DNA from: Dyadobacter beijingensis DSM 21582
GTDB lineage: Bacteria > Bacteroidota > Bacteroidia > Cytophagales > Spirosomataceae
Reading direction: 5' to 3'
NCBI RefSeq assembly: GCF_000382205.1
Contig: NZ_KB907790.1
Location: 310,001 to 374,000 of the forward strand
DNA length: 64,000 nt
How positions within the stretch are numbered: the first letter of the stretch is position 1; each line of letters starts with the position of its first letter. Positions 1 to 64,000 of the stretch are shown in pieces. Below the pieces are notes generated by a model. That model saw nothing but the letters and a program-made list of their open reading frames with translations. It did no database searches and had not been told where the DNA came from. Position numbers and translations under genes: made by a program.

Positions 1-1
1 C

Positions 2-2029
2 GTGCAATATTACGATACCTTTAAAGGGAAAACCTGGGCCGAATATTCAGAAAAGAACGACCTGAAACTGGACACGATCCCGGCCATGCGCGGTAACATT
101 TACGCGAGCGACAACAGCCTGCTCGCGACTTCGCTGCCGTATTATTATGTAGGTTTTGATACAAAAGTCGCCGACTCGGCCTATTTCTATAACCATATCG
201 ACGAACTGGCTTCGCTTTTGGCCAAAAACTTTAAAGAGAATACGGCGGAAGGCTACAAAAGCAAGATCATGCGCTACCGTGTGAGCAAAAGCAAACGGTA
301 CCTGCGCCTGAAAAGCAAGGAAATCACCCATTTGGAGCGCGAGCGGCTTAAAAAATGGCCGTTTTTTGCCAAAGACCGCAAAGGCGGCGGCGGGAAGTTC
401 GAAACGATTTACAAGCGTTACAAACCATTCAGCCCGATGGCCGACCGCACCATCGGCGGCATCGATCCCAAGAGCGGGCGCGGCTACATTGGCCTGGAAG
501 CGAGTTTTGACAAACAGCTGGAAGGCCGGCCGGGCATCGGCTGGGTAGAGAAGGTGGAAGGCGGGCTCAAAATACCGGTAGGCGACGCATTCAACGTACA
601 GCCGGAGGCCGGCCGCGACATTTATACGACGCTCGACATGAATTACCAGGAGCGTACCGAGATCGCCTTGCGCCGGAAACTGCTCGAAATGGATGCCGAT
701 TTCGGTTCGGTGATCATTATGGAAGTGGCCACGGGGGAAATCAAAGCGATGGCGAACCTGACCAAGCGCGGGCCGGGTAAATATGAAGAGGTATTCAACT
801 ACGCATTGGCGGGCAGCAACGACCCGGGCTCGACGTTCAAGCTCGCGACGATGATGGCGCTTTTGGAAGAAACGCATATGGACCCCGACCAGGTGACCGT
901 CAACACGGGCGACGGGGCCATGAGATTCCGTAACCACATTATCCGCGATGCGCACCGCGGCGGATTCGGTACCATTACCGCTTCGCAGGTTTTGGAAAAA
1001 TCGTCGAACATCGGCATTGTGCAGCTGATGCAGCGCTATTTTGCCAACAAGCCGGATAAATATTTGGGTTACCTTAAACAATTCCACCTGAATCAGCCGA
1101 CCGGTATTCATATGAAGGGTGAAAAGCCGCCATTGGTACGCGACCGCAAGTCGAAGCAGTGGAGCAGCTATTCGATGTACTTCATGGCGCATGGCTATGA
1201 AATGCAGATGACACCTTTGCAGACGCTGGCATTCTATAATGCGGTGGCGAATAATGGTTACTGGGTGCGTCCGATGATCGTCCGGGAGATCCGCAATGCG
1301 GAAGAAATCGAGGACAAAATTCCGCCGTACGTCGAAGAAAAGCCGATAGCCTCGCCGGAAACCATCCGGAAAGTGAAGAAAATGCTCGAAGGCGTCGTGA
1401 ATGCCGGCTTGGCCAAACACATTAAAAGCGATTTGTACCAGATCGCCGGGAAAACCGGGACCGCCCGCAAGCTCATCAACGGCGTGTATACCGAAGGCAA
1501 GAACTACACGTCTTTCGCGGGTTACTTCCCGGCCGATAAACCGAAATACAGCTGCATTGTCATCATCGATAACCCGAAAAGTACCGGCGCCGACTACACC
1601 CGGTATGCGGGCAGCGTGGCCGCGCCGGTGTTCAAGGAAGTGGCCGACCGCATTTACGCCTACGACGTCGCCATTCAGAAGCCGGTGAAGGATTCGATCC
1701 CCGAAACATCGCAGGATGTGAAATGGACGGGCATTACCAACGACCTGAATGTGATCAGCAAGTCGCTGAACATGACGCCGGTGGCCGAGGAGAGCGAATA
1801 TGCAGCGGCGTCTCTTTTCAAGAAAGGCAAAACCAAATGGAGCCCGCGCGATGTGGAATCGCGCGATGTGCCCAACCTGCAAGGGATGTCGATGCGCGAC
1901 GCGCTGTACGTGATGGAGAACAAGGGTTTCAGGGTAACATTCAAGGGTTCCGGGAAGGTAATCGAACAATCACTGCCTCCGGGCACCAATAAAACAGGCA
2001 GCAAGACCATCCTGCTTACATTACAATAA
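2..2029 (+). CDS. ftsI: FtsI-type peptidoglycan transpeptidase (class B PBP), 5'-truncated
   Basis: This is a septal peptidoglycan DD-transpeptidase. It is open at the left window edge, so the cytoplasmic tail and membrane anchor (roughly 40 residues by family comparison) are missing. The visible part has the dimerisation domain, then the penicillin-binding domain with the nucleophile motif STFK near visible residue 277, SSN near 335 and KTGT near 485. A single C-terminal PASTA-like domain occupies about the last 60 residues (VPNLQGMSMRDAL onward). It lies 6 nt upstream of murE and is followed by mraY, the usual order of the division and cell-wall cluster. The first in-frame codon is GTG, but it is probably internal rather than a start. 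Family identity is secure; FtsI is preferred over another class B PBP because of the neighbours and the PASTA tail. Confidence 0.95.
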   Translation: MQYYDTFKGKTWAEYSEKNDLKLDTIPAMRGNIYASDNSLLATSLPYYYVGFDTKVADSAYFYNHIDELASLLAKNFKENTAEGYKSKIMRYRVSKSKRYLRLKSKEITHLERERLKKWPFFAKDRKGGGGKFETIYKRYKPFSPMADRTIGGIDPKSGRGYIGLEASFDKQLEGRPGIGWVEKVEGGLKIPVGDAFNVQPEAGRDIYTTLDMNYQERTEIALRRKLLEMDADFGSVIIMEVATGEIKAMANLTKRGPGKYEEVFNYALAGSNDPGSTFKLATMMALLEETHMDPDQVTVNTGDGAMRFRNHIIRDAHRGGFGTITASQVLEKSSNIGIVQLMQRYFANKPDKYLGYLKQFHLNQPTGIHMKGEKPPLVRDRKSKQWSSYSMYFMAHGYEMQMTPLQTLAFYNAVANNGYWVRPMIVREIRNAEEIEDKIPPYVEEKPIASPETIRKVKKMLEGVVNAGLAKHIKSDLYQIAGKTGTARKLINGVYTEGKNYTSFAGYFPADKPKYSCIVIIDNPKSTGADYTRYAGSVAAPVFKEVADRIYAYDVAIQKPVKDSIPETSQDVKWTGITNDLNVISKSLNMTPVAEESEYAAASLFKKGKTKWSPRDVESRDVPNLQGMSMRDALYVMENKGFRVTFKGSGKVIEQSLPPGTNKTGSKTILLTLQ

Positions 2030-2035
2030 TCCTTC

Positions 2036-3511
2036 ATGGAAAACGATCCGATTTTGAGCAGCCTGCTCGGCGAAGTAAAAGGGGCCATTATTCATGGCTA
2101 CGCCGATGTCAAGGTCAAGAATATTATCCTGGATTCCAGAAAAGTGCTGCCGGGAAGCCTGTTCGTCGCATTGCGCGGCACGCAGGTAGACGGCCATCAG
2201 TTTATCAACACCGCCACCGAGCTCGGCGCGACCGCCATTTTGTGCGAAGAACTGCCCGAAAGCGTGCGGGAAGACATTACTTACATTCAGGTGGACGGCT
2301 CCGCGGCGGCAATGGGCCTTGTTGCGGCCGCATTTTACGGGCATCCTTCCAAAAAAGTGAAACTGGTGGGTGTAACAGGCACCAATGGTAAAACGTCTGT
2401 GGCGACGTTCCTTTTCCAGCTTTTCCGGGCATTGGGCTACCGCTCGGGCCTGCTATCGACGGTGCAAAACCAGATCGAAGACGAGGTAATCCCGTCGACG
2501 CACACCACGCCCGACGCCGTGGCCCTGAATGCATTGCTCGCCCAAATGGCGGCCAGCAATTGCAGTCACGTGTTTATGGAGGTAAGCTCGCATTCCGTGA
2601 CCCAGCACCGCATTACCGGCCTGCATTTCGCAGGAGGCATTTTTACCAATATCACCCACGACCACCTCGATTTCCACAAGACATTCGATAACTATATCAA
2701 GGCCAAAAAAGGGTTTTTCGATGCATTACCGAAGAGCGCATTCGCCTTGGTGAATATCGACGACCGCCGCGGTACCGTGATGGTGCAGAACACGAAGGCG
2801 CGCATCGAAACCTATTCATTGCAAACGCTGGCGAGTTTCAAGGGGAAGATCATTTCGGACACGCTCGCGGGGATGCATATGGACATAAACAACCAGGAAG
2901 TGTGGTTCCGTGTGATCGGCCGGTTCAATGCCTATAACCTGCTTGCGGTATATGGTGCAGCGGTGCTTCTGGGTGAAAAGGAAGAGGCTGTTTTGACTGA
3001 ACTTTCCAATCTGAAAAGCCCTCCGGGACGCTTCGAACAATTCCATTCCGCGGACCATATCGTGGGCATTGTGGACTACGCGCACACGCCCGATGCGCTC
3101 GAAAACGTGCTCGAAACGATCACGCATTTGCGGCAGGGCAATGAGCAGGTAGTCACGGTAGTAGGCTGCGGAGGCAACCGCGATGCCGAAAAACGGCCGA
3201 AAATGGCAGAAATAGCCTGCCGGTACAGCAACCGCGTGATCCTGACATCGGATAACCCGCGTTTTGAGGACCCGATGGACATTCTCGATCAGATGCGGAA
3301 GGGCGTGCCGCCATTGGATTACAAAAAAACAACGGTGATCGAAGACCGCCACGAGGCGATTCTCAAAGCGGGCATCGAAGCGGAACCGGGCGATATTATC
3401 CTGATCGCCGGCAAAGGACACGAGAACTACCAGGATGTGAAAGGCGTCAAACACCATTTTGACGACAAGGAAGTGCTGATGGAAGTATTCGCAAAGCGGG
3501 CAGGGAATTAA
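2036..3511 (+). CDS. murE: UDP-MurNAc-tripeptide synthetase MurE (meso-DAP type)
   Basis: This cytoplasmic Mur ligase adds the third residue of the peptidoglycan stem peptide using ATP. The 491-residue protein shows the N-terminal UDP-MurNAc-binding domain, the P-loop GTNGKTS near residue 115, and a central region with HDHLDFH and the lysine-bearing stretch YIKAKKGFF that normally carries the carbamylated lysine. The C-terminal Mur ligase domain contains DNPR at about 406-409. That tetrapeptide is the family signature for meso-diaminopimelate rather than lysine, so the organism probably makes DAP-type peptidoglycan, as expected for Bacteroidota. It starts 6 nt after ftsI, which suggests co-transcription. 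The ATG gives a normal family length. Confidence 0.97.
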   Translation: MENDPILSSLLGEVKGAIIHGYADVKVKNIILDSRKVLPGSLFVALRGTQVDGHQFINTATELGATAILCEELPESVREDITYIQVDGSAAAMGLVAAAFYGHPSKKVKLVGVTGTNGKTSVATFLFQLFRALGYRSGLLSTVQNQIEDEVIPSTHTTPDAVALNALLAQMAASNCSHVFMEVSSHSVTQHRITGLHFAGGIFTNITHDHLDFHKTFDNYIKAKKGFFDALPKSAFALVNIDDRRGTVMVQNTKARIETYSLQTLASFKGKIISDTLAGMHMDINNQEVWFRVIGRFNAYNLLAVYGAAVLLGEKEEAVLTELSNLKSPPGRFEQFHSADHIVGIVDYAHTPDALENVLETITHLRQGNEQVVTVVGCGGNRDAEKRPKMAEIACRYSNRVILTSDNPRFEDPMDILDQMRKGVPPLDYKKTTVIEDRHEAILKAGIEAEPGDIILIAGKGHENYQDVKGVKHHFDDKEVLMEVFAKRAGN

Positions 3512-3525
3512 AATCCAGCATGCTT

Positions 3526-3556
3526 TTGGCGTAGTCTATTAAAAAAACCAATTTTG
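3526..3556 (+). promoter_or_regulatory. Candidate promoter for mraY
   Basis: The murE-mraY gap holds TTG at 3526-3528, a 20-nt spacer, and CAATTTTG at 3549-3556. This matches the Bacteroidota housekeeping pattern (TTG, 17-23 nt, TAnnTTTG) apart from one base. It would start transcription about 20 nt before the mraY ATG. It suggests mraY can be expressed independently of ftsI-murE. Confidence 0.45.
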
Positions 3557-3582
3557 CAGCCGTCATCCCAATAAGCTTCTTC

Positions 3583-4797
3583 ATGCTCTATTATCTCTTC
3601 GATTATTTAGACAAACATTTCAACATTCCCGGGGCCGGGGTATTCCAATATATCTCGTTCAGGGCGCTCGGCGCGACGGTATTGTCGCTTTTCATCGCCG
3701 CCACCTGGGGAAAGTCTATCATTAATCTGCTGCGGAGAAAGCAAATGGGCGAGTCGATCCGCGACCTTGGGTTGGCGGGGCAGCTGGAAAAAGCCGGGAC
3801 GCCTACGATGGGCGGTTTCATCATCCTGGCGTCGCTGCTGATCCCGGTGCTGCTGTTTGCGAAACTGAGCAATGTCTACATCGTTTTGCTGATCATCACG
3901 GCCATCTGGACGGGCGGGATCGGCTTTCTCGATGACTATCTCAAGAAATTCAAGAACAACAAGGACGGGTTGGCCGGACGCTTCAAGATCGTAGGCCAGG
4001 TGGGTTTGGGCCTCATTGTGGGGATTACGCTTTCCTTTAATGATAATGTCAAAATCCGCGTGTACGACCAGCCGCTCCTGAGCTCGAACCTGGGCGAAGT
4101 GCAGCGTTACCACGATATTATCCACCCGACGATCACGACCATTCCCTTCATCAAAAACAATGAATTCGACTACAAAACATTGCTTTTCGGATGGCTGCCC
4201 GAGGAATATACCTGGGTGATCTACACCATTATCGCGATTTTTATCATCACCGCCATTTCCAACGGCGCTAATATTACCGACGGGATCGACGGCCTTGCGG
4301 CGGGTGTATCGGGCATTATCGCGCTCACGCTCGGCGTGCTGGCGTATCTGTCGGGTAACACCAAATTTTCGCAATACCTGAACATCATGTATATCCCCAA
4401 CTCAGGCGAGCTCGTGATATTCTGTGCGGCGTTCATAGGGGCCTGTGTCGGGTTTTTATGGTATAATGCATATCCTGCCCAGGTTTTCATGGGCGATACG
4501 GGCAGCCTGATGCTCGGTGGGGTGATTGCCGTGGTAGCACTGGCGATCCGGAAAGAATGGCTTATCCCCGTGATGTGCGGGATATTCATTGTCGAGAATG
4601 CGTCGGTGATATTACAAGTCAGCTATTTTAAATACACCAAAAGGAAATACGGCGAAGGGCGAAGGATATTCCTGATGTCGCCGCTGCACCACCATTACCA
4701 GAAAAAAGGCATTCACGAAGCCAAAATCGTAACGCGCTTCTGGATCGTCGGAATTATCCTCGCGATTTTGACGCTGGCGACATTGAAACTACGGTAG
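3583..4797 (+). CDS. mraY: Phospho-MurNAc-pentapeptide transferase MraY
   Basis: This integral membrane enzyme transfers phospho-MurNAc-pentapeptide to undecaprenyl phosphate and forms lipid I. The 404-residue protein has about ten hydrophobic segments and the family hallmarks: AGTPTMGG near residue 68, the catalytic LDDYLKKF near 116, [13 protein letters not shown] near 227, FMGDTGS near 304, and the HHHYQKKG loop near 369. It is longer than typical proteobacterial MraY (about 360) because of an insertion around residues 150-210, seen often in Bacteroidota. It ends the first half of the division cluster: the next gene is on the opposite strand and a strong hairpin follows. The usual next genes (murD, ftsW) lie 25 kb further on. 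Confidence 0.97.
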
Positions 4798-4830
4798 AGA
4801 TATCCAAATGTCAGTCTCACATTCTTCAAG

Positions 4831-4869
4831 CCAAAAAGCCCCGGTTCATAATGAATCGGGGCTTTTTGG
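4831..4869. terminator. Bidirectional terminator between mraY and the coiled-coil gene
   Basis: CCAAAAAGCCCCG (4831-4843) pairs perfectly with 4857-4869, and pairing extends inward through a G-T wobble. The arms carry A-rich and T-rich ends, so the hairpin has a U-tract on both strands. This suits convergent genes: mraY ends at 4797 and the minus-strand gene ends at 4900. Confidence 0.85.
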
Positions 4870-4899
4870 TGGTTTTTAGTCTGATGATATCGGGGTAAT

Positions 4900-5184
4900 T
4901 TATTCTCTTAGTTCCATGAGCATTTCATCGGTGATTTTGTTTTTGTCTTTGAAATCGGCGACGGTTTCCGTGAACGTATTTTGCAGATTCTCCACATTCT
5001 GAAGGTTCTTATAAACACCGTCGTAGATCTCGTTCAATGACTTGTCGAGGTTCTGGACGTTGACATTCATGTTCTCAGTTTCAATCTGACCAATCTTCTT
5101 GATCACGGCAGTTTCACTGTTTTTCAAATCCTCGATTTCGCGCAGGATCTTCTCCATGGTCTTAAACTTTTCGATCTTATCCAT
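4900..5184 (-). CDS. Small coiled-coil protein of unknown function
   Basis: This 94-residue protein is highly charged (about a third D, E, K or R), with no signal peptide, no membrane segment and no cysteine. A heptad-like pattern runs through residues 1-75 (for example IEKFKTMEKILREIEDLKN), so it is probably one long coiled coil. I recognise no family. It stands alone between mraY and a secreted hydrolase gene transcribed in the opposite direction, and ends at the shared bidirectional terminator. Codon use resembles its neighbours, and initiator ATG with a full-length frame supports a real gene. A cytoplasmic structural or adaptor role is only a guess. Confidence 0.7.
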   Translation of the reverse strand: MDKIEKFKTMEKILREIEDLKNSETAVIKKIGQIETENMNVNVQNLDKSLNEIYDGVYKNLQNVENLQNTFTETVADFKDKNKITDEMLMELRE

Positions 5185-5285
5185 AAGTCTTTTTCAAGAT
5201 TGTTTTCGAGGGTGATGTTTAAAATATCATACCAAAGCGGATGTGCCTGCCGGTAAAACCACTGTGAAAGCTGCTTTTACATGCT

Positions 5286-7223
5286 ATGAAAACGACAAGA
5301 TTCGCATTGCTCCTGCTGGCGGTATTTGCATGGCCGGCGACCCATATTTCAGCCCAGATCACCGAAAAAACGACTTCCTGGAAAGGTTTTGAAAAAGTAG
5401 AATTTACGTTTCAGGACCGCAATGCGTGGTTTGTAAAACCGCCAAAAGCGATACCAGGAAACCCCTGGGTGTGGCGGGCACATTTCCCCACCTGGCATAC
5501 CGATATGGACAGCATTTTGCTCACACGGGGTTTCCACGTGGCGTATGTGAACACCAACGACATGTTTGCGCACCCGAAAGCCATGCAGGTTTGGGATGAT
5601 TTTTACGATTACCTCGTGAAGGAAAGGCATTTTGCCCCGAAAGTAGCGCTCGAAGGCGTGAGTCGCGGCGGCCTGTACGTGTACGGCTGGGCGAAGCGCA
5701 ACCCCGACAAGGTAAGCTGCATTTACGCCGAAGCACCCGTGGCCGACCCGAAAAGCTGGCCCGGCGGCAAGGGCAAGGGCAAAGGCTCGCCCAAGGACTG
5801 GGAAGCGTGGAAGAAGCTATTTAACCTGACGGAAGAGCAGGCGGTGAATTTTACGGATATTCCATTAAACGACCTGGCCGGGCTGGCGGCATTTAAAGTA
5901 CCCATTGTCCACATTGTAGGTTTGAAGGACGAGCACGCGCCCGTCGCGGAAAACACCGATCTGCTGGTGAAAAACTACCTCGCATTGGGCGGGCCCGTGA
6001 GTGTATACCCGATGACGCGGGGTGAGCAGACGCTCGAAGGGCACCATTTCCCGATCGAGCACCCCGAATTTTTTGCCAATTTTATCGAACAGAACAGCGT
6101 ACCGGTGCAGAAGCCGCTGCCGCATACGCCCTACATTACATGGAACAAGGGCCTCGGCAATGCGTTCGATCAATTCCGCACGGCCAAGAAGGGTACCGTC
6201 GCATTTCTGGGCGGCTCCATTACCCACAATCCCGGCTGGCGTGACAAAACCGCGCGGTACTTGCAGGAGCATTTCCCCGACACCGAATTTACCTTTATCG
6301 CTGCCGGCATCCCGTCCCTAGGCAGCACGCCGCATTCGATGCGTTTCGGGCGCGACGTACTCGCGAAAGGCATGCCAGACCTGCTTTTTGTGGAAGCGGC
6401 TGTGAATGATAGGGGTAACGGATTTAGTGAAAAGGCGCAAATCAGGGCGTTGGATGGTATTTTAAGACAAATGTATACGGCTAATCCCAAAGCGGGCGTG
6501 GTCATGATGGCGTTCGCGGAGCCTAAGAAGAACGATGATTACGAAGCCGGCAAGGAGCCTGTCGAAGTGGGTGTGCACGAGCGTGTGGCGAAGCATTACG
6601 GCGCAGTTTACATCAACCTCGCCAAAGAAGTGTACGACCGCATCAAAGCCGGGGAATTCTCCTGGAAATACGATTTTAAAGACCTGCACCCGTCGCCATA
6701 TGGCCAGGAGGTGTACGCGCAAACGATCAAGGAAATGCTGAAAACGGAATCCGCGGCCACGGGAGCAATCAAACTTCCGGCCCCGATGGACCGTTTTACC
6801 TACGACAAAGGCAGCTATCACCAACTGGAAGAAGCCAAAAACCTGAAAGGCTTCACGCTCGACCCCGACTGGAAGCCGAAAGTGAAATTTTCCACCCGCG
6901 AAGGCTTCGTAAATGTGCCCATGCTCGTGAGTGAAGCAGCAGGCTCGTCACTGGATTTCGAATTCAAAGGCCGTGGCGTCGGTATCGCGATCATTTCAGG
7001 CCCCGACGCCGGAAAAATCACCTACACGATCGATGGCAAGAATCCCAAAACACTCGACACTTACACGCCGTGGAGTAATCAGCTGCATTTGCCCTGGTAC
7101 CTGATGCTGGCCGATGAGCTGCCGGCCGGGAAGCACAAGCTGCATTTGACCGTTTCAGTCGAAAAGAATGAAAAGAGTGAAGGGAATGCGCTGCGGGTTG
7201 TGCATTTGCTTGTGAATGAGTAG
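5286..7223 (+). CDS. Secreted two-domain esterase: alpha/beta-hydrolase plus SGNH hydrolase
   Basis: The 645-residue protein begins with a signal peptide (residues 1-23, cleavage after HISA). The first half is an alpha/beta-hydrolase with a nucleophile elbow GVSRGG (serine near 126). The second half is an SGNH/GDSL-like hydrolase: block I GGSITHN (serine near 311), block III VNDRG (asparagine near 374), and the catalytic pair DLHPS (D466, H468). A C-terminal beta-rich segment of about 140 residues follows. Two independent serine-esterase folds in one chain suggest removal of acyl groups from plant or microbial polysaccharides, but the substrate is not evident. It converges on the DUF1338 gene with only 5 nt between stops, so any terminator must lie inside a coding sequence. 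Confidence 0.88.
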   Translation: MKTTRFALLLLAVFAWPATHISAQITEKTTSWKGFEKVEFTFQDRNAWFVKPPKAIPGNPWVWRAHFPTWHTDMDSILLTRGFHVAYVNTNDMFAHPKAMQVWDDFYDYLVKERHFAPKVALEGVSRGGLYVYGWAKRNPDKVSCIYAEAPVADPKSWPGGKGKGKGSPKDWEAWKKLFNLTEEQAVNFTDIPLNDLAGLAAFKVPIVHIVGLKDEHAPVAENTDLLVKNYLALGGPVSVYPMTRGEQTLEGHHFPIEHPEFFANFIEQNSVPVQKPLPHTPYITWNKGLGNAFDQFRTAKKGTVAFLGGSITHNPGWRDKTARYLQEHFPDTEFTFIAAGIPSLGSTPHSMRFGRDVLAKGMPDLLFVEAAVNDRGNGFSEKAQIRALDGILRQMYTANPKAGVVMMAFAEPKKNDDYEAGKEPVEVGVHERVAKHYGAVYINLAKEVYDRIKAGEFSWKYDFKDLHPSPYGQEVYAQTIKEMLKTESAATGAIKLPAPMDRFTYDKGSYHQLEEAKNLKGFTLDPDWKPKVKFSTREGFVNVPMLVSEAAGSSLDFEFKGRGVGIAIISGPDAGKITYTIDGKNPKTLDTYTPWSNQLHLPWYLMLADELPAGKHKLHLTVSVEKNEKSEGNALRVVHLLVNE

Positions 7224-7228
7224 CACGC

Positions 7229-8140
7229 CTAGCGCCCCGTCTGCGTCGTATAGGTACTCTCAAAAATCTTATCCGCATTACCTGCTTCGAAACCGTCCCG
7301 GCGGTGCCTCCGTTTGACTTCGGCTGCCGGTACATTCGTAAACCATGGCAAGACCTTCCGCTCGGCAAATTCCACATATGAACCGGAAATACGCAGCTTT
7401 TCGCCGTTGGCAAATTCTGCATCCAGCATTTCGGCCACGGTAGCGCTTTGTAACAAGCCGCCGTCGGGGCTGATTTTGATTTTTCCGCCGGAGGTGTTCA
7501 GCTTAATGCCGTGTTTTTCGAGGAATTCGTTGAATGTGGCGACGGTATTGTAGCCGTCGGGCAGGTTGTGGACGCTGATCGTGAAATGGTTGAGGTAATA
7601 GCGGTTGTAGATCACCCAGGCTGCATATTCGCTTTCTTTAAGCAGCGACTGGTAGTCGGCCACGGTGGGCGTGCGCCATAATGGCTGGTGCAGGAATGCA
7701 TCCACGGCTTCGCCATTGTCCAGGTCGAGGGAATCAGCGGGGTCGGTAAGGACTTCGTCGGTGTAACTGCGGATGATACGCTGGCTTTCTTCCGAAAGGT
7801 CGCCTACGCGGAGCTCGCTTACGAATATGCGGGGGTCGGTTTCGCGGGGAGGGGCGTACCACCACGCGTCGAGCTTTTTGCTTTCGAAAAAGTAATGGTC
7901 ACGCTTTTCGTAGCCGTAATGCAGGAATATCTTCTCAAACGACTGCACGCCGAGCTGCGGCACGCCCATCGTACGGAATGCGATGTGGTCGTTTTCGATG
8001 TGGTCGGCGCTGGGCACAATGCCGTCGCTTACCATCGCACCGAGGATAATGCCCACGTCGGGCACGCGCTCCTTGTAGCGGCGCATTAGTCCGTTCAATA
8101 CAATATCCAGGGTGGCGAGTTTGCCGGCTGACGTTCCCAT
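7229..8140 (-). CDS. DUF1338 family protein (2-oxoadipate dioxygenase/decarboxylase-like)
   Basis: The DUF1338 family includes HglS/YdcJ, an Fe(II) enzyme that converts 2-oxoadipate to 2-hydroxyglutarate in lysine breakdown. This 303-residue form is shorter than the proteobacterial enzyme (about 450), as in other Bacteroidota. The metal-ligand regions appear preserved: SADHIENDHIAFRT (histidines 47 and 52), YLNHFTISVHN (H185) and SGSYVEFAE (E257 or E260). No signal peptide is present. It starts 20 nt downstream of proC on the same strand, so the pair is probably one transcript. That neighbour suggests amino-acid catabolism, but the substrate here is inferred from distant relatives only. Confidence 0.82.
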   Translation of the reverse strand: MGTSAGKLATLDIVLNGLMRRYKERVPDVGIILGAMVSDGIVPSADHIENDHIAFRTMGVPQLGVQSFEKIFLHYGYEKRDHYFFESKKLDAWWYAPPRETDPRIFVSELRVGDLSEESQRIIRSYTDEVLTDPADSLDLDNGEAVDAFLHQPLWRTPTVADYQSLLKESEYAAWVIYNRYYLNHFTISVHNLPDGYNTVATFNEFLEKHGIKLNTSGGKIKISPDGGLLQSATVAEMLDAEFANGEKLRISGSYVEFAERKVLPWFTNVPAAEVKRRHRRDGFEAGNADKIFESTYTTQTGR

Positions 8141-8160
8141 ACTTTTTCGAAGTTTGATGA

Positions 8161-8964
8161 TTATCCTTTCGACAATTCCGCCGACCGCACTTGCGCGGCG
8201 AAAATGCCCTTTTCAAGCGTCTTGTCCAGTTCTCCGGCTTCAAACTGCCGCAATGCCGCCTCGGTAGTGCCGCCTTTGGACGCTACGGCTTTGATGAGGT
8301 CGTCGAGCGACTTATCGGCTGTATTAATGAGGTGATAGGAGCCCAGCATCGTTTGCTTTACGAGCAATGCGGCCACATTTTCTTCGAAACCCATTTGCTT
8401 GCCCGCCTCGATCATCGCCTTCACCACGTAAAAGAAATAAGCCGGTCCGCTGCCGCTCAGCGCAGTTACCGCATTCAGCTGCGCCTCGTCTTCGAGGAAC
8501 ACCGAGCGGCCGGTAGCATTAATCAGGTTCTCTATTTTCCGTAATTGATTGATATCCACCTCGGGAGACGCCGAATAAGCCGTAATGCCCATGCCGAGCA
8601 TCGCCGGCGTGTTAGGCATCGCGCGGATCACCGGTTTATGCGCCAATGCATGCTGAATGCCTTCGATCGTCACGCCGGCCATGATCGACAGTACCACCTG
8701 GCTGGGCTTGATAACTTCTTTAAGCGCACCGGCTACCGAAAGAAAGTCCTGCGGCTTCACCGAAAGGATGATCAGGTCGTACTCGCCGATTTGCGGGCCG
8801 ATCACACCCGTGATCACACCCGGCTGGAAACTGGTGAGGCTTTCCAGGCGGTCGGTACTTTTTTCAACCAGTAAAAAGTCCTGGTTTTTGACGAGGTCAA
8901 ATTTCAGGAAGGCGCGGGCGAAGGCCATACCCATGTTGCCGCAGCCGATAATAGCGATTTTCAT
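8161..8964 (-). CDS. proC: Pyrroline-5-carboxylate reductase
   Basis: This enzyme performs the last step of proline synthesis, NAD(P)H-dependent reduction of pyrroline-5-carboxylate in the cytoplasm. The 267-residue protein has the N-terminal Rossmann motif GCGNMGMAFA, and the family signature in the C-terminal dimerisation domain (SGSGPAYFFYVVKAMIEAG, around residues 167-185). Length is normal for the family. It is the first gene of an apparent two-gene minus-strand operon with the DUF1338 gene 20 nt downstream. Glutamate kinase and glutamyl phosphate reductase genes are not in the window. Confidence 0.95.
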   Translation of the reverse strand: MKIAIIGCGNMGMAFARAFLKFDLVKNQDFLLVEKSTDRLESLTSFQPGVITGVIGPQIGEYDLIILSVKPQDFLSVAGALKEVIKPSQVVLSIMAGVTIEGIQHALAHKPVIRAMPNTPAMLGMGITAYSASPEVDINQLRKIENLINATGRSVFLEDEAQLNAVTALSGSGPAYFFYVVKAMIEAGKQMGFEENVAALLVKQTMLGSYHLINTADKSLDDLIKAVASKGGTTEAALRQFEAGELDKTLEKGIFAAQVRSAELSKG

Positions 8965-9273
8965 TTTAAACTAAACTAATGGTCAGGATTTTGGCGAATT
9001 ACGTAACTTTTAAGGAATAATCAGTCCTGGCGCACGGGCAGAATAATTCCCGGCAATTGAATCGGCGGGCTGGCATGTTCTTTCAATAGGTTGGTTAGCT
9101 TCGTGGCGGATTAGTACCGCAGGATAACCGCTGCCGGAAATGTGTTAGAATAAAATTTTGCTTTCCTGTTTTGAAATGATTATATATTTTGAAAAACAAC
9201 CATAAAGCGTTTGTTTAGATTCTGATATTCTCCTGTTTGCCAAATTATTGAATTTTATTGTAATACTCCTATT
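8965..9273. other. Divergent intergenic region with no gene
   Basis: These 309 bases separate proC (leftward) from the transglutaminase operon (rightward). The right half is AT-rich. I see near-matches to the Bacteroidota -7 element (for example TATTTTG around 9187-9193) but no convincing TTG-spacer-TAnnTTTG pair. No tRNA, long inverted repeat or conserved short ORF is visible. It presumably carries both divergent promoters. Confidence 0.5.
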
Positions 9274-12200
9274 ATGGCTATAAAAGTTGCTATTTCGCAC
9301 AAGACAAGATATAAGTTCGATCGGAGTGTTTCACTTTCTCCGCATATTTTCAGGTTACGCCCCGCCCCGCATTCGCGTACGCCCATTGAAGGCTATTCCC
9401 TGAAAATTACCCCGGAGAACCATTTTATCAACTGGCAACAGGACCCGTTCGGCAACTATCAGGCCAGGGTCGTTTTTCCGGAAAAAACCACGGAGCTGAG
9501 CATCGACGTGGAAGTAATCGCCAAAATGCAGGTGATCAACCCTTTCGATTTTTTTGTGGAGGATTATGCGGATAAATATCCTTTCAAATATGAACCGACA
9601 CTTGAAAAGGAGCTGGGACCTTACCTCGAACCGCGCGAGGCCGGCCCGCTGCTGACGGATTTTATTCAAAACCTGCAAATCCAGCCGGGTATCAAGATTG
9701 TCGATTTCCTCGTATACCTCAATCAGGAGCTTTACAAGGCTATTCATTACAACATCCGCATGGAAGCGGGCGTGCAGACCTGCGAGCAGACGCTGACGAT
9801 ACGCAGCGGCTCATGCCGTGATTCGGCCTGGCTGCTCGTACAGATTTTGCGGCATCTGGGCATTGCGGCACGGTTCGTGTCGGGCTACCTGGTGCAGCTT
9901 ACTTCCGATATCAAGTCGCTCGACGGGCCTTCCGGGCCGGAAGAGGATTTCACGGACCTGCACGCATGGACGGAGGCATACGTGCCCGGCGCGGGCTGGA
10001 TCGGCCTGGACCCGACCTCGGGGCTTTTTGCGAGCGAGGGGCATATTCCGCTCTGCTGCACACCCGATTATGCCAGCGCGGCACCGGTGACGGGCGCTAC
10101 CGACATTGCAGAAGTGACTTTTGAGTTCGATAACAAGGTTTTCCGCATTCACGAGGACCCGCGCGTGACCAAGCCTTACTCCGAAGAGCAATGGGCGCAG
10201 GTAATGCAGGTGGGTTATGATGTGGAAAGGGATTTGCAGGAAAACGACGTCCGCCTCACGATGGGCGGCGAGCCTACATTCATCTCCATCGACGATTACG
10301 AATCGCCCGAATGGAACACGGCGGCTGACGGGCCGTTGAAGCGGCAGCTGGCTTATGACCTTTCGTTGCGGCTTAAAAACCGCTTTGCATACGGCGGGCT
10401 GCTGCATTTCGGCCAGGGTAAATGGTATCCCGGCGAATTGTTTCCGCGCTGGCAATATGCATTGTACTGGCGCACCGACGGTGTTCCGATGTGGAAAAAC
10501 GACGAGTTGATCACGAAGGAAGGCCAGACGAAATACACGTTCCGCGACGCGGAGCTTTTTACCGGTGAACTGACCAAATACCTCGGGATCGATACCAATA
10601 ACATCACTCCCGCTTACGAGGACCCGATTTACTGGGCGATGGAAGAGGGTAAGCTGCCGGTGAATGTCGATCCGCTGAAAGTGAACCTCAAAGATTCGGT
10701 AGAACGGCGGACGCTTGCGAAGTTGTTGGAAAAAGGCCTGAACAACCCCGCCGGTTTTGTGTTGCCGGTGAAATGGGAGGAAGGAAAAAAGCATTGGACG
10801 AGCAGCGCCTGGCAGTTCCGCAGGGGCAATTGCTTCCTCATTCCGGGAAACTCGGCGATGGGTTACCGGTTACCATTGACCTCGCTGCCTGAAATCGCGA
10901 AAGAACACCGCGAGCAGCCCGTCGAGCGCAGCCCGTTCGAGGATTTACCCGCATTGGCTGACTATCAGCCCATTGTGCAGGCGCGTTACGGCTCCGTGGC
11001 GCCCCCGTACGAGCTGCCGCTGAATGTGGAGCCGGTGGATGACGAAGAGGATTTAAAGAAAAAGAAGGAAGAAGCGCCCCAGAATAACCTGCTGTTTGAT
11101 ATACCTGTTATAAAAACGGCCATTTGCGTGGAGGAGCGCGACGGCATTATTTACATTTTCCTGCCGCCGACCGATTACCTCGAACATTACCTCGACCTGA
11201 TGGCGTCCATCGAAGCCACAGCCGAAAAGCTGCAAATGCCGGTACGCATCGAAGGATATCCGGCGCCTTCGGATTATCGGGTGCAAAAACTGATCGTGAC
11301 GCCCGATCCGGGGGTGATCGAGGTGAATATCCATCCGGCCAAAAACTGGACGGAGCTGGTGGACAACATCAGCGCATTGTACGAGGAAGCATTCTTCTCA
11401 CGGCTCGGGACGGACAAATTTATGGTCGATGGCCGCCATACCGGCACCGGCGGCGGCAACCACGTCACCATCGGCGGCGCCAAACCGGCCGATAGCCCGA
11501 TACTGCGCCGCCCCGACCTGCTGCGAAGCCTTTTGACCTACTGGCAGCACCACCCGGCATTGAGTTACCTCTTTGCCGGGCCGTTTATCGGCCCTACGAG
11601 CCAGGCACCGCGCATCGACGAGGGCCGCGACGAGCGATTGTACGAAGTAGAAATTGCATTTGAACAAATTCCGGAAGACGGCGAAGTGCCGTTCTGGATG
11701 GTGGACCGCATTTTCAGGAACCTGCTTGTGGACATTACCGGGAATACGCACCGTTCGGAATTTTGTATGGATAAGCTGTATTCGCCCGATTCGTCGAGCG
11801 GACGGCTCGGTATCCTCGAATTCCGCGCGTTCGATATGCCGCCGCACAAGCATATGAACCTCGTGCAGACGCTGCTCATCCGCGCGCTCATCGCGAAGTT
11901 CTGGAAAGAACCTTACAAGCATAAACTGATCCGCTGGGGTACCGAACTGCACGATCGCTTCCTGCTGCCGCATTTCGCTTACCTGGATATGGTGGACGTC
12001 GTGAACGACCTGAAAGCGGCGGGCTACCACTTCGATATTTCGTGGTTTGACCCATTCTTTGAATTCCGCTTCCCGCATTATGGCGGTATTACGGTGGATA
12101 ATATTCAGTTGGAACTTCGCCTGGGTATCGAGCCGTGGCATGTTTTGGGGGAAGAATTGTCGAATGCGGGCACGGCCCGGTTTGTGGATTCTTCACTGGA

Positions 12201-12699
12201 AAGGTTGCAGGTAAAAGTGAGCGGATTCGTGGAAGGCAGGCATATTCTTGTCTGCAATGGCTGCCGCGTGCCGCTTCGGAGCGCTGGTATCAAAGGGGAT
12301 TACGTGGCAGGTATCCGGTACAAAGCCTGGAACCCGCCGTCGGCATTACACCCGACCATCGGGGCCGACGCGCCGCTGACGTTCGATATTGTCGATACCT
12401 GGAATAACCGTATATTGGGCGGTTGTACCTATTTCGTTTCGCATCCCGGCGGGCGTAGTTTCGATACTTATCCCGTGAATGCATTCGAGGCCGAATCGCG
12501 CAAGATCAGCCTTTTCCAGGGCTTCGGGCATACGCCATCGGCCACGCGCGAGGTGCCGGTGATCGAGAAAACCGAATCTGGCGTGTCGCGGTTTGTGGCG
12601 GAAACAAAGAAGGAAATGAAGGGCGACACACCCATTGAACTGATTAATCCCGAGTATCCCAATACTTTGGATTTACGCAAATTCTGGAAATCGCGGTAG
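9274..12699 (+). CDS. Transglutaminase-like protein with C-terminal DUF2126 domain
   Basis: This large cytoplasmic protein (1141 residues, no signal peptide) begins with a bacterial transglutaminase N-terminal domain (1-90) and a transglutaminase core with an intact catalytic triad: cysteine in GSCRDSAW (near 182), histidine in DLHAWTEAY (near 230) and aspartate in LDPTSG (near 245). The remaining roughly 800 residues match DUF2126, including the GGEPTFIS and GGGNHVTIGG motifs. It is first in a three-gene operon, 29 nt before the ATP-grasp/alpha-E gene. Iyer, Aravind and colleagues proposed from comparative genomics that such ATP-grasp, alpha-E and transglutaminase sets make or modify peptides. 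The actual substrate and product are not established as far as I know. Confidence 0.9.
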   Translation: MAIKVAISHKTRYKFDRSVSLSPHIFRLRPAPHSRTPIEGYSLKITPENHFINWQQDPFGNYQARVVFPEKTTELSIDVEVIAKMQVINPFDFFVEDYADKYPFKYEPTLEKELGPYLEPREAGPLLTDFIQNLQIQPGIKIVDFLVYLNQELYKAIHYNIRMEAGVQTCEQTLTIRSGSCRDSAWLLVQILRHLGIAARFVSGYLVQLTSDIKSLDGPSGPEEDFTDLHAWTEAYVPGAGWIGLDPTSGLFASEGHIPLCCTPDYASAAPVTGATDIAEVTFEFDNKVFRIHEDPRVTKPYSEEQWAQVMQVGYDVERDLQENDVRLTMGGEPTFISIDDYESPEWNTAADGPLKRQLAYDLSLRLKNRFAYGGLLHFGQGKWYPGELFPRWQYALYWRTDGVPMWKNDELITKEGQTKYTFRDAELFTGELTKYLGIDTNNITPAYEDPIYWAMEEGKLPVNVDPLKVNLKDSVERRTLAKLLEKGLNNPAGFVLPVKWEEGKKHWTSSAWQFRRGNCFLIPGNSAMGYRLPLTSLPEIAKEHREQPVERSPFEDLPALADYQPIVQARYGSVAPPYELPLNVEPVDDEEDLKKKKEEAPQNNLLFDIPVIKTAICVEERDGIIYIFLPPTDYLEHYLDLMASIEATAEKLQMPVRIEGYPAPSDYRVQKLIVTPDPGVIEVNIHPAKNWTELVDNISALYEEAFFSRLGTDKFMVDGRHTGTGGGNHVTIGGAKPADSPILRRPDLLRSLLTYWQHHPALSYLFAGPFIGPTSQAPRIDEGRDERLYEVEIAFEQIPEDGEVPFWMVDRIFRNLLVDITGNTHRSEFCMDKLYSPDSSSGRLGILEFRAFDMPPHKHMNLVQTLLIRALIAKFWKEPYKHKLIRWGTELHDRFLLPHFAYLDMVDVVNDLKAAGYHFDISWFDPFFEFRFPHYGGITVDNIQLELRLGIEPWHVLGEELSNAGTARFVDSSLERLQVKVSGFVEGRHILVCNGCRVPLRSAGIKGDYVAGIRYKAWNPPSALHPTIGADAPLTFDIVDTWNNRILGGCTYFVSHPGGRSFDTYPVNAFEAESRKISLFQGFGHTPSATREVPVIEKTESGVSRFVAETKKEMKGDTPIELINPEYPNTLDLRKFWKSR

Positions 12700-12728
12700 A
12701 TTTACAGGAATAACCCTACTTGTTGAAT

Positions 12729-15281
12729 ATGCTTACCGAGGCTTCCGTGAACCTGCTACAATCTTACCAAAGCGGCCTGACGTCCTACGACGAGGTACTG
12801 GATACAAACGGAAAATTGAAGCCGCACTGGCAGGCGCTTTTCGGTACCCTGGAAAAACTGGGTATTGGAGAACTGAAAGCACGTAACCAGGAAATTATCA
12901 GTAAGTTGCGTGAAAATGGGGTGACTTACAACGTCTACGGCAGCCCCGACGGCATGAACCGTCCCTGGCAGCTCGACCCTATTCCCTTTCTGATCGAACA
13001 AAAGGAGTGGAACGGGATTTCGAAGGGTTTGCAGCAGCGCGCAATGCTGCTGGACCTCATCCTGAAAGATTTGTACGGTCCGCGCCACCTCGTGAGGGAC
13101 GCCATAATCCCCGCCGAGCTGGTTTTTGAAAATTCCGGGTTCTTTCGCCCGTGTATCGATATCAAAGTCCCGGGACCGAGGCAGCTTACTCTGCTTGCCG
13201 CCGACATGGCCCGCGGGCCCGACGGGCAAATGTGGATCGTCGACCACCGCACCCAGGCGCCGTCCGGCTCCGGATATACGCTCGAAAACCGCATTGTCAT
13301 GAGCAAGCTCCTGCCCGAGCTGGCCGACGGCATGTATGTGAGCAAGCTCTCGCCGTTTTTCAATAGTATTCAAAATACCGTTCTGCGGCTGTCCGACAAG
13401 CGCCGCGATGCCCCGAACATCGTATATCTCACACCCGGACCGGGCAACGAGGCCTATTTCGAGCACGCTTACCTCGCTTCGTACCTGGGCTACACGCTTG
13501 CGCAGGGCGATGACCTGCTCGTGCGCAACGGCAGCGTCTGGCTGAAATCCATCGACGGCTTGCAAAAAGTGGACGTGATCGTCCGCCGTGTGGACGACGA
13601 ATGGTGCGATCCCCTCGAAATGCGGGAGGACTCGCGCCTGGGCGTGCCGGGATTATTGCAGGCGATCCGGCTCGGTCATGTGCAGGTCATGAACCCGCCG
13701 GGATCAAGTGTGCTGGAAAATCACGCATTCCTGGCGTTTATGGAGAATATCTGCCAGTATTTTTTAGGAGAAAAGCTCGTTATGCCCAACGTCGCTACCT
13801 GGTGGTGCGGGCATCAGAAAGAACTCAATTACGTGCTCGACAATATCGATGAGCTCATTATCAAGAAAGCCAACCGGAAGTCGAAATTCAGCTCTATTTA
13901 CGGGCGGACATTGAGTGCGGCGGAAAAGGTTAACCTGAAAGCGATGATCGCCCAGCGGCCGCACGATTTCATCGCGCAGCAGGAAGTGAGCCTTTCCACG
14001 ACGCCTTCCCTGATCGACGGGGTGATCGAGCCGCGGTATGCGGCGTTGCGGGCATTCATGGTGGCCGACGAACACGGTTACCACGTAATGCAGGGCGGCC
14101 TTACCCGCAGCTCTGCGGTGAAAGACCGCTTTGTGATCTCCAACCAGCAGGGCGGGTTTTCGAAAGACACCTGGATCGTTTCGGACAAATCCGACGAGCC
14201 GCAGGAACGCATTGTGCTGAACACGCCGGTAGCGGTGAACAAGCACATTTCGCTGCCGAGCCGGAGTGCCGAGAACCTGTTTTGGGTGGGGCGCTACTGC
14301 GAGCGGACGATGGCCGTCATCAAGTTCATGAATATCACGATCAACGTGCTTAACCTCGACCGCAATTTCGGCGGATCGGCCAAGCAGGAGCATATAAAAG
14401 TACTTTTACAGTCGCTGACGCACGTTTCTTCAACCTATCCCGGCTTTTTGGAAGGGGATGAAAAGCTGAATGATCCTTATAAAGAGATCATTGCATTGAT
14501 TTCCGATCACTACCGCGCAGGTAGCGTCGCGTCCAATATCGGGGCATTTCTGAATGCCGTGGGTGCGGTGCGTAACCAATGGGAGCTGGAAATCTGGCGG
14601 ATCGTGGATCTGATCGACAATGGCTACCACGAGATCAGGAATGCATCGCATATGAACAGCACGAATATTCAGCGGACGCTGGATGGGTTGTTCAACAATA
14701 TGTTCACATTCCTGGGCGTGATCGCCGAAAGTATGCCGCGGGACAACAGCTATCTGCTCCTGGAAACGGGCAAGCTGATCGAACGGATATTGTCACGGAT
14801 CAGCGTGATCCAATCGAATTTCGGGGTAGGCAGGCCGGGAACGGTGGAAAACGAGCTGATCGAAGCGACGCTGATCAACCACCATATGCTGGTGAACTAC
14901 CGGCAGATCTACAAGTCGCACCTGAGTGTGGAGGCGATGCTGGATATGATTTTGCTGGAAACACGCCTGCCGTATTCGCTGGCTTACATGCTCGATGAAT
15001 TGGGTAAAAACCTGGCGGAACTGCCTGCTACAACCCGGGGCGAGCGATTGAACGAGGCCGAAAAGCTCGCATTACGCGCTTCGACGCTCATTAAGCTTTC
15101 GAATATTCCGGACCTGGCCAAATGCAATGCGCACGATGAGCGGGAGGAGCTTTTCAATTTGCTTGCGGAAGTGGCGCGGCTGGCAAGTTCGGTATCGACG
15201 TACCTGACCAACCAATATTTCAGTCACACATTGATACACCACTCTTTCGAACCGATGGACTACGATACGGATGAAGTATAA
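12729..15281 (+). CDS. Circularly permuted ATP-grasp protein fused to alpha-E domain
   Basis: Residues 1 to about 480 form a circularly permuted ATP-grasp domain (DUF404/DUF407 type): NVYGSPDGMNRPWQLDPIP near the N-terminus, then DLYGPRHL, RPCIDIKVPG and YLTPGPGNEAYFEHAYLA. From about residue 510 the alpha-helical alpha-E domain (DUF403) follows, starting SRSAENLFWVGRYCERT. In many genomes these are two genes; here they are one 850-residue chain. ATP-grasp enzymes join carboxylates to amines, so an amide or peptide bond-forming role is expected. A TTG lies 9 nt upstream in frame; I prefer the ATG at 12729. The 3' end overlaps the next gene by 11 nt, indicating translational coupling. Confidence 0.9.
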   Translation: MLTEASVNLLQSYQSGLTSYDEVLDTNGKLKPHWQALFGTLEKLGIGELKARNQEIISKLRENGVTYNVYGSPDGMNRPWQLDPIPFLIEQKEWNGISKGLQQRAMLLDLILKDLYGPRHLVRDAIIPAELVFENSGFFRPCIDIKVPGPRQLTLLAADMARGPDGQMWIVDHRTQAPSGSGYTLENRIVMSKLLPELADGMYVSKLSPFFNSIQNTVLRLSDKRRDAPNIVYLTPGPGNEAYFEHAYLASYLGYTLAQGDDLLVRNGSVWLKSIDGLQKVDVIVRRVDDEWCDPLEMREDSRLGVPGLLQAIRLGHVQVMNPPGSSVLENHAFLAFMENICQYFLGEKLVMPNVATWWCGHQKELNYVLDNIDELIIKKANRKSKFSSIYGRTLSAAEKVNLKAMIAQRPHDFIAQQEVSLSTTPSLIDGVIEPRYAALRAFMVADEHGYHVMQGGLTRSSAVKDRFVISNQQGGFSKDTWIVSDKSDEPQERIVLNTPVAVNKHISLPSRSAENLFWVGRYCERTMAVIKFMNITINVLNLDRNFGGSAKQEHIKVLLQSLTHVSSTYPGFLEGDEKLNDPYKEIIALISDHYRAGSVASNIGAFLNAVGAVRNQWELEIWRIVDLIDNGYHEIRNASHMNSTNIQRTLDGLFNNMFTFLGVIAESMPRDNSYLLLETGKLIERILSRISVIQSNFGVGRPGTVENELIEATLINHHMLVNYRQIYKSHLSVEAMLDMILLETRLPYSLAYMLDELGKNLAELPATTRGERLNEAEKLALRASTLIKLSNIPDLAKCNAHDEREELFNLLAEVARLASSVSTYLTNQYFSHTLIHHSFEPMDYDTDEV

Positions 15282-16146
15282 GCTGATCCATAAAACGGAA
15301 TACAAATACGCCGAGGCCGTGAACAATTATCACAGCCTGCTGTGCCTCACGCCGCGTACATTACCCGACCAGCTTTGCCAGGATTTTAGTATTAAAATTA
15401 CCCCGGAACCCGCACAGGTGAGCGAACGGGTTGATTTTTACGGCAACACAACGCACTATTTTTCCCTGCACTCCCCTCATAAAACGCTGACGGTGCTGAC
15501 GACCGCCATTGTGGAAAGGTTGATGGAGCGTACGGGCTCGCTGTTCATTCCGTCGTCGGTAACGAGCGGGGAGGCGCGTGAGCGGCTTACGAACGACCGT
15601 GCGACGAAGATTTCCGTTTTGGAATACACATTACCGAGCCCGCTCGTGAAGTGGGATGCCGAGGTAAGGGCATTTGCAAGCGACTGTTTCGACGACAACG
15701 CGCCTTTATATGAATGCGTTGCGAAGCTTTGCCGGAAGATCTTTACCGAATTTCAGTTTGTACCTGACTTCACAACGGTGAACACACCCATTAAAGAGGT
15801 ATTGGCTGCTAAAAAGGGCGTTTGTCAGGATTTTTCGCACCTGGCCATTGCCTGTATCCGCAGTTTCGGGTTTGCGGCACGCTACGTAAGCGGGTATCTG
15901 GAAACATTGCCGCCGCCGGGAAAACCGAAGTTGCAGGGTTCCGACGCATCGCATGCCTGGATCTCGGTTTTTATTCCAGACTACGGCTGGTGCGATTTCG
16001 ACCCGACGAACAATATTGTGCCCGGAGAGCGGCACATCGTGACGGCCTGGGGCCGTGATTACAGCGATGTACCGCCACTGAAAGGCATTATTTTCAGTTA
16101 CGGAAAACACACGCTTTCAGTAGAAGTAGATGTGATCCCGGTGTAA
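15271..16146 (+). CDS. Transglutaminase-like cysteine peptidase-fold protein
   Basis: The 291-residue protein has a bacterial transglutaminase N-terminal domain (about 1-85) and a transglutaminase core with a complete triad: C185 in KKGVCQDFSH, H228 in ASHAW and D244 in DFDPTNN. No signal peptide is present, so it is expected in the cytoplasm. It overlaps the ATP-grasp/alpha-E gene by 11 nt and shares architecture with the start of the large DUF2126 protein. Together the three genes form the complete conserved set. Enzymes of this fold can cleave or transfer amide bonds; here a processing or recycling role opposite the ligase is plausible but unproven. Confidence 0.9.
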   Translation: MKYKLIHKTEYKYAEAVNNYHSLLCLTPRTLPDQLCQDFSIKITPEPAQVSERVDFYGNTTHYFSLHSPHKTLTVLTTAIVERLMERTGSLFIPSSVTSGEARERLTNDRATKISVLEYTLPSPLVKWDAEVRAFASDCFDDNAPLYECVAKLCRKIFTEFQFVPDFTTVNTPIKEVLAAKKGVCQDFSHLAIACIRSFGFAARYVSGYLETLPPPGKPKLQGSDASHAWISVFIPDYGWCDFDPTNNIVPGERHIVTAWGRDYSDVPPLKGIIFSYGKHTLSVEVDVIPV

Positions 16147-16157
16147 TAGCAGATTGA

Positions 16158-16180
16158 AGCGCATTTAAGGTGCTTTTTAA
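16158..16180 (+). terminator. Weak hairpin after the transglutaminase operon
   Basis: AAGCGC and GTGCTT can form a 6-bp stem (one G-T pair) with a 7-nt loop, followed by TTTTA. The stem is short, so this is a tentative terminator. Confidence 0.25.
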
Positions 16181-16202
16181 CAGAATGGTTCCGGGAAAGA
16201 AT

Positions 16203-16232
16203 TTGAGAATTGGCCGGTGTTGCCTAATTTTA
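16203..16232 (+). promoter_or_regulatory. Candidate promoter upstream of the E1 beta gene
   Basis: TTG (16203-16205), a 19-nt spacer and TAATTTTA (16225-16232) match the Bacteroidota pattern except the last base. It lies about 120 nt before the start codon, leaving a long leader in which I see no clear structured element. Confidence 0.3.
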
Positions 16233-16354
16233 CCAGACCATTTTGAAATAAGTATACAGAACCTCTTTTAATGTAACCGCGCGAGTCGGTCTGTTTAAGA
16301 TGAAATGATTATGCGGTGGTTTCTTCTAAGAATTAATAATTATCAGAATTACGA

Positions 16355-17335
16355 ATGAAAGAAATAGCATTTAGAGATGCCATTCGCGACGCTATGTCGG
16401 AAGAGATGCGCCTTGACAAGAGTATTTTTTTGATGGGTGAGGAGGTTGCGGAATACAACGGTGCTTATAAGGCGAGTCAGGGAATGCTCGATGAGTTCGG
16501 TCCCGACCGCGTGATCGATACGCCTATCGCGGAGCTCGGCTTTGCGGGGATCGCGGTGGGTGCTGCCGGAAACGGCCTGCGTCCGATCGTCGAGTTCATG
16601 ACATTCAACTTCTCGCTCGTGGCGATCGACCAGATCATCAACAGTGCGGCGAAAATTCTTTCGATGTCAGGCGGCCAGTACGGCTGTCCGATCGTGTTCC
16701 GCGGACCGACCGGTAATGCAGGTCAGCTGGGGGCGCAGCACTCGCAGAACTTCGAAAACTGGTTTGCGAATACGCCGGGCCTCAAAGTGGTCGTTCCTTC
16801 GAACCCTTACGACGCGAAAGGCTTGCTGAAATCGTCTATCCGTGACAACAACCCCGTGATCTTCATGGAATCGGAGCTGATGTACGGGGATAAAATGGCT
16901 GTTCCCGAGGAAGAATACCTCATCCCGCTGGGCAAAGCCGATATCAAACGCCAGGGCAAAGACGTAACGATCGTTTCTTTCGGTAAAATGATCCCCCGCG
17001 TGGTGATGCCGGCGGTGCTTCAACTGGAAAAAGAGGGCATCGACGTAGAAGTAATCGATTTGCGCACCGTTCGCCCGATCGACTATCCTGCTGTGATTGA
17101 ATCAGTTAAGAAAACCAACCGCTGTGTGGTGGTAGAAGAAGCCTGGCCTCTGGCTTCTATTTCTTCGGAAATCGCTTACCACATTCAGCGCCACGCATTT
17201 GATTATATGGACGCACCGGTGATCCGCGTGACGAGCCGCGATGTACCTCTTCCATACGCGCCGACGCTGATCGAGGAGATCCTGCCGAACGTGAAGCGGA
17301 CGGTGGACGCCGTGAAATCGGTCCTTTACAAGTAA
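16355..17335 (+). CDS. pdhB: Pyruvate dehydrogenase E1 component, beta subunit
   Basis: This subunit of the 2-oxoacid dehydrogenase E1 heterotetramer supplies the pyrimidine-binding half of the thiamine diphosphate site. The 326 residues contain the transketolase pyrimidine-binding domain (GEEVAEYNGAYKASQG near 27, FRGPTGNAGQLGAQHSQ near 115) and the C-terminal transketolase domain (IDLRTVRPIDYPAV near 235, VVEEAWP near 262). Length is typical. The match of the Q-G-A-Q-H-S-Q stretch fits pyruvate rather than branched-chain enzymes, though that distinction is less certain. The gene is solitary: E1 alpha, E2 and E3 are not adjacent, a split arrangement known in Bacteroidota. Confidence 0.93.
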   Translation: MKEIAFRDAIRDAMSEEMRLDKSIFLMGEEVAEYNGAYKASQGMLDEFGPDRVIDTPIAELGFAGIAVGAAGNGLRPIVEFMTFNFSLVAIDQIINSAAKILSMSGGQYGCPIVFRGPTGNAGQLGAQHSQNFENWFANTPGLKVVVPSNPYDAKGLLKSSIRDNNPVIFMESELMYGDKMAVPEEEYLIPLGKADIKRQGKDVTIVSFGKMIPRVVMPAVLQLEKEGIDVEVIDLRTVRPIDYPAVIESVKKTNRCVVVEEAWPLASISSEIAYHIQRHAFDYMDAPVIRVTSRDVPLPYAPTLIEEILPNVKRTVDAVKSVLYK

Positions 17336-17352
17336 TCCTCAGAGATTCATAG

Positions 17353-17384
17353 CAAAGCCATTACCGAACCAGGTTTTGGCTTTG
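17353..17384 (+). terminator. Hairpin downstream of pdhB
   Basis: CAAAGCCA (17353-17360) pairs perfectly with TGGCTTTG (17377-17384) around a 16-nt loop. There is no strong U-tract, only TTGG, so it may be a weak terminator or an mRNA-stabilising stem. Confidence 0.4.
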
Positions 17385-17452
17385 TTGGTTATATTCCCTG
17401 ATGTCAGTGTTAGTAAGTTTCTCATTTGAAAGTGGTTATTAATTAAATACTA

Positions 17453-17483
17453 TTCCGAAATAGGCAGAATACTAGTACTTTTG
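17453..17483 (+). promoter_or_regulatory. Candidate promoter of the DksA-like gene
   Basis: TACTTTTG (17476-17483) is an exact TAnnTTTG element. Twenty nucleotides upstream lies TTC (17453-17455), one base from the usual TTG. Transcription would begin about 40 nt before the ATG. Confidence 0.5.
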
Positions 17484-17528
17484 TGCTTTGAACGCTCCTT
17501 GATGTAGACTAACAAATCAATTCAGATT

Positions 17529-17912
17529 ATGCAAGAAGAACGAACAAGATACTCAGAGGAAGAATTAAAGGAGTTTGAAGAGCTGATCCGTGGGAAGCTG
17601 GAAGCGACAAGAAGTGAGCTCGAATACATTAAAACAGGACTTAGCAAGAAAAACGATAGCGGCACGGACGTAACTGCGGGCGCTGCCAAATTAGTGGAAG
17701 ACGGTGCTGACGCCAGTGAGCGCGAAAATTTGAGCCAGTTGGCCGCACGCCTTCAGAAATATTCGGTACAGCTCGAAAACGCGCTGATCCGCATTAAAAA
17801 CGGTACCTATGGCGTCTGCATCGATACGGGGAAACTGATCCCGAAAGAGCGTCTGCGCATCGTACCGCATACACAGCAAACCATTGAGGCAAAGCTTAGA
17901 AGAGCTAGCTGA
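17529..17912 (+). CDS. TraR/DksA-like protein lacking the zinc-binding cysteines
   Basis: The 127-residue protein has the DksA-type layout: a charged coiled coil (about 5-92), then the conserved segment YGVCIDTGKLIPKERL and a terminal helix. DksA proteins act in the RNA polymerase secondary channel. In canonical members this segment carries two C-x2-C pairs. Here only C97 remains: the second position is threonine, and the later pair has become T and I/E within PHTQQTIEAK. The fold may therefore not need zinc, as described for some DksA homologues. It is a single-gene unit with its own promoter-like element and terminator. Regulation of transcription is likely but unproven here. Confidence 0.82.
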   Translation: MQEERTRYSEEELKEFEELIRGKLEATRSELEYIKTGLSKKNDSGTDVTAGAAKLVEDGADASERENLSQLAARLQKYSVQLENALIRIKNGTYGVCIDTGKLIPKERLRIVPHTQQTIEAKLRRAS

Positions 17913-17938
17913 TTTCATCAAAACCAAATAGGACGGAG

Positions 17939-17976
17939 AGCGGGTTATTCCAAAAGGGGTAGCCCGCTTTTTTATG
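17939..17976 (+). terminator. Rho-independent terminator of the DksA-like gene
   Basis: AGCGGGTTA (17939-17947) pairs with TAGCCCGCT (17960-17968), one G-T wobble, and the right arm runs into a run of T. It lies 27 nt after the stop codon. Confidence 0.8.
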
Positions 17977-18008
17977 TTTTGAGAGTTGATACAAAATGAG
18001 CGAGTGCG

Positions 18009-18165
18009 AGGCCACGGAGTGGCCTACTGGTTATAGCGAAAGGCAGAACGTCACGCGATGTGCGGCCACAGAGTGGCCCCTGTTTGTAGCAAAGGTGCGT
18101 TACGGGATAATGTGGTCTCCGCTAGGAGACTCCTAACGTCTATAAACAGGTTGCTCCTCCGGAGC
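18009..18165. repeat. Cluster of four small hairpins with related linkers
   Basis: Four short perfect palindromic hairpins occur in 157 bases: 18009-18025 (7-bp stem AGGCCAC, loop GGA), 18064-18078 (GGCCAC, loop AGA), 18115-18130 (GTCTCC, loop GCTA) and 18153-18165 (GCTCC, loop TCC). Linkers between them are related: the one after the first hairpin and the one after the second share TATAGC/TGTAGC, AAAGG, GTTA/GTCA and GATGTG/AATGTG. The linker between the third and fourth is similar to the second in reverse orientation (CCTGTTTATAG versus CCTGTTTGTAG). The cluster fills the space between the convergent DksA-like and sbcD genes. It resembles a dispersed palindromic intergenic element. Confidence 0.75.
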
Positions 18166-18167
18166 TT

Positions 18168-19388
18168 TTATTCCGCTTCGCTGCCGAGCACTTCCCGAAA
18201 GACCTCCATTAAGCCTTCTGACGGCTCCTGGCCTTTGTTTTTAGATTTGAAATACTCCTGAAACAGCTTCTCCATACTCAGCGACAAATCCACTTCCGAC
18301 GAAGTATCCGCCACTTCGCTTCGCTTGATCTGCGGAATAATCTGCACAATGCCCGAATGCGCTTCCATGACCCGCTTTTTGTCTGAGGCTTCAAGATAAT
18401 TGTCCGAAATGATAGTAAGCTCGATCAGATCCTCCGGGTGCTCGCCGAGCCATTCAATGGCCTCGTCGATGCTGTGAAAACTCTTGCGGCGGAGCTTCTT
18501 GCCTTTTAACAATTCAATGGGCGTATAACCGACGAGCTTGCCGGCTTCCGCTTCGATCAGGATCACGTATTTCGTTTGATTGGACTCCGAAAAGCTGTAC
18601 GCCAGCGGGCTGCTGGAATATACGGCGGGTGCGGGTACCTTATCTACCTGGTGAAAGCGGTGCAAATGGCCCAATGCGATATAATGGACCTGCTTGGGGA
18701 AGTTTTCCGTGTAAATGGCCTGCGCGCCGCCGATATGCAGGATCGGGCGCTCGTCGTCGGGTTCCTCGGGCATCGGGCCGCCTTTCTGCATGACGAACAA
18801 ATGCGTTGCTAAAAGGTTGAAGCCGTTGTTGTCCAGGTATTCGTCGGCAAGTTGCTGCCAATGCTCCTGCAAGTGCACGCGTAATGCTTCTTCCGATTCC
18901 TCGACCCCGAGGAATGTCTTCAAACGTTGCTCGTTCGCGTAGGGCGTGTGCAGTATGCGCAAGGGGAACGGAGCATTGGGCAACTTGATTTCTATAAACC
19001 CGGGTGCGGTTTTGATAATTTCCACTTTTCCCTGCGTACAAAATGGCTTGATTTCCGTGTTGGGGAAGCCCACAAACAGAATGCCGCAAACCTTGGCGAG
19101 GGCGTCGGGTACCTGTATGCGCTCGGGGGAATCGTGGTTGCCCGCAATGGCGATGACTGCGCGGGTGCCGTTGGCGGACAGGCGGTATAATGTGCTGTAC
19201 AAAAGCTCGGTTGCTTCCGACGATGGGTTGAAGTTATCGAACAAATCGCCGGCGATGACGACCGCGTCTACGGCTTCGCGCTCGGCGATCTCGCAGATTT
19301 CTTCCAGTACGAGGCGTTGCTCTTCGAGGCGGGAAAAGTTATCGAGCTTTTTGCCGATATGCCAGTCGGCGGTGTGCAGTATTTTCAT
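18168..19388 (-). CDS. sbcD: Exonuclease SbcCD subunit D
   Basis: SbcD is the Mre11-like nuclease that, with the SbcC ATPase, cleaves hairpins and processes double-strand breaks. The 406-residue protein starts MKILHTADWHIGK (first metal motif DxH), followed by GDLFDNFNPSS, the GNHDSPERI motif near 98, THLF near 198 and GHLHRFH near 245, all phosphoesterase metal sites. A C-terminal capping domain follows. An ATG 9 nt further upstream would add MTR; I chose the family-typical start. No sbcC lies downstream: the gene ends 3 nt from a cluster of DNA hairpins. Its partner gene must be elsewhere. Confidence 0.92.
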   Translation of the reverse strand: MKILHTADWHIGKKLDNFSRLEEQRLVLEEICEIAEREAVDAVVIAGDLFDNFNPSSEATELLYSTLYRLSANGTRAVIAIAGNHDSPERIQVPDALAKVCGILFVGFPNTEIKPFCTQGKVEIIKTAPGFIEIKLPNAPFPLRILHTPYANEQRLKTFLGVEESEEALRVHLQEHWQQLADEYLDNNGFNLLATHLFVMQKGGPMPEEPDDERPILHIGGAQAIYTENFPKQVHYIALGHLHRFHQVDKVPAPAVYSSSPLAYSFSESNQTKYVILIEAEAGKLVGYTPIELLKGKKLRRKSFHSIDEAIEWLGEHPEDLIELTIISDNYLEASDKKRVMEAHSGIVQIIPQIKRSEVADTSSEVDLSLSMEKLFQEYFKSKNKGQEPSEGLMEVFREVLGSEAE

Positions 19389-19432
19389 CCGTGTCATTAA
19401 TTTAGCGAAAATAACAGATCATTTCCGAAGTT

Positions 19433-20260
19433 TTGAAATACATTAAAATCGCTTCCAATGCATTGAACGGATTGCGCGGGCTGCTGCTAGTAGCAATAAC
19501 CGGGGCGTTCTTTGGCTGTGGAAGCCCATCCGGACAGTCCGGCGCGGGCGGCATCGCCATTTCATTTGACGATCATTTTATCAAGGAGTGGTACGAGCTC
19601 AGGCCGTTATTCCAGAAATATAATGCCAAAGCGACATTCTTCATCACCTGTCCCGACAGCCTGAATGCCGAAGAGGTGGCCATGCTGAAACAGCTTGAAA
19701 AAGAAGGCCACGAAATCGGGTTCCACGGCACCGTCCACGCGAAATCCACGGAGCTCATGGATGCAGGCGGTCCGAAGGGGTACATTGAGACAGAAATAGA
19801 ACCCGGTTTGCGGCATATGCACGCGGCCGGTTTCAAACCGACTTCCTACGCGCATCCGGGTGGGAACCACAACGATCGCGTCGATTCGGTACTTTTGGCC
19901 CAAGGCTTTACGACGTTGCGGGATGTGGCCATTTCAAGAAGGAAATTCAAAGGATTCCAGCTCTACGCATGGCCGCCCCGCTGGATGAGTGCGGTTTATT
20001 ACACATTCAATGGAGAGCAAAAAGTGGATGCCTTGATGATCGATTACGACGAGGTTACCGAAGAGGAAATCGCCGAGGCTATCCTGGAAGCGAAAGAAAA
20101 TGGCACTGCGTTGATGGTTTTCGGGCATGAACCGTTGTACAGCGCTCCTCAGAATGGCAGATATGGTTTTAATGTAAGCTTTCTGGCTGCGGTTTTACGT
20201 GAAGCCGATAAGCAGCGATTGAAATTCTACACGATGTCGGAGCTCCCGGAAGTGAAATAA
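19433..20260 (+). CDS. Polysaccharide deacetylase-like lipoprotein
   Basis: The 275-residue protein has a lipoprotein signal (hydrophobic 15-26, cysteine C29 in AFFGC), then a NodB-type domain. Motif 1 ISFDD (D46, D47) and motif 2 GFHGTVH (H98, H102) supply the metal and catalytic residues of carbohydrate esterase family 4, and SYAHPGGNHND is motif 3-like. The predicted role is removal of acetyl groups from a periplasmic or surface glycan; the substrate is unknown. The start is TTG, with no in-frame ATG before the signal peptide. It diverges from sbcD with a 44-nt gap. Its stop codon directly abuts the stop of the convergent acyltransferase gene. Confidence 0.82.
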   Translation: MKYIKIASNALNGLRGLLLVAITGAFFGCGSPSGQSGAGGIAISFDDHFIKEWYELRPLFQKYNAKATFFITCPDSLNAEEVAMLKQLEKEGHEIGFHGTVHAKSTELMDAGGPKGYIETEIEPGLRHMHAAGFKPTSYAHPGGNHNDRVDSVLLAQGFTTLRDVAISRRKFKGFQLYAWPPRWMSAVYYTFNGEQKVDALMIDYDEVTEEEIAEAILEAKENGTALMVFGHEPLYSAPQNGRYGFNVSFLAAVLREADKQRLKFYTMSELPEVK

Positions 20261-21385
20261 CTAGCGACCGAACTTGCGGTCCTTGTATGCGAGGAGCGGT
20301 TTTTCAATATAATTAAAAGAAAAAGTAGCCACCGCGACCGAACCGACGAAGCTTAACACGTATAGAATAGCCTGATAGCTCATATCACGCCAGCCCGGCG
20401 CGTATGTTTCGAAGAGATTGATAATTACCACAATCACAGCTACGTGGTAAATGTACAAGCCATATGAAATCTTCCCTAAATGATCCATCACCGGGTGTCC
20501 TAAATGCACGATTGTGTTCGGATTGCAGGACACATTGAGCACGAAAAATGCGAAGAAGAGCGCGTACACTTCCAGGAACCCAAAGAAATGCACGCCGGAG
20601 AAGAACAATGCGAGCAGCATCACGTAGGCGACAATCTGCACGTCCTTTCTAAATATAAAGTTCAGAAACTTCGCTTTGCCATGGTAAACCAGCCACGCGC
20701 ACAAGCCGCCCAGCGCCATCGTCTGGATACGGAACTGGCCAAGGAACGTCGTGATCATCGACTTGCGGGTTTCTTCCGAAGGATCAACCATTTCAAGCCC
20801 CAGGTAGAGCAGGCCTGCTGTTAGCAAAAGGAAGAAGAGGAAAATCGGCACCCGTTTTTTGGGATATTTGATCAGCCACGGCCACAGGTAATAAAATTGC
20901 TCCTCCACGCCGATAGACCACGTCTGCGCGCACCAGTAGGGCAGATCGTAGAGGACAAATGCGAAGTTTGGCAGAACCAGTAACAACAATGTCAGCCGCT
21001 CGGGCAGGTTTACCGTTAGTTTTTCTTCCACGCCGGGGTAGTCGAAAATAGGGATATGCGGAAAAACGAAGAAGGATAACCCGATGATGATGAAGTAAAC
21101 CGGCCAGATCCTGAATACGCGGCGCAGGTAGAATTTTTTTGTGTCGACATCGCCAAAGCGACCCCGTTCTTCCAGGAGCAAATAGGTGATCAGAAAACCG
21201 CTCAATACAAAGAATAGTCCCACGCCAAGCCTTCCGGCGTGCTGGATAATGGGCACATCATATATATTGGCGATACCCAGCGCATGCTTGGCTTGTTCGA
21301 GGTGGTGAAATACCACCAGTGTCGCCGCAATGGCACGGATACCGTTCAGGTTCGGGAAATAGCGCTTTTTGTTGTCCACCACCAA
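20261..21385 (-). CDS. Acyltransferase 3 family membrane protein
   Basis: This OafA/YrhL-like acyltransferase has about ten transmembrane segments in 374 residues. It shows the family opening NLNGIRAIAATLVVFHHL (the essential histidine pair), the motif FVLSGFLITYLLL, and RRVFRIWPVYF. Members transfer acetyl or other acyl groups to cell-surface sugars. It begins 5 nt after the KdsC-like gene, in the same direction, so it probably acts on lipopolysaccharide or another surface glycan, which is an inference from context. The start is not ATG: TTG at 21385 or one of two GTG codons just after it. Confidence 0.88.
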   Translation of the reverse strand: MVVDNKKRYFPNLNGIRAIAATLVVFHHLEQAKHALGIANIYDVPIIQHAGRLGVGLFFVLSGFLITYLLLEERGRFGDVDTKKFYLRRVFRIWPVYFIIIGLSFFVFPHIPIFDYPGVEEKLTVNLPERLTLLLLVLPNFAFVLYDLPYWCAQTWSIGVEEQFYYLWPWLIKYPKKRVPIFLFFLLLTAGLLYLGLEMVDPSEETRKSMITTFLGQFRIQTMALGGLCAWLVYHGKAKFLNFIFRKDVQIVAYVMLLALFFSGVHFFGFLEVYALFFAFFVLNVSCNPNTIVHLGHPVMDHLGKISYGLYIYHVAVIVVIINLFETYAPGWRDMSYQAILYVLSFVGSVAVATFSFNYIEKPLLAYKDRKFGR

Positions 21386-21390
21386 GCTTT

Positions 21391-21912
21391 TTATTCAAAC
21401 CAGGCCATCCATTTCCCTTGCACTTTCAAGACCTGCTCGATCAGGTCGCGGACGGCGCCGCGGCCGCCGTTCTTTGGGGAAATATAATCGGCAATGGCGA
21501 GGATCTCGTCGGCGGAGTCGGCCGGGCAGGCGCCCATGACGCTCGTGCGCATGACCTCGTAATCGGGCAGGTCATCGCCCATGAACACGATCTCGTCTTC
21601 GGTAAGGCCGGTTTCCGCGAGGTATTTTTTGAAAACGGGGAGCTTCCCGTCGGGCGAGGTACCGATGAAAATGTCCGTTACGCCCAGGTATTCGAGCCGT
21701 TTGCGGACGCCTACCTGGCTTTGCGCAGAGATGATCGCCACGCGGTAGCCCATTTTGATCGCCCGGTTTATACCATAGCCGTCGCGAACATTGAAAATGC
21801 GGGGCTGCTCGCCGGTTTCGAGGGCGATGACACTGCCGTCGGTCATGACGCCGTCGATATCAAAAATAAAGGTGGTAATGCGCTTGAAACGTTCCGTTAG
21901 AGTCGAATTCAT
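21391..21912 (-). CDS. kdsC: KdsC-like HAD phosphatase (3-deoxy-D-manno-octulosonate 8-phosphate phosphatase)
   Basis: This short C0-type HAD phosphatase (173 residues) has motif I FDIDGVMTDG (nucleophile D18, acid D20), motif II IISAQS, the lysine region SPDGKLPVFKKYL, and motif IV MGDDLPDYEVM. These match KdsC, which releases phosphate from KDO 8-phosphate in lipopolysaccharide core synthesis. Related tetrameric HADs act on other sugar phosphates, so the substrate is likely but not certain. It is followed by the acyltransferase 5 nt downstream, and lies 64 nt downstream of the DUF2520 gene. A TATATTTG element upstream suggests its own promoter. Confidence 0.88.
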   Translation of the reverse strand: MNSTLTERFKRITTFIFDIDGVMTDGSVIALETGEQPRIFNVRDGYGINRAIKMGYRVAIISAQSQVGVRKRLEYLGVTDIFIGTSPDGKLPVFKKYLAETGLTEDEIVFMGDDLPDYEVMRTSVMGACPADSADEILAIADYISPKNGGRGAVRDLIEQVLKVQGKWMAWFE

Positions 21913-21935
21913 GAATAGCCGAATTGTGAATCCCG

Positions 21936-21943
21936 CAAATATA
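21936..21943 (-). promoter_or_regulatory. Candidate -7 element for kdsC
   Basis: Read on the minus strand this is TATATTTG, the exact Bacteroidota -7 consensus, 24 nt before the kdsC ATG. No TTG is present at the expected -33 position, so activity is uncertain. Confidence 0.4.
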
Positions 21944-21976
21944 GCCGAACTTTTTTCGTGACGGTGCGGCTACTTA

Positions 21977-22780
21977 TTATTTTGAAATGTAGAGGTTGCG
22001 GATTTTGTCGGTCAGCAGGCGATAGATTTCTGTGTAGTCCTCATTCGTTTCCTGTAAATATTCGAGATGGCGGGCGGTCGTTTTCCAGTCGCCGCGCCGT
22101 GCGGGCCCGGTTTGGCCGATAGCGGGGTCGTCGGATAACATGGCTTTGTAAATCGTCGTCTGAATGAGCGGTTTCAAGAGATCGAAGCTAAGCTGCTCGC
22201 GTTCGAGGAGGTCATGCGAGATCGTGAGCATGTAATTGGTGAAATTGCTCGCGAAAACAGCGGCCACATGCAAAATAAAGCGCTCGTCGGAATCCATACG
22301 CGTCACATTGTCGCTCACGCTCGAAGCGAGCTGCATGAGCTTACCTTCGATCAGCTCGTTCCGTGACTCGATGCAGAACGGGAGTTCGCTGTAATCCATC
22401 TCGATGCCTTTTGTAAACGTCTGCAAAGGATAGAACACGCCCGTGTGGACATATACGTCGCTATAAATTTCCACAAGTTTCTGAAATTCAGCCAGCGAGC
22501 GCGTGCCCGATGTATGGACGAGGATCACGCCTTCGGGCAGGACAATGCGCTGGATAACGCTCTCGATGGCATCGTCCGTCACGGCGATCACGATTATTTC
22601 GGCTTCGCTTTCCGAGAAATTGAGGTCGGGCTGGATGTTGGTATCATACAAGGAAGAGGCCAGCTGACGCGCTTTTTGCGTGTCGCGGCTATACACCTCG
22701 CAAATCCAGTGCCCGGCGTCCTCGAACGCCTGCGCCAGATGCCAGGCCACATTCCCGGCACCGATGAAGGAGATTTTCAA
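21977..22780 (-). CDS. DUF2520 Rossmann-fold protein
   Basis: The 267-residue protein opens with a dinucleotide-binding motif MKISFIGAGNVAWHLAQAF, with the related segments IVIAVTDDAI and LVHTSGT, and a C-terminal helical DUF2520 domain (DSDERFILHVAAVFASNFTNY). The architecture resembles NADP-dependent dehydrogenases of the ProC/KARI type, but the reaction is not known to me. Start is TTG at 22780, overlapping the PIN toxin stop by 4 nt (TTGA). That makes it the third cistron of an antitoxin-toxin-DUF2520 unit, an unusual position for what seems a conserved housekeeping gene. KdsC follows after 64 nt. Confidence 0.85.
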   Translation of the reverse strand: MKISFIGAGNVAWHLAQAFEDAGHWICEVYSRDTQKARQLASSLYDTNIQPDLNFSESEAEIIVIAVTDDAIESVIQRIVLPEGVILVHTSGTRSLAEFQKLVEIYSDVYVHTGVFYPLQTFTKGIEMDYSELPFCIESRNELIEGKLMQLASSVSDNVTRMDSDERFILHVAAVFASNFTNYMLTISHDLLEREQLSFDLLKPLIQTTIYKAMLSDDPAIGQTGPARRGDWKTTARHLEYLQETNEDYTEIYRLLTDKIRNLYISK

Positions 22781-23190
22781 TTATCTATCCAGTTTTCCAG
22801 CCGAATACCAGCCAGGTGTATAAAATCTTTTGTGTTTCGGGTTACGAGAGTAAGGTTGTAGCGTAGTGAGGTAGCGCCAATTAATAAGTCAAAGTCACCG
22901 ACATTCCGACCGCTTTTTCTCAATCTCGCTTTTTCTCTGGCATAAAGTGAAAAGCCTGTAATAGTGGGCAAGGTTTGGGAGGAAAAGGCCAATTCAAACC
23001 CGCGTACTCTTTTTAGGTTCTCCTCATACCTGGCGGGTGAGCTATTTTCAACACCATATAATAGTTCTGCAATGGTGATCTCGGAGATGTAGCAATTAAT
23101 GCGACCAATTTGATGGACTTTCTTTTTCAAGTCAAAGTGTCCTTTCAGATAGTGTATGCAAATATTGGTGTCTAGTAGATATTGATTCAT
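22777..23190 (-). CDS. PIN-domain ribonuclease toxin (VapC-like)
   Basis: VapC-family toxins cut RNA using a Mg2+ site made of conserved acidic residues. This 137-residue protein keeps them: D7 in LLDTN, E42 in IAELLYG, D99 and D101 in GDFDLLIGA, and D122 in TRNTKDF. It starts in an ATGA overlap with the upstream antitoxin and ends in a TTGA overlap with DUF2520, so all three genes should be translationally coupled. The local DNA is more AT-rich than the surrounding operon, consistent with acquisition by transfer. Which RNA it targets cannot be told from sequence. Confidence 0.88.
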   Translation of the reverse strand: MNQYLLDTNICIHYLKGHFDLKKKVHQIGRINCYISEITIAELLYGVENSSPARYEENLKRVRGFELAFSSQTLPTITGFSLYAREKARLRKSGRNVGDFDLLIGATSLRYNLTLVTRNTKDFIHLAGIRLENWIDN

Positions 23191-23429
23191 AGTTCAACGT
23201 CCCGTGGTGAATCATTACGACTTGAATAAATCATCTTTACAAGTTCTTCCGCACTTTCCTCACCTTCCCAACTGCCAAATAAGCTGTCTAGAAGAGCATC
23301 TTTATACTCATTGCTCTCCGCAATATCTTCCACCACGATCTTCAATTTTCTGTTGCCAAAAATATCCTGAACCGACTTTATAAAACGGTTATCAAGGTCG
23401 GATGCGTTTACCTGAAATGTTTGCTGCAT
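23187..23429 (-). CDS. Putative antitoxin of the PIN toxin
   Basis: The 80-residue acidic protein begins MQQTFQVNASDLDNRFIKS, a short beta-strand plus helix start typical of small DNA-binding antitoxins, and has a glutamate-rich C-terminal half (WEGEESAEELVKMIYSS) suited to binding the toxin. I recognise no named antitoxin family in it. Assignment depends mainly on position: immediately upstream of the PIN gene, sharing ATGA. It would be expected to repress its own promoter, which should lie in the AT-rich stretch between 23430 and 23471. Confidence 0.72.
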   Translation of the reverse strand: MQQTFQVNASDLDNRFIKSVQDIFGNRKLKIVVEDIAESNEYKDALLDSLFGSWEGEESAEELVKMIYSSRNDSPRDVEL

Positions 23430-23471
23430 GACGTTTTCAGTTGGTAATTCATGCTAATATAATATTTTTCC

Positions 23472-24230
23472 TCAATCCACCACCGGCGCCACCTGCTCCG
23501 GCGTGGTAATGCCGCCCGGCAGCTCCATGATCCGCATATTCCGGAAATGGATCTCGGCGCCTTCGGCTTCGAGGCAGATGTAGCCTTTCTTGCGTTCGGA
23601 GGCGCGGAGGCCGTTCACGAATTTGCCGTTGACGGATAGCTTCACCGTACCGTCCACGGCCACGACCACATATTTGTTCCATTCGCCTTTGCCTTTGCAG
23701 CGCTTTTCGAGGGATTTGCTGCGGATGCCGCGCGGGTTGTCGGGAATGGCCGTCATGCCCATGGTCGGGAAGAGCTCGCCGTGGACGTAATCTTCCGTCG
23801 CGTTGTGCTGGGGAGCATATTCGAGTTCCAACATTTGTACTTCGATCGCCTTCGTGAGCGGATCGTGTTCCTGGGGAGTGCCTTCGCTCCATATGAATAC
23901 CCCCGAATTGCCGCCGGCTTCCATATGCTTCCATTCCACTTCGAGGATGAAGTTTTCGTATTGCTTATCGGAACGCATCACGCCGATCGGCTTGCCGGAG
24001 CAGATGAGGGTGCCGTCTTTGACTTTCCAGGTTTCCTTGGAGGTATTCACATCCACCCAGCCTTTCAGGTCCTTACCGTTAAAGAGCGGGACAAATTTCA
24101 GGTGATCGCTGAGCTGGGCATACAAATGGGTGTTCGGCAGCGCCAAAAACAGCAATATGACCGCTTGCGAACGGTTATCGCGCAATTTCTTGGCGGCAAC
24201 AGCTATTATTGTAAAAAAGATGGCATTCAT
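23472..24230 (-). CDS. Secreted DUF1080 (3-keto-disaccharide hydrolase-like) protein
   Basis: From about [18 protein letters not shown] onward the protein matches the DUF1080 beta-sandwich (concanavalin-like) domain, with the typical [21 protein letters not shown] and [18 protein letters not shown]. Such domains act on or bind sugars and are abundant in Bacteroidota. A hydrophobic segment [17 protein letters not shown] is a signal peptide. The longest frame starts at 24413, but that overlaps the divergent gene starting at 24277, so the true start is probably ATG 24230, or a TTG further in (around 24190) that would give a more normal signal peptide. It ends about 40 nt from the antitoxin start. 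Confidence 0.8.
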
Positions 24231-24276
24231 TCTTTGATCGATTAACATACATTTTTTCAAACCACGGGTTCGCACT

Positions 24277-24978
24277 ATGAAAATTTTAAAAGTACTGGTC
24301 GTCATTTTAATACTGAAATCTACCGTCACACACGCACAGTACGCTTCCGCGATTTCGGGCGGGGTCGATGTAGGCGCGGCATTCGGGAGCAACACGCTGG
24401 CGCCTTCGATCATGTACCACGAGGAAATCGGCCCGAACAGGCTGCCATGGCTGCGGCTGGGGCTGGGCTTCCGGACATGGGGATATTATGGCGGCAGGGC
24501 GAACCTTTACACCAAAAGCGTCGCCGGTACGCAGGATTTCCTGGAATACCGCAACACGTCCTTGAACGGCCTGAGCGTTCTGGCCGGCATTACCCTCGTA
24601 TTCGGCAAGTTCGATATCGGTGTGGATACCGACCTGGCGGCCATTACCTACGGCGGCAAACGACGCGGCTTCTACGAAAAGACTTCTGCAAACCCCGGTA
24701 CCGGCGGGGCACATTACGAAACCTGGCTGGCTACACGGCCCACGATTGCCAATGCATTGCCGCTGCTGCTGCGCCGTAACAGCGGACAGTCGGAAGCATT
24801 CGTGCGGTTCCGTGCCTGGCGGACGGTCGGGGTGAAGGTCGGGTACACCTATGGAAGGGTTGCTTACCGGACCACCCGGGCGGACGGTTTCCATGTTTAC
24901 CTCGATAACAACCAGCGACATGTGTCCGACGTTTACGGTCTTCCCTACGTGGCATTGGCCTTTGCAATAGGGAATTGA
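24277..24978 (+). CDS. Hypothetical exported protein, possible outer-membrane beta-barrel
   Basis: The 233-residue protein starts with a clean signal peptide ([20 protein letters not shown], cleavage before QYAS). The rest is rich in glycine, aromatic residues and alternating hydrophobic patches (for example [20 protein letters not shown] and [14 protein letters not shown] at the very end), as in small outer-membrane beta-barrels. It ends in a nonpolar strand but the last residue is asparagine, not the usual aromatic. I recognise no specific family. It is divergent from the DUF1080 gene. A long minus-strand frame covers the same bases, but lacks a signal or any recognisable domain. Confidence 0.65.
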
Positions 24979-25000
24979 CAAATGAATTTCTCAAACATAC

Positions 25001-25031
25001 TTGTAATTCAATTTGTTAAACTCTATATTTG
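25001..25031 (+). promoter_or_regulatory. Promoter of rplM-rpsI
   Basis: TTG (25001-25003), a 20-nt spacer and TATATTTG (25024-25031) form a full-consensus Bacteroidota promoter. It is the clearest promoter in the window. The GTG start of rplM lies about 70 nt downstream. Confidence 0.7.
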
Positions 25032-25104
25032 CACTCCCATTTTGCGATGGACTGTCTTGTTACAGTGTAAATAATTGAAAATCAATTTAATTTTTTTGTT
25101 AATC

Positions 25105-25548
25105 GTGGATACGTTAAGCTACAAAACCATCTCGGCGAACAAAAACACAGTAAACAAGGAGTGGATTGTTGTGGATGCTGAGAATGCAGTTCTAGGTCGT
25201 TTGGCCAGTGAAGTTGCGAAAATTATCAGAGGCAAACACAAAGCAAGCTACACTCCTCATGTGGATTGTGGAGATAACGTAATTGTTATCAACGCCGACA
25301 AAATCAAGTTGACAGGTAAGAAAATGACGGACAAAGTTTATGTTCGCCACACAGGTTACCCAGGAGGTCAACGCTTCCAGACTCCCCGTGAGTTGCTCGA
25401 AAAACACCCTGAGCGTGTGATCGAGAAAGCCGTAAAAGGTATGCTTCCAAAGAACCGTTTGGGACGTCGTTTATTTACAAACCTGTTTGTTTACGCTGCC
25501 GCAGAACACCCGCACAGCGCACAGCAACCAAAGCAAATCCAATTGTAA
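25105..25548 (+). CDS. rplM: 50S ribosomal protein L13
   Basis: L13 is an early-assembly large-subunit protein. The sequence contains [38 protein letters not shown] and the core [22 protein letters not shown] place the start at GTG 25105 ([15 protein letters not shown]), giving 147 residues as in other Bacteroidota. A TTG 30 nt upstream would add ten hydrophobic residues that look out of place on a ribosomal protein. The gene is followed by rpsI after 3 nt, the conserved L13-S9 pair. Confidence 0.96.
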
Positions 25549-25551
25549 TTC

Positions 25552-25938
25552 ATGGAAGTGATCAACACAATAGGTAGAAGAAAAACAGCTGTGGCACGTA
25601 TTTACATGGTGCCAGGCAAAGGAGATATCAAAGTAAACGGCCGCGATTACAAAGAATATTTTCCATTTGAAGTACACCAGATCGTTCTGCAACAGCCTTT
25701 CGCTACGATCTCAGGTGGAAATGGTTATGACATCAAAGTAAACGTAAGAGGCGGTGGAATTTCAGGCCAGGCGGAAGCAATCCGTATGGCGGTTTCACGC
25801 GCACTGGTTGAATACAATGCTGAGAACCGCGGACCATTGAAGAAAGAAGGATTCCTTACCCGCGACCCACGTATGGTTGAGCGTAAGAAATACGGACGCC
25901 GGAAAGCTCGCAGAAGATTCCAGTTCTCGAAACGTTAA
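25552..25938 (+). CDS. rpsI: 30S ribosomal protein S9
   Basis: S9 binds the 3' domain of 16S rRNA, and its C-terminal tail reaches the P-site tRNA. The 128 residues run from NTIGRRKTAVARIYMVPGKG through the conserved GGGISGQAEAIRMAVSRAL to the basic tail RRKARRRFQFSKR, all family-typical. It is co-transcribed with rplM (3-nt gap). Two nucleotides after its stop a phased repeat array begins, rather than a conventional terminator. Confidence 0.97.
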   Translation: MEVINTIGRRKTAVARIYMVPGKGDIKVNGRDYKEYFPFEVHQIVLQQPFATISGGNGYDIKVNVRGGGISGQAEAIRMAVSRALVEYNAENRGPLKKEGFLTRDPRMVERKKYGRRKARRRFQFSKR

Positions 25939-25940
25939 TA

Positions 25941-26085
25941 AATGGTCATGTGTGGTCAGAAATGGTCACGCAGTGGTCAGAAGAGTCAAGTGTAGTCAGG
26001 AGTGGTCATGAAGAGTCATTTATGTTTTTCTCAATTAAAACAACACATGACTATCAATGACAATACCTGACAACAAATGACAAAA
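25941..26085. repeat. Phased GTCA/TGAC repeat array 1 (rpsI-rpsB)
   Basis: Eight GTCA tetramers start at 25945, 25955, 25965, 25976, 25985, 25995, 26005 and 26015, mostly in the form TGGTCA or GAGTCA. After a 29-nt AT-rich gap, four TGAC tetramers start at 26048, 26058, 26068 and 26078. Spacing is almost exactly 10 bp throughout. The two halves are inverted relative to each other, so the RNA can fold back: for example GTCAGGAGTGGTCA at 25995 pairs imperfectly with TGACAATACCTGAC. The array begins directly after the rpsI stop. Confidence 0.9.
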
Positions 26086-26165
26086 AATTGTCCAGACGTC
26101 GCTTATCGTGCCCGATGCTTCGTGCTGCGTAACAAGTCTAAAAATATTTTTAATCAAATTTGGCA

Positions 26166-26984
26166 ATGGCACAAATAGAATATAAAGAACTATTGGATGC
26201 AGGTGTCCACTTTGGTCACCTTACCCGCAAGTGGGATCCCCGGATGGCTCCATATATCTTCATGGAGAAGAACGGTATCCACATCATTGACCTGAACAAA
26301 ACTTTGAGCTGCATCAATGAGGCTGAGGCTGCATTGAAACAGATCGTTCGTTCAGGACGTAAGATCATGTTTGTTGCTACTAAAAAACAAGCGCAGGAAA
26401 TCGTAACGGAAGAGGCAAAACGCCTTAAAATGCCTTACGTGACCGATCGCTGGTTGGGTGGTATGCTTACAAACTTCGGCACGATTCGCAAGTCTTTGAA
26501 AAAAATGCAGACTCTTGAGAAGATGCTCAAAGACGAATCCACGGTTAGCAATATTGCGAAAAGAGAACGCCTGATGCTTACACGTGAAAAGGAGAAACTG
26601 GAAAGAGTATTGGGTGGTGTAGCAGACCTTACTCGCCTTCCGGCAGCACTTTTCATCGTTGATGTAAAACGCGAGCACATTGCGGTAGCAGAAGCGAAAA
26701 GATTGAACATCCCTATTTTTGCGATCTGCGATACCAACTCAAACCCTGAATTGGTTGACTTCCCGATCCCTTCAAACGATGACGCTTACAAAGCGATCTC
26801 TTTGATTACCCTCGCGATCGGTAAGGCTATCGAAGAAGGTTTGATGGAACGCAAACAAGATAAGGACGATCAGCGCCTGGTAGAGGAAGAAGAAGCAAAA
26901 CGCGCAGCTGACAAAGGCGAAGAGGCAGCCCCTCGCGCCGAAGTAGCCGCAGAAGCTGAGGTTGCTGAATCCGACGAAGAGTAA
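26166..26984 (+). CDS. rpsB: 30S ribosomal protein S2
   Basis: S2 joins the small subunit late and helps recruit S1. The sequence MAQIEYKELLDAGVHFGHLTRKWDP, GRKIMFVATKKQAQEIV, RWLGGMLTNF and IPIFAICDTNSNPELVDFPIP are all signature regions. An upstream TTG (26160) would add two residues; ATG 26166 is preferred. The C-terminus carries a roughly 35-residue acidic, alanine-rich extension (EEEAKRAADKGEEAAPR onward) beyond the usual end, common in Bacteroidota. A hairpin terminator lies between it and tsf, so the classic rpsB-tsf pair may be only partly co-transcribed. Confidence 0.97.
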   Translation: MAQIEYKELLDAGVHFGHLTRKWDPRMAPYIFMEKNGIHIIDLNKTLSCINEAEAALKQIVRSGRKIMFVATKKQAQEIVTEEAKRLKMPYVTDRWLGGMLTNFGTIRKSLKKMQTLEKMLKDESTVSNIAKRERLMLTREKEKLERVLGGVADLTRLPAALFIVDVKREHIAVAEAKRLNIPIFAICDTNSNPELVDFPIPSNDDAYKAISLITLAIGKAIEEGLMERKQDKDDQRLVEEEEAKRAADKGEEAAPRAEVAAEAEVAESDEE

Positions 26985-27036
26985 AAAGGGCAATATGGTG
27001 TAGTTTTCAAATGCCGCACCATACTTGACATATACC

Positions 27037-27073
27037 GTAGCCCATGGCCTCTTGCTATGGGCTACATTTTTTT
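27037..27073 (+). terminator. Terminator after rpsB
   Basis: GTAGCCCAT (27037-27045) pairs perfectly with ATGGGCTAC (27057-27065) around an 11-nt loop, followed by ATTTTTTT. It sits between rpsB and tsf and probably attenuates read-through. Confidence 0.85.
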
Positions 27074-27167
27074 AAAGTTCACGAGTCGGGATTCCTTAAC
27101 CATTTCATAATCGGCGGTTAACGGGTCCCGCGCCACAAAACATTAATACATAATATTTATCACGATC

Positions 27168-28004
27168 ATGGCAATTACCGCACAAGATGTAAACAAACTC
27201 CGCCAGATGACCGGCGCAGGCATGATGGATTGTAAAAAAGCCCTGCAGGAAGCAGATGGCGATTTCGACAAAGCCGTTGATATTCTCCGTAAACAAGGAC
27301 AAAAAGTAGCCGCAAAACGTGCCGACAACGCTGTATCGGAAGGAACTGTACTGATCAACATCAGCGCTGACGGTTCTAACGGTAAACTCGTTGCCCTCGC
27401 TTGCGAAACTGAGCCCGTATCGAACGTAGAAGATTTCAAAAACCTTGCGCAGTCTATCCTTGACAAAGCAGTAGCGGATAACATCGCCGACAAAGATGCC
27501 CTTTTGGCAGCAACTTTGGCTGATGGCCGTCCGGTAAGCGAGCATATGGTGGAGCTGACAGGTAAACTGGGCGAGAAACTGGAAATCAGCGCTTACGAAA
27601 ACGTATCGGCTGAGCAGGTTGTCCCTTACATCCACTCAAACGGTAAGTTGGGCGTGTTGGTAGCATTCACCGGTGTGAACGGTGCGGACGTGGCTGATCT
27701 GGGCAAAGATGTGGCGATGCAGATCGCTGCAATGAAGCCGGTTGCCCTCGACAAAGACGGCATCGACGCTGCTACCATCGAGCGCGAAATCGAAGTAGGT
27801 AAAGAGCAGGCTCGCGCGGAAGGCAAGCCTGAGGCAATGCTTGAGAAAATCGCTCAGGGTAAATTGCAGAAGTTCTACAAAGACAGCACCCTGCTGAACC
27901 AGGAGTTCGTAAAAGATTCGTCATTGACGATCCGTCAGCTGCTGGAAAAAACTGCCAAAGGTTTGACAGTTTCTACATTCAAACGTGTATCGATCGGCGG
28001 CTAA
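27168..28004 (+). CDS. tsf: Elongation factor Ts
   Basis: EF-Ts exchanges GDP on EF-Tu. The 278-residue protein opens ITAQDVNKLRQMTGAGMMDCKKAL, the UBA-like N-terminal signature. Then come the EF-Ts core repeats (ALACETEPVSNVEDFKNLA near 80, ISAYENVSAEQVVPYIH near 142) and the C-terminal stretch LLNQEFVKDSSLTIRQLLE. Length is normal. It follows rpsB at the usual position, but a 183-nt gap with a terminator separates them. Confidence 0.97.
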   Translation: MAITAQDVNKLRQMTGAGMMDCKKALQEADGDFDKAVDILRKQGQKVAAKRADNAVSEGTVLINISADGSNGKLVALACETEPVSNVEDFKNLAQSILDKAVADNIADKDALLAATLADGRPVSEHMVELTGKLGEKLEISAYENVSAEQVVPYIHSNGKLGVLVAFTGVNGADVADLGKDVAMQIAAMKPVALDKDGIDAATIEREIEVGKEQARAEGKPEAMLEKIAQGKLQKFYKDSTLLNQEFVKDSSLTIRQLLEKTAKGLTVSTFKRVSIGG

Positions 28005-28032
28005 GCCAGTTTCATACATAAAATATATTGAC

Positions 28033-28071
28033 AACGCCTGGTATCTAATTTGTATACCAGGCGTTTTTTTT
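28033..28071 (+). terminator. Terminator after tsf
   Basis: AACGCCTGGTAT (28033-28044) pairs perfectly with ATACCAGGCGTT (28054-28065) around a 9-nt loop, and the right arm runs into a tract of eight T. Confidence 0.92.
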
Positions 28072-28140
28072 CATATTTACAAAAAGATAAATGCAATTTA
28101 GTTTACAGCACACGCTATCCGCGGCTTTTCATCAGTCAAA

Positions 28141-28740
28141 ATGGTTGAAATTTGGAAGAATTTCTGTCCGGAGTATCGGTCTACGGACGAAGAACTAGTT
28201 AGACTTTTCCTCGAATCAAGGGATAACCGTTATTTCAGAGAGCTATACGAACGGTATGCCCTCAAAGTTTACCAGAAATGTTTCTCGCTCACCCGCAACG
28301 AAGAACGCGCCGAAGACATTATGCAGGACGTGTTTGTCAAGCTCGTCAACAAAATGGGCACCTTCAAAACCGGTGCCAAATTCTCCACCTGGCTTTTTAC
28401 TATTACCCATAACCATTGCCTCGACGTCGCTCGCATAAGCGGGCGCAAGGGAATCATCGTCACCGGCGAAGTGCCCGCCATTGAGCAGGGCGAAAGTCCG
28501 GTGCTGTCCGCACTGGGCGACGACGAGTTCGACCTGCCGGCACTAAAGGCAGCCCTGAACCGGCTCCGCGTCGAAGACAAGGCTGTGATCTACCTCCGGT
28601 ACCTCGACGACCGGAGTATCCGCGACATCGCACGGTTTTGCGAAGCGACAGAAAGTGCGACCAAAATGCGGCTTTTACGGTCGCGCAGGAAGCTCCGTAA
28701 GTGGTATCAGAAACTTTCAGGAGGCATGGATTTCTTTTGA
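28141..28740 (+). CDS. ECF-type RNA polymerase sigma factor
   Basis: This 199-residue sigma-70 family protein has region 2 (YERYALKVYQKCFSL through AEDIMQDVFVKLV and FSTWLFTITHNHCLDVAR) and region 4 (LNRLRVEDKAVIYLRYLDDRSIRDIARFCEATESATKMRLLRSRRKLR). No region 3 is present, so it is an extracytoplasmic-function sigma. No anti-sigma gene is adjacent: the next gene encodes an outer-membrane protein and could be part of its regulon, which is only an inference. Its signal and target promoters cannot be read from this window. Confidence 0.92.
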   Translation: MVEIWKNFCPEYRSTDEELVRLFLESRDNRYFRELYERYALKVYQKCFSLTRNEERAEDIMQDVFVKLVNKMGTFKTGAKFSTWLFTITHNHCLDVARISGRKGIIVTGEVPAIEQGESPVLSALGDDEFDLPALKAALNRLRVEDKAVIYLRYLDDRSIRDIARFCEATESATKMRLLRSRRKLRKWYQKLSGGMDFF

Positions 28741-28839
28741 ATGCTTCGAAAATTACTTTACTTTGAGCGCTGCCTCCTCATTTACTAGTCTGAAAAACGA
28801 TGAAAAATCAATGAGTATGGTCCACTAAACACATTAACA

Positions 28840-29772
28840 ATGAACGAAAAACATCAACGCACATCCTTTATTGCTCTAACTTTACTCGCATTCCTCAGCA
28901 TTCCGGCTTTCGCTCAAAATAAAGTCGATCTCAGTAATTCCATCAACTCGGGCAAGCTGAAAACCGCCAACGACACGGCCTGGCATAAAATCGAATTCGG
29001 TGCCAATCTCAACCAGGGATCATTCAGCTCCAACTGGACGGGCGGGGGCGTGAACTCGATCGCATTAGGCCTTTTCCTGAATGCATTGAACGAGCAAAAA
29101 AAAGGTAAAAACTCGTGGCGGAACGACTTCCAGGGCCAGTATGGTATCGTCCGCAACAAAGGCCAGCAAAGCCGCAAGAATGTCGACAGGCTGTTTTTTG
29201 ACACGAAATATAACCGCGAGCTGACCGCCAAATGGAGCCTTTTCGCGAATGTCAACTTCCTCTCGCAGTTCGGCAACGGTTATGAATATTCCTCCAATCC
29301 CGATTCGATCAATGTCAAGAAAAAGGTGTCCGGCATTCTGGCGCCTGCTTACCTCACCGAGGCGATCGGTATCGAATACCGGCCGGTTCCCTACTTCTTC
29401 ATCGATCTCGCGCCGGGTGCATTGCGCCAGACGATCGTGATCGACGAGGATTTGTATGTGAACACGCCCGATCAGAAGAACTATGGCGTACCTATCGGGA
29501 AAAGGGTCCGTAACGAAGCGGCATTGATCCAGCTGGTAGCCAACTTCGACAAAGACATCGCCAAAGATGTGAACCTGAAATTCCGTTATCTGCTGTTTTC
29601 CAGCTTCAAGCATCCATTGAATATCGATAACCGCCTCGACGCTCAGCTGACGGCCAAAATCAATAAATATGTCAATGTGAACCTGGGTGCCATTATGGTG
29701 TACGACGAAGATCAGAGCAATAAGATCCAATTTGCTCAGGCCCTCAGCATAGGCTTTTTGTTTGCCTTTTAA
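28840..29772 (+). CDS. DUF3078 outer-membrane protein
   Basis: The 310-residue protein has a signal peptide (residues 1-25, cleavage after AFA) and the DUF3078 pattern: WHKIEFGANLNQGSFSSNWTGGGVNS, WRNDFQGQYGIVRNKGQ and KNVDRLFFDTKYNRELTAKWSLFANVNF. It is predicted as a beta-barrel of about twelve amphipathic strands ending in the aromatic residue F. The family is widespread in Bacteroidota but has no assigned role that I know of. It lies 99 nt downstream of the ECF sigma factor gene and could be under its control. Confidence 0.87.
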   Translation: MNEKHQRTSFIALTLLAFLSIPAFAQNKVDLSNSINSGKLKTANDTAWHKIEFGANLNQGSFSSNWTGGGVNSIALGLFLNALNEQKKGKNSWRNDFQGQYGIVRNKGQQSRKNVDRLFFDTKYNRELTAKWSLFANVNFLSQFGNGYEYSSNPDSINVKKKVSGILAPAYLTEAIGIEYRPVPYFFIDLAPGALRQTIVIDEDLYVNTPDQKNYGVPIGKRVRNEAALIQLVANFDKDIAKDVNLKFRYLLFSSFKHPLNIDNRLDAQLTAKINKYVNVNLGAIMVYDEDQSNKIQFAQALSIGFLFAF

Positions 29773-29797
29773 TTCAATCAACTAACCTCAACTTGTT

Positions 29798-30130
29798 ATG
29801 CTTCAGGAATTCAAAACGTTTATCGCAAAGGGCAATGTGCTCGACCTCGCTGTCGGTGTGGTAATTGGTGCCGCATTCGGAAAAATCACTACCTCATTGG
29901 TGGAAGACATTATCAACCCGATCCTTGGCCTGGTCATCGGCGGCGTTGACTTTACGCAGCTCAAAATCGTATTGAAGGAAGCTGTGGGCGAAACGCCTGA
30001 GGTGGCGATCAAGTACGGTAACTTCATCCAGACATTGATCCAGTTCCTGATCATCGCGTGGGTGATATTCCTGATCGTGAAACTGGCCAACCGCCTGCGT
30101 TTGTCGGAATCATTGAAAAAGGAAGAGTAG
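29798..30130 (+). CDS. mscL: Large-conductance mechanosensitive channel
   Basis: MscL opens under membrane tension and releases solutes in osmotic downshock. The 110-residue protein has the N-terminal amphipathic helix, the pore-lining first membrane helix [17 protein letters not shown], the periplasmic loop, and the second helix [18 protein letters not shown]. The C-terminal helical bundle is cut short (ends [12 protein letters not shown]), making it about 20-30 residues shorter than most homologues. The truncated end should still allow gating, since that region is dispensable in E. coli. It starts 25 nt after the DUF3078 gene and has its own terminator. Confidence 0.95.
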
Positions 30131-30156
30131 AACTAGTTAAATGTTCATAATTGACG

Positions 30157-30188
30157 AAAAAGAGGCATATTTCCTGTGCCTCTTTTTT
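30157..30188 (+). terminator. Terminator after mscL
   Basis: AAAAAGAGGCA (30157-30167) pairs with TGCCTCTTTTT (30177-30187) around a 9-nt loop and continues into a T-run. Confidence 0.88.
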
Positions 30189-30284
30189 TATCCGAGTTAT
30201 TGGTAAGGCATTAAAAGAAGTTTTCGCCAAAAGATTTACCTTCGTGGTTAAGGCAGTTTGTTCAACGTTCTTAAATCAATTCTT

Positions 30285-31628
30285 GTGCAAAAAAAGGTGA
30301 CTATTCTGGGTGGCGGAGAAAGCGGCGCAGGTGCCGCGATTCTTGCGAAATCCAAAGGGTTTGAAGTTTTTTTATCGGATAAGGGCCAGTTGCATCAGAA
30401 GTACGCGGACATTCTGAACAGTGAAAATATTCCATTCGAACAAGGGCAGCATTCGGAAGAACGCATTCTCGGAAGCGACCTCGTGATCAAAAGTCCGGGT
30501 ATCCCCGACAAGGTGCCGCTGATTGTCGCATTGAAGGAAAAAGGTATTCCGGTGATTTCGGAAATCGAATTCGCCTCGCGCTATACCGATGCCAAACTGA
30601 TCGCCATTACGGGCAGTAACGGCAAGACAACCACCACATTACTGACTTATCATTTACTCAAAACCGCCGGCCTGAACGTGGGCCTGGCCGGTAATATCGG
30701 CGACAGCTTCGCATGGGCGGTCGCGGAAAAGCAGTTTGATTATTATGTATTGGAAATCAGCAGTTTTCAGCTGGATAACATTGTGGATTTCCACCCCTAT
30801 ATTTCCGTTCTGCTGAATATCACTCCCGATCACCTCGATCGTTATGGGTATGATTTCCAGAATTATGTCGATTCCAAATTCAACATTATCCGTAACCAGA
30901 CCGCCGCGGATTATTTCATTTATTACAAAGAAAGCGAGGTAATCCAAAATGAGCTTGGAAAACGGAAACCTGCCGTCGGAAAAGTAGAGGTTTCACTGGA
31001 TAATGCATTGGCATCGGGCTCGTACCTCGAAAACGGGGAATTGATTTCGAATATCAACGGCCATGCGTTCGCACAGGCATTGGGTGAACTGCCGATCAAA
31101 GGGCCGCATAATGCGATCAATGCATTGTCGGCGATCTCGGTGGCGCAACTGCTGGGGATCGATGCGGGCAAAATCAGCGATGGGTTGAAATCATTTACCA
31201 ACGCGCCGCACCGGTTGGAGCAGGTAGAAGTGATCGGCGGTGTGACTTACATTAATGATTCGAAAGCGACCAATGTGGATTCCGTTTTCTACGCGTTGGG
31301 CAGTTTCGAGCAGCCGGTTATCCTCATTGCCGGTGGCGTGGATAAAGGAAACGACTATTCGCAGATTGAGGAACTGGTTAGGAATAAAGTGAAAGGACTT
31401 ATCGTGCTGGGCAAAGACCCGGCCAAGCTGGAAAATTACTTTTCAGGCAAAGTCCCGCAAATATATGCCACCGAGGATGTCCAGGACGCCGTTAACAAAG
31501 GACGGGAATGGGGCGTGCCGGGGGATATCGTTCTGCTTTCACCCGCCTGCGCGAGTTTTGATTTGTTCAAAAACTACGAGGACCGGGGGGATCAATTCAA
31601 AGCGGCTGTCAGAACTCTCATCCAGTAA
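30285..31628 (+). CDS. murD: UDP-N-acetylmuramoyl-alanine--D-glutamate ligase
   Basis: MurD adds D-glutamate to the growing stem peptide. The protein has the N-terminal nucleotide-sugar motif ILGGGESGAGAAIL, the P-loop ITGSNGKTTTT, the EISSFQL motif, NITPDHLDRYG, and the C-terminal domain YINDSKATNVDSV and SPACASFDLFKNYEDRGDQF. I prefer GTG 30285, which places the glycine-rich motif at the usual distance from the N-terminus; a TTG 27 nt upstream is the alternative. It opens the second half of the division cluster (murD-ftsW-murG-murC-ftsQ-ftsA-ftsZ), all in the same direction. Confidence 0.96.
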   Translation: MQKKVTILGGGESGAGAAILAKSKGFEVFLSDKGQLHQKYADILNSENIPFEQGQHSEERILGSDLVIKSPGIPDKVPLIVALKEKGIPVISEIEFASRYTDAKLIAITGSNGKTTTTLLTYHLLKTAGLNVGLAGNIGDSFAWAVAEKQFDYYVLEISSFQLDNIVDFHPYISVLLNITPDHLDRYGYDFQNYVDSKFNIIRNQTAADYFIYYKESEVIQNELGKRKPAVGKVEVSLDNALASGSYLENGELISNINGHAFAQALGELPIKGPHNAINALSAISVAQLLGIDAGKISDGLKSFTNAPHRLEQVEVIGGVTYINDSKATNVDSVFYALGSFEQPVILIAGGVDKGNDYSQIEELVRNKVKGLIVLGKDPAKLENYFSGKVPQIYATEDVQDAVNKGREWGVPGDIVLLSPACASFDLFKNYEDRGDQFKAAVRTLIQ

Positions 31629-31630
31629 GC

Positions 31631-31676
31631 ATCCCTGACAACACCTGACTATACCCGACAATACCTGACAACAAAT
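31631..31676. repeat. Phased TGAC repeat array 2 (murD-ftsW)
   Basis: Four units with exact 10-bp spacing start at 31636 (TGAC), 31646 (TGAC), 31656 (CGAC) and 31666 (TGAC); the consensus unit is ATACCTGACA. Only the TGAC half is present, so no long hairpin forms here. It fills most of the 66-nt murD-ftsW gap, 2 nt after the murD stop. Confidence 0.85.
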
Positions 31677-31694
31677 TCTTAGCCGCCAGACAAT

Positions 31695-32849
31695 ATGGAT
31701 TTCCTGAACAAAACAAGGGAGGATACCCAGGCATGGTTTAGCAAAAACCTCAAAGGCGACCCCTGGATTTGGGGAATATGCATTATCATGCTCATGTGGA
31801 GCATCGTGGTCGTGTACAGCGCGTCCGTCAAGGATGCATACAGCCAGATGGACGGTAATACCGAATATTACCTTTACAAGCATGCATTACTGTGCGTGCT
31901 TTCGCTGGGCGTGATGTATTTCGTACACCGGGTGCCATACATCAAGTTCGTGTACGTCACGCGGCTCGCGGTGTGGAGTTCCATTCTCCTGCTGATCTTC
32001 ACGATGTTCTTCGGCCGGTCGGTGAACGACGCGGCGCGGTGGATCGAAATTCCCGTGATCGGGCAGCGCTTTCAACCGTCCGAATGGGCCAAGGTGGCAT
32101 TGGTGGCACATTTGTCGCTGATCCTGGCGAGGCATATCAAAGGGGGCTGGAATACCCGGGAACTGTTTATGGAGCCGCTCGCGCTCGTGGGCGTCGTGTG
32201 CGGGCTGATTTTCGTGAGTAATGTGTCCACGGCGGTAATGCTGGCGGGCATTTGCTTTTTGCTGATGTTCGTAGGAAAGGTGCCACTGCATTACCTGGCT
32301 TTCACGGCGCTGGGACTGGTATTCTTCGCGACAATCGCCATTTTGCTCAATTCCACCCAGCGATCCGGGACGGCGCAGAGCCGGATTTCCACTTTCTTCG
32401 ATAAAGACGTGGTCGTGTACCAATCTCAGCAATCCTATATGGCCATGGCCCGCGGTGGGCTGTATGGCGAGGGTGTTGCCAAAAGCCGGCAGCGCCGCTT
32501 TTTGCCCGAGCCGCAGAAGGACTTCATTTTCGCCGTAGCCGTGGAGGAATACGGCACATTGGGCGGTACCGCATTGATTATCCTGTATTTGATTTTACTA
32601 TACCGCGGCCTCAAAGCGATCGAAGCCACGAAGCGGCCGTTCGGCGGGCTGCTGTCGGCCGGGCTTACATTCATTGTCGTGAGCCAGGCGTTCTCGGCGA
32701 TGGCCGTGACGGTCGGGCTGGTGCCGGTGACGGGGCAGACGCTGCCTTTTTTCAGTCAGGGCGGAACGTCGCTGCTGTTTACGGGCATCGCCATGGGCAT
32801 GATCCTGAGCGTAAGCCGGGGCGAGATCGTCGAGGAAAAGCGTATTTGA
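31695..32849 (+). CDS. ftsW: Septal peptidoglycan glycosyltransferase FtsW
   Basis: FtsW is the SEDS-family polymerase that works with FtsI at the septum. The 384-residue protein has about ten membrane segments and the family signatures: WSIVVVYSASVKDA near 35, RWIEIPVIGQRFQPSEWAK near 115, and the conserved C-terminal part AVTVGLVPVTGQTLPFFSQGGTS. Loop residues around GEGVAKSRQ and LPEPQKDFIFAVAVEE match the catalytic extracellular loop. It lies between murD and murG, the standard position, with a 1-nt gap to murG. Confidence 0.96.
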   Translation: MDFLNKTREDTQAWFSKNLKGDPWIWGICIIMLMWSIVVVYSASVKDAYSQMDGNTEYYLYKHALLCVLSLGVMYFVHRVPYIKFVYVTRLAVWSSILLLIFTMFFGRSVNDAARWIEIPVIGQRFQPSEWAKVALVAHLSLILARHIKGGWNTRELFMEPLALVGVVCGLIFVSNVSTAVMLAGICFLLMFVGKVPLHYLAFTALGLVFFATIAILLNSTQRSGTAQSRISTFFDKDVVVYQSQQSYMAMARGGLYGEGVAKSRQRRFLPEPQKDFIFAVAVEEYGTLGGTALIILYLILLYRGLKAIEATKRPFGGLLSAGLTFIVVSQAFSAMAVTVGLVPVTGQTLPFFSQGGTSLLFTGIAMGMILSVSRGEIVEEKRI

Positions 32850-32850
32850 T

Positions 32851-33948
32851 ATGGCTAGAAGAATTATCATCAGCGGAGGAGGGACCGGCGGGCATATTTA
32901 CCCGGCGATTGCCATTGCCAATGCATTGCAGCACCGTGAGCCGGATACCGAAATCCTGTTCGTAGGAGCTTTGGGCAAAATGGAAATGGAGAAGGTACCC
33001 CGCGCAGGTTACCAGATCGTAGGGCTGCCAATTGCGGGCATCAAGAGAAGCCTGTCGATCGAAAACCTTACGCTGCCTTTTAAAATGCTCCGAAGCCTGC
33101 GGAAAGCCAGGGAGGTGATCAGGGATTTCAGGCCCGACGTGGCCGTGGGCGTAGGCGGTTTCGCCAGCGGGCCATTGCTGATGATGGCCTCCATGGCAGG
33201 TATCCCGACATTGATCCAGGAACAAAACTCTTACGCGGGCATTACCAATAAACTGCTCGCCAAAAGGGCTCAGAAGATATGCGTGGCCTACCCCGGTATG
33301 GAGGCATTTTTCCCGAAAGAGAAAATTACGATGCTCGGCAACCCGGTGCGAAGCGATATTACTTACGTGCATTTGAAAAGGGCGGCAGCTTTGGAGCATT
33401 TCGGGCTGGACGAGCGCCTGAAAACATTGTTCGTAATGGGCGGCAGCCTGGGTGCGCGCTCGATCAACGAAAGTATTACCGCCGGTCTCGACCAGCTCGT
33501 GGAGGGAGGTTACCAGGTATTGTGGCAGACGGGCAAAAACGATATCGATAAAGCCAAAGCGGCCATTGACAAGCTGGGAACAGACCGGGTGAAGGCATTT
33601 GACTTCATCTACACGATGGACCTGGCCTATGCCGTGGCCGATGTGGTGGTTTCGCGCGCGGGGGCATTGTCGGTGTCGGAGCTGTGCCTTGCAGCGAAAC
33701 CGTCCATTCTTGTGCCATTTCCGTATGCGTCGGAAGATCACCAGACGAAGAATGCGATGAACCTCGTGGATAGCAATGCGGCTATTCTCGTGAAGGACTC
33801 GGATGCGCGTGAAAAGCTGGTGGACCAGGCCCTGGCGTTGCTCGACGACGTGACCCGCCAGCGCGAGTTACAGACGAATATCAACAAGCTGGCCCGCCCG
33901 AGCGCGGCCGACGATATTGCCGCGGAAGTATTAAAATTGATTCAGTAA
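32851..33948 (+). CDS. murG: UDP-GlcNAc transferase MurG
   Basis: MurG adds GlcNAc to lipid I and forms lipid II on the inner face of the membrane. The 365-residue GT-B enzyme opens with ISGGGTGGHIYPAIAIANAL, then shows VGVGGFASGPLLM near 91, the middle motif QEQNSYAGITNK near 125, and the nucleotide site FVMGGSLGARSIN near 193. The C-terminal RAGALSVSEL and PFPYASEDHQTKNAM bind UDP-GlcNAc. It starts 1 nt after the ftsW stop and lies 14 nt before murC. Confidence 0.97.
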   Translation: MARRIIISGGGTGGHIYPAIAIANALQHREPDTEILFVGALGKMEMEKVPRAGYQIVGLPIAGIKRSLSIENLTLPFKMLRSLRKAREVIRDFRPDVAVGVGGFASGPLLMMASMAGIPTLIQEQNSYAGITNKLLAKRAQKICVAYPGMEAFFPKEKITMLGNPVRSDITYVHLKRAAALEHFGLDERLKTLFVMGGSLGARSINESITAGLDQLVEGGYQVLWQTGKNDIDKAKAAIDKLGTDRVKAFDFIYTMDLAYAVADVVVSRAGALSVSELCLAAKPSILVPFPYASEDHQTKNAMNLVDSNAAILVKDSDAREKLVDQALALLDDVTRQRELQTNINKLARPSAADDIAAEVLKLIQ

Positions 33949-33962
33949 CCCAAGATTTGAAT

Positions 33963-35369
33963 ATGATGTCATCCTCTGTGACAAACTGGAAATACATCTT
34001 TTTTGTAGGAATAGGCGGGATCGGAATGAGCGCGCTCGCCCGGTGGTTCAAGGCCAATGGTTTTGAAGTGGCGGGCTATGATAAGACCATGACGCCGCTG
34101 GTGGCTAAGCTCATAGAGGAAGGCATTCCGGTGACCCTGGAAGATGAAATATCCACGATCCCGGTGGAATTTAAAGCGGATTCACAGCAGACGCTCGTCG
34201 TTTACACCCCCGCCGTGCCCGTGCAGCACAAGCAAATGCATTATTTCCGGGATGAAAATTTCATGATCCTGAAACGCTCCCAGGTACTGGGGATACTGAC
34301 CCAAAACCTGCGGACGATCGGCGTTGCGGGTACACACGGGAAAACCACCACGTCGTCGCTCGTCGCGCACATCCTGCGGCACGCGCATGTGAACAGCACG
34401 GCGTTTCTGGGCGGTATTACGCAGAACTACGGCACCAACCTGCTCCTGAACGAACCTACCGACAAGCTGGAAGAGGTATTCTGCGTGGTGGAAGCCGACG
34501 AGTTCGACCGCTCGTTCCTGACATTATTCCCTGAGATTGCTATTGTAACATCTACGGACGCCGATCACCTCGACATTTACGGCAAACACGAGGCCGTGCT
34601 CGAATCTTTCCGCGATTACGTGAGTCAGATCGATGAAAATGGCGCATTGTTTATGCGCGAGGGGCTGGAAATAGCGGATAGCAGCAAAGCGAAGGTATTT
34701 ACCTACTCGCTGAACAGTGGGCCTTACCATTCGGAAAACATACATATTGAAAATGCCCGCTTCGTTTTCGACCTGGTATATCCCGGTGGCGTAATCGAGC
34801 GGATTGCAATGAAAATTCCGGGCTACCACAATATCGAAAATTCCGTTGCGGCGAGCGCGGTGGCACTGTATATCGGCGTGGAGCCGGCGAAGATCAAGGA
34901 CGCGCTGGAAAGCTACGGAGGCGTAAAACGCCGCTTCGAATACCAGGTGGAAGAGGAAGGAAATGTGTACATAGACGATTATGCGCACCATCCTACGGAA
35001 ATCGAGGCGTTCCTGACGTCGGTGAAGGGTTTGTACCCCGGCCGCCATGTGACGGCGATCTTTCAGCCGCACCTCTTTACGCGTACCCGCGATTTTGCGG
35101 ATGGTTTTGCAGAAAGTTTGTCATTGGCCGACCGCCTGTTGCTGCTCGACATTTACCCTGCACGCGAGCTGCCGATCGAGGGTGTGGATTCGAAAATGAT
35201 CCTGGACAAAGTGACCACCGCCGACAAACAACTGGTTGCAAAAGAAGAAGTTTTACAACTTTTAAAAGAATTAAATACGGATATTGTGGTTACAATCGGC
35301 GCCGGCGACATCGATACTTTGGTAGGCCCGATCCGCGAAATGCTGCAAAATCCAGTTGCGAATAATTAG
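33963..35369 (+). CDS. murC: UDP-N-acetylmuramate--L-alanine ligase
   Basis: MurC attaches the first L-alanine of the stem peptide. The protein shows FFVGIGGIGMSALARWF near the N-terminus, the P-loop GVAGTHGKTTTSSL, EADEFDRSFLTL, DADHLDIYG, and a C-terminal FQPHLFTRTRDF, all diagnostic of MurC. Start choice is uncertain between TTG 33957 and ATG 33963 or 33966; I use 33963. The true FtsQ start lies after the murC stop, although an alternative TTG frame overlaps it. Function and operon position agree completely. Confidence 0.96.
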   Translation: MMSSSVTNWKYIFFVGIGGIGMSALARWFKANGFEVAGYDKTMTPLVAKLIEEGIPVTLEDEISTIPVEFKADSQQTLVVYTPAVPVQHKQMHYFRDENFMILKRSQVLGILTQNLRTIGVAGTHGKTTTSSLVAHILRHAHVNSTAFLGGITQNYGTNLLLNEPTDKLEEVFCVVEADEFDRSFLTLFPEIAIVTSTDADHLDIYGKHEAVLESFRDYVSQIDENGALFMREGLEIADSSKAKVFTYSLNSGPYHSENIHIENARFVFDLVYPGGVIERIAMKIPGYHNIENSVAASAVALYIGVEPAKIKDALESYGGVKRRFEYQVEEEGNVYIDDYAHHPTEIEAFLTSVKGLYPGRHVTAIFQPHLFTRTRDFADGFAESLSLADRLLLLDIYPARELPIEGVDSKMILDKVTTADKQLVAKEEVLQLLKELNTDIVVTIGAGDIDTLVGPIREMLQNPVANN

Positions 35370-35394
35370 TCAAAGCATTTTTAATATTACTAAG

Positions 35395-36171
35395 ATGTTA
35401 CGTAAATTTGACTATTCATGGCTTTTGTTGAAACGTAGTTTGTGGCTTATTTTGCCAATCGCCGGCATCGGTATGGCAGAAAGCAAGCTTGGTCAGCAGC
35501 GTTGTACAAATCTCGTAATATCAATCCAGGGCGATTCGGGTACACGATTCCTGAACCAAATGGATGTACGAATGCTGCTGACGGAGAACGGCGGCGATCC
35601 GTTGATCGGGGCCAGGCTCAGCGATGTAGCCCTGCACGATCTCGAAAACCGTGTCAGACGTAACAAACTGATCAAGAAATGTCAGGTTTTTCGTGACCTC
35701 AAGGGCAACATAGTAGTCGAAGTAGAGCAGGAGAAACCGCTCGCGCGCTGGATCAACACGTCGGAAAATGGGGAAATGCGGAACACATCGGGATACTATA
35801 TCAACCACGAGGGCGTTTTTTTTCCTCTATCAGAAAGTTATTCAGCAAGAACGTTACTGGTTTCAGGGGCGTATTTCTACAACCCTCAAAAGCTGAGGTC
35901 CGAAAAGGGCGCTCAGGTTTTGGAGTTATTGCGTTTTCTGAACACCGACCCGTTCTGGAAAGCGCAGGTGACGCAGCTGAATGTAGATAAGGACGGTGAG
36001 ATTGACCTGACGACATTGCTCGGCGATCAGCGGATCGAGCTGGGTATGGCGGAAGGTTTCGAATCCAAGTTCAAAAAGCTCCGCATCTTTTATGATAAGG
36101 TGCTCAGCAAGGATTGGAGCCGGTATAAAAGGGTAAGTGTAAAGTTTCAAGATCAAATAGTTTGTGAATAA
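35395..36171 (+). CDS. ftsQ: Cell division protein FtsQ/DivIB
   Basis: FtsQ is a bitopic membrane protein that links early and late divisome proteins. The 258 residues begin with a basic tail, then one membrane segment (LWLILPIAGIGMAES) and a POTRA-like domain (ISIQGDSGTRFLNQMDVRML, where the usual domain begins). The FtsQ-type beta domain follows (YYINHEGVFFPLSE and VLELLRFLNTDPFWKAQVTQLNV). Sequence conservation is low, as usual for this family, so the call leans on its position between murC and ftsA. ATG 35395 gives a sensible start; an upstream TTG overlaps murC. Confidence 0.88.
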   Translation: MLRKFDYSWLLLKRSLWLILPIAGIGMAESKLGQQRCTNLVISIQGDSGTRFLNQMDVRMLLTENGGDPLIGARLSDVALHDLENRVRRNKLIKKCQVFRDLKGNIVVEVEQEKPLARWINTSENGEMRNTSGYYINHEGVFFPLSESYSARTLLVSGAYFYNPQKLRSEKGAQVLELLRFLNTDPFWKAQVTQLNVDKDGEIDLTTLLGDQRIELGMAEGFESKFKKLRIFYDKVLSKDWSRYKRVSVKFQDQIVCE

Positions 36172-36186
36172 TAATTCACCATCAGC

Positions 36187-37533
36187 ATGGCACACGATAA
36201 GATTGTAGTTGGGGTAGATATTGGAAGTACTAAAATAACGGTGGTCGCTGCACAGGGATCGGCGAACCGTCGGAACAATATCGAAATTCTGGGCTTCAGC
36301 GAAGTCCCGGTGCCGGCGGGAGCGGTAGTGAATGGCTCTGTTGAGAACATCAAGCAGGTCGGCAGCGCCATTAAGGAAGCATTGGCAGAAGCCGGTTCAA
36401 GGTCCGATCTCGATATCGGGATCGTGAACGTGAGTTTCAGCGGCACGCATGTAAAGGTAAGCTCGCAAAGCGACGGTGTGATCCGTCCTTCCGCATCGTC
36501 GGGTGAGGAGGTAACGCAGCGCGACGTGGATCAGCTGGTCGACGACATGTACCGCGCGAAAATCGAGCCGAATTTCGACGTGCTGCATGTGTTGCCGATG
36601 GATTTCATCGTCGACAATTCCATAGGCGTACGAGAGCCGGTAGGCCGGACGGGTATCAAGCTCGGGGGGAATTTCCTCGTGGTTTCCGCGAACAGCCAGT
36701 CCATTTTGCGTACTAAAAAGAGCCTTGCAGACGCTGACCAGGCATTGAGATGCGATAAACTCGTACTGGCGCCCCTGGCGACGAGCCTTGCGGTATTGAC
36801 GGACAATGAAATAAAGGCGGGCATTGCGATGGTCGATATCGGCGATCACACTACCGATGTGATCATTTATCACGACCGCATTGTGCGCCATATTGCTTCG
36901 TTCCCGATCGGTGGCCGCCACATTACCGCCGACCTGGAAGTAGGCTGCGGTATCCAGTTCGAGAATGCGGAACAATTGAAGAAAGAATACGGCGTGGCGG
37001 TTTCGGCCGACGTGCCTTTGAATATCGAAATCCTGATCAATTACCTCGCAGGCCGCCAGCCGAAGCAGGTGTTGAAAAAGAATGTAGCGCTGATCATCGA
37101 AGAGCGTTTGAAGGAAATCGCGGCGATGGTATATGCGGAGATCATCAAGTCGGGCTTTGCCGACCGGCTGATCGGCGGGCTGGTGCTGACAGGCGGCTCG
37201 GCCAACATTCCGGAAATCGAAGTTTTGTTCGAAAAAATCACCGATATGTCGGTGCGGGTAGGCTATCCCGAAAATCTGGAACGCACGGCCAAGGCCGACG
37301 CGGTGAGTAACTCGTCGTTCAGCACGGCCATCGGTCTTGCATGGGCGGGACTGAAATCGGTTGACCCGCGCGTGAAATCGGTATGCAAGCCGGCGAGTGC
37401 ATTCAATACGGGTAATGTGGTGCAGAAGGAGCCTGTGAAGGAAGTAAAAGAGCAGCCGAAACGGAACGGTACGTTTTGGGACAATATTACAGGCATTATC
37501 GGAAAGAAAGACGATAGTCTGGGAGACTATTAA
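36187..37533 (+). CDS. ftsA: Cell division protein FtsA
   Basis: FtsA is an actin-like ATPase that tethers FtsZ to the membrane and activates septal synthesis. The 448-residue protein has the phosphate-1 motif VVGVDIGSTKITVVAA, the 1C domain typical of FtsA (VNVSFSGTHVKVSSQSDG), MVDIGDHTTDVIIYHD for phosphate-2, and VLTGGSANIPEI. A long C-terminal linker ends in an amphipathic stretch (GTFWDNITGIIGKK), as expected for the membrane-targeting helix. It is 33 nt upstream of ftsZ. Confidence 0.95.
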   Translation: MAHDKIVVGVDIGSTKITVVAAQGSANRRNNIEILGFSEVPVPAGAVVNGSVENIKQVGSAIKEALAEAGSRSDLDIGIVNVSFSGTHVKVSSQSDGVIRPSASSGEEVTQRDVDQLVDDMYRAKIEPNFDVLHVLPMDFIVDNSIGVREPVGRTGIKLGGNFLVVSANSQSILRTKKSLADADQALRCDKLVLAPLATSLAVLTDNEIKAGIAMVDIGDHTTDVIIYHDRIVRHIASFPIGGRHITADLEVGCGIQFENAEQLKKEYGVAVSADVPLNIEILINYLAGRQPKQVLKKNVALIIEERLKEIAAMVYAEIIKSGFADRLIGGLVLTGGSANIPEIEVLFEKITDMSVRVGYPENLERTAKADAVSNSSFSTAIGLAWAGLKSVDPRVKSVCKPASAFNTGNVVQKEPVKEVKEQPKRNGTFWDNITGIIGKKDDSLGDY

Positions 37534-37566
37534 GCAATATCACGCATACTCAACCCCGGAAAGAAT

Positions 37567-39015
37567 ATGAACAAAAGCTTATTGCACGCATTAGATCAGG
37601 ACTATATCGTGAACGAAATCATCAAAGACCAGCCAAACGGAGAGGGCAGCGGCGACCCGGCTATCATCAAGGTGATTGGTGTCGGCGGGGGCGGTAGCAA
37701 TGCGGTAAACTACATGTTTAAGAAAAAAATTAAAGATGTAGAATTCGCGGTTTGTAATACGGACAGGCAGGCTTTGGCCAACAGCCCGGTTCCGGCGAAA
37801 ATCCAGCTGGGTGCAACGCTTACGCAGGGGCTGGGGGCCGGTACCGATGCGACGAAAGGAAAGGAAGCGGCGCTGGAAACCATTGAAGAGATCAAGGGCC
37901 TGCTCGGCGGATCTACGCAGATGGTGTTCATTACCGCCGGTATGGGTGGCGGGACCGGTACGGGCGCTGCACCGGTGATCGCACAGCTGGCCAAGGAAAT
38001 GGGCAAGCTGACCGTCGCAGTCGTAACTGCACCTTACACCTGGGAAGGACTTGACAAGAAAGAACAGGCGCTCGAAGGGATCGAGCAGCTGAAAGAATAC
38101 AGCGACACCGTACTGGTGGTGTTGAACGACAAGCTGGAAGAGCTTTACGAGGATATGACATTGACCCAGGCATTTGCCGAGGCCGACGATATCCTTTTGA
38201 ATGCAGTAAAGAGTATTTCCGAAATCATTACCACAAACGGAAATATCAACACCGACTTCAAGGATGTGGAGAAAGTGTTGAAAAGTGCCGGCCAGTCGGT
38301 AATGGGAACTTCCGAGTCGACCGGGCCGGAACGTGCCCAGCGGGCTATCAAGGAAGCGCTGGATTCACCATTGCTCAACGACCGCGATATCCGTGGTGCA
38401 AAACGCATTCTCGTAACCCTGGCGACCAGCAAGAAGAAGGAAGCTACCATGAAGGAGCAGCGGGAGATCTGGCAATATGTGCTCTCGCAGGTGGGCGGCG
38501 AAGCCCGGATGTTCAAGCTGGGTACGATCACCGACGATTCGCTGGACGACAAGCTCCGCGTAACGATCGTAGCGGCAGGTTTCGACAGTATCGAATCGCC
38601 GATTCCCGGCATTCAGCTCAAAGGAATTAAAAACAAGCCGGACGAGAAGCCGGTAGTAGTGGAAGAGCCGAAGGAGGAACTTCCCGAGCCGGAACCCGTA
38701 TTGGTCGAGGAAGGATTAATATTGACAGGTGAGGTGGCAGAAAACACGCCGACAGGGTCTATCGACCTCGTATTGGAAGATGAAACCGTCACGCATGGTT
38801 TCGAGCCGATCAATATTTCACTCACCGAAATCGAGCCGCAGGACGATTGGACCGATGAGGATGCATTGAAAATGGAAATGATGGTGAAATCTTTCAAAGA
38901 CGGGCTCGTGAAATATTCCGATCTCGAAGGGCCTGCATTCAGAAGAAGCAGGGTGGAGCTTTGGAAACGGCCTGCCATTCCCGCACACGAAATGGAGCAG
39001 CATTGGCTGAAATAG
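37567..39015 (+). CDS. ftsZ: Cell division protein FtsZ
   Basis: FtsZ is the tubulin-like GTPase that forms the division ring. GTP-binding segments are present: GVGGGGSNAVNYM near 38, the tubulin signature GMGGGTGTGAAPV near 125, and NDKLEELYE near 180. After the globular domain (to about 345) comes an acidic, proline-rich linker and a tail of about 50 residues. The extreme C-terminus continues past the short hydrophobic peptide GPAFRRSRVEL by about 20 residues, ending HEMEQHWLK, so the usual terminal FtsA-binding peptide is not at the very end. The gene closes the cluster and is followed by a strong terminator. Confidence 0.96.
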   Translation: MNKSLLHALDQDYIVNEIIKDQPNGEGSGDPAIIKVIGVGGGGSNAVNYMFKKKIKDVEFAVCNTDRQALANSPVPAKIQLGATLTQGLGAGTDATKGKEAALETIEEIKGLLGGSTQMVFITAGMGGGTGTGAAPVIAQLAKEMGKLTVAVVTAPYTWEGLDKKEQALEGIEQLKEYSDTVLVVLNDKLEELYEDMTLTQAFAEADDILLNAVKSISEIITTNGNINTDFKDVEKVLKSAGQSVMGTSESTGPERAQRAIKEALDSPLLNDRDIRGAKRILVTLATSKKKEATMKEQREIWQYVLSQVGGEARMFKLGTITDDSLDDKLRVTIVAAGFDSIESPIPGIQLKGIKNKPDEKPVVVEEPKEELPEPEPVLVEEGLILTGEVAENTPTGSIDLVLEDETVTHGFEPINISLTEIEPQDDWTDEDALKMEMMVKSFKDGLVKYSDLEGPAFRRSRVELWKRPAIPAHEMEQHWLK

Positions 39016-39020
39016 GATTG

Positions 39021-39047
39021 AAAAGGGAGCTTCGGGCTCCCTTTTTC
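39021..39047. terminator. Bidirectional terminator after ftsZ
   Basis: AAAAGGGAGC (39021-39030) pairs perfectly with GCTCCCTTTT (39036-39045) around the stable TTCGG loop, followed by T on the plus strand and preceded by A-rich sequence for the minus strand. It serves ftsZ and the convergent flavin reductase gene. Confidence 0.9.
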
Positions 39048-39052
39048 ATGTT

Positions 39053-39595
39053 TCAGAAATGGATGATCTGCCCTGCCTGTATTTCCAGCAGTTCCTTATA
39101 CAATGCGTTGGAAATCACATTGTCGGCATAATGCGAGCGTATCTGCGCCAGCTTCACGCGTAATGCGAGGGTGTTCATGCCCAGGTAGCTGAATACGTCG
39201 TTCAGATGGCTCAATGCAATGGCGGCGCCCTGCATATTGGACGACAGCCCTACCAATGCGGCCTTTTTATTGGAAAAACTGTTCGGGTAAGGCAGGCCGT
39301 CGATGAATGCCTTCAATACGCCGGGATAGGAGCCATTGTACTCGGGCACGATGAACACGAATTTGTCGGTCTGTTCGAGCAGCGATTTGAGGTTGTTGAA
39401 TGCTTCATTCTTGCCGGTATTCGCATATAATGCCGATACGGTGAAATCGTCCGGCAGGTTTACGAGGTCGAGGATAATGCTTGTAGCGCCGAGCTGTTGA
39501 AGAATGCCCTGATAGTAATCTGCAATTTTCCGGGACATCGAGTTAGGCCGGTTGGTGCCGACTATTATGACGATGGGCGATGTGGATGAACTCAT
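39053..39595 (-). CDS. NADPH-dependent FMN reductase family protein
   Basis: This 180-residue flavodoxin-fold protein opens IVIIVGTNRPNSMSRKIADYY, the phosphate-binding loop of FMN reductases, and carries FVIVPEYNGSYPGVLKAFIDGL, the second FMN-contact motif of the family. It resembles the NAD(P)H-quinone or azo reductase and chromate reductase group. Its substrate is not clear. No signal peptide is present. It converges on ftsZ and shares its terminator. Confidence 0.88.
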   Translation of the reverse strand: MSSSTSPIVIIVGTNRPNSMSRKIADYYQGILQQLGATSIILDLVNLPDDFTVSALYANTGKNEAFNNLKSLLEQTDKFVFIVPEYNGSYPGVLKAFIDGLPYPNSFSNKKAALVGLSSNMQGAAIALSHLNDVFSYLGMNTLALRVKLAQIRSHYADNVISNALYKELLEIQAGQIIHF

Positions 39596-39763
39596 TGGAA
39601 AACCCTGAATGAATGGCTCATTGCGCTGGGCCGGTTAATGTTAGTTGTCCTAAGTAACAAATTATGGTCAAAATTGTTCGGAACGGACCGTTATCGCCGG
39701 CAAAACTAACCGCCAAACCGACACGTTACCAGGGCAGTTTTCACGATGCATGACATTTATTGT

Positions 39764-39771
39764 TATATTTG
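39764..39771 (+). promoter_or_regulatory. Candidate -7 element of accD
   Basis: TATATTTG is an exact match to the Bacteroidota -7 consensus, about 78 nt before the accD ATG. No TTG occurs at the expected -33 distance. The rest of the 253-nt intergenic region shows no further structure to me. Confidence 0.45.
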
Positions 39772-39848
39772 AGCCCATTATTCAGTATGAAACTTCAATA
39801 ATTGTCTGATTTTCAGATTATTATATATAAATCAACCCACATAAAAAT

Positions 39849-40691
39849 ATGTCCTGGTTTATTCGGAAAGAAAAAGGTATCAATACACCGACGGAAATGA
39901 AGCGCGAAGCGCCGGACGGTTTGTGGTATCAATGTCCTAATTGCAAAAAAATTACACCTACCAGGGAACATAAGCAGAACGCTTTCACCTGCCCGCATTG
40001 CAACTACCACGAGAAAGTCGGGTCGGATGTTTATTTCAACCTGCTTTTCGACGACAATGAATTCATCGAGCTCGACGCCAACCTCATTTCCGGCGATCCG
40101 CTGGGATTCGTGGATACAAAGGCTTATCCCGATCGCATTAAGTCGACGATGAAGAAAACCGGGCTGAAAGATGCCGTCCGCACCGGCCACGGTAAAATGA
40201 ACGGACTGGACCTCGTGATCGCCTGTATGGATTTCAGCTTCATCGGCGGATCGATGGGCTCGGTGGTAGGAGAGAAAATCGCCCGCGCGATTTCTTACTC
40301 GCTCGAAAAGAAGATCCCGTTCCTGATGATTTCAAAATCGGGAGGTGCACGGATGATGGAGGCAGGATTTTCGCTGATGCAGATGGCTAAGACCTCGGCG
40401 CGCCTCGCGCAATTGTCAGAGGCCAAAGTGCCTTATATTTCGCTATTAACCGACCCTACGACGGGCGGTGTAACAGCATCTTATGCCATGCTTGGCGACT
40501 TTAATATTTCAGAGCCCGAAGCTTTGATCGGGTTTGCCGGTCCGCGGGTAATTCGTGAGACGATCGGGAAAGATCTGCCGAAGGGATTCCAGAGCGCGGA
40601 ATTCGTGTTGGAACACGGCTTCCTCGACTTCATCGTCGACCGCAAGGATTTGAAAGATAAATTGACAAGCTTGCTGAGTATGCTCAAATAG
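39849..40691 (+). CDS. accD: Acetyl-CoA carboxylase carboxyltransferase subunit beta
   Basis: AccD with AccA moves CO2 from carboxybiotin to acetyl-CoA, the committed step of fatty-acid synthesis. The 280-residue protein has the N-terminal four-cysteine zinc ribbon (WYQCPNCKK and FTCPHCNY), the crotonase-like core with GSVVGEKI, the [10 protein letters not shown] oxyanion region, and [17 protein letters not shown]. It is a stand-alone gene here, with its own promoter-like element and a clear terminator; accA is not in the window. Confidence 0.96.
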
Positions 40692-40706
40692 GCGATACTA
40701 TTTAGG

Positions 40707-40741
40707 AAAGCGGCCCGTCAGGTTATCTGGCGGGCCGCTTT
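40707..40741. terminator. Terminator after accD
   Basis: AAAGCGGCCCG (40707-40717) pairs perfectly with CGGGCCGCTTT (40731-40741) around a 13-nt loop. The T-tract is short, and the convergent minus-strand gene ends 43 nt further on, so it may serve both. Confidence 0.8.
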
Positions 40742-40783
40742 GCATTTATAATATCAAATGCATTCGGGATGCTGAGCGATTGG

Positions 40784-41257
40784 TCAAGGGCAGGCATCTT
40801 TGCGACGGGTATCGGTAATATCGTTGATCTTCCAGCCGGTGCTTGTTTTGATCAGGTTAAATACATTCACGCCGCAGTGCGAGAAGGTGTCGCCGAGGTG
40901 GAACTTGTAAGGAGCCCATACGACGGCCACCGGCCCGTCGATCCAGACTTTGACGTCGTAAATGCGTTCGTCCCATTTGTCCTTATGCGGCGTACCTACC
41001 GCTTTAACGAAGCCATCTACGCTGCCTTTATGCGTAACCGTGGAATCGGATGCGTTTTTGGAGATGGAGGTTAATGCGGCGGTTTTGGTAAATACGCTTC
41101 TCACTGCGGTGGAATCGCCGTTACGCATGCCGTCGAAGAGCTTATCTACCGTCGCGCGGGCGGCCGCGGCGTCGGCCTGTGCGAGCGCGCGATTGGCGGC
41201 TGATGTGGTAATCGTAGCGAGCAATGCAAGTGTCAGGAAATGGCTAATACGTTTCAT
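40784..41257 (-). CDS. Secreted NTF2-like (SnoaL/DUF4440-type) protein
   Basis: The 157-residue protein has a signal peptide (residues 1-26, cleavage after ALA) and a cone-shaped NTF2-like domain: ATVDKLFDGMRNGDSTAVRSVFT at the start, VKVWIDGPVAVVWAPYKFHLGDTFSHCGVNVFNLIKTSTGWKI at the end. Members bind small molecules or act as isomerases, but no catalytic residues stand out, and I cannot assign a substrate. Two cysteines near the C-terminus could form a disulfide in the periplasm. It diverges from smpB. Confidence 0.82.
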   Translation of the reverse strand: MKRISHFLTLALLATITTSAANRALAQADAAAARATVDKLFDGMRNGDSTAVRSVFTKTAALTSISKNASDSTVTHKGSVDGFVKAVGTPHKDKWDERIYDVKVWIDGPVAVVWAPYKFHLGDTFSHCGVNVFNLIKTSTGWKINDITDTRRKDACP

Positions 41258-41287
41258 TGGTATAGTTTTAACAAAAACTTAATTTTG
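41257..41287 (+). promoter_or_regulatory. Promoter of smpB
   Basis: TTG (41257-41259), a 20-nt spacer and TAATTTTG (41280-41287) match the Bacteroidota promoter in every fixed position. The start codon of smpB is 30 nt downstream. The TTG overlaps the first base of the divergent NTF2-like gene. Confidence 0.6.
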
Positions 41288-41316
41288 AGCCCCTTTGTAA
41301 AATTTTGGGAATCGAT

Positions 41317-41775
41317 ATGTCGGAAAAAATAGTTAAAAAAGTAGATATAAAGAATAAGCGGGCTTCATTCGAATACTTCTTCCTCGAAGAGTTCACAACC
41401 GGTATGGTGCTCACAGGCACCGAGATCAAGTCGATCAGACAGGGAAAGGTCAATTTTCAGGACGCTTACTGCCTGTTTATGGATGGAGAGCTGTTTATAC
41501 GCAGCCTGCACATTTCGCCTTATACCGAAGGCACGCATTATAACCACGAGCCGATGCGCGACCGCAAGTTGCTCATTACCAAACGCGAGCGGAGGAAGTT
41601 GATCGAAGGATTGAAGGATGTCGGCCTGACCATTATACCTGTCCGGTTGTTTACCAGCGACCGTGGGTTAGCCAAGCTGCACATTGCGTTGGCAAAGGGG
41701 AAGAAGCTATACGACAAACGGGAGACGATTAAGGAGCGCGACGTGAAGCGCGAGAACGACCGGGCGGGTTACTGA
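41317..41775 (+). CDS. smpB: SsrA-binding protein SmpB
   Basis: SmpB binds tmRNA and brings it to stalled ribosomes. The 152 residues contain the beta-barrel core NKRASFEYFFLEEFTTGMVLTGTEIKSIRQGKVNFQDAYC and the C-terminal GLAKLHIALAKGKKLYDKRE tail that enters the mRNA channel. The upstream TTG frame adds four residues (MGID); ATG 41317 is the family-typical start. The ssrA RNA gene is not visible in the window. Confidence 0.95.
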   Translation: MSEKIVKKVDIKNKRASFEYFFLEEFTTGMVLTGTEIKSIRQGKVNFQDAYCLFMDGELFIRSLHISPYTEGTHYNHEPMRDRKLLITKRERRKLIEGLKDVGLTIIPVRLFTSDRGLAKLHIALAKGKKLYDKRETIKERDVKRENDRAGY

Positions 41776-41922
41776 GCCATCGGCGGGTTTGGCATTCAAA
41801 ATGTGCTAATCCGGTGATCCTCGGGACTTTCTGTGAGATTCTTTCAACAATATTTGAAAAAGCCGGAGCGTTTTTTCTGGTGAAATATTCTTATATTGTG
41901 GGAATTAACTACCACAGGGCTC

Positions 41923-42432
41923 ATGGGTAAAGTACTGGTTCTGAATCAAGATTATAGCGCACTAAGTGTTTGCACAGTTCCGAAAGCGTTTCTGCTGGTT
42001 TACATGAAAAAAGCGGAGATGCTGGCGGAGTCTCAGCTGGAACATCTGCGGACCGTGAACGACAGGTACCCCATGCCGGTCGTGATACGTCTCCATCGCT
42101 ACATACACATACCATACAGAGGCGTAGTCATGACCAGGCAAAACCTCTTCAAGCGGGACGGCAACAGGTGCCAGTATTGCGGAACCCACGATAATCTGAC
42201 CCTGGACCATGTAATGCCGAAAAGCAGGGGAGGGAAAACCACCTGGGACAATTTGGCCACCGCATGTAAAAGATGCAACTCCCGCAAAGGAGACCATACG
42301 CCGGAAGAGGTTGACATGCCGTTGAAGCAGCGACCGTTCCGGCCTTCTTTTTTAATGTTCATCCGGGATTTTTCCGGTATGGCCGATGATGAGTGGCTGC
42401 CTTACCTCGGATCAAAGGAACGATCGTGCTGA
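41923..42432 (+). CDS. HNH endonuclease family protein
   Basis: The 169-residue protein begins MGKVLVLNQDYSALSVCTVPKAF and carries a complete HNH nuclease motif near residue 90: RDGNRCQYCGT, LTLDHVMPKSRGG, WDNLATACKRCNSRKGD, with two C-x2-C zinc pairs. This arrangement is strongly conserved and usually chromosomal in Bacteroidota, so it is more likely a housekeeping DNA-processing enzyme than a restriction or mobile nuclease. The substrate is unknown. A TTG 27 nt upstream extends the frame but adds nonconserved residues. The 3' gap holds a phased repeat array. Confidence 0.87.
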   Translation: MGKVLVLNQDYSALSVCTVPKAFLLVYMKKAEMLAESQLEHLRTVNDRYPMPVVIRLHRYIHIPYRGVVMTRQNLFKRDGNRCQYCGTHDNLTLDHVMPKSRGGKTTWDNLATACKRCNSRKGDHTPEEVDMPLKQRPFRPSFLMFIRDFSGMADDEWLPYLGSKERSC

Positions 42433-42450
42433 TCGCATCTTCTTCGCATA

Positions 42451-42550
42451 TTGTCATGCATTGTCAGGAGAGGTCATTTGTTGTTTTAGTCAATTATACC
42501 TACTGAAAACCTGACCATTTCCTGACCACTTCCTGACTATTTCCTGACTT
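42451..42550. repeat. Phased GTCA/TGAC repeat array 3 (HNH-rpsA)
   Basis: GTCA occurs at 42453, 42463 and 42473 (10-bp steps), plus a fourth, displaced copy at 42489. After an AT-rich spacer, TGAC occurs at 42512, 42523, 42534 and 42545 (11-bp steps, unit TTTCCTGACTA-like). The halves are inverted, so the transcript could form an imperfect hairpin, for example GTCAGGAGAGGTCA against TGACCACTTCCTGAC. It begins 18 nt after the HNH stop codon. Confidence 0.88.
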
Positions 42551-42605
42551 TTTCGCCCCCCAACGGCGCCTATCTCCCTCATTGCCAAATTAAATTCGCC
42601 AACCC

Positions 42606-42636
42606 TTCGGATTTTCGCAGGGATTGCGTAATTTTG
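42606..42636 (+). promoter_or_regulatory. Candidate promoter of rpsA
   Basis: TAATTTTG (42629-42636) is an exact TAnnTTTG element, with TTC (42606-42608) twenty nucleotides upstream. The rpsA ATG is about 90 nt further on. Confidence 0.5.
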
Positions 42637-42724
42637 CGTCCTAATTTTCCAAAAATACTTGTTGAACTAATTTTCAGCCGTTTAGCCCGGCGGCTGATGT
42701 ATCGAAGGGCCATAATTCCTATTT

Positions 42725-44521
42725 ATGTCTAAGGAAAAACAAAATCAACCGCTTCCCGAATTCGATTGGGATAAAGCATCAGACAAAGGTTTCGGAACTG
42801 CTTATTCATCTGCCGACCGTGCCCGTCTGGAAGAAATGTATGAAACTACCCTTTCTCCTGTATCGGAAAAAGAAGTAGTTAAAGGTATTGTAGTAGGTAT
42901 TACAGACCGCGAGGTGATCCTGAACATCGGTTTCAAATCTGATGGTATCGTTTCATCCAATGAATTCCGCGACCTGCCAGGTTTGAAAATCGGCGACGAA
43001 GTGGAAGTTTACGTAGAGAACCAGGAAGACGCACAAGGTCAGCTGGTGCTTTCACGCAAAAAAGCGAAAGTTATCACTGCATGGGATAACATCCAGAAAT
43101 CATTCGACGAGGATGTGGTGATCGATGCAAATGTGAAGAGAAGAACCAAAGGTGGTTTGATCGTTGATATTTTCGGTATTGAGGCATTCTTGCCAGGTTC
43201 ACAAATCGATGTGAAGCCAATCCGCGACTTCGACGTTTTCGTTGGAAAGCGTATGGAAGTAAAAGTTGTGAAAATCAACTACGCGAACGACAACGTAGTA
43301 GTATCTCACAAAATCCTGATTGAAAAAGATCTCGAAGCACAACGTCAGCAAATCCTGAACAACCTTGAAAAAGGTCAGGTACTGGAAGGCGTGATCAAAA
43401 ACATGACCAACTTCGGTGTGTTCATCGATTTGGGTGGTGTGGACGGCCTGTTGCACATTACTGATATCTCATGGGGCCGTATCAACCACCCGTCTGACCT
43501 CCTTTCACTGGATCAGAAACTGAACGTGGTTGTTCTCGACTTCGACGAAGAGAAAAAGCGTATTTCTCTGGGTCTGAAACAACTTCAGTCACACCCTTGG
43601 GATTCGCTGGACGAGTCAATCCAGGTTGGATCGAAAGTTACCGGCCGCATTGTTAATGTTGCTGATTACGGTGCTTTCCTTGAAATCAAACCAGGCGTTG
43701 AAGGTTTGATCCACGTTTCTGAAATGTCATGGTCTCAGCACCTGCGCAATCCACAGGAGTTCATGAACGTGAACGACGAGATCAGCGCGGTTGTATTGAC
43801 CCTCGACCGTCAGGAGCGCAAAATGTCTCTCGGTATCAAACAATTGACCGAAGATCCTTGGACTCAAGGCTCATTGAAAGAGAAATATGCGATCGGTACC
43901 CGTCATAAAGGTGTTGTTCGTAACCTGACCAACTTCGGTCTCTTCATCGAACTCGAAGAAGGTATCGACGGTCTGGTACACGTTTCTGACCTTTCATGGA
44001 CTAAGAAAATCAAGCATCCTTCCGACTTCGTAAAAGTAAACGACGAGCTGGAAGTAGTTGTGTTGGAACTCGACGCAGACAACCGTCGTCTTGCTCTGGG
44101 CCACAAGCAGCTTGAAGAGAACCCATGGGATACTTTCGAGAGCATTTTCGAAGTAGGTTCAGTACACAAATCTACGATCGTTGCGAAAGGTGATAAATTC
44201 GCTACACTCGAACTTCCTTACGGAATCGAAGGTGTTGCTTCTATCAAAAACCTGGCGAAAGAAGACGGAACATTTGCAGAAGTAGGTGAGAGCCTCGACT
44301 TCACTGTTCTTGAATTCCTGAAAGACGATAAGAAAATCGTTCTGACCCACTCTAAAGTGAAAGGCGTTCCTGCCGAAGAGAAGAAAGAAGCTAAGGCAGC
44401 GAAAGCTCCTGCGGCTGAATCAGTGAACAAAGAGGTTGAGAAATCAACTTTCGGCGACCTGAGCGTTCTGTCGGCATTGAAAGAGCAGCTTGAAGAGAGC
44501 GAGAAGAAAGGAAAAAAGTAA
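42725..44521 (+). CDS. rpsA: 30S ribosomal protein S1
   Basis: S1 helps recruit mRNA to the 30S subunit, which matters in a phylum that uses Shine-Dalgarno sequences little. The 598 residues hold six S1 (OB-fold) domains starting near 55, 140, 218, 303, 390 and 475; the third to fifth have the clearest motif (GVFIDLGGVDGLLHITDISW, GAFLEIKPGVEGLIHVSEMSW, GLFIELEEGIDGLVHVSDLSW). The first two and the last are more divergent, as usual. The tail is lysine, glutamate and alanine rich. It is followed by a tRNA-Cys transcription unit. Confidence 0.95.
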   Translation: MSKEKQNQPLPEFDWDKASDKGFGTAYSSADRARLEEMYETTLSPVSEKEVVKGIVVGITDREVILNIGFKSDGIVSSNEFRDLPGLKIGDEVEVYVENQEDAQGQLVLSRKKAKVITAWDNIQKSFDEDVVIDANVKRRTKGGLIVDIFGIEAFLPGSQIDVKPIRDFDVFVGKRMEVKVVKINYANDNVVVSHKILIEKDLEAQRQQILNNLEKGQVLEGVIKNMTNFGVFIDLGGVDGLLHITDISWGRINHPSDLLSLDQKLNVVVLDFDEEKKRISLGLKQLQSHPWDSLDESIQVGSKVTGRIVNVADYGAFLEIKPGVEGLIHVSEMSWSQHLRNPQEFMNVNDEISAVVLTLDRQERKMSLGIKQLTEDPWTQGSLKEKYAIGTRHKGVVRNLTNFGLFIELEEGIDGLVHVSDLSWTKKIKHPSDFVKVNDELEVVVLELDADNRRLALGHKQLEENPWDTFESIFEVGSVHKSTIVAKGDKFATLELPYGIEGVASIKNLAKEDGTFAEVGESLDFTVLEFLKDDKKIVLTHSKVKGVPAEEKKEAKAAKAPAAESVNKEVEKSTFGDLSVLSALKEQLEESEKKGKK

Positions 44522-44551
44522 AATAAAATGTGGTGCGGAAGAATTTTTTAA

Positions 44552-44559
44552 TACTTTTG
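44552..44559 (+). promoter_or_regulatory. Candidate -7 element upstream of tRNA-Cys
   Basis: TACTTTTG matches TAnnTTTG exactly, 49 nt before the mature tRNA. No clear -33 partner. Transcription from it would begin at or just inside the hairpin at 44567-44597. Confidence 0.4.
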
Positions 44560-44566
44560 CACCCGG

Positions 44567-44597
44567 ATTAGCTGCCAGCCCTGTGCGGGCAGCTAAT
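44567..44597 (+). other. Stem-loop in the tRNA-Cys leader
   Basis: ATTAGCTGCC (44567-44576) pairs perfectly with GGCAGCTAAT (44588-44597) around an 11-nt loop, then CTTTTC. It could be a weak terminator for rpsA or a 5' leader structure of the tRNA precursor. Confidence 0.7.
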
Positions 44598-44608
44598 CTT
44601 TTCAAAAC

Positions 44609-44679
44609 GGTTCCGTGGCCGAGTGGCTAGGCAGAGGTCTGCAAAACCTCGTACAGCGGTTCGAATCCGCTCGGAACCT
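44609..44679 (+). tRNA. tRNA-Cys (GCA)
   Basis: The cloverleaf folds fully: acceptor stem GGTTCCG/CGGAACC, a D-arm with GTGGC, an anticodon stem GAGGT/ACCTC with loop CTGCAAA giving anticodon GCA (cysteine), a variable loop, and a T-arm GCGG-TTCGAAT-CCGC. The discriminator base is T, as expected for cysteine tRNA. CCA is not encoded. It has its own upstream -7 element and downstream terminator. Confidence 0.96.
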
Positions 44680-44731
44680 CCCCTTAAATTGTGGCCTTTT
44701 TCCCCGGATTTGGGGCACAATAAAATGCCTG

Positions 44732-44785
44732 AAAAATACCATTTGGACACCGCTTTTTTCACGAGCTCCAAATGGTATTTTTTTT
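44732..44785. terminator. Terminator after tRNA-Cys
   Basis: AAAAATACCATTTGGA (44732-44747) pairs perfectly with TCCAAATGGTATTTTT (44767-44782), followed by further T. The 16-bp stem is A-rich at the 5' foot and T-rich at the 3' foot. Confidence 0.88.
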
Positions 44786-44892
44786 GGTATTTTGCTGAAA
44801 ATCAGCTCCTAAAAATTTTGTAACCTTCGTTAAATTAACTCGATAAATTAGACAAATTATAAATAAGATGGTGGGGTAAAATATCCCTTAAA

Positions 44893-44900
44893 TACTTTTG
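44893..44900 (+). promoter_or_regulatory. Candidate -7 element of the respiratory operon
   Basis: TACTTTTG, an exact TAnnTTTG match, lies 56 nt before the actA start. No TTG stands at -33, so it may need an activator. It would drive the whole act-cox transcription unit, since no strong terminator is seen until 61658. Confidence 0.45.
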
Positions 44901-44955
44901 TGGATAAAAAATCGTGAGCTAGTTTTGTCTGTTGAAGAATAATGAATAGTTGATT

Positions 44956-46251
44956 ATGAATATACCATTCCGAATGGACGCTAAGTTTTGTTCCTTCTTT
45001 AATTACTCAAAAACCTTTGTAGCTATCCTCTTAGCTATCTTATTAAGCGTACCTGCATTAGTATCTGCGCAGGATAGCACTGCTGCAGCCGGAGCTGCTG
45101 CTGCACCTGCCGGCGGAGGCGACGCTGCCAAAGGTGAGTCGATCTTCAAAAACAATTGCGCCCAGTGTCACGCACCCACCGAGGAGCGAGTAGTTGGCCC
45201 TGGTTTGAAAGGTGCAAGCTCCCGTCACGATTTTGCCTGGCTTACCAAATGGGTACGTAACTCTTCGGCAATGATTGCTTCCGGAGATCCTTACGCGGTA
45301 AAAATTTACAACGAATATTCGAAAGCTCAGATGACGAGCTTCCCGAACCTTTCGGACGACGATATCAAAGCGATTTTCGCTTATGTGGACCAGGCTTCTG
45401 CTGCTCCTGCCGCTGCTGCGGGTGGTGCCGCTCCTGCCGGAGGTGCTGCTGCGGGTGACGCGAAAGGCGGTGCTCCTTCCGACCTGTTCGTGATCGTTCT
45501 CGTTGCGCTGGTGGTTGTAATGGTGCTGGTACTTGGCGTTCTGCTCGTAATCGTATCGCTGCTTTCGAAAGCGGTGAAAGGCGGAGGCGCTGAAACTGAG
45601 GCTCCTGGGGGGGAAGGTTTCGGTGGGCTTCTGAAAAGAATCGCAGTAGACCCGGCTATCCGTTCCGCAACGCTCTGGATCTTCGTATTGCTCGTTTTGA
45701 AATCTACTTTGGACGGAGCGTTTAGTGTAGGCGTTCAGCAGGGATATGCTCCCAAGCAGCCTATTTCATTCTCTCACAAACTGCACGCAGGCGAATATAA
45801 AATCGACTGTAACTACTGCCACACCGGCGTTAACCGCGGTAAGTCGGCGCACATCCCTTCTGCGAACATCTGTATGAACTGCCACGGTGTGATCAAGAAG
45901 GAATCTCCTGAAATTCAAAAGATTTATACTTCCATCGAGAACAACCAGCCTATCGAATGGGTGCGCGTTCACAACCTGCCTGACCTGGCCTACTTCAACC
46001 ACGCACAGCACGTAAACGTGGGTGGTCTGGAATGCCAGAACTGCCACGGCGAGGTGGAAAAAATGGAAGTAATACAGCAACGTTCGTCACTGACGATGGG
46101 ATGGTGTATTGATTGTCACCGTAAAACGGAGGTAAATACCAAAGACAATCAGTACTACGACAAGCTGGTACAGTTGCACGCTTCCGAAAGCAAAGAGGCT
46201 TTGAAAGTAGCGGATATTGGTGGTCTGGAATGTTCTAAGTGCCACTACTAA
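44956..46251 (+). CDS. actA: Alternative Complex III subunit A, multiheme cytochrome c
   Basis: ActA is the multiheme cytochrome c of Alternative Complex III, which oxidises quinol and passes electrons to the oxidase. After a signal peptide (cleavage near VSA), an N-terminal mono-heme domain has CAQCH near residue 64, separated by an alanine-rich linker, a membrane segment (FVIVLVALVVVMVLVLGVLLVIV) and a second membrane helix from the C-terminal part. That part carries five more CxxCH sites (CNYCH, CMNCH, CQNCH, CIDCH, CSKCH), so six hemes in all. The start is ATG 44956; a TTG lies 6 nt earlier. It begins the actABCDEF operon. Confidence 0.94.
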   Translation: MNIPFRMDAKFCSFFNYSKTFVAILLAILLSVPALVSAQDSTAAAGAAAAPAGGGDAAKGESIFKNNCAQCHAPTEERVVGPGLKGASSRHDFAWLTKWVRNSSAMIASGDPYAVKIYNEYSKAQMTSFPNLSDDDIKAIFAYVDQASAAPAAAAGGAAPAGGAAAGDAKGGAPSDLFVIVLVALVVVMVLVLGVLLVIVSLLSKAVKGGGAETEAPGGEGFGGLLKRIAVDPAIRSATLWIFVLLVLKSTLDGAFSVGVQQGYAPKQPISFSHKLHAGEYKIDCNYCHTGVNRGKSAHIPSANICMNCHGVIKKESPEIQKIYTSIENNQPIEWVRVHNLPDLAYFNHAQHVNVGGLECQNCHGEVEKMEVIQQRSSLTMGWCIDCHRKTEVNTKDNQYYDKLVQLHASESKEALKVADIGGLECSKCHY

Positions 46252-46296
46252 TCAAGAAAATAATACCGGATACAACTCATTGTATTGAATAGTTTT

Positions 46297-49200
46297 ATGG
46301 AAAATTCTAATAAAAGATACTGGCGGGGACTTGAAGAGCTGAGGAATGACGAGAAGTTTGTTAAAGATGCGAGTTCAGAGTTCCCAAGTGCACCGACCGA
46401 AAGTCAGTATGAAAGTCTGGTAGATGGCGTAGGAACCCATCGTCGCGATTTCCTTAAAGTATTAGGCTTTGGAATGGCGGCGGTATCATTGGCTGCCTGC
46501 GAAACACCGGTCAAAAAGGCCATCCCGTACGTTAACAAGCCGGAAGGCGAATTCCCGACTATATCTAACTGGTATGCATCCACTTACGCAGAAGGTGGTG
46601 ACTACGCAAGTATCCTGGTCAAAACCCGCGAGGGCCGGCCAATCAAAATAGAAAGCAACTCCCTTTCAAAAGTTTCTTACGGCGTAAGCTCACGGGCACA
46701 CGCTTCGCTGCTCGGCCTGTACGACAACGAGAAATTGAAAGGTCCTAAAAAAGGAGAAGATACCAAAGTAAGCTGGGAAGCGGTTGATAAGGAAATCGCG
46801 GACCAACTCGGACAAATCGCTGCGAAAGGCGGCGCGATCCGGATCCTTACTTCCACTGTAATGAGCCCGTCCACCAAGGCGGTAATCGCAGACTTCACTG
46901 CAAAGTATCCAACCACTACCCACGTGGTTTACGATGCCAACTCTTCTTACGCAATTGTGAAAGGTAATGAGTTGTCATTCGGCAAGGCCGTTATCCCTTC
47001 TTACGATTTCAGCAAAGCGAAAGTAATCGTAGGCATTGACGGCGACTTCCTCGGAACATGGCTTGCACCTGACACATTCTCGAAGCAATTCGCCGACACA
47101 CGTCGCGTAAGCAGCGGGCATGATGGCAACAAGCAAATGTCCCGTTTATACCAATTCGAATCGACGCTATCACTGACCGGCGCCAATGCGGATTACCGCA
47201 CGGCTGTAAAACCTTCACAGGTTGGTCTTGTGGCAGCTGCCCTATATAATAAGGTAGCTGCGAAACTGGGCGGTGCTCCCGCTGCAACAGCTGCATTGAA
47301 TGTAGATCACCTGGACAAAGCGGCGGCGGATCTCGTTGCGGCCAAAGGACAGGCATTGGTTGTTTCAGGCGTCAACGATCCTTCGGTACAAGTAGTAGTA
47401 AATGCGCTGAACAGCCTGCTGGGCAGCTACGGTTCTACTATCAATTTGGACAAACCTGCAAACTACCGCCAGGGTAACGACATCGCTACCAACCAATTGA
47501 TCGACGAGATCAAAGGAGGCAAAGTTTCTGCGTTGATTTTGTGGGGGGCTAACCCGGTTTATGATCACCCACGTGGTGCTGAACTGGCATCTGCATTGCC
47601 ACAGGTTTCATTGAGCGTGTCCTTCAACGACCGCGCTGATGAAACGTCTTCACTTTTGAAATACATCCTTCCTGCACCGCACTACCTCGAATCATGGGGT
47701 GATGCAGAGCCTATTGCAGGATCATACAGCCTTGTTCAGCCGGCGATCAGCTTGATTTTCAGTACGCGCCAGGCACAATCTACGCTTTTGAAATGGGCAG
47801 GAGCTTCGGCTGACTACCATGAATATGTAAAAGCATACTGGAGAAAGAACATTTATCCGCAAGCGGGTGGTGGCGACTTCGAGAAATTCTGGATTAAGTC
47901 CCTGCACGACGGTGTGTTCGACGTAGCGTCAGCTGCGACGGGTGCCGGTGCAACATTCTCCGGAAACCTCGCTGCGGCGGCTGCCGGTATTGCAAAAAGA
48001 TACAAAGCGTCGTCATCAGGCCTGGAACTGGCGATTTTCGAAAACGTAGGTATGGGCACCGGTTTCGCTGCAAACAACCCATGGTTGCAGGAAAATCCAG
48101 ATCCTATTACCAAAGCTACCTGGGATAACCACGCAAATCTTTCACAAAAGACAGCCACCGAGCTTGGCGTAGCGCAAGGTGACGTGGTAAAACTGGATAT
48201 CAAAGGCAAATCGGTAGAATTGCCGGTGATCATTCAGCCAGGTCTGGCGCAAGGCACTGTTGCGGTGGCGGTAGGTTACGGCCGTGAGAAGGCTGGTAAA
48301 TCGGCCAATGGCGTAGGTAAAAACGTATTCCCGTTTGCTACTTTCACCGAAGGCTTCCTGAACTTCACACCAGGAGAAGTAACCCTGTCGAAAACAGGTG
48401 ATACCCGTGAAATCGCTCAGACCCAGACGCACAATACAGTAATGAACCGTAAGTCGGTTCTTCAGGAAACTGTACTTTCTCACTTCCAGAAGGATCCGAT
48501 GGCCGGACGTTTCGTTCCGAAAATCCAGACTTCCGAAGGCGAGGTGGATGCAACAGACCTGTCGCTCTGGAACGGCCATAAATATAAGAACCACTCATGG
48601 GGTATGGTGATCGACCTGAACACCTGCTTCGGTTGCGGATCTTGCGTGATCAGCTGCCAGAACGAGAACAACATCCCGGTGGTAGGTCGTCAGGAAATCA
48701 TCAATGCACGTGAAATGCACTGGCTGCGTATCGACCGCTATTACAGCAGCGACGCGGAGGTAGAAGATCTTCGCGGATTGGAAATCGCTTCCGAAAATCC
48801 GGAAGTTACCTTCCAGCCAATGCTTTGCCAGCATTGTAACAATGCTCCTTGCGAAACGGTATGTCCGGTATTGGCGACTACCCACAGCTCCGAGGGCTTG
48901 AACCAAATGGCATATAACCGTTGCGTGGGTACGAGATATTGTGCAAACAACTGCCCTTATAAAGTACGTCGCTTCAACTGGTTCAAATATTTTGATAACG
49001 ACAACTTCGATTATAACTTCAATAATGACCTCGGTAAAATGGTCATTAACCCTGACGTAACCGTACGTTCAAGAGGGGTAATCGAGAAGTGCTCGATGTG
49101 TGTTCACAGAATCCAGGAAGCGAAGCTGACTGCGAAGAAAGAAAGAAGACGCATTGTTGACGGTGAAGTAAATGTGGCCTGTGCCTCTTCATGCCCAACC

Positions 49201-49392
49201 GACGCGATTACTTTCGGTGACATGAACGATCCGGAAAGTCGCATTTCGAAATTGCTTGAAGTGGAAAGAGAAGGACGCGCATTCCATATGCTGGAAGAAA
49301 TCAACGTTCGTCCGCAAATTTCTTACCTCACAAAGGTCCGTAACAAGGATGCTGCTGCAAAAGCGGAAAAAGCTGAGAAAGAGCACGCTTAA
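46297..49392 (+). CDS. actB: Alternative Complex III subunit B (molybdopterin-oxidoreductase-like iron-sulfur protein)
   Basis: ActB combines a large molybdopterin-oxidoreductase-like region (no cofactor is expected in this family) with a C-terminal iron-sulfur domain. Cluster motifs are CFGCGSCVISCQNENN, CQHCNNAPCETVCP, RYCANNCPYKVRRF and CSMCVHRIQ...CASSCPTDAI. It has a twin-arginine signal beginning unusually late (THRRDFLKVLGFGM at 47-60), followed by a lipobox-like LAAC (C68), so the mature protein is probably lipid-anchored on the periplasmic side. An upstream TTG (46285) is less likely as a start. Length (1031) fits the subunit in Rhodothermus and Flavobacterium. Confidence 0.94.
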   Translation: MENSNKRYWRGLEELRNDEKFVKDASSEFPSAPTESQYESLVDGVGTHRRDFLKVLGFGMAAVSLAACETPVKKAIPYVNKPEGEFPTISNWYASTYAEGGDYASILVKTREGRPIKIESNSLSKVSYGVSSRAHASLLGLYDNEKLKGPKKGEDTKVSWEAVDKEIADQLGQIAAKGGAIRILTSTVMSPSTKAVIADFTAKYPTTTHVVYDANSSYAIVKGNELSFGKAVIPSYDFSKAKVIVGIDGDFLGTWLAPDTFSKQFADTRRVSSGHDGNKQMSRLYQFESTLSLTGANADYRTAVKPSQVGLVAAALYNKVAAKLGGAPAATAALNVDHLDKAAADLVAAKGQALVVSGVNDPSVQVVVNALNSLLGSYGSTINLDKPANYRQGNDIATNQLIDEIKGGKVSALILWGANPVYDHPRGAELASALPQVSLSVSFNDRADETSSLLKYILPAPHYLESWGDAEPIAGSYSLVQPAISLIFSTRQAQSTLLKWAGASADYHEYVKAYWRKNIYPQAGGGDFEKFWIKSLHDGVFDVASAATGAGATFSGNLAAAAAGIAKRYKASSSGLELAIFENVGMGTGFAANNPWLQENPDPITKATWDNHANLSQKTATELGVAQGDVVKLDIKGKSVELPVIIQPGLAQGTVAVAVGYGREKAGKSANGVGKNVFPFATFTEGFLNFTPGEVTLSKTGDTREIAQTQTHNTVMNRKSVLQETVLSHFQKDPMAGRFVPKIQTSEGEVDATDLSLWNGHKYKNHSWGMVIDLNTCFGCGSCVISCQNENNIPVVGRQEIINAREMHWLRIDRYYSSDAEVEDLRGLEIASENPEVTFQPMLCQHCNNAPCETVCPVLATTHSSEGLNQMAYNRCVGTRYCANNCPYKVRRFNWFKYFDNDNFDYNFNNDLGKMVINPDVTVRSRGVIEKCSMCVHRIQEAKLTAKKERRRIVDGEVNVACASSCPTDAITFGDMNDPESRISKLLEVEREGRAFHMLEEINVRPQISYLTKVRNKDAAAKAEKAEKEHA

Positions 49393-49445
49393 TTTTTGAA
49401 AGTTTAGAATAACAGACGATCCAATCATTATAAATAAATAGTAGT

Positions 49446-50879
49446 ATGCATGTTACTTCACCTGTAAGAGAACCGCTGATTCAAGGTGGGAAAACGTACG
49501 CGGACGTAACGGAAGACATATGCCGCCACGTGGAGGCGACTCCAACGAAAGAATGGAAGATTGCTTTCGGACTTTCGCTGATCGTTCTGGCATATGGATC
49601 TGTGTGTCTCGCATGGACCTGGTGGGAAGGCCTCGGAGTTTGGGGTTTGAATAAAACAGTAGGTTGGGCCTGGGACATCACCAACTTCGTATGGTGGGTG
49701 GGTATCGGTCACGCGGGAACGCTGATCTCCGCGATCCTCTTGCTCTTCCGCCAGAAATGGAGAACTTCCATCAACCGCGCAGCGGAAGCGATGACGATCT
49801 TCGCCGTTATTTGTGCTGCTTCGTTTATTTTGATGCACATGGGTCGTCCGTGGATGGCTTACTGGGCGCTTCCATTACCCAATGCATTCGGTTCATTGTG
49901 GGTTAACTTTAACTCGCCACTCGTTTGGGACGTATTCGCGATCAGTACTTACTTCTCCGTATCATTGGTTTTCTGGTACATCGGTCTGATCCCTGACCTT
50001 GCTACCATCCGCGACCGCGCTACAAGCAAAGTTTCGAAATTCATGTACGGAACATTTGCAATGGGCTGGGACGGTTCGGCTAAAACCTGGGCACGTTACG
50101 AATACATTTCATTGATCCTCGCAGGTCTGTCTACGCCACTTGTACTTTCGGTACACACCATTGTAAGTATGGACTTTGCTACCTCGGTAATCCCGGGATG
50201 GCACACGACGATCTTCCCTCCGTACTTCGTTGCGGGTGCGATCTTCTCGGGCTTCGCGATGGTGCAAAACCTGATGCTGATCACACGTGTAGTTTACAAA
50301 CTGGAAGACTACATTACATTGGAACACATCGAGACGATGAACAAGGTAATCACACTGACCGGTTCGGTTGTAGGTGTGGCTTACATTACCGAGTTCTTTA
50401 TCGCATGGTACGGTGGTGTCGAATATGAATACTACGCATTCTTCAACCGTATGACCGGTCCTTACTGGTGGGCATACTGGGCGATGATGACCTGTAACGT
50501 AATCTCTCCACAGCTTTTCTGGTCAAGAAAACTGCGTCGTAGCATCTCGTTTACATTCTTCATCTCAGTGATTGTAAACATCGGTATGTGGTTCGAGCGT
50601 TTCGTAATTATCGTGACCTCCCTGCACCGTGACTACGTACCTTCAAGCTGGACGATGTTCTCGCCAACACGGTACGATATCGGGGATTACATTTTCTCCT
50701 TCGGTTTGTTCTTCACATTGTTCCTCCTGTTCTCGAAATACCTGCCGGTAGTAAACATGGCGGAAGTAAAAGCGGTACTGCGTTCAACTTCTGCGCAGCT
50801 GCCTGCCAAGATCGCCGGCGTGGCGAAAGTAAGACAGCGCGGGGCTGCTGAACCCGCTTACAATAAGGATCAGGAATAA
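49446..50879 (+). CDS. actC: Alternative Complex III subunit C (NrfD-like)
   Basis: ActC is a polytopic membrane protein of the NrfD/PsrC family that binds quinol and forms part of the proton path. The 477 residues contain about ten membrane segments, for example WKIAFGLSLIVLAYGSVCLAW near 33 and HAGTLISAILLLF near 93, and HMGRPWMAYWALPLPN near 129, a conserved feature of the family. It follows actB by 53 nt and precedes actD by 47 nt in one direction. Confidence 0.93.
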   Translation: MHVTSPVREPLIQGGKTYADVTEDICRHVEATPTKEWKIAFGLSLIVLAYGSVCLAWTWWEGLGVWGLNKTVGWAWDITNFVWWVGIGHAGTLISAILLLFRQKWRTSINRAAEAMTIFAVICAASFILMHMGRPWMAYWALPLPNAFGSLWVNFNSPLVWDVFAISTYFSVSLVFWYIGLIPDLATIRDRATSKVSKFMYGTFAMGWDGSAKTWARYEYISLILAGLSTPLVLSVHTIVSMDFATSVIPGWHTTIFPPYFVAGAIFSGFAMVQNLMLITRVVYKLEDYITLEHIETMNKVITLTGSVVGVAYITEFFIAWYGGVEYEYYAFFNRMTGPYWWAYWAMMTCNVISPQLFWSRKLRRSISFTFFISVIVNIGMWFERFVIIVTSLHRDYVPSSWTMFSPTRYDIGDYIFSFGLFFTLFLLFSKYLPVVNMAEVKAVLRSTSAQLPAKIAGVAKVRQRGAAEPAYNKDQE

Positions 50880-50926
50880 AAGCATTGCGTAAAAGCGAAT
50901 TGTAGAGATTATAATTAAGTAATAGT

Positions 50927-51457
50927 ATGGCAGAATTATCTGGTAAATATTTGGTCGGAGTTTACGACGATGACGATACTGTTCTTCACGCGGTTCCCAA
51001 GCTGAGAAAAGCCGGTGTGAAAATTAAAGAAGTATATTCTCCTTTCCCTATCCACGGGCTGGACGAAGCATTGGGACACCCAAGAACCCGCATCGGTATC
51101 GCTGCCTTTATGTTTGGTGTGACAGGGTGCTGCTGCGTGCTGACGCTCATGATCTGGACAATGGGCTATGACTGGCCGATGATCATTGGTGGTAAGGACC
51201 CGCTCTCGATTCCTAACTATATCCCCATTACATTCGAAGGAACAGTACTTTTTACTGCGTTCGGTATGGTGATCACCTTTTTGATTTCAAATGGACTCGG
51301 ACCCGGTACCCATTTCCACCCACGGTTTGATGTTCGTGCGACAGACAACAAGTTTATAATGGCTATCGAGATGAGCAGAAATTCAATGACCGAAGAAGAA
51401 ATATCGAGAGCATTGAAAGACAGCGGCGCGGAAGAAGTCAACATTAAGCAATTCTAA
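50927..51457 (+). CDS. actD: Alternative Complex III subunit D (DUF3341)
   Basis: ActD is a small membrane subunit of the complex. The 176-residue protein matches DUF3341: LVGVYDDDDTVLHAVPKLRKAGVKIKEVYSPFPIHGLD at the start, then two membrane helices (IAAFMFGVTGCCCVLTLMIW, with three consecutive cysteines, and TVLFTAFGMVITFLIS), and the tail THFHPRFDVRATDNKFIMAIE. Its stop shares one base with the actE ATG (TAATG), so the two are translationally coupled. Confidence 0.92.
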   Translation: MAELSGKYLVGVYDDDDTVLHAVPKLRKAGVKIKEVYSPFPIHGLDEALGHPRTRIGIAAFMFGVTGCCCVLTLMIWTMGYDWPMIIGGKDPLSIPNYIPITFEGTVLFTAFGMVITFLISNGLGPGTHFHPRFDVRATDNKFIMAIEMSRNSMTEEEISRALKDSGAEEVNIKQF

Positions 51458-52080
51458 TGGAGTTTAAAGCAATGAAATTGAAAAGTTTATATAGAAACCT
51501 ATTGGTTGTTGCCGTATTGCTTACTGCTGCTGCTGGTTGTAAGAAGGACCCTAACAACCCCGGAAAGGAATATGCTCCAAACATGTACCTGCCAGTAGGT
51601 TACGAGCCATACAAACAGGAGAAAGCGAACCCTATCAACCCGCAAGGCCTTACCATGCGCCTGCCGGTAGCCGGTACGGTGGCACGTCGTAACTACCATA
51701 CCAGCTTCGGATCTTCGGATTCAGCGGTAGTGGACCTGATGGTGTACAACATTCCTGCCGACAGCATCGAGATCGCTGAGAAAGTATTGAAGAACCCGGT
51801 TCCTTTGAACGAGAAGACACTTGCGGAAGGAAAGGTATTGTACGACAGATATTGCCAGCACTGCCACGGCGCAACCGGAGCAGGAGACGGAAAAGTGGGA
51901 GCGATGTACAAAGGTGTTCCCAACTATGCGAGCGACGCTTACAAAAACCTGAACGAAGGACATATTTTCCACGTGATCACGCACGGTAAGGCGCGCATGT
52001 GGCCTCACGGCTCCCAGATCAACCCGGAGGAACGCTGGAAGATCGTACACTACGTACAGAAATTGCAGAAAGGGGCCTAA
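51457..52080 (+). CDS. actE: Alternative Complex III subunit E, mono-heme cytochrome c lipoprotein
   Basis: ActE is the mono-heme cytochrome that passes electrons from ActA toward the oxidase. The 207-residue protein carries a lipoprotein signal (LLVVAVLLTAAAGC, cysteine near residue 27), then a cytochrome c domain with CQHCH near 130 and a distal axial methionine in HGKARMWPHGSQ. Start ATG 51457 overlaps actD; an in-frame ATG 15 nt later (MKLKSLYRN) is also plausible and would give a more standard lipoprotein signal. Confidence 0.93.
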   Translation: MEFKAMKLKSLYRNLLVVAVLLTAAAGCKKDPNNPGKEYAPNMYLPVGYEPYKQEKANPINPQGLTMRLPVAGTVARRNYHTSFGSSDSAVVDLMVYNIPADSIEIAEKVLKNPVPLNEKTLAEGKVLYDRYCQHCHGATGAGDGKVGAMYKGVPNYASDAYKNLNEGHIFHVITHGKARMWPHGSQINPEERWKIVHYVQKLQKGA

Positions 52081-52114
52081 GTACAATTTTGAAAACAGAG
52101 AAATAATTTAAATA

Positions 52115-53491
52115 ATGGCATCAGCACATTCGATTCCTTCTATTGAAGAACGGTTTGAATTTACATCAGGAGCTAAGAAAAGTTTGCTCATTGGTGGCGG
52201 TGTAGGACTGGCTCTTGTACTATTAGGAGCATACCTCGCAGCCAATGGCGGTGGTGGTCACGAAGTGGCTGCGCATGGGGCAGAGCACGCTGCGGCGGCT
52301 GGCCACGCGGCTGCTGAGCACGGAGCGGCTGCGGCTGCCGGACATGGTGCAGACGCACACGGCGCTGCTGCCGAGGGTCACCATGCAAAAAGCTGGGTTG
52401 CGCGCATTTGGGCGAACCTCTGGGTAAACGGTGTATATTTTACCGGAATGTCCGTTGTGGGGATGTTCTTCCTTTCTTATAACTACCTGGCACAGGCTGG
52501 CTGGTCGGCGGTATTCAAAAGAGTTCCTGAGGCACTGCCTGCATTCCTGCCTGTAACAGGTGCAGTATTGATCATTACCTTCCTTCTGGGCGGTCACGAT
52601 CTTTTCCACTGGACGCATGAAGGTTTGTACGAAGTAGGCGGTCCTGAATATGACAAGATCATCGCTGGCAAGCACGGATATCTGAATACGCCTTTCTTCC
52701 TGGGACGCCTCGTTATTTACTTCGTGGTTTGGTACCTGATGTGGAAAAAGCTGCGCAGCCTTTCATTGCAGGAAGATGAAATCGGCGGAACTGAATTTTA
52801 CGAGAAGTCGATCCGTCTGGGAACTGCATTCCTCGTGGTGTTCGGTGTAACATCATCTACTTCCGCATGGGATTTCGTAATGTCGATCGATACTCACTGG
52901 TTCAGCACCATGTTCGGCTGGTATACATTGGCTAGCTGGCACGTGGCCGGTCTGGCTGTTATTACCCTCACGATCGTGACATTGCGTGAAAAGGGTTACC
53001 TGAGAGCGGTAAATTCAAGCCACCTGCGCGACCTTGGTAAGTTTGTATTCGCATTCAGCATTTTCTGGACTTACGTGTGGTTCGCGCAATTCCTTTTGAT
53101 CTACTATGCTAACCTTCCGGAAGAAACGATCTATTTCATCGAGCGTTTCCGCGGACACGGTGGATTTTTCAAGGCGCCATTCTTTATTACTTTGTTCTTG
53201 AACTTCTTCTTCCCATTCCTGGTATTGATGACCCGCGATGCGAAGTTTACACATTCGATCCTGAAAGTGGCGTGCTGGAGTGTGATCGTCGGACACTGGT
53301 TCGATTTCTACACGAACATTATGCCGGGAACGGTTGGTGCAAGTGCTGAACTTGGTCCGTTGGAGTGGGGCTTTTTCCTGATCTTCCTTAGCGCATTTGC
53401 ATATTCGATCGCAAATCAATTGACGAAGGCAAATCTGATCCCGAGAAATCACCCGATGTTGGAGGAATCACTGCATCACGATATCGCCTAA
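52115..53491 (+). CDS. actF: Alternative Complex III subunit F
   Basis: ActF is the second NrfD-type membrane subunit, about ten helices in 458 residues. The transmembrane body is ordinary (for example WVARIWANLWVNGVYFTGMS, FYANLPEETIYFIERF). Unusual is residues 44-92, an insertion of nine histidines among alanine and glycine (HEVAAHGAEHAAAAGHAAAEH and onward), located between the first two helices and so probably at the membrane surface. It follows actE by 34 nt and closes the act genes, 21 nt before coxB. Confidence 0.91.
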   Translation: MASAHSIPSIEERFEFTSGAKKSLLIGGGVGLALVLLGAYLAANGGGGHEVAAHGAEHAAAAGHAAAEHGAAAAAGHGADAHGAAAEGHHAKSWVARIWANLWVNGVYFTGMSVVGMFFLSYNYLAQAGWSAVFKRVPEALPAFLPVTGAVLIITFLLGGHDLFHWTHEGLYEVGGPEYDKIIAGKHGYLNTPFFLGRLVIYFVVWYLMWKKLRSLSLQEDEIGGTEFYEKSIRLGTAFLVVFGVTSSTSAWDFVMSIDTHWFSTMFGWYTLASWHVAGLAVITLTIVTLREKGYLRAVNSSHLRDLGKFVFAFSIFWTYVWFAQFLLIYYANLPEETIYFIERFRGHGGFFKAPFFITLFLNFFFPFLVLMTRDAKFTHSILKVACWSVIVGHWFDFYTNIMPGTVGASAELGPLEWGFFLIFLSAFAYSIANQLTKANLIPRNHPMLEESLHHDIA

Positions 53492-53512
53492 TTGCAAAAC
53501 CAGTAAATCATC

Positions 53513-54622
53513 ATGTATATTATTATCGCATTAGTTGCTCTTGTATTCATTGTCCTCACCGGGGTGGTTATATCCAGGCTGCAGGGTGTTTTGAAGAGTA
53601 TCAACAAGACTGATTCAGACGAGATTGAAACATCTGGTAATAAATTCAACGGTGCCATGTTTATCGTGACATTGTTGCTGGGTGCCGTGACAATTACCTG
53701 GTCATATCTGCATGCACGCGAATTCTTCCTTCCCGAGGCATCGTCTGTTCACGGTAGAAGAACCGACGACCTGTTCTGGTTCTCGATGGGGATTCTGACC
53801 ATTCCGTTCATTCTCGTTAACTTCCTCGTGTTCTTCTTTGCCTGGAAATACCAGCACAAGAAAAACCACCGCGCGACATTCTATCCTGAAAACCATAAGC
53901 TCGAATTGATCTGGACGATCATCCCGGCTATCGTAATGGCATTGCTCGTATTCACCGGCTGGAAAGCATGGTCGGATATCACGGCAGAAGCACCACGCGA
54001 TGCGGAGGTAATCGAGATCACCGGTAAGCAGTTCAACTGGATCGCCCGTTACGGCGGTGTCGATAACAACAAGCTGGGTGATTACAACTATAAATTGATT
54101 GATGCGCAAAACGAAGTGGGTATCGACTTGTCCGACGAAAATTCATTCGACGACTTTACCAACCCTTCTGAAATGCACATTCCGGTGGGCCGTCCGGTAT
54201 TGCTGAAAATCCGCGCCCGCGACGTATTGCACAGCGTATTCATTCCGCACATGCGGGTGAAAATGGATGCGGTGCCAGGTATGCCGACCAAATTCTGGTT
54301 CGTACCGGACAAGACAACTGCGGATATGCGCGCCGAAACCGGTAACCCGAAATTTGACTACGAGATTGCTTGTACGGAGGTATGTGGACAAGGTCACTTT
54401 TCAATGAAAATGAGATTGATCGTAGACGACGAGGCTACATACAAGAAATGGGTTTCAGAACAGGCAACATTCCTGTCGACTTACCCAGAGTATCTTGCGA
54501 AAGTTCCTGAGAACCTGAAAGCGAAGGCCATGAAATATGTGCCAGCCGAAGCAGCAGCACCTAAGGCCGACAGCTCAGCAACAGCTGCTGGCGGTGCCGG
54601 AGCAAGTTCTAGTCTACGATAA
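53513..54622 (+). CDS. coxB: Cytochrome c oxidase subunit II
   Basis: Subunit II holds the CuA centre that receives electrons. The 369-residue protein has a short N-terminal segment, two membrane helices, then the cupredoxin domain. CuA ligands are in CTEVCGQGHFSMKM near 287 (C287, C291, H295, M298), with the upstream histidine in VLHSVFIPHMRVK. No cytochrome c domain is fused, so this is an aa3-type, not caa3-type, subunit. Electrons presumably arrive from Alternative Complex III encoded just upstream. A variable alanine/serine-rich tail ends the protein. Confidence 0.93.
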   Translation: MYIIIALVALVFIVLTGVVISRLQGVLKSINKTDSDEIETSGNKFNGAMFIVTLLLGAVTITWSYLHAREFFLPEASSVHGRRTDDLFWFSMGILTIPFILVNFLVFFFAWKYQHKKNHRATFYPENHKLELIWTIIPAIVMALLVFTGWKAWSDITAEAPRDAEVIEITGKQFNWIARYGGVDNNKLGDYNYKLIDAQNEVGIDLSDENSFDDFTNPSEMHIPVGRPVLLKIRARDVLHSVFIPHMRVKMDAVPGMPTKFWFVPDKTTADMRAETGNPKFDYEIACTEVCGQGHFSMKMRLIVDDEATYKKWVSEQATFLSTYPEYLAKVPENLKAKAMKYVPAEAAAPKADSSATAAGGAGASSSLR

Positions 54623-54651
54623 TTCTATTAATTAAAATACAATAAAAGTAT

Positions 54652-56535
54652 ATGTCAGCTATTGAAGGATTGGAAACAGCTCACCACCACGCAGACGAGC
54701 ATGACCACCACCATGAAGCACAAAGCTTTTGGCAGAAATATGTATTTTGTGAAGACCACAAAGTAATTGCCAAGCAGTATCTGATCACAGGTATTTTGTG
54801 GGCTGTTATCGGTATTACCATGTCGGTGATCTTCCGTATCCAGCTCGGTTTGCCCGATTCTAACCTTTCCTGGTTGAAGCCTGTGCTGGGTGGATGGATC
54901 AGCGACGCGGGTAAGCTCGACCCTAACTTTTACCTCGCTTTGGTTACAATGCACGGTACCATCATGGTATTCTTTGTATTGACAGCAGGTTTGAGCGGCA
55001 CTTTCAGTAACTTCCTGATCCCGCTTCAAGTGGGAGCGCGCGATATGGCGTCGGGTTTCATGAACATGCTTTCTTACTGGTTCTTCTTCCTGGCCAGCGT
55101 GATCATGTTCGCTTCTTTGTTCCTGCAACAAGGACCTGCTGCCGGTGGCTGGGTAATTTACCCTCCATTGAGCGCATTGCCGCAGGCACACCCCGGCTCA
55201 GGCATGGGTATGACTTTGTGGTTGGCTAGTATGGCATTCTTCATCGTTTCGCAGCTGTTGGGTGGTATCAACTACATTACTACCGTTATCAACCTGCGTA
55301 CAAGAGGTATGTCTTTCGACCGTCTGCCTCTGACGATCTGGTCATTCCTGATCACGGCGGTACTGGGTCTGATCTCTTTCCCTGTATTGCTTTCGTCTGT
55401 ATTGCTGCTGATCTTCGACCGTCACTTCGGTACCAGCTTCTATCTTTCCGACATTTACATCAATGGTGAAGCGCTGCCAAACGTGGGTGGTAGCCCGATC
55501 CTGTTCCAGCACTTGTTCTGGTTCCTCGGCCACCCTGAGGTATACATCGTACTCCTGCCGGCTTTGGGTATTACATCCGAAGTAATCGCGACGAACTCAC
55601 GCAAACCGATCTTCGGTTACCGCGCGATGATCGCATCCATGCTCGGTATCGCATTCCTTGCATTTATCGTATGGGCGCACCACATGTTTGTAACAGGTAT
55701 GAACCCATTCCTCGGATCGGTCTTCATGTTCCTGACGCTGATTATCGCGGTACCTTCTGCGGTGAAAGGTTTTAACTACATTACAACACTCTGGAAAGGT
55801 AACATCGTGTTCACCCCAGGTATGTTGTTCTCGATCGGTCTGGTATCCCTGTTCGTATCGGGTGGTTTGACCGGTATCATCCTTGGTAACAGTGCATTGG
55901 ATATTCAATTGCACGATACTTACTTCGTAGTAGCCCACTTCCACCTGGTAATGGGTGCTGCATCGGCCTTCGGTCTGTTTGCAGGGGTATACCACTGGTT
56001 CCCTAAGATGTTCGGCCGCATGATGAACACGTCACTGGGCCAGGCGCACTTCTGGATGACGTTCCTTGGAATTTACATGGTATTCATCCCAATGCACTAT
56101 GTAGGTATCGCGGGCTTCCCTCGCCGTTACTACCAGTTCACCAGCTACGACTTTACGCATAAGTTTATGGACATGAACATGTTTATCTCTATTGCAGCGA
56201 TATTCACGTTCCTGGCACAGTTCATCTTCCTCTGGAACTTCTTTTACAGCATTTTCAAAGGTAGAAAGGCACCACAAAATCCATGGCGTTCCAACACGCT
56301 CGAATGGACAGCCCCTATTGTTCCGGGTCACGGAAACTGGGAAGGCGAGATTCCTGCGGTGTATCGTTGGTCATATGATTACAGCAAACCGGGTGCCAAA
56401 GAGGATTTCATCCCTCAGAACATCCCGTATTCTCAAACACCGGAATCCAACTTCCCTCATGAAAATGAGCTGATCGCGACGGAGAAGGTGATTGAGTCCC
56501 AAAACTTTAATGACCAGTTCAAAACACATCATTGA
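54652..56535 (+). CDS. coxA: Cytochrome c oxidase subunit I
   Basis: Subunit I contains heme a and the heme a3-CuB site. It has the low-spin heme histidine in LVTMHGTIMVF near 105, the CuB ligands in FLGHPEVYIVLLP (the H and Y that become cross-linked, near 287) and WAHHMFVTGM near 337, and the heme ligands in HDTYFVVAHFHLVMG near 425. About twelve helices cover residues 35-555. The N-terminus carries seven histidines within residues 11-21 (HHHADEHDHHH). The last 26 nt overlap the heme A synthase start. Confidence 0.96.
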   Translation: MSAIEGLETAHHHADEHDHHHEAQSFWQKYVFCEDHKVIAKQYLITGILWAVIGITMSVIFRIQLGLPDSNLSWLKPVLGGWISDAGKLDPNFYLALVTMHGTIMVFFVLTAGLSGTFSNFLIPLQVGARDMASGFMNMLSYWFFFLASVIMFASLFLQQGPAAGGWVIYPPLSALPQAHPGSGMGMTLWLASMAFFIVSQLLGGINYITTVINLRTRGMSFDRLPLTIWSFLITAVLGLISFPVLLSSVLLLIFDRHFGTSFYLSDIYINGEALPNVGGSPILFQHLFWFLGHPEVYIVLLPALGITSEVIATNSRKPIFGYRAMIASMLGIAFLAFIVWAHHMFVTGMNPFLGSVFMFLTLIIAVPSAVKGFNYITTLWKGNIVFTPGMLFSIGLVSLFVSGGLTGIILGNSALDIQLHDTYFVVAHFHLVMGAASAFGLFAGVYHWFPKMFGRMMNTSLGQAHFWMTFLGIYMVFIPMHYVGIAGFPRRYYQFTSYDFTHKFMDMNMFISIAAIFTFLAQFIFLWNFFYSIFKGRKAPQNPWRSNTLEWTAPIVPGHGNWEGEIPAVYRWSYDYSKPGAKEDFIPQNIPYSQTPESNFPHENELIATEKVIESQNFNDQFKTHH

Positions 56536-57538
56536 TCTTAAAGCGAATCGCCGGTTCCGGCGATTCGCTTTAAATACGCTCATTTCGCTCTACCTGGTAG
56601 TGATAGCAGGGGGCATCGTGAGAAGCACAGGCTCAGGAATGGGCTGTCCCGACTGGCCTAAATGCTTCGGCAGATGGGTCCCTCCTACCGAAGCATCACA
56701 ACTTCCTGCCAATTACAAGGAGATTTACGGTGCGAAGCTGAAAGGAGAAGTCGAGTTTAATGCGACGAAAACCTGGACTGAGTACGTAAACAGGCTTGTA
56801 GGAGCGCTTACAGGCATCATCATTTTTCTGATGCTGCTCGCCTCCATTCCTTTTCTTAAATCCGGAAACAAGCAAGTATTCTTTTGGAGCCTCGGGGCAT
56901 TTCTGCTGACGGGTTTCCAGGGTTGGCTCGGTGCGAAAGTGGTTTCTTTCGAATTGCACCCGCTGATTGTCACAGTGCACATGCTGCTCGCCATAGTGAT
57001 TATTTTCATCGTGCTTTACGTGTTTACGTGGGCCGGCTATGTCGAAAAGGTGCTCACATTACGAGAAGGCAGTGAGAAGCTGCTGAGCGGAATAGGGATC
57101 GCGGTAATGGCGTTGTCGCTATTCCAGATCCTGCTCGGAACGCAGGTGCGCGAGGCGATGGACGTGGTGATAGCAAGGCTCGGTTACGGGGCGCGGTCGG
57201 AATGGATCGATGAGCTCGGGGCCAACTTTTACATACACCGCTCGTTTTCGATACTGGTCTTTGTTGTGAATGCAATCTGGATCAATAAGGTATTGAAATC
57301 GGGAAACCGGGGAACGGTAGCAGGCAAAATTGCCATCGCCTGCCTCTTGATCCTCATCGCGGAGATCGCAACGGGTGTGATTATGGCGTATCTGGGGGTT
57401 CCCGCATTTGCGCAGCCGATACACCTCACATTCGCGGTACTGCTGATCGGTCTGCAATTCATTGTCTGGCTGGTCGTCAACGGCAAGAAATATTTGAAGT
57501 ATCAAGGCGTGGCCGCGACGGCTGGTAGCCAGTCATAA
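56510..57538 (+). CDS. ctaA: Heme A synthase (COX15/CtaA)
   Basis: This membrane enzyme oxidises the methyl group of heme O to make heme A for the oxidase. The 342-residue form has eight helices and family motifs GGIVRSTGSGMGCPDWPKCFGRW near 35-57 and the paired histidine helices (VTVHMLLAIVIIF and NFYIHRSFSILVF). Start ATG 56510 overlaps coxA by 26 nt; a longer frame begins at 56492. Position directly after coxA and before heme O synthase supports joint expression of enzyme and cofactor supply. Confidence 0.93.
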   Translation: MTSSKHIIDLKANRRFRRFALNTLISLYLVVIAGGIVRSTGSGMGCPDWPKCFGRWVPPTEASQLPANYKEIYGAKLKGEVEFNATKTWTEYVNRLVGALTGIIIFLMLLASIPFLKSGNKQVFFWSLGAFLLTGFQGWLGAKVVSFELHPLIVTVHMLLAIVIIFIVLYVFTWAGYVEKVLTLREGSEKLLSGIGIAVMALSLFQILLGTQVREAMDVVIARLGYGARSEWIDELGANFYIHRSFSILVFVVNAIWINKVLKSGNRGTVAGKIAIACLLILIAEIATGVIMAYLGVPAFAQPIHLTFAVLLIGLQFIVWLVVNGKKYLKYQGVAATAGSQS

Positions 57539-57556
57539 TTTTCAATTTCTGTAAAA

Positions 57557-58450
57557 ATGATTTCAGTAGAGGAAAGCGTAAGTGGGGTTGGGAAGATCAG
57601 AGAGAGATTAGGAGTTCTGTTTGAATTATTGAAGTTCCGGTTGGCGTCGTTGATTGCCTTCTCCGGTGCGATGGGGTATTGCCTCGGTGCGAAAGAAGTG
57701 AAAACGTCCGATATGGTACTTTTCATCCTCGCATCGATCGGTATCACCGGCGCAGCGAACATTATCAACCAGATCCTCGAAAAGGACCTGGATAAAATGA
57801 TGAAAAGAACGGCTTCACGGCCGTTACCAAGCGGAAGAATTACCGTAGAACAAGCGGCTGTCTGGGCAGTGATCCTAGGGGTAGCATCGCTGGCAATATT
57901 TGTAACGGTTTTCAACCTGACGACAGGCCTCATTTCATTGCTGTCGCTGGTATTGTACGGGTTCGTTTACACGCCATTGAAGCGCGTCGGCCCGATTGCC
58001 GTGTTCGTAGGCGCATTCCCCGGCGCATTTCCTCCGATGATCGGATGGGTGGCCGCGACGAACCATTTCGGTCTGGAACCCGGCATTCTGTTTGCGATCC
58101 AGTTCTTCTGGCAATTCCCGCATTTCTGGGCCATTGCTTGGGTACTGGATGAAGATTACAAAAGAGCAGGTTTCAAATTGCTTCCCGCCAACGGTTTGAA
58201 AGACGCTGATACGACTTTGCAGATCATGATCTATACGTTGTTCCTGCTTCCGATCGGCTGGCTGCCGTACGAACTGGGAATGACAGGCATCAACTCCGCG
58301 TTCATCGCGACGATTTTCGGGGTGTTGTTCCTCGCGCAGACGTTCCATCTCATGCGCACCTGCACGGACAAGACCGCGAAGCAGCTGATGTTCGGATCGT
58401 TCATTTACCTGCCTATCGTTCAGATTGCTTTTTTGTTGGATAAATTGTGA
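57557..58450 (+). CDS. ctaB: Protoheme IX farnesyltransferase (heme O synthase)
   Basis: CtaB/CyoE attaches a farnesyl chain to heme B. The 297-residue UbiA-family protein has the two aspartate-rich sites: NIINQILEKDLDKMMKRTASRPLPSG near 73 (the usual NxxxD motif modified to NQILEKD) and the loop DEDYKRAGFKLLP near 199. About nine helices. It is 18 nt after ctaA and 17 nt before a subunit III gene, so heme A assembly is embedded in the oxidase operon. Confidence 0.93.
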   Translation: MISVEESVSGVGKIRERLGVLFELLKFRLASLIAFSGAMGYCLGAKEVKTSDMVLFILASIGITGAANIINQILEKDLDKMMKRTASRPLPSGRITVEQAAVWAVILGVASLAIFVTVFNLTTGLISLLSLVLYGFVYTPLKRVGPIAVFVGAFPGAFPPMIGWVAATNHFGLEPGILFAIQFFWQFPHFWAIAWVLDEDYKRAGFKLLPANGLKDADTTLQIMIYTLFLLPIGWLPYELGMTGINSAFIATIFGVLFLAQTFHLMRTCTDKTAKQLMFGSFIYLPIVQIAFLLDKL

Positions 58451-58467
58451 TATAGCATCGAGAGAAA

Positions 58468-59055
58468 ATGGAAAACGTTCAGCAAATTAAATTGGAAAGA
58501 GAGCCGCAGGAGACGCTCTCGATGGACCCGAAGAAGTTCATTCTTTGGTTGTTCCTCGTGACGATCATCATGCTTTTTGCCTCGCAAAGCAGCGCTTACC
58601 TCGTGCGCCGTGCAGAAGGCAACTGGCTGGAATTTGAAATGCCGCAGATATTCTGGTACAGCACGGTGGTGCTGATAATGAGCAGTGTGGCGATGCAATG
58701 GGCCTATTTTTCGGCAAAAAAAGATCAGTTCCAACAATTGAAAATAGCAATTTCTATTACTTTTGTACTCGGCCTGATCTTCCTTTATATGCAGTTTCAA
58801 GGCTGGAAAGAGCTGGTGGCGATGAATGTCTATTTTGTTGGAAACCCGTCCGGTTCGTTCTTTTACGTGTTCACAGGGCTTCATGGTTTCCACATCATTA
58901 CCGGCCTGATTGTTTTGGTATTCGCATTGACTTCGGCATTTAAGCTGAACGTGCATTCCAAAAATCTGAGAAGAATTCAGATCAGCGCCACTTACTGGCA
59001 CTTTTTGGATATACTCTGGTTATACCTTTTTGTTTTTTTATTGACCTTTAATTAA
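58468..59055 (+). CDS. Cytochrome c oxidase subunit III-like protein, short paralogue
   Basis: This 195-residue protein has five helices and subunit III features: YMQFQGWKELV near 109, FFYVFTGLHGFHIITGLIVL near 129, and the terminal ATYWHFLDILWLYLFVFLL. It is followed by a second subunit III gene after 15 nt. Its N-terminus begins with a charged extension (MENVQQIKLEREPQETLS). Both paralogues keep the WHFxDxxW motif, so both could associate with the oxidase, perhaps one as an assembly partner. Confidence 0.87.
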   Translation: MENVQQIKLEREPQETLSMDPKKFILWLFLVTIIMLFASQSSAYLVRRAEGNWLEFEMPQIFWYSTVVLIMSSVAMQWAYFSAKKDQFQQLKIAISITFVLGLIFLYMQFQGWKELVAMNVYFVGNPSGSFFYVFTGLHGFHIITGLIVLVFALTSAFKLNVHSKNLRRIQISATYWHFLDILWLYLFVFLLTFN

Positions 59056-59070
59056 TAATTTCTTTTATCA

Positions 59071-59841
59071 ATGGCGGCACATGTAACAACACCCGGCGCG
59101 GTAGAACCCAAAATGTGGTTGGGGGGTATTGAGCCTATGAAAGCAAGTTACGGTAAACTGATGATGTGGTTCTTCCTCATCTCGGATACCTTTACTTTCT
59201 CTGCCTTGCTGGTGGCATATGGTACAGCCCGGTTTAGTTTCCCCGCTTTCTCCGGAAAACACGAAGATTTTACATTCTCCAACATGTACTGGCCCGTACC
59301 TGAGAGGGTATACGAAGCCGTACCGTTCCTGCACGGCGTATCATTGCCGCTGGTATTTGTTGGTATCATGACATTCATCCTTATCGCTAGCTCCGTTACA
59401 ATGGTACTTGCAGTGGAGGCCGGTCACCGCATGGACCGCGCGAATGTGGAAAAATATATGCTTTGGACTATCCTGGGTGGTTTTACCTTCCTTGGTTGCC
59501 AGGCTTGGGAATGGACCCACTTTATCCACGGAACCGACGCTGGTACCGTGATGAAAGTGATCGAAAACGGAACCTGGATTGAGAAGACCATCCACGGCGC
59601 TAACCTGACCGAAAACCAATACGGTCCTCCTGCGTTTGCGGATTTCTTCTTCTTCATCACCGGTTTCCATGGAACACACGTATTCTCGGGTGTGATCCTG
59701 AACATCCTCATCTTCTTCCGCGCGGCCACCGGCTTGTACGACAGGAGAGGCAGCTACGAAATGGTGGAGAAAGTAGGTCTCTACTGGCACTTTGTGGATC
59801 TGGTTTGGGTGTTTGTATTTACATTCTTCTACCTGGTTTAA
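59071..59841 (+). CDS. Cytochrome c oxidase subunit III
   Basis: The 256-residue protein is the larger subunit III, with about seven helices. It has the motif GGFTFLGCQAWEWTHFI near 131, FFFITGFHGTHVFSGVILN near 192, and the terminal GLYWHFVDLVWVFVFTFFYL. Subunit III stabilises the oxidase core and may assist proton entry. It is 15 nt downstream of the shorter paralogue and 30 nt upstream of the subunit IV-like gene. Confidence 0.93.
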   Translation: MAAHVTTPGAVEPKMWLGGIEPMKASYGKLMMWFFLISDTFTFSALLVAYGTARFSFPAFSGKHEDFTFSNMYWPVPERVYEAVPFLHGVSLPLVFVGIMTFILIASSVTMVLAVEAGHRMDRANVEKYMLWTILGGFTFLGCQAWEWTHFIHGTDAGTVMKVIENGTWIEKTIHGANLTENQYGPPAFADFFFFITGFHGTHVFSGVILNILIFFRAATGLYDRRGSYEMVEKVGLYWHFVDLVWVFVFTFFYLV

Positions 59842-59871
59842 ATTATAGGACAATATTAAAATTGAAGTAAA

Positions 59872-60207
59872 ATGGCGGAAGTACATCATCACCACGTACA
59901 CAACCAGGATCCCGAAGCGGGAGCCGAGCAGCGTAAAGCGATCTGGAAGACCTTTTGGATTCTTCTGTTCATTACCGCCGGCGAATTTGCGATCGCATTT
60001 ACAATTCCTCACGGAGTTTTTAAAATATCGATCTTCATCGTTCTCACCATCGTGAAGGCATTCTATATCGTGGGGGAATTCATGCACTTGAAACATGAAA
60101 CAAAGACGCTGATCTGGTCGATACTCGTTCCGGTGATATTCGTAGCCTGGTTGATCCTGGCGCTCCTGCTGGAAGGCGATGCAATTTTCCAGGCGATCTT
60201 TAAGTAA
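59872..60207 (+). CDS. Cytochrome c oxidase subunit IV-like protein
   Basis: This 111-residue protein has three membrane helices (WILLFITAGEFAIAF, ISIFIVLTIVKAFYIVGEFMHL, LIWSILVPVIFVAWLILALLL) matching the caa3-type subunit IV family. The N-terminus carries a histidine cluster, VHHHHVHNQ, of the same sort seen in the coxA product. It lies 8 nt before the SCO-like gene. Confidence 0.88.
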   Translation: MAEVHHHHVHNQDPEAGAEQRKAIWKTFWILLFITAGEFAIAFTIPHGVFKISIFIVLTIVKAFYIVGEFMHLKHETKTLIWSILVPVIFVAWLILALLLEGDAIFQAIFK

Positions 60208-60214
60208 TATATAA

Positions 60215-60811
60215 ATGAAGAAATTTCCCAAAGCCGGGTTACTGATTATCACATTAGTAATTCCGGCTTTGATTTTTGCATTACTGAAACTGTTCGGAAC
60301 GAACCATTACGACCTGCCTTATTTCGTGGCGGAGAAGGACGGCAGCGGATCGGCGGTGGTTCAAAACGGTGATACGCTGTTTCACCAGGTTTCAAATGAT
60401 TGTGGCTTGTTTGCAGCTGTAAAACTGGACGGGCATTTGACAGTGGTAAGCCGGATACCGGCAAACTGCGGCGAACCCTGCGAACGGGGGGCGGACGAAC
60501 TGGAAAGGCTGGCTGCCTTGAAAGCCTCGATACCCGAATTGCAAATAGTCGCTGTATCGACAGGTTCCGTCAGAAACGGCAGTTGGCAATCGGTGAAGGC
60601 CGATAGCATAGCGATAGCAAGCTGTTTTGAAAAGGAATTGACGGACAATGAGAAAGGCAGTGAAGCATTGAATGGACCGGCCGGACAAATCGTGCTGATC
60701 GACCGGGAAAGACATGTGAGGGGCTTTTACAAGGCCGGAGACGCGGAGGAAACCGACCGGCTGATGGCCGAGATCAAGATCCTCGATTATGAAAAGAAGA
60801 ATGAGCAATAA
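60215..60811 (+). CDS. SCO1/SenC-like protein, divergent
   Basis: SCO proteins deliver copper to the CuA site. The 198-residue protein has an N-terminal membrane anchor (LLIITLVIPALIFALLKLFG) and a thioredoxin-like domain. The copper-binding cysteine pair is kept as C85-GEP-C89, but the following segment is short, and the conserved distal histidine of the family (normally before the YLID strand) appears replaced by ALNGPAGQIVLID. It may therefore act in redox rather than copper transfer. It follows the subunit IV-like gene by 8 nt; DUF420 begins on the next base. Confidence 0.78.
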   Translation: MKKFPKAGLLIITLVIPALIFALLKLFGTNHYDLPYFVAEKDGSGSAVVQNGDTLFHQVSNDCGLFAAVKLDGHLTVVSRIPANCGEPCERGADELERLAALKASIPELQIVAVSTGSVRNGSWQSVKADSIAIASCFEKELTDNEKGSEALNGPAGQIVLIDRERHVRGFYKAGDAEETDRLMAEIKILDYEKKNEQ

Positions 60812-60817
60812 GTGAGT

Positions 60818-61357
60818 ATGGCAACATTAGTAATTGAAAAAAAACCAAAATACGAACGTATTATCAATGTTTTGGCCATTGCCATTCCGGTAGTGGTGGC
60901 ATTGCTGCTGGGAATCCGGCAGAAAATCGATCTGGGCGAGTGGACGAAAGTATTGCCGCATGTGATCGGGGTGATCAATACCCTCACATCCATGCTACTG
61001 ATCATGGGTTTCTATTTTATCAAGCAGAAGAACATTGCGGCTCACCGCCAGATTATGACCGGGGCATTCTTGCTCGGCGCGGTGTTTCTCGTTTGTTATG
61101 TGCTTTACCACATTTCCAACGAAGCCACACCATTCGGCGGAACGGGTTTCATCCGGCCGGTTTACTACTTTTTGCTCATCTCGCATATCGTGTTATCGAT
61201 CGGGGTCGTTTGGTTTGTATTGCGTGCGGTGTATTTCGGTTATACCAACCAGATTGCGCAGCATCGGAAGGCAGTTAAATGGGCTATGCCGATCTGGCTG
61301 TATGTAAGTGTTACCGGTGTAATCGTATATTTGATGATTAGTCCTTATTACGTATGA
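60818..61357 (+). CDS. DUF420 membrane protein
   Basis: The 179-residue protein has five hydrophobic segments and the DUF420 motifs VLPHVIGVINTLTSMLLIMGF, KNIAAHRQIMTGAF (histidine), CYVLYHISNEATPFGG and YYFLLISHIVLSI. DUF420 genes commonly follow SCO genes near aa3 oxidases, so a role in oxidase assembly is suspected, though no mechanism is established. Conserved histidines in the membrane could bind metal or heme. A GTG at 60812 would add MS; I prefer the ATG. The stop overlaps the next gene by 4 nt (ATGA). Confidence 0.85.
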   Translation: MATLVIEKKPKYERIINVLAIAIPVVVALLLGIRQKIDLGEWTKVLPHVIGVINTLTSMLLIMGFYFIKQKNIAAHRQIMTGAFLLGAVFLVCYVLYHISNEATPFGGTGFIRPVYYFLLISHIVLSIGVVWFVLRAVYFGYTNQIAQHRKAVKWAMPIWLYVSVTGVIVYLMISPYYV

Positions 61358-61635
61358 AAAAATTCTTAGTGATATCCGGCCTGGTGATCCTGTTCCTGAT
61401 GAACAGCGCGGGGGCATTTGCGCAATGCGCGATGTGCCGCGGATCGGTAGAAAGTTCAATGGGCAATGGCCGTAACAATGTAGGTGTAGGTTTAAACACC
61501 GGCATTATGTTCCTGTTTGTAATGCCCTATCTGCTCGTGGCGGCGATCGGGTACTTCTGGTACCGCAATTCCAAGAGAGCACAGGCGGAGCGGCAATTCG
61601 TGGCAGCGCGGGTGCGGTCGGCCTACGAGAATTGA
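61354..61635 (+). CDS. Small membrane protein with CxxC, end of the respiratory operon
   Basis: This 93-residue protein starts with a signal-like hydrophobic segment (VISGLVILFLMNSAGAFA) directly followed by QCAMC, and ends with a second membrane helix (GIMFLFVMPYLLVAAIGYFWY) and a basic tail. The CxxC near residue 25 might bind metal or form a disulfide. I recognise no named family, but small proteins of this type follow SCO-DUF420 in related genomes. It overlaps DUF420 by 4 nt and ends the operon. Confidence 0.72.
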   Translation: MKKFLVISGLVILFLMNSAGAFAQCAMCRGSVESSMGNGRNNVGVGLNTGIMFLFVMPYLLVAAIGYFWYRNSKRAQAERQFVAARVRSAYEN

Positions 61636-61657
61636 TCCGAAATACAAGATATTAGAG

Positions 61658-61690
61658 GGCGGAGCCAATGCGGTTCCGCCTTTTTGTTTT
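61658..61690 (+). terminator. Terminator of the respiratory operon
   Basis: GGCGGAGCC (61658-61666) pairs with GGTTCCGCC (61672-61680), with one G-T pair and a 5-nt loop, followed by TTTTTGTTTT. It is the first strong terminator after the actA promoter. Confidence 0.88.
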
Positions 61691-61761
61691 AATAAAATAG
61701 TCCTCCGTAATGGCGTAGATAATGCGTTGCGCGTCTTTAAAACAAAAACACATTCCCCGCC

Positions 61762-64000
61762 ATGCGTCGTCTTAATCTCTGCTTTGCATTCCTGTTATTC
61801 CAATTTGTCAGTGCCCATGCGCAAAGCATTTCCACGGCCAAACCCTGGACTTACTGGTGGTGGATGGGCAGCGCCGTGAACAAGGCCGACATCACGGCCC
61901 AGCTGGAATATTTCAGCAAATCGGGCGTCGGCGGCGTGCATATCATTCCGATTTACGGCGTAAAGGGTTACGAGAAGCAAAACATTTCGTTTCTGAGCCC
62001 GCAATGGCTGGAAGTAATGCAGCATACCATTCGCGAGGGTAAGCGGCTGGGATTGGGCGTGGATATGACGACAGGTACCGGCTGGCCTTTCGGCGGCCCG
62101 AATGTAAGCCCCGCGATGGCGGCGCAAAGCATGACGGTTACGGACGGGAAGCCGGTTGTGAAGCCGACCGGACAGAAAGTGAAGCGCCCGGCACCCGGCG
62201 GGGACGGGTTTGTCCTCGACCCGTTCAATGCGACGGGGATGCAGCAATACCTCGTACGCTTCGATTCCGCATTTGCCCGATCCCCGGAAAAGCCGCGATC
62301 GATGTACAACGACTCCTATGAAGCATATGGCGCTAACTGGACGGCGGATTTCGCAGAGCAATTCCAGTCGAGGCGAAAATATGATCTGTTGGAAAAGTTG
62401 CATTTGCTGAACGACTCGACGGGCAACCCGGAGGCGACATTGGTCAAAATCGATTATCACCAGACGCTCGCGGAGCTGCTTTTGGAAAGGTATGCGAAAC
62501 CCTGGACCGATTGGAGCCGTCAGCACGGCTTTCTGACGCGCTACCAGGCGCACGGCTCGCCCGGTAACCTGCTCGATTTGTACGAGGCGGCGGACATTCC
62601 GGAGACGGAGTCATTCGGCACGAGCCGTTTCAGCATGCCCGGTCTGCGCATCGACCCCGATTATTCGATCGATCAGTTCGGAACTCCGAACCCGCTGGCG
62701 ATGAAATTCGCGTCGTCGGCAGCAAATTTGTCCGGCAAAAAACTGGTCAGTTCTGAAACCGGTACCTGGCTCGCGAACCACTTCAAGGTGTCGCTTTCGC
62801 AGGTAAAACCGCAGATCGACGAGCTCTTCACGGCCGGTATCAACCATATTTTCTACCACGGCTCTACCTATTCTCCCGAAAAGGAAGGCTTCCCCGGCTG
62901 GCTCTTTTATGCATCGACGAATTTTGGCAAAACAGCCCATTTCTCGGAGCATTTTCCGTTGCTGAACCAATATGTGGAGTGGTGCCAGAAATTGTTGCAG
63001 GATAGTAAGCCTGACAACGACGTGCTTGTCTATTTCCCGATCCACGATCTGTGGGCCACCAGGGCGAAGTCGGGCGGTGGCGTACATTTGCTGGAAGTAC
63101 ATCATGTAGACCGCTGGTTGTTGGATTTGCCTTTTGGAAAGTTGTCGGAAAGGCTGTGGCGGGAAGGTTATGCATTCGATTTTGTGTCGGATTTGCAGTT
63201 GAAAAAGTTTACCGTCGGTTCTAATGGCGTTTTGAATTCGGGTAATGCAACTTACAAGACTTTGGTAATCCCGTCGGCGACTTATCTACCGGAGGAAACA
63301 TTGAAGGAGCTGCAACGGCTGGCTAATGCGGGCGCGAAAATTGTTTTTGATCAAAAATTGCCTTCCAAGGTTACCGGAAATGCCGGGCATGAAGAGCGGC
63401 AACAAGCATTTGATGAAGCAGTCAAAAAGGTATCAAGTCTCCAAAATGTGAAGGTTTCGATGAACCTGAATGCAGACCTGGCAGGTAATGGGGTGGTTAG
63501 GGAACAATTGGCGGAAAAGGGGCTGACATTTATCCGTAAGAAATCATCGGGCGGGATGTCCTTGTATTTTGTGGCTAACCTTGGTAACACATTTCAAGGC
63601 GGATGGGTACGCATCGGAAATGGGAAGACAATGTCGCGAAATACGCCGATGCGCGGAGAATCGCTTTTGCATACTCGGACGGTTGCCGGGCATGAAGAAA
63701 TATTCCTGGATCTGTCGCCCGGGGAATCGTGTTTTCTGGAAAGCGCCGCAGATGGTTCCGATATCCCGTTTGTAAGCGGTGTATCAAAAGAATGGGAGAT
63801 AAAAGGTGAATGGGAAGTGTCATTTCTCAATGGGAAGCCTTCACTGCCAGCTCCCGCGAAACTTACCACATTGAAATCCTGGACAACGCTGCCGGATTCT
63901 GTTGAATATTTTTCAGGAAAGGCACGCTACCGAATTACTTTCGATCTGAAAGGGCCACTGAAGCAATATGAGGACGCAGGTATTAGCCTGGGCGATGTAC
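61762..64000 (+). CDS. GH106-like glycoside hydrolase (alpha-L-rhamnosidase family), 3'-truncated
   Basis: The frame stays open from ATG 61762 to the right edge, so the gene continues beyond the window; 746 codons are visible. It has a signal peptide (MRRLNLCFAFLLFQFVSAHA) and the GH106-type opening PWTYWWWMGSAVNKADITAQ, then GVGGVHIIPIYGVKGY and the TTGTGWPFGGP stretch near residue 110. The visible 3' end (around 63880-63990) begins a beta-sandwich domain with YFSGKARYRITFDL. The predicted role is removal of rhamnose from plant or microbial glycans outside the cytoplasm. It is separated from the respiratory operon by a terminator. Confidence 0.85.
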   Translation, partial: MRRLNLCFAFLLFQFVSAHAQSISTAKPWTYWWWMGSAVNKADITAQLEYFSKSGVGGVHIIPIYGVKGYEKQNISFLSPQWLEVMQHTIREGKRLGLGVDMTTGTGWPFGGPNVSPAMAAQSMTVTDGKPVVKPTGQKVKRPAPGGDGFVLDPFNATGMQQYLVRFDSAFARSPEKPRSMYNDSYEAYGANWTADFAEQFQSRRKYDLLEKLHLLNDSTGNPEATLVKIDYHQTLAELLLERYAKPWTDWSRQHGFLTRYQAHGSPGNLLDLYEAADIPETESFGTSRFSMPGLRIDPDYSIDQFGTPNPLAMKFASSAANLSGKKLVSSETGTWLANHFKVSLSQVKPQIDELFTAGINHIFYHGSTYSPEKEGFPGWLFYASTNFGKTAHFSEHFPLLNQYVEWCQKLLQDSKPDNDVLVYFPIHDLWATRAKSGGGVHLLEVHHVDRWLLDLPFGKLSERLWREGYAFDFVSDLQLKKFTVGSNGVLNSGNATYKTLVIPSATYLPEETLKELQRLANAGAKIVFDQKLPSKVTGNAGHEERQQAFDEAVKKVSSLQNVKVSMNLNADLAGNGVVREQLAEKGLTFIRKKSSGGMSLYFVANLGNTFQGGWVRIGNGKTMSRNTPMRGESLLHTRTVAGHEEIFLDLSPGESCFLESAADGSDIPFVSGVSKEWEIKGEWEVSFLNGKPSLPAPAKLTTLKSWTTLPDSVEYFSGKARYRITFDLKGPLKQYEDAGISLGDV

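What the first reader, a model, noticed from the sequence alone, without database searches (positions are those of the whole stretch)
25941..26085. Helically phased GTCA/TGAC array between rpsI and rpsB
Eight GTCA tetramers at almost exactly 10-bp steps, then four TGAC tetramers at exact 10-bp steps, inverted around a short AT-rich centre. Ten base pairs is about one DNA turn, so every unit faces the same side of the helix; as RNA it folds into a long imperfect hairpin. Only the tetramer is constant and the six bases between vary, so it is not a simple microsatellite. It starts 2 nt after a ribosomal gene stop. Either a protein-binding platform or an RNA 3'-end structure would fit. I know of no named element with this layout.
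Basis: seen in the sequence. Interest (0 to 1): 0.8.

Follow-up and report, generated by a model that had tools for sequence, protein, structure and literature searches.

The report
Inverted ten-base repeat arrays in Dyadobacter
The spot marks one of many scattered, fast-changing arrays of a ten-base repeat (GTCA plus six variable bases, usually in two mirrored arms) that sit just after genes in Dyadobacter bacteria; they look like a ten-base cousin of the seven-base repeats of cyanobacteria, and what they do is not yet known.

Summary
The window's genome (a Dyadobacter) has 212 matches to GTCA-N6-GTCA-N6-GTCA and 0 to the reversed control. Across 48 Dyadobacter genomes the count runs from 0 to 836. 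Units follow GTCA-D-K-N-R-T-D at steps of 10 bp. Two-armed arrays face inward (64 against 4). They tend to lie about 20 nt after stop codons.

The variable bases of the two arms match no better within an array than between arrays. Unit order is not shared between loci. The mean step is 9.99, not 10.5, so long arrays leave one helix face. Two-armed arrays still fold far better than shuffled sequence (46 of 52), nearly as well with a foreign arm. Sister genomes show units gained and lost in place; the same slot can hold an unrelated inverted repeat or nothing.

Best reading: a decamer relative, in kind, of STRR-type intergenic repeats, evolving in place at gene 3' ends, with two-armed copies able to form a register-free hairpin. 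That function is inferred; a neutral passenger or a DNA-binding array is not excluded.

The parts
25945..26018 (+). left arm: eight GTCA units
26019..26047 (.). 29-nt AT-rich centre, with an inner TTTT/AAAA-type partial palindrome
26048..26081 (-). right arm: four TGAC units (GTCA on the minus strand)
25552..25938 (+). rpsI (ribosomal protein S9), gene before the array
   Evidence: ORF; orthologs in 48 of 48 congeners
26090..26132 (+). conserved stretch GTCCAGAC...GCGTAA before rpsB, present beside filled and empty slots alike (leader of rpsB by inference)
   Evidence: no Rfam match at gathering threshold
26166..26984 (+). rpsB (ribosomal protein S2), gene after the array
   Evidence: ORF
42453..42548 (.). 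second element of the family: three GTCA (10-bp steps) and four TGAC (11-bp steps)

Best explanation
The element is one member of a dispersed family of degenerate ten-base tandem repeats, usually in two inward-facing arms, that mostly occupies the space just after stop codons in Dyadobacter and occurs more thinly in other bacteria. SHOWN: the unit rule (GTCA-D-K-N-R-T-D), genome-wide abundance, inward polarity, the bias towards gene 3' ends, and unit gain and loss in place. SHOWN IN PART: the GTCA core changes more slowly than the six variable bases. INFERRED: two-armed copies act in the transcript. A G/U-rich arm with few C and an A/C-rich arm with few G pair poorly within themselves but pair with each other through GUCA/UGAC clamps in any register, so units can come and go on either arm without losing the hairpin. 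The hairpin would mark or protect mRNA 3' ends or slow RNA polymerase, in both directions between convergent genes. It works like, and in kind resembles, the 7-bp STRR repeats of cyanobacteria.
For: 212 matches against 0 in the genome, 0-836 in 48 congeners. Middle tetramer GTCA in 148 of 160 cases. 46 of 52 two-armed arrays fold with z below -2. Of 94 clusters outside predicted ORFs 65 are codirectional, 22 convergent and 7 divergent, against 236, 44 and 79 background gaps (divergent p 0.001, convergent p 0.009); in codirectional gaps the median distance after the upstream stop is 20 nt, and 26 of 31 asymmetric cases are nearer the stop (p 0.0002). The same slot holds other inverted repeats in relatives: AGTT arrays in 10 of 48 and a GC-rich hairpin repeat in 2 of 8 readable sister slots. 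Core substitutions 8/380 against 51/564 in the variable bases (p 7e-6). Foreign arms fold nearly as well as native ones, as a register-free hairpin would predict.
Against: The arms are not matched beyond the shared grammar (2.57 against 2.60 +/- 0.10 of 6); native arms are not significantly better than foreign ones (p 0.15). 31 of 100 clusters are one-armed, and only 4 of these 31 have two or more TGAC on the inward side. One-armed codirectional arrays show no strand preference (10, 10 and 1 unassigned). Pairing does not require the strict inward polarity. 11 of 48 genomes lack anything at this slot and 11 of 48 have no match to the three-unit pattern at all, so it is dispensable. Core conservation rests partly on two distant pairs: nine sister pairs give 7/304 against 21/450, p 0.12. 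No terminator-like site at the window array.
Confidence: 0.4

Rival explanations
1. Neutral or selfish minisatellite: arrays expand, shrink and erode by slippage and recombination and persist only where they do no harm (after stops, away from promoters); GTCA is kept by the copying process, not by function.
For: Copy number 0-836 in one genus; units gained or lost in place, one by exactly 10 bp, between sisters; shorter or reordered relics in 11 of 12 orthologous comparisons in the D. fermentans clade (counted by eye); count rises with genome size (rho 0.46, p 0.0009).
Against: Position 10 is nearly saturated with A, G and T while each core base stays at 96-99%; core changes less than the variable bases; strict polarity.
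Confidence: 0.3
2. Protein-binding platform on DNA: a protein binds each GTCA unit and spreads inward from both arms, for example as a roadblock or a nucleoid site.
For: Conserved core with free flanking bases; orientation towards the gene does not matter for one-armed arrays; strict inward polarity.
Against: Mean step 9.99, not 10.5, so long arrays drift off one helix face; the slot is shared with sequence-unrelated repeats; no candidate protein was found or sought systematically.
Confidence: 0.2
3. Mobile element copied from place to place.
For: Dispersed, variable between species, filled and empty sites at one slot.
Against: Unit order is not shared between loci (1 shared unit pair against 4.0 +/- 1.8); orthologous sites mostly already hold relics; no correlation with Y1 transposase (rho 0.20, p 0.16) or reverse transcriptase counts (rho -0.06, p 0.68).
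Confidence: 0.05

Closest known systems
Short tandemly repeated repetitive (STRR) sequences of filamentous cyanobacteria (PMC2670836 and PMC2408588, passages seen)
   Same: Degenerate short tandem repeats, intergenic, dispersed; one is described as able to form a hairpin near the 3' end of a gene; Nostoc PCC 7120 has ttgtcagttgtcagttgtca 44 times, i.e. a GTCA core; function unknown.
   Different: Usually 7-bp units there, 10-bp here; those passages describe no inward polarity rule, no core-plus-six-variable grammar and no 3'-end statistics.
TAACTGA intergenic direct repeats of Beggiatoaceae, cyanobacteria and some Bacteroidetes (PMC4679880, abstract and section 10 read)
   Same: Patchy distribution, short units, unit-sized indels between close strains; rc(TAACTGA) resembles the AGTT family seen here.
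   Different: Exact heptamers, direct repeats (169 sets and one indirect in one genome), mostly just before start codons in Beggiatoaceae.
REP sequences and their RAYT (Y1) transposases (PMC3733652, listing only)
   Same: Dispersed palindromic intergenic repeats; placement after stop codons (recalled).
   Different: REPs are 20-40 bp palindromes; here tandem decamers, and counts do not follow Y1 genes.

Membership tests
Cyanobacterial STRR | 7-bp repeat unit | tested here: not met
   285 of 342 steps are exactly 10 bp and none is 7 (arrays chosen by 9-11 bp steps); so not filed as STRR
Cyanobacterial STRR | degenerate tandem repeats dispersed between genes | tested here: met
   (3 of 97 placed clusters fall inside a predicted ORF)
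Cyanobacterial STRR | GTCA-type core in some classes | tested here: met
   csR1.1 ttgtcagttgtcagttgtca in PMC2408588 (passage); a Nostoc-type contig L140 mixes 7- and 10-bp GTCA steps
REP/RAYT elements | copy number linked to a Y1 transposase | tested here: not met
   Spearman 0.20, p 0.16 over 48 genomes
REP/RAYT elements | single 20-40 bp tagged palindrome | tested here: not met
   tandem decamers in two arms
Intrinsic terminator | G+C-rich hairpin followed by a T run | tested here: not met
   0 found at 25500-26700; window array only
Helically phased protein-binding array | step equal to the helical repeat so that units share a face | tested here: inconclusive
   mean step 9.99: near in-phase for short arrays, out of phase in arrays of 13-17 units
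Helically phased protein-binding array | a protein that binds the unit | not testable with these tools
   needs binding experiments

The most novel reading that the evidence does not exclude
The polarity rule may be the clue. Sequence-unrelated families (GTCA decamers, AGTT heptamers) and distant taxa show the G/T-rich arm first and the A/C-rich arm second, read on either strand. That is the pattern left when two broken DNA ends are each extended at their 3' ends with G/T-rich repeats and then joined, as in telomere-to-telomere fusions. The arrays could be scars of an unknown bacterial enzyme that adds degenerate repeats to 3' DNA ends at breaks between genes. Against it: reverse transcriptase counts (PF00078) do not follow array counts.
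Probability: 0.05. Interest if true: 0.92.

Novelty: new variant of a known kind. Interest (0 to 1): 0.55.

Why it matters
Degenerate short intergenic repeats have been noted in cyanobacteria and Beggiatoaceae without a known function. Dyadobacter offers one genus with 0 to 836 pattern matches per genome, close sister pairs, filled and empty versions of the same slot, and clear rules of polarity and placement, so the old question (RNA structure, binding site or junk) becomes directly testable. It also shows unrelated inverted repeats replacing one another in the same 3' slot of a ribosomal-protein operon.

Tried and rejected
Copy-paste mobile element: disfavoured by unit order and by relics at orthologous sites. 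Driven by Y1 transposases or reverse transcriptases: no correlation. Arms copied from each other: no residual matching. Rho-type site needing the C-rich arm on the sense strand: one-armed codirectional arrays give 10 GTCA, 10 TGAC and 1 unassigned, so no support; Rho itself was not tested. Intrinsic terminator: none at the window array. Rfam: only a tRNA reached the gathering score in the window. The tetramer scan missed the AGTT family, which is irregular in step; I saw it by eye and searched for it. A pattern for AGTT clusters in the eight stretches gave one true case, at the rpsI slot of G399, and one false-looking one. Paper searches by layout, host and repeat kind listed nothing closer than STRR and TAACTGA repeats; the library lacks preprints and most subscription papers, so this does not show absence.

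Not used or dropped: (39 clusters) was superseded (100 clusters, 97 with both neighbours). In one search the pair L290/L300 gave no alignment and the display for L291/L301 missed the array. In one search one locus (L040) enters twice, and orthologs at the rpsI slot are included.

Full report
WHAT IS THERE. The array is as described: eight GTCA from 25945 and four TGAC from 26048 around a 29-nt AT-rich centre. It lies between rpsI, whose stop codon ends at 25938, and a conserved stretch (GTCCAGAC...) before rpsB. A second member lies at 42453-42548. The host is a Dyadobacter: one genome of the same genus has a contig of 7,587,604 bp, the chromosome length given for Dyadobacter sp. NIV53 in the abstract of PMC8567783 (search listing). 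I take G404 for D. fermentans from its length, by recall.

IT IS A LARGE FAMILY. GTCA-N6-GTCA-N6-GTCA occurs 212 times in the window's genome against 0 for the reversed pattern; an inverted two-arm pattern matches 25 times per strand against 0. In the genus 37 of 48 genomes match, with 0 to 836 matches each and control counts of 0 to 3. In a sample of 395 genomes of the phylum 61 match, most with one or a few hits, as the control also has; the three other sampled genomes of the same family have none, while G216, G294, G019, G353, G224 and G116 carry units of similar flavour. Some single records look like plain microsatellites (Acinetobacter, Mesorhizobium, Ignatzschineria); a Planctomycetota MAG contig and both Spirosoma show the two-arm form.

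THE UNIT. Where both neighbours are GTCA, the middle tetramer is GTCA in 148 of 160 cases; position 9 is T in 95%, position 6 is G or T in 92-95%, position 10 is A, G or T about equally with 1-2% C. Of 342 distances between successive tetramers of one kind in 46 arrays, 285 are exactly 10, 19 are 11 and 14 are 9; the mean of the 322 between 8 and 11 is 9.99.

ARMS. Of 100 Dyadobacter clusters 64 are inward, 4 outward, 31 one-armed and 1 mixed (64 against 4 gives p 6e-15). Outside Dyadobacter 13 clusters are inward, none outward and 33 one-armed (46 clusters, several from one MAG). A second family with AGTT cores at 7-8 bp steps matches in 30 of 48 congeners, with low control counts; in its truncated listing I could pair 13 two-armed cases by eye, all inward. 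The variable bases of paired units agree in 2.57 of 6 positions, as between unrelated arrays (2.60 +/- 0.10; 46 arrays). Exchanging the right arm changes the mean energy from -50.9 to -48.2 kcal/mol, native lower in 29 of 52, p 0.15. Against dinucleotide shuffles 46 of 52 two-armed arrays have z below -2, mean -5.4. So a hairpin is possible, but it comes from the shared grammar and not from arms matched to each other.

PLACE. Of 97 placed clusters 65 lie between codirectional, 22 between convergent and 7 between divergent genes, and 3 inside a predicted ORF; background gaps of 60 bp or more are 236, 44 and 79 (divergent depletion p 0.001, convergent enrichment p 0.009). In codirectional gaps the median distance after the upstream stop is 20 nt and to the downstream start 73 nt; 26 of 31 asymmetric cases are nearer the stop, p 0.0002. 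Genes were called as longest ORFs, the loci were picked by the pattern, and some clusters are orthologs, so cases are not fully independent.

HISTORY. At the rpsI-rpsB slot a script counts 22 genomes with GTCA arrays, 11 empty, 10 with AGTT arrays and 5 other, among them an eroded GTCA array in G423. In 200 kb of the D. fermentans clade four array loci were compared across four genomes: in 11 of 12 comparisons the other genome has a shorter or differently ordered array or relic at the site, in one it has none (counted by eye). Of ten slots fetched from the sisters G412 and G428 eight could be read: five keep the array with unit changes, one of them an exact 10-bp loss; two hold a GC-rich TTCGACT-type hairpin repeat in G428; in one, with flanks only 80-84% identical, G428 has no array. 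Within the window's genome unit order is not shared between loci (1 shared pair against 4.0 +/- 1.8; 60 runs, 228 units). Substitutions in 11 aligned pairs: core 8/380, variable bases 51/564 (p 7e-6), flanks, largely coding, 666/19023. Two more distant pairs, where units may be misaligned, carry much of this: nine sister pairs alone give 7/304 against 21/450 (p 0.12), and 3/272 against 20/402 (p 0.008) after dropping, post hoc, the pair with an inserted GC element.

READING. In kind this is a decamer relative of the STRR repeats of cyanobacteria (usually 7 bp, function unknown, sometimes hairpins near 3' ends; PMC2670836, passages; GTCAGTT type in Nostoc, PMC2408588, passages) and of TAACTGA repeats (PMC4679880, abstract and section 10). 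It fails the 7-bp criterion, so I do not file it as STRR. I favour a register-free hairpin at mRNA 3' ends (0.4) because of placement and because unrelated inverted repeats share the slot. A neutral passenger (0.3) and a DNA-binding array (0.2) stay open: one-armed arrays without strand preference (10, 10 and 1 unassigned) and the strict polarity speak against a purely RNA reading.

Noticed in passing
L311, L316, L317, L318, L321, L328, L330, L332, L334, L339; rpsI slots of G397, G420 (variant), G423, G424, G427: A GC-rich 16-mer GCGGTCCGCCGCGCGG (35 of 48 Dyadobacter, up to 12 copies) lies inside GTCA arrays in 10 of 30 loci printed, in 9 of the 10 directly followed by TCA, so that its last bases run into a GTCA.
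   Followed up: partly
G408:C4:122221, G430:C20:26216, G430:C6:83091, G426:C2:4493158: The same 16-mer lies within about 600 bp of Y1 transposase (PF01797) matches at these four places, so it may be a REP-like partner of such a gene.
   Followed up: no
L324, L327, L335: In three loci the flanks of the 16-mer look like tRNA sequence; ARAGORN finds an intact tRNA-Lys or tRNA-Val nearby but none spanning the 16-mer. A disrupted tRNA copy is possible.
   Followed up: partly
window 26090-26132: A conserved stretch GTCCAGAC...CTTATCGTGCCCGATG...GCTGCGTAA stands before rpsB in the 48 congeners whatever fills the slot; no Rfam match at gathering threshold. Possibly an S2 leader.
   Followed up: no
L303, L305 (G428); G415 array in L133 16529-16692: A GC-rich hairpin repeat of the TTCGACT...AGTCGAA kind stands in place of a GTCA array in G428 or in the centre of one in G415.
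   Followed up: no
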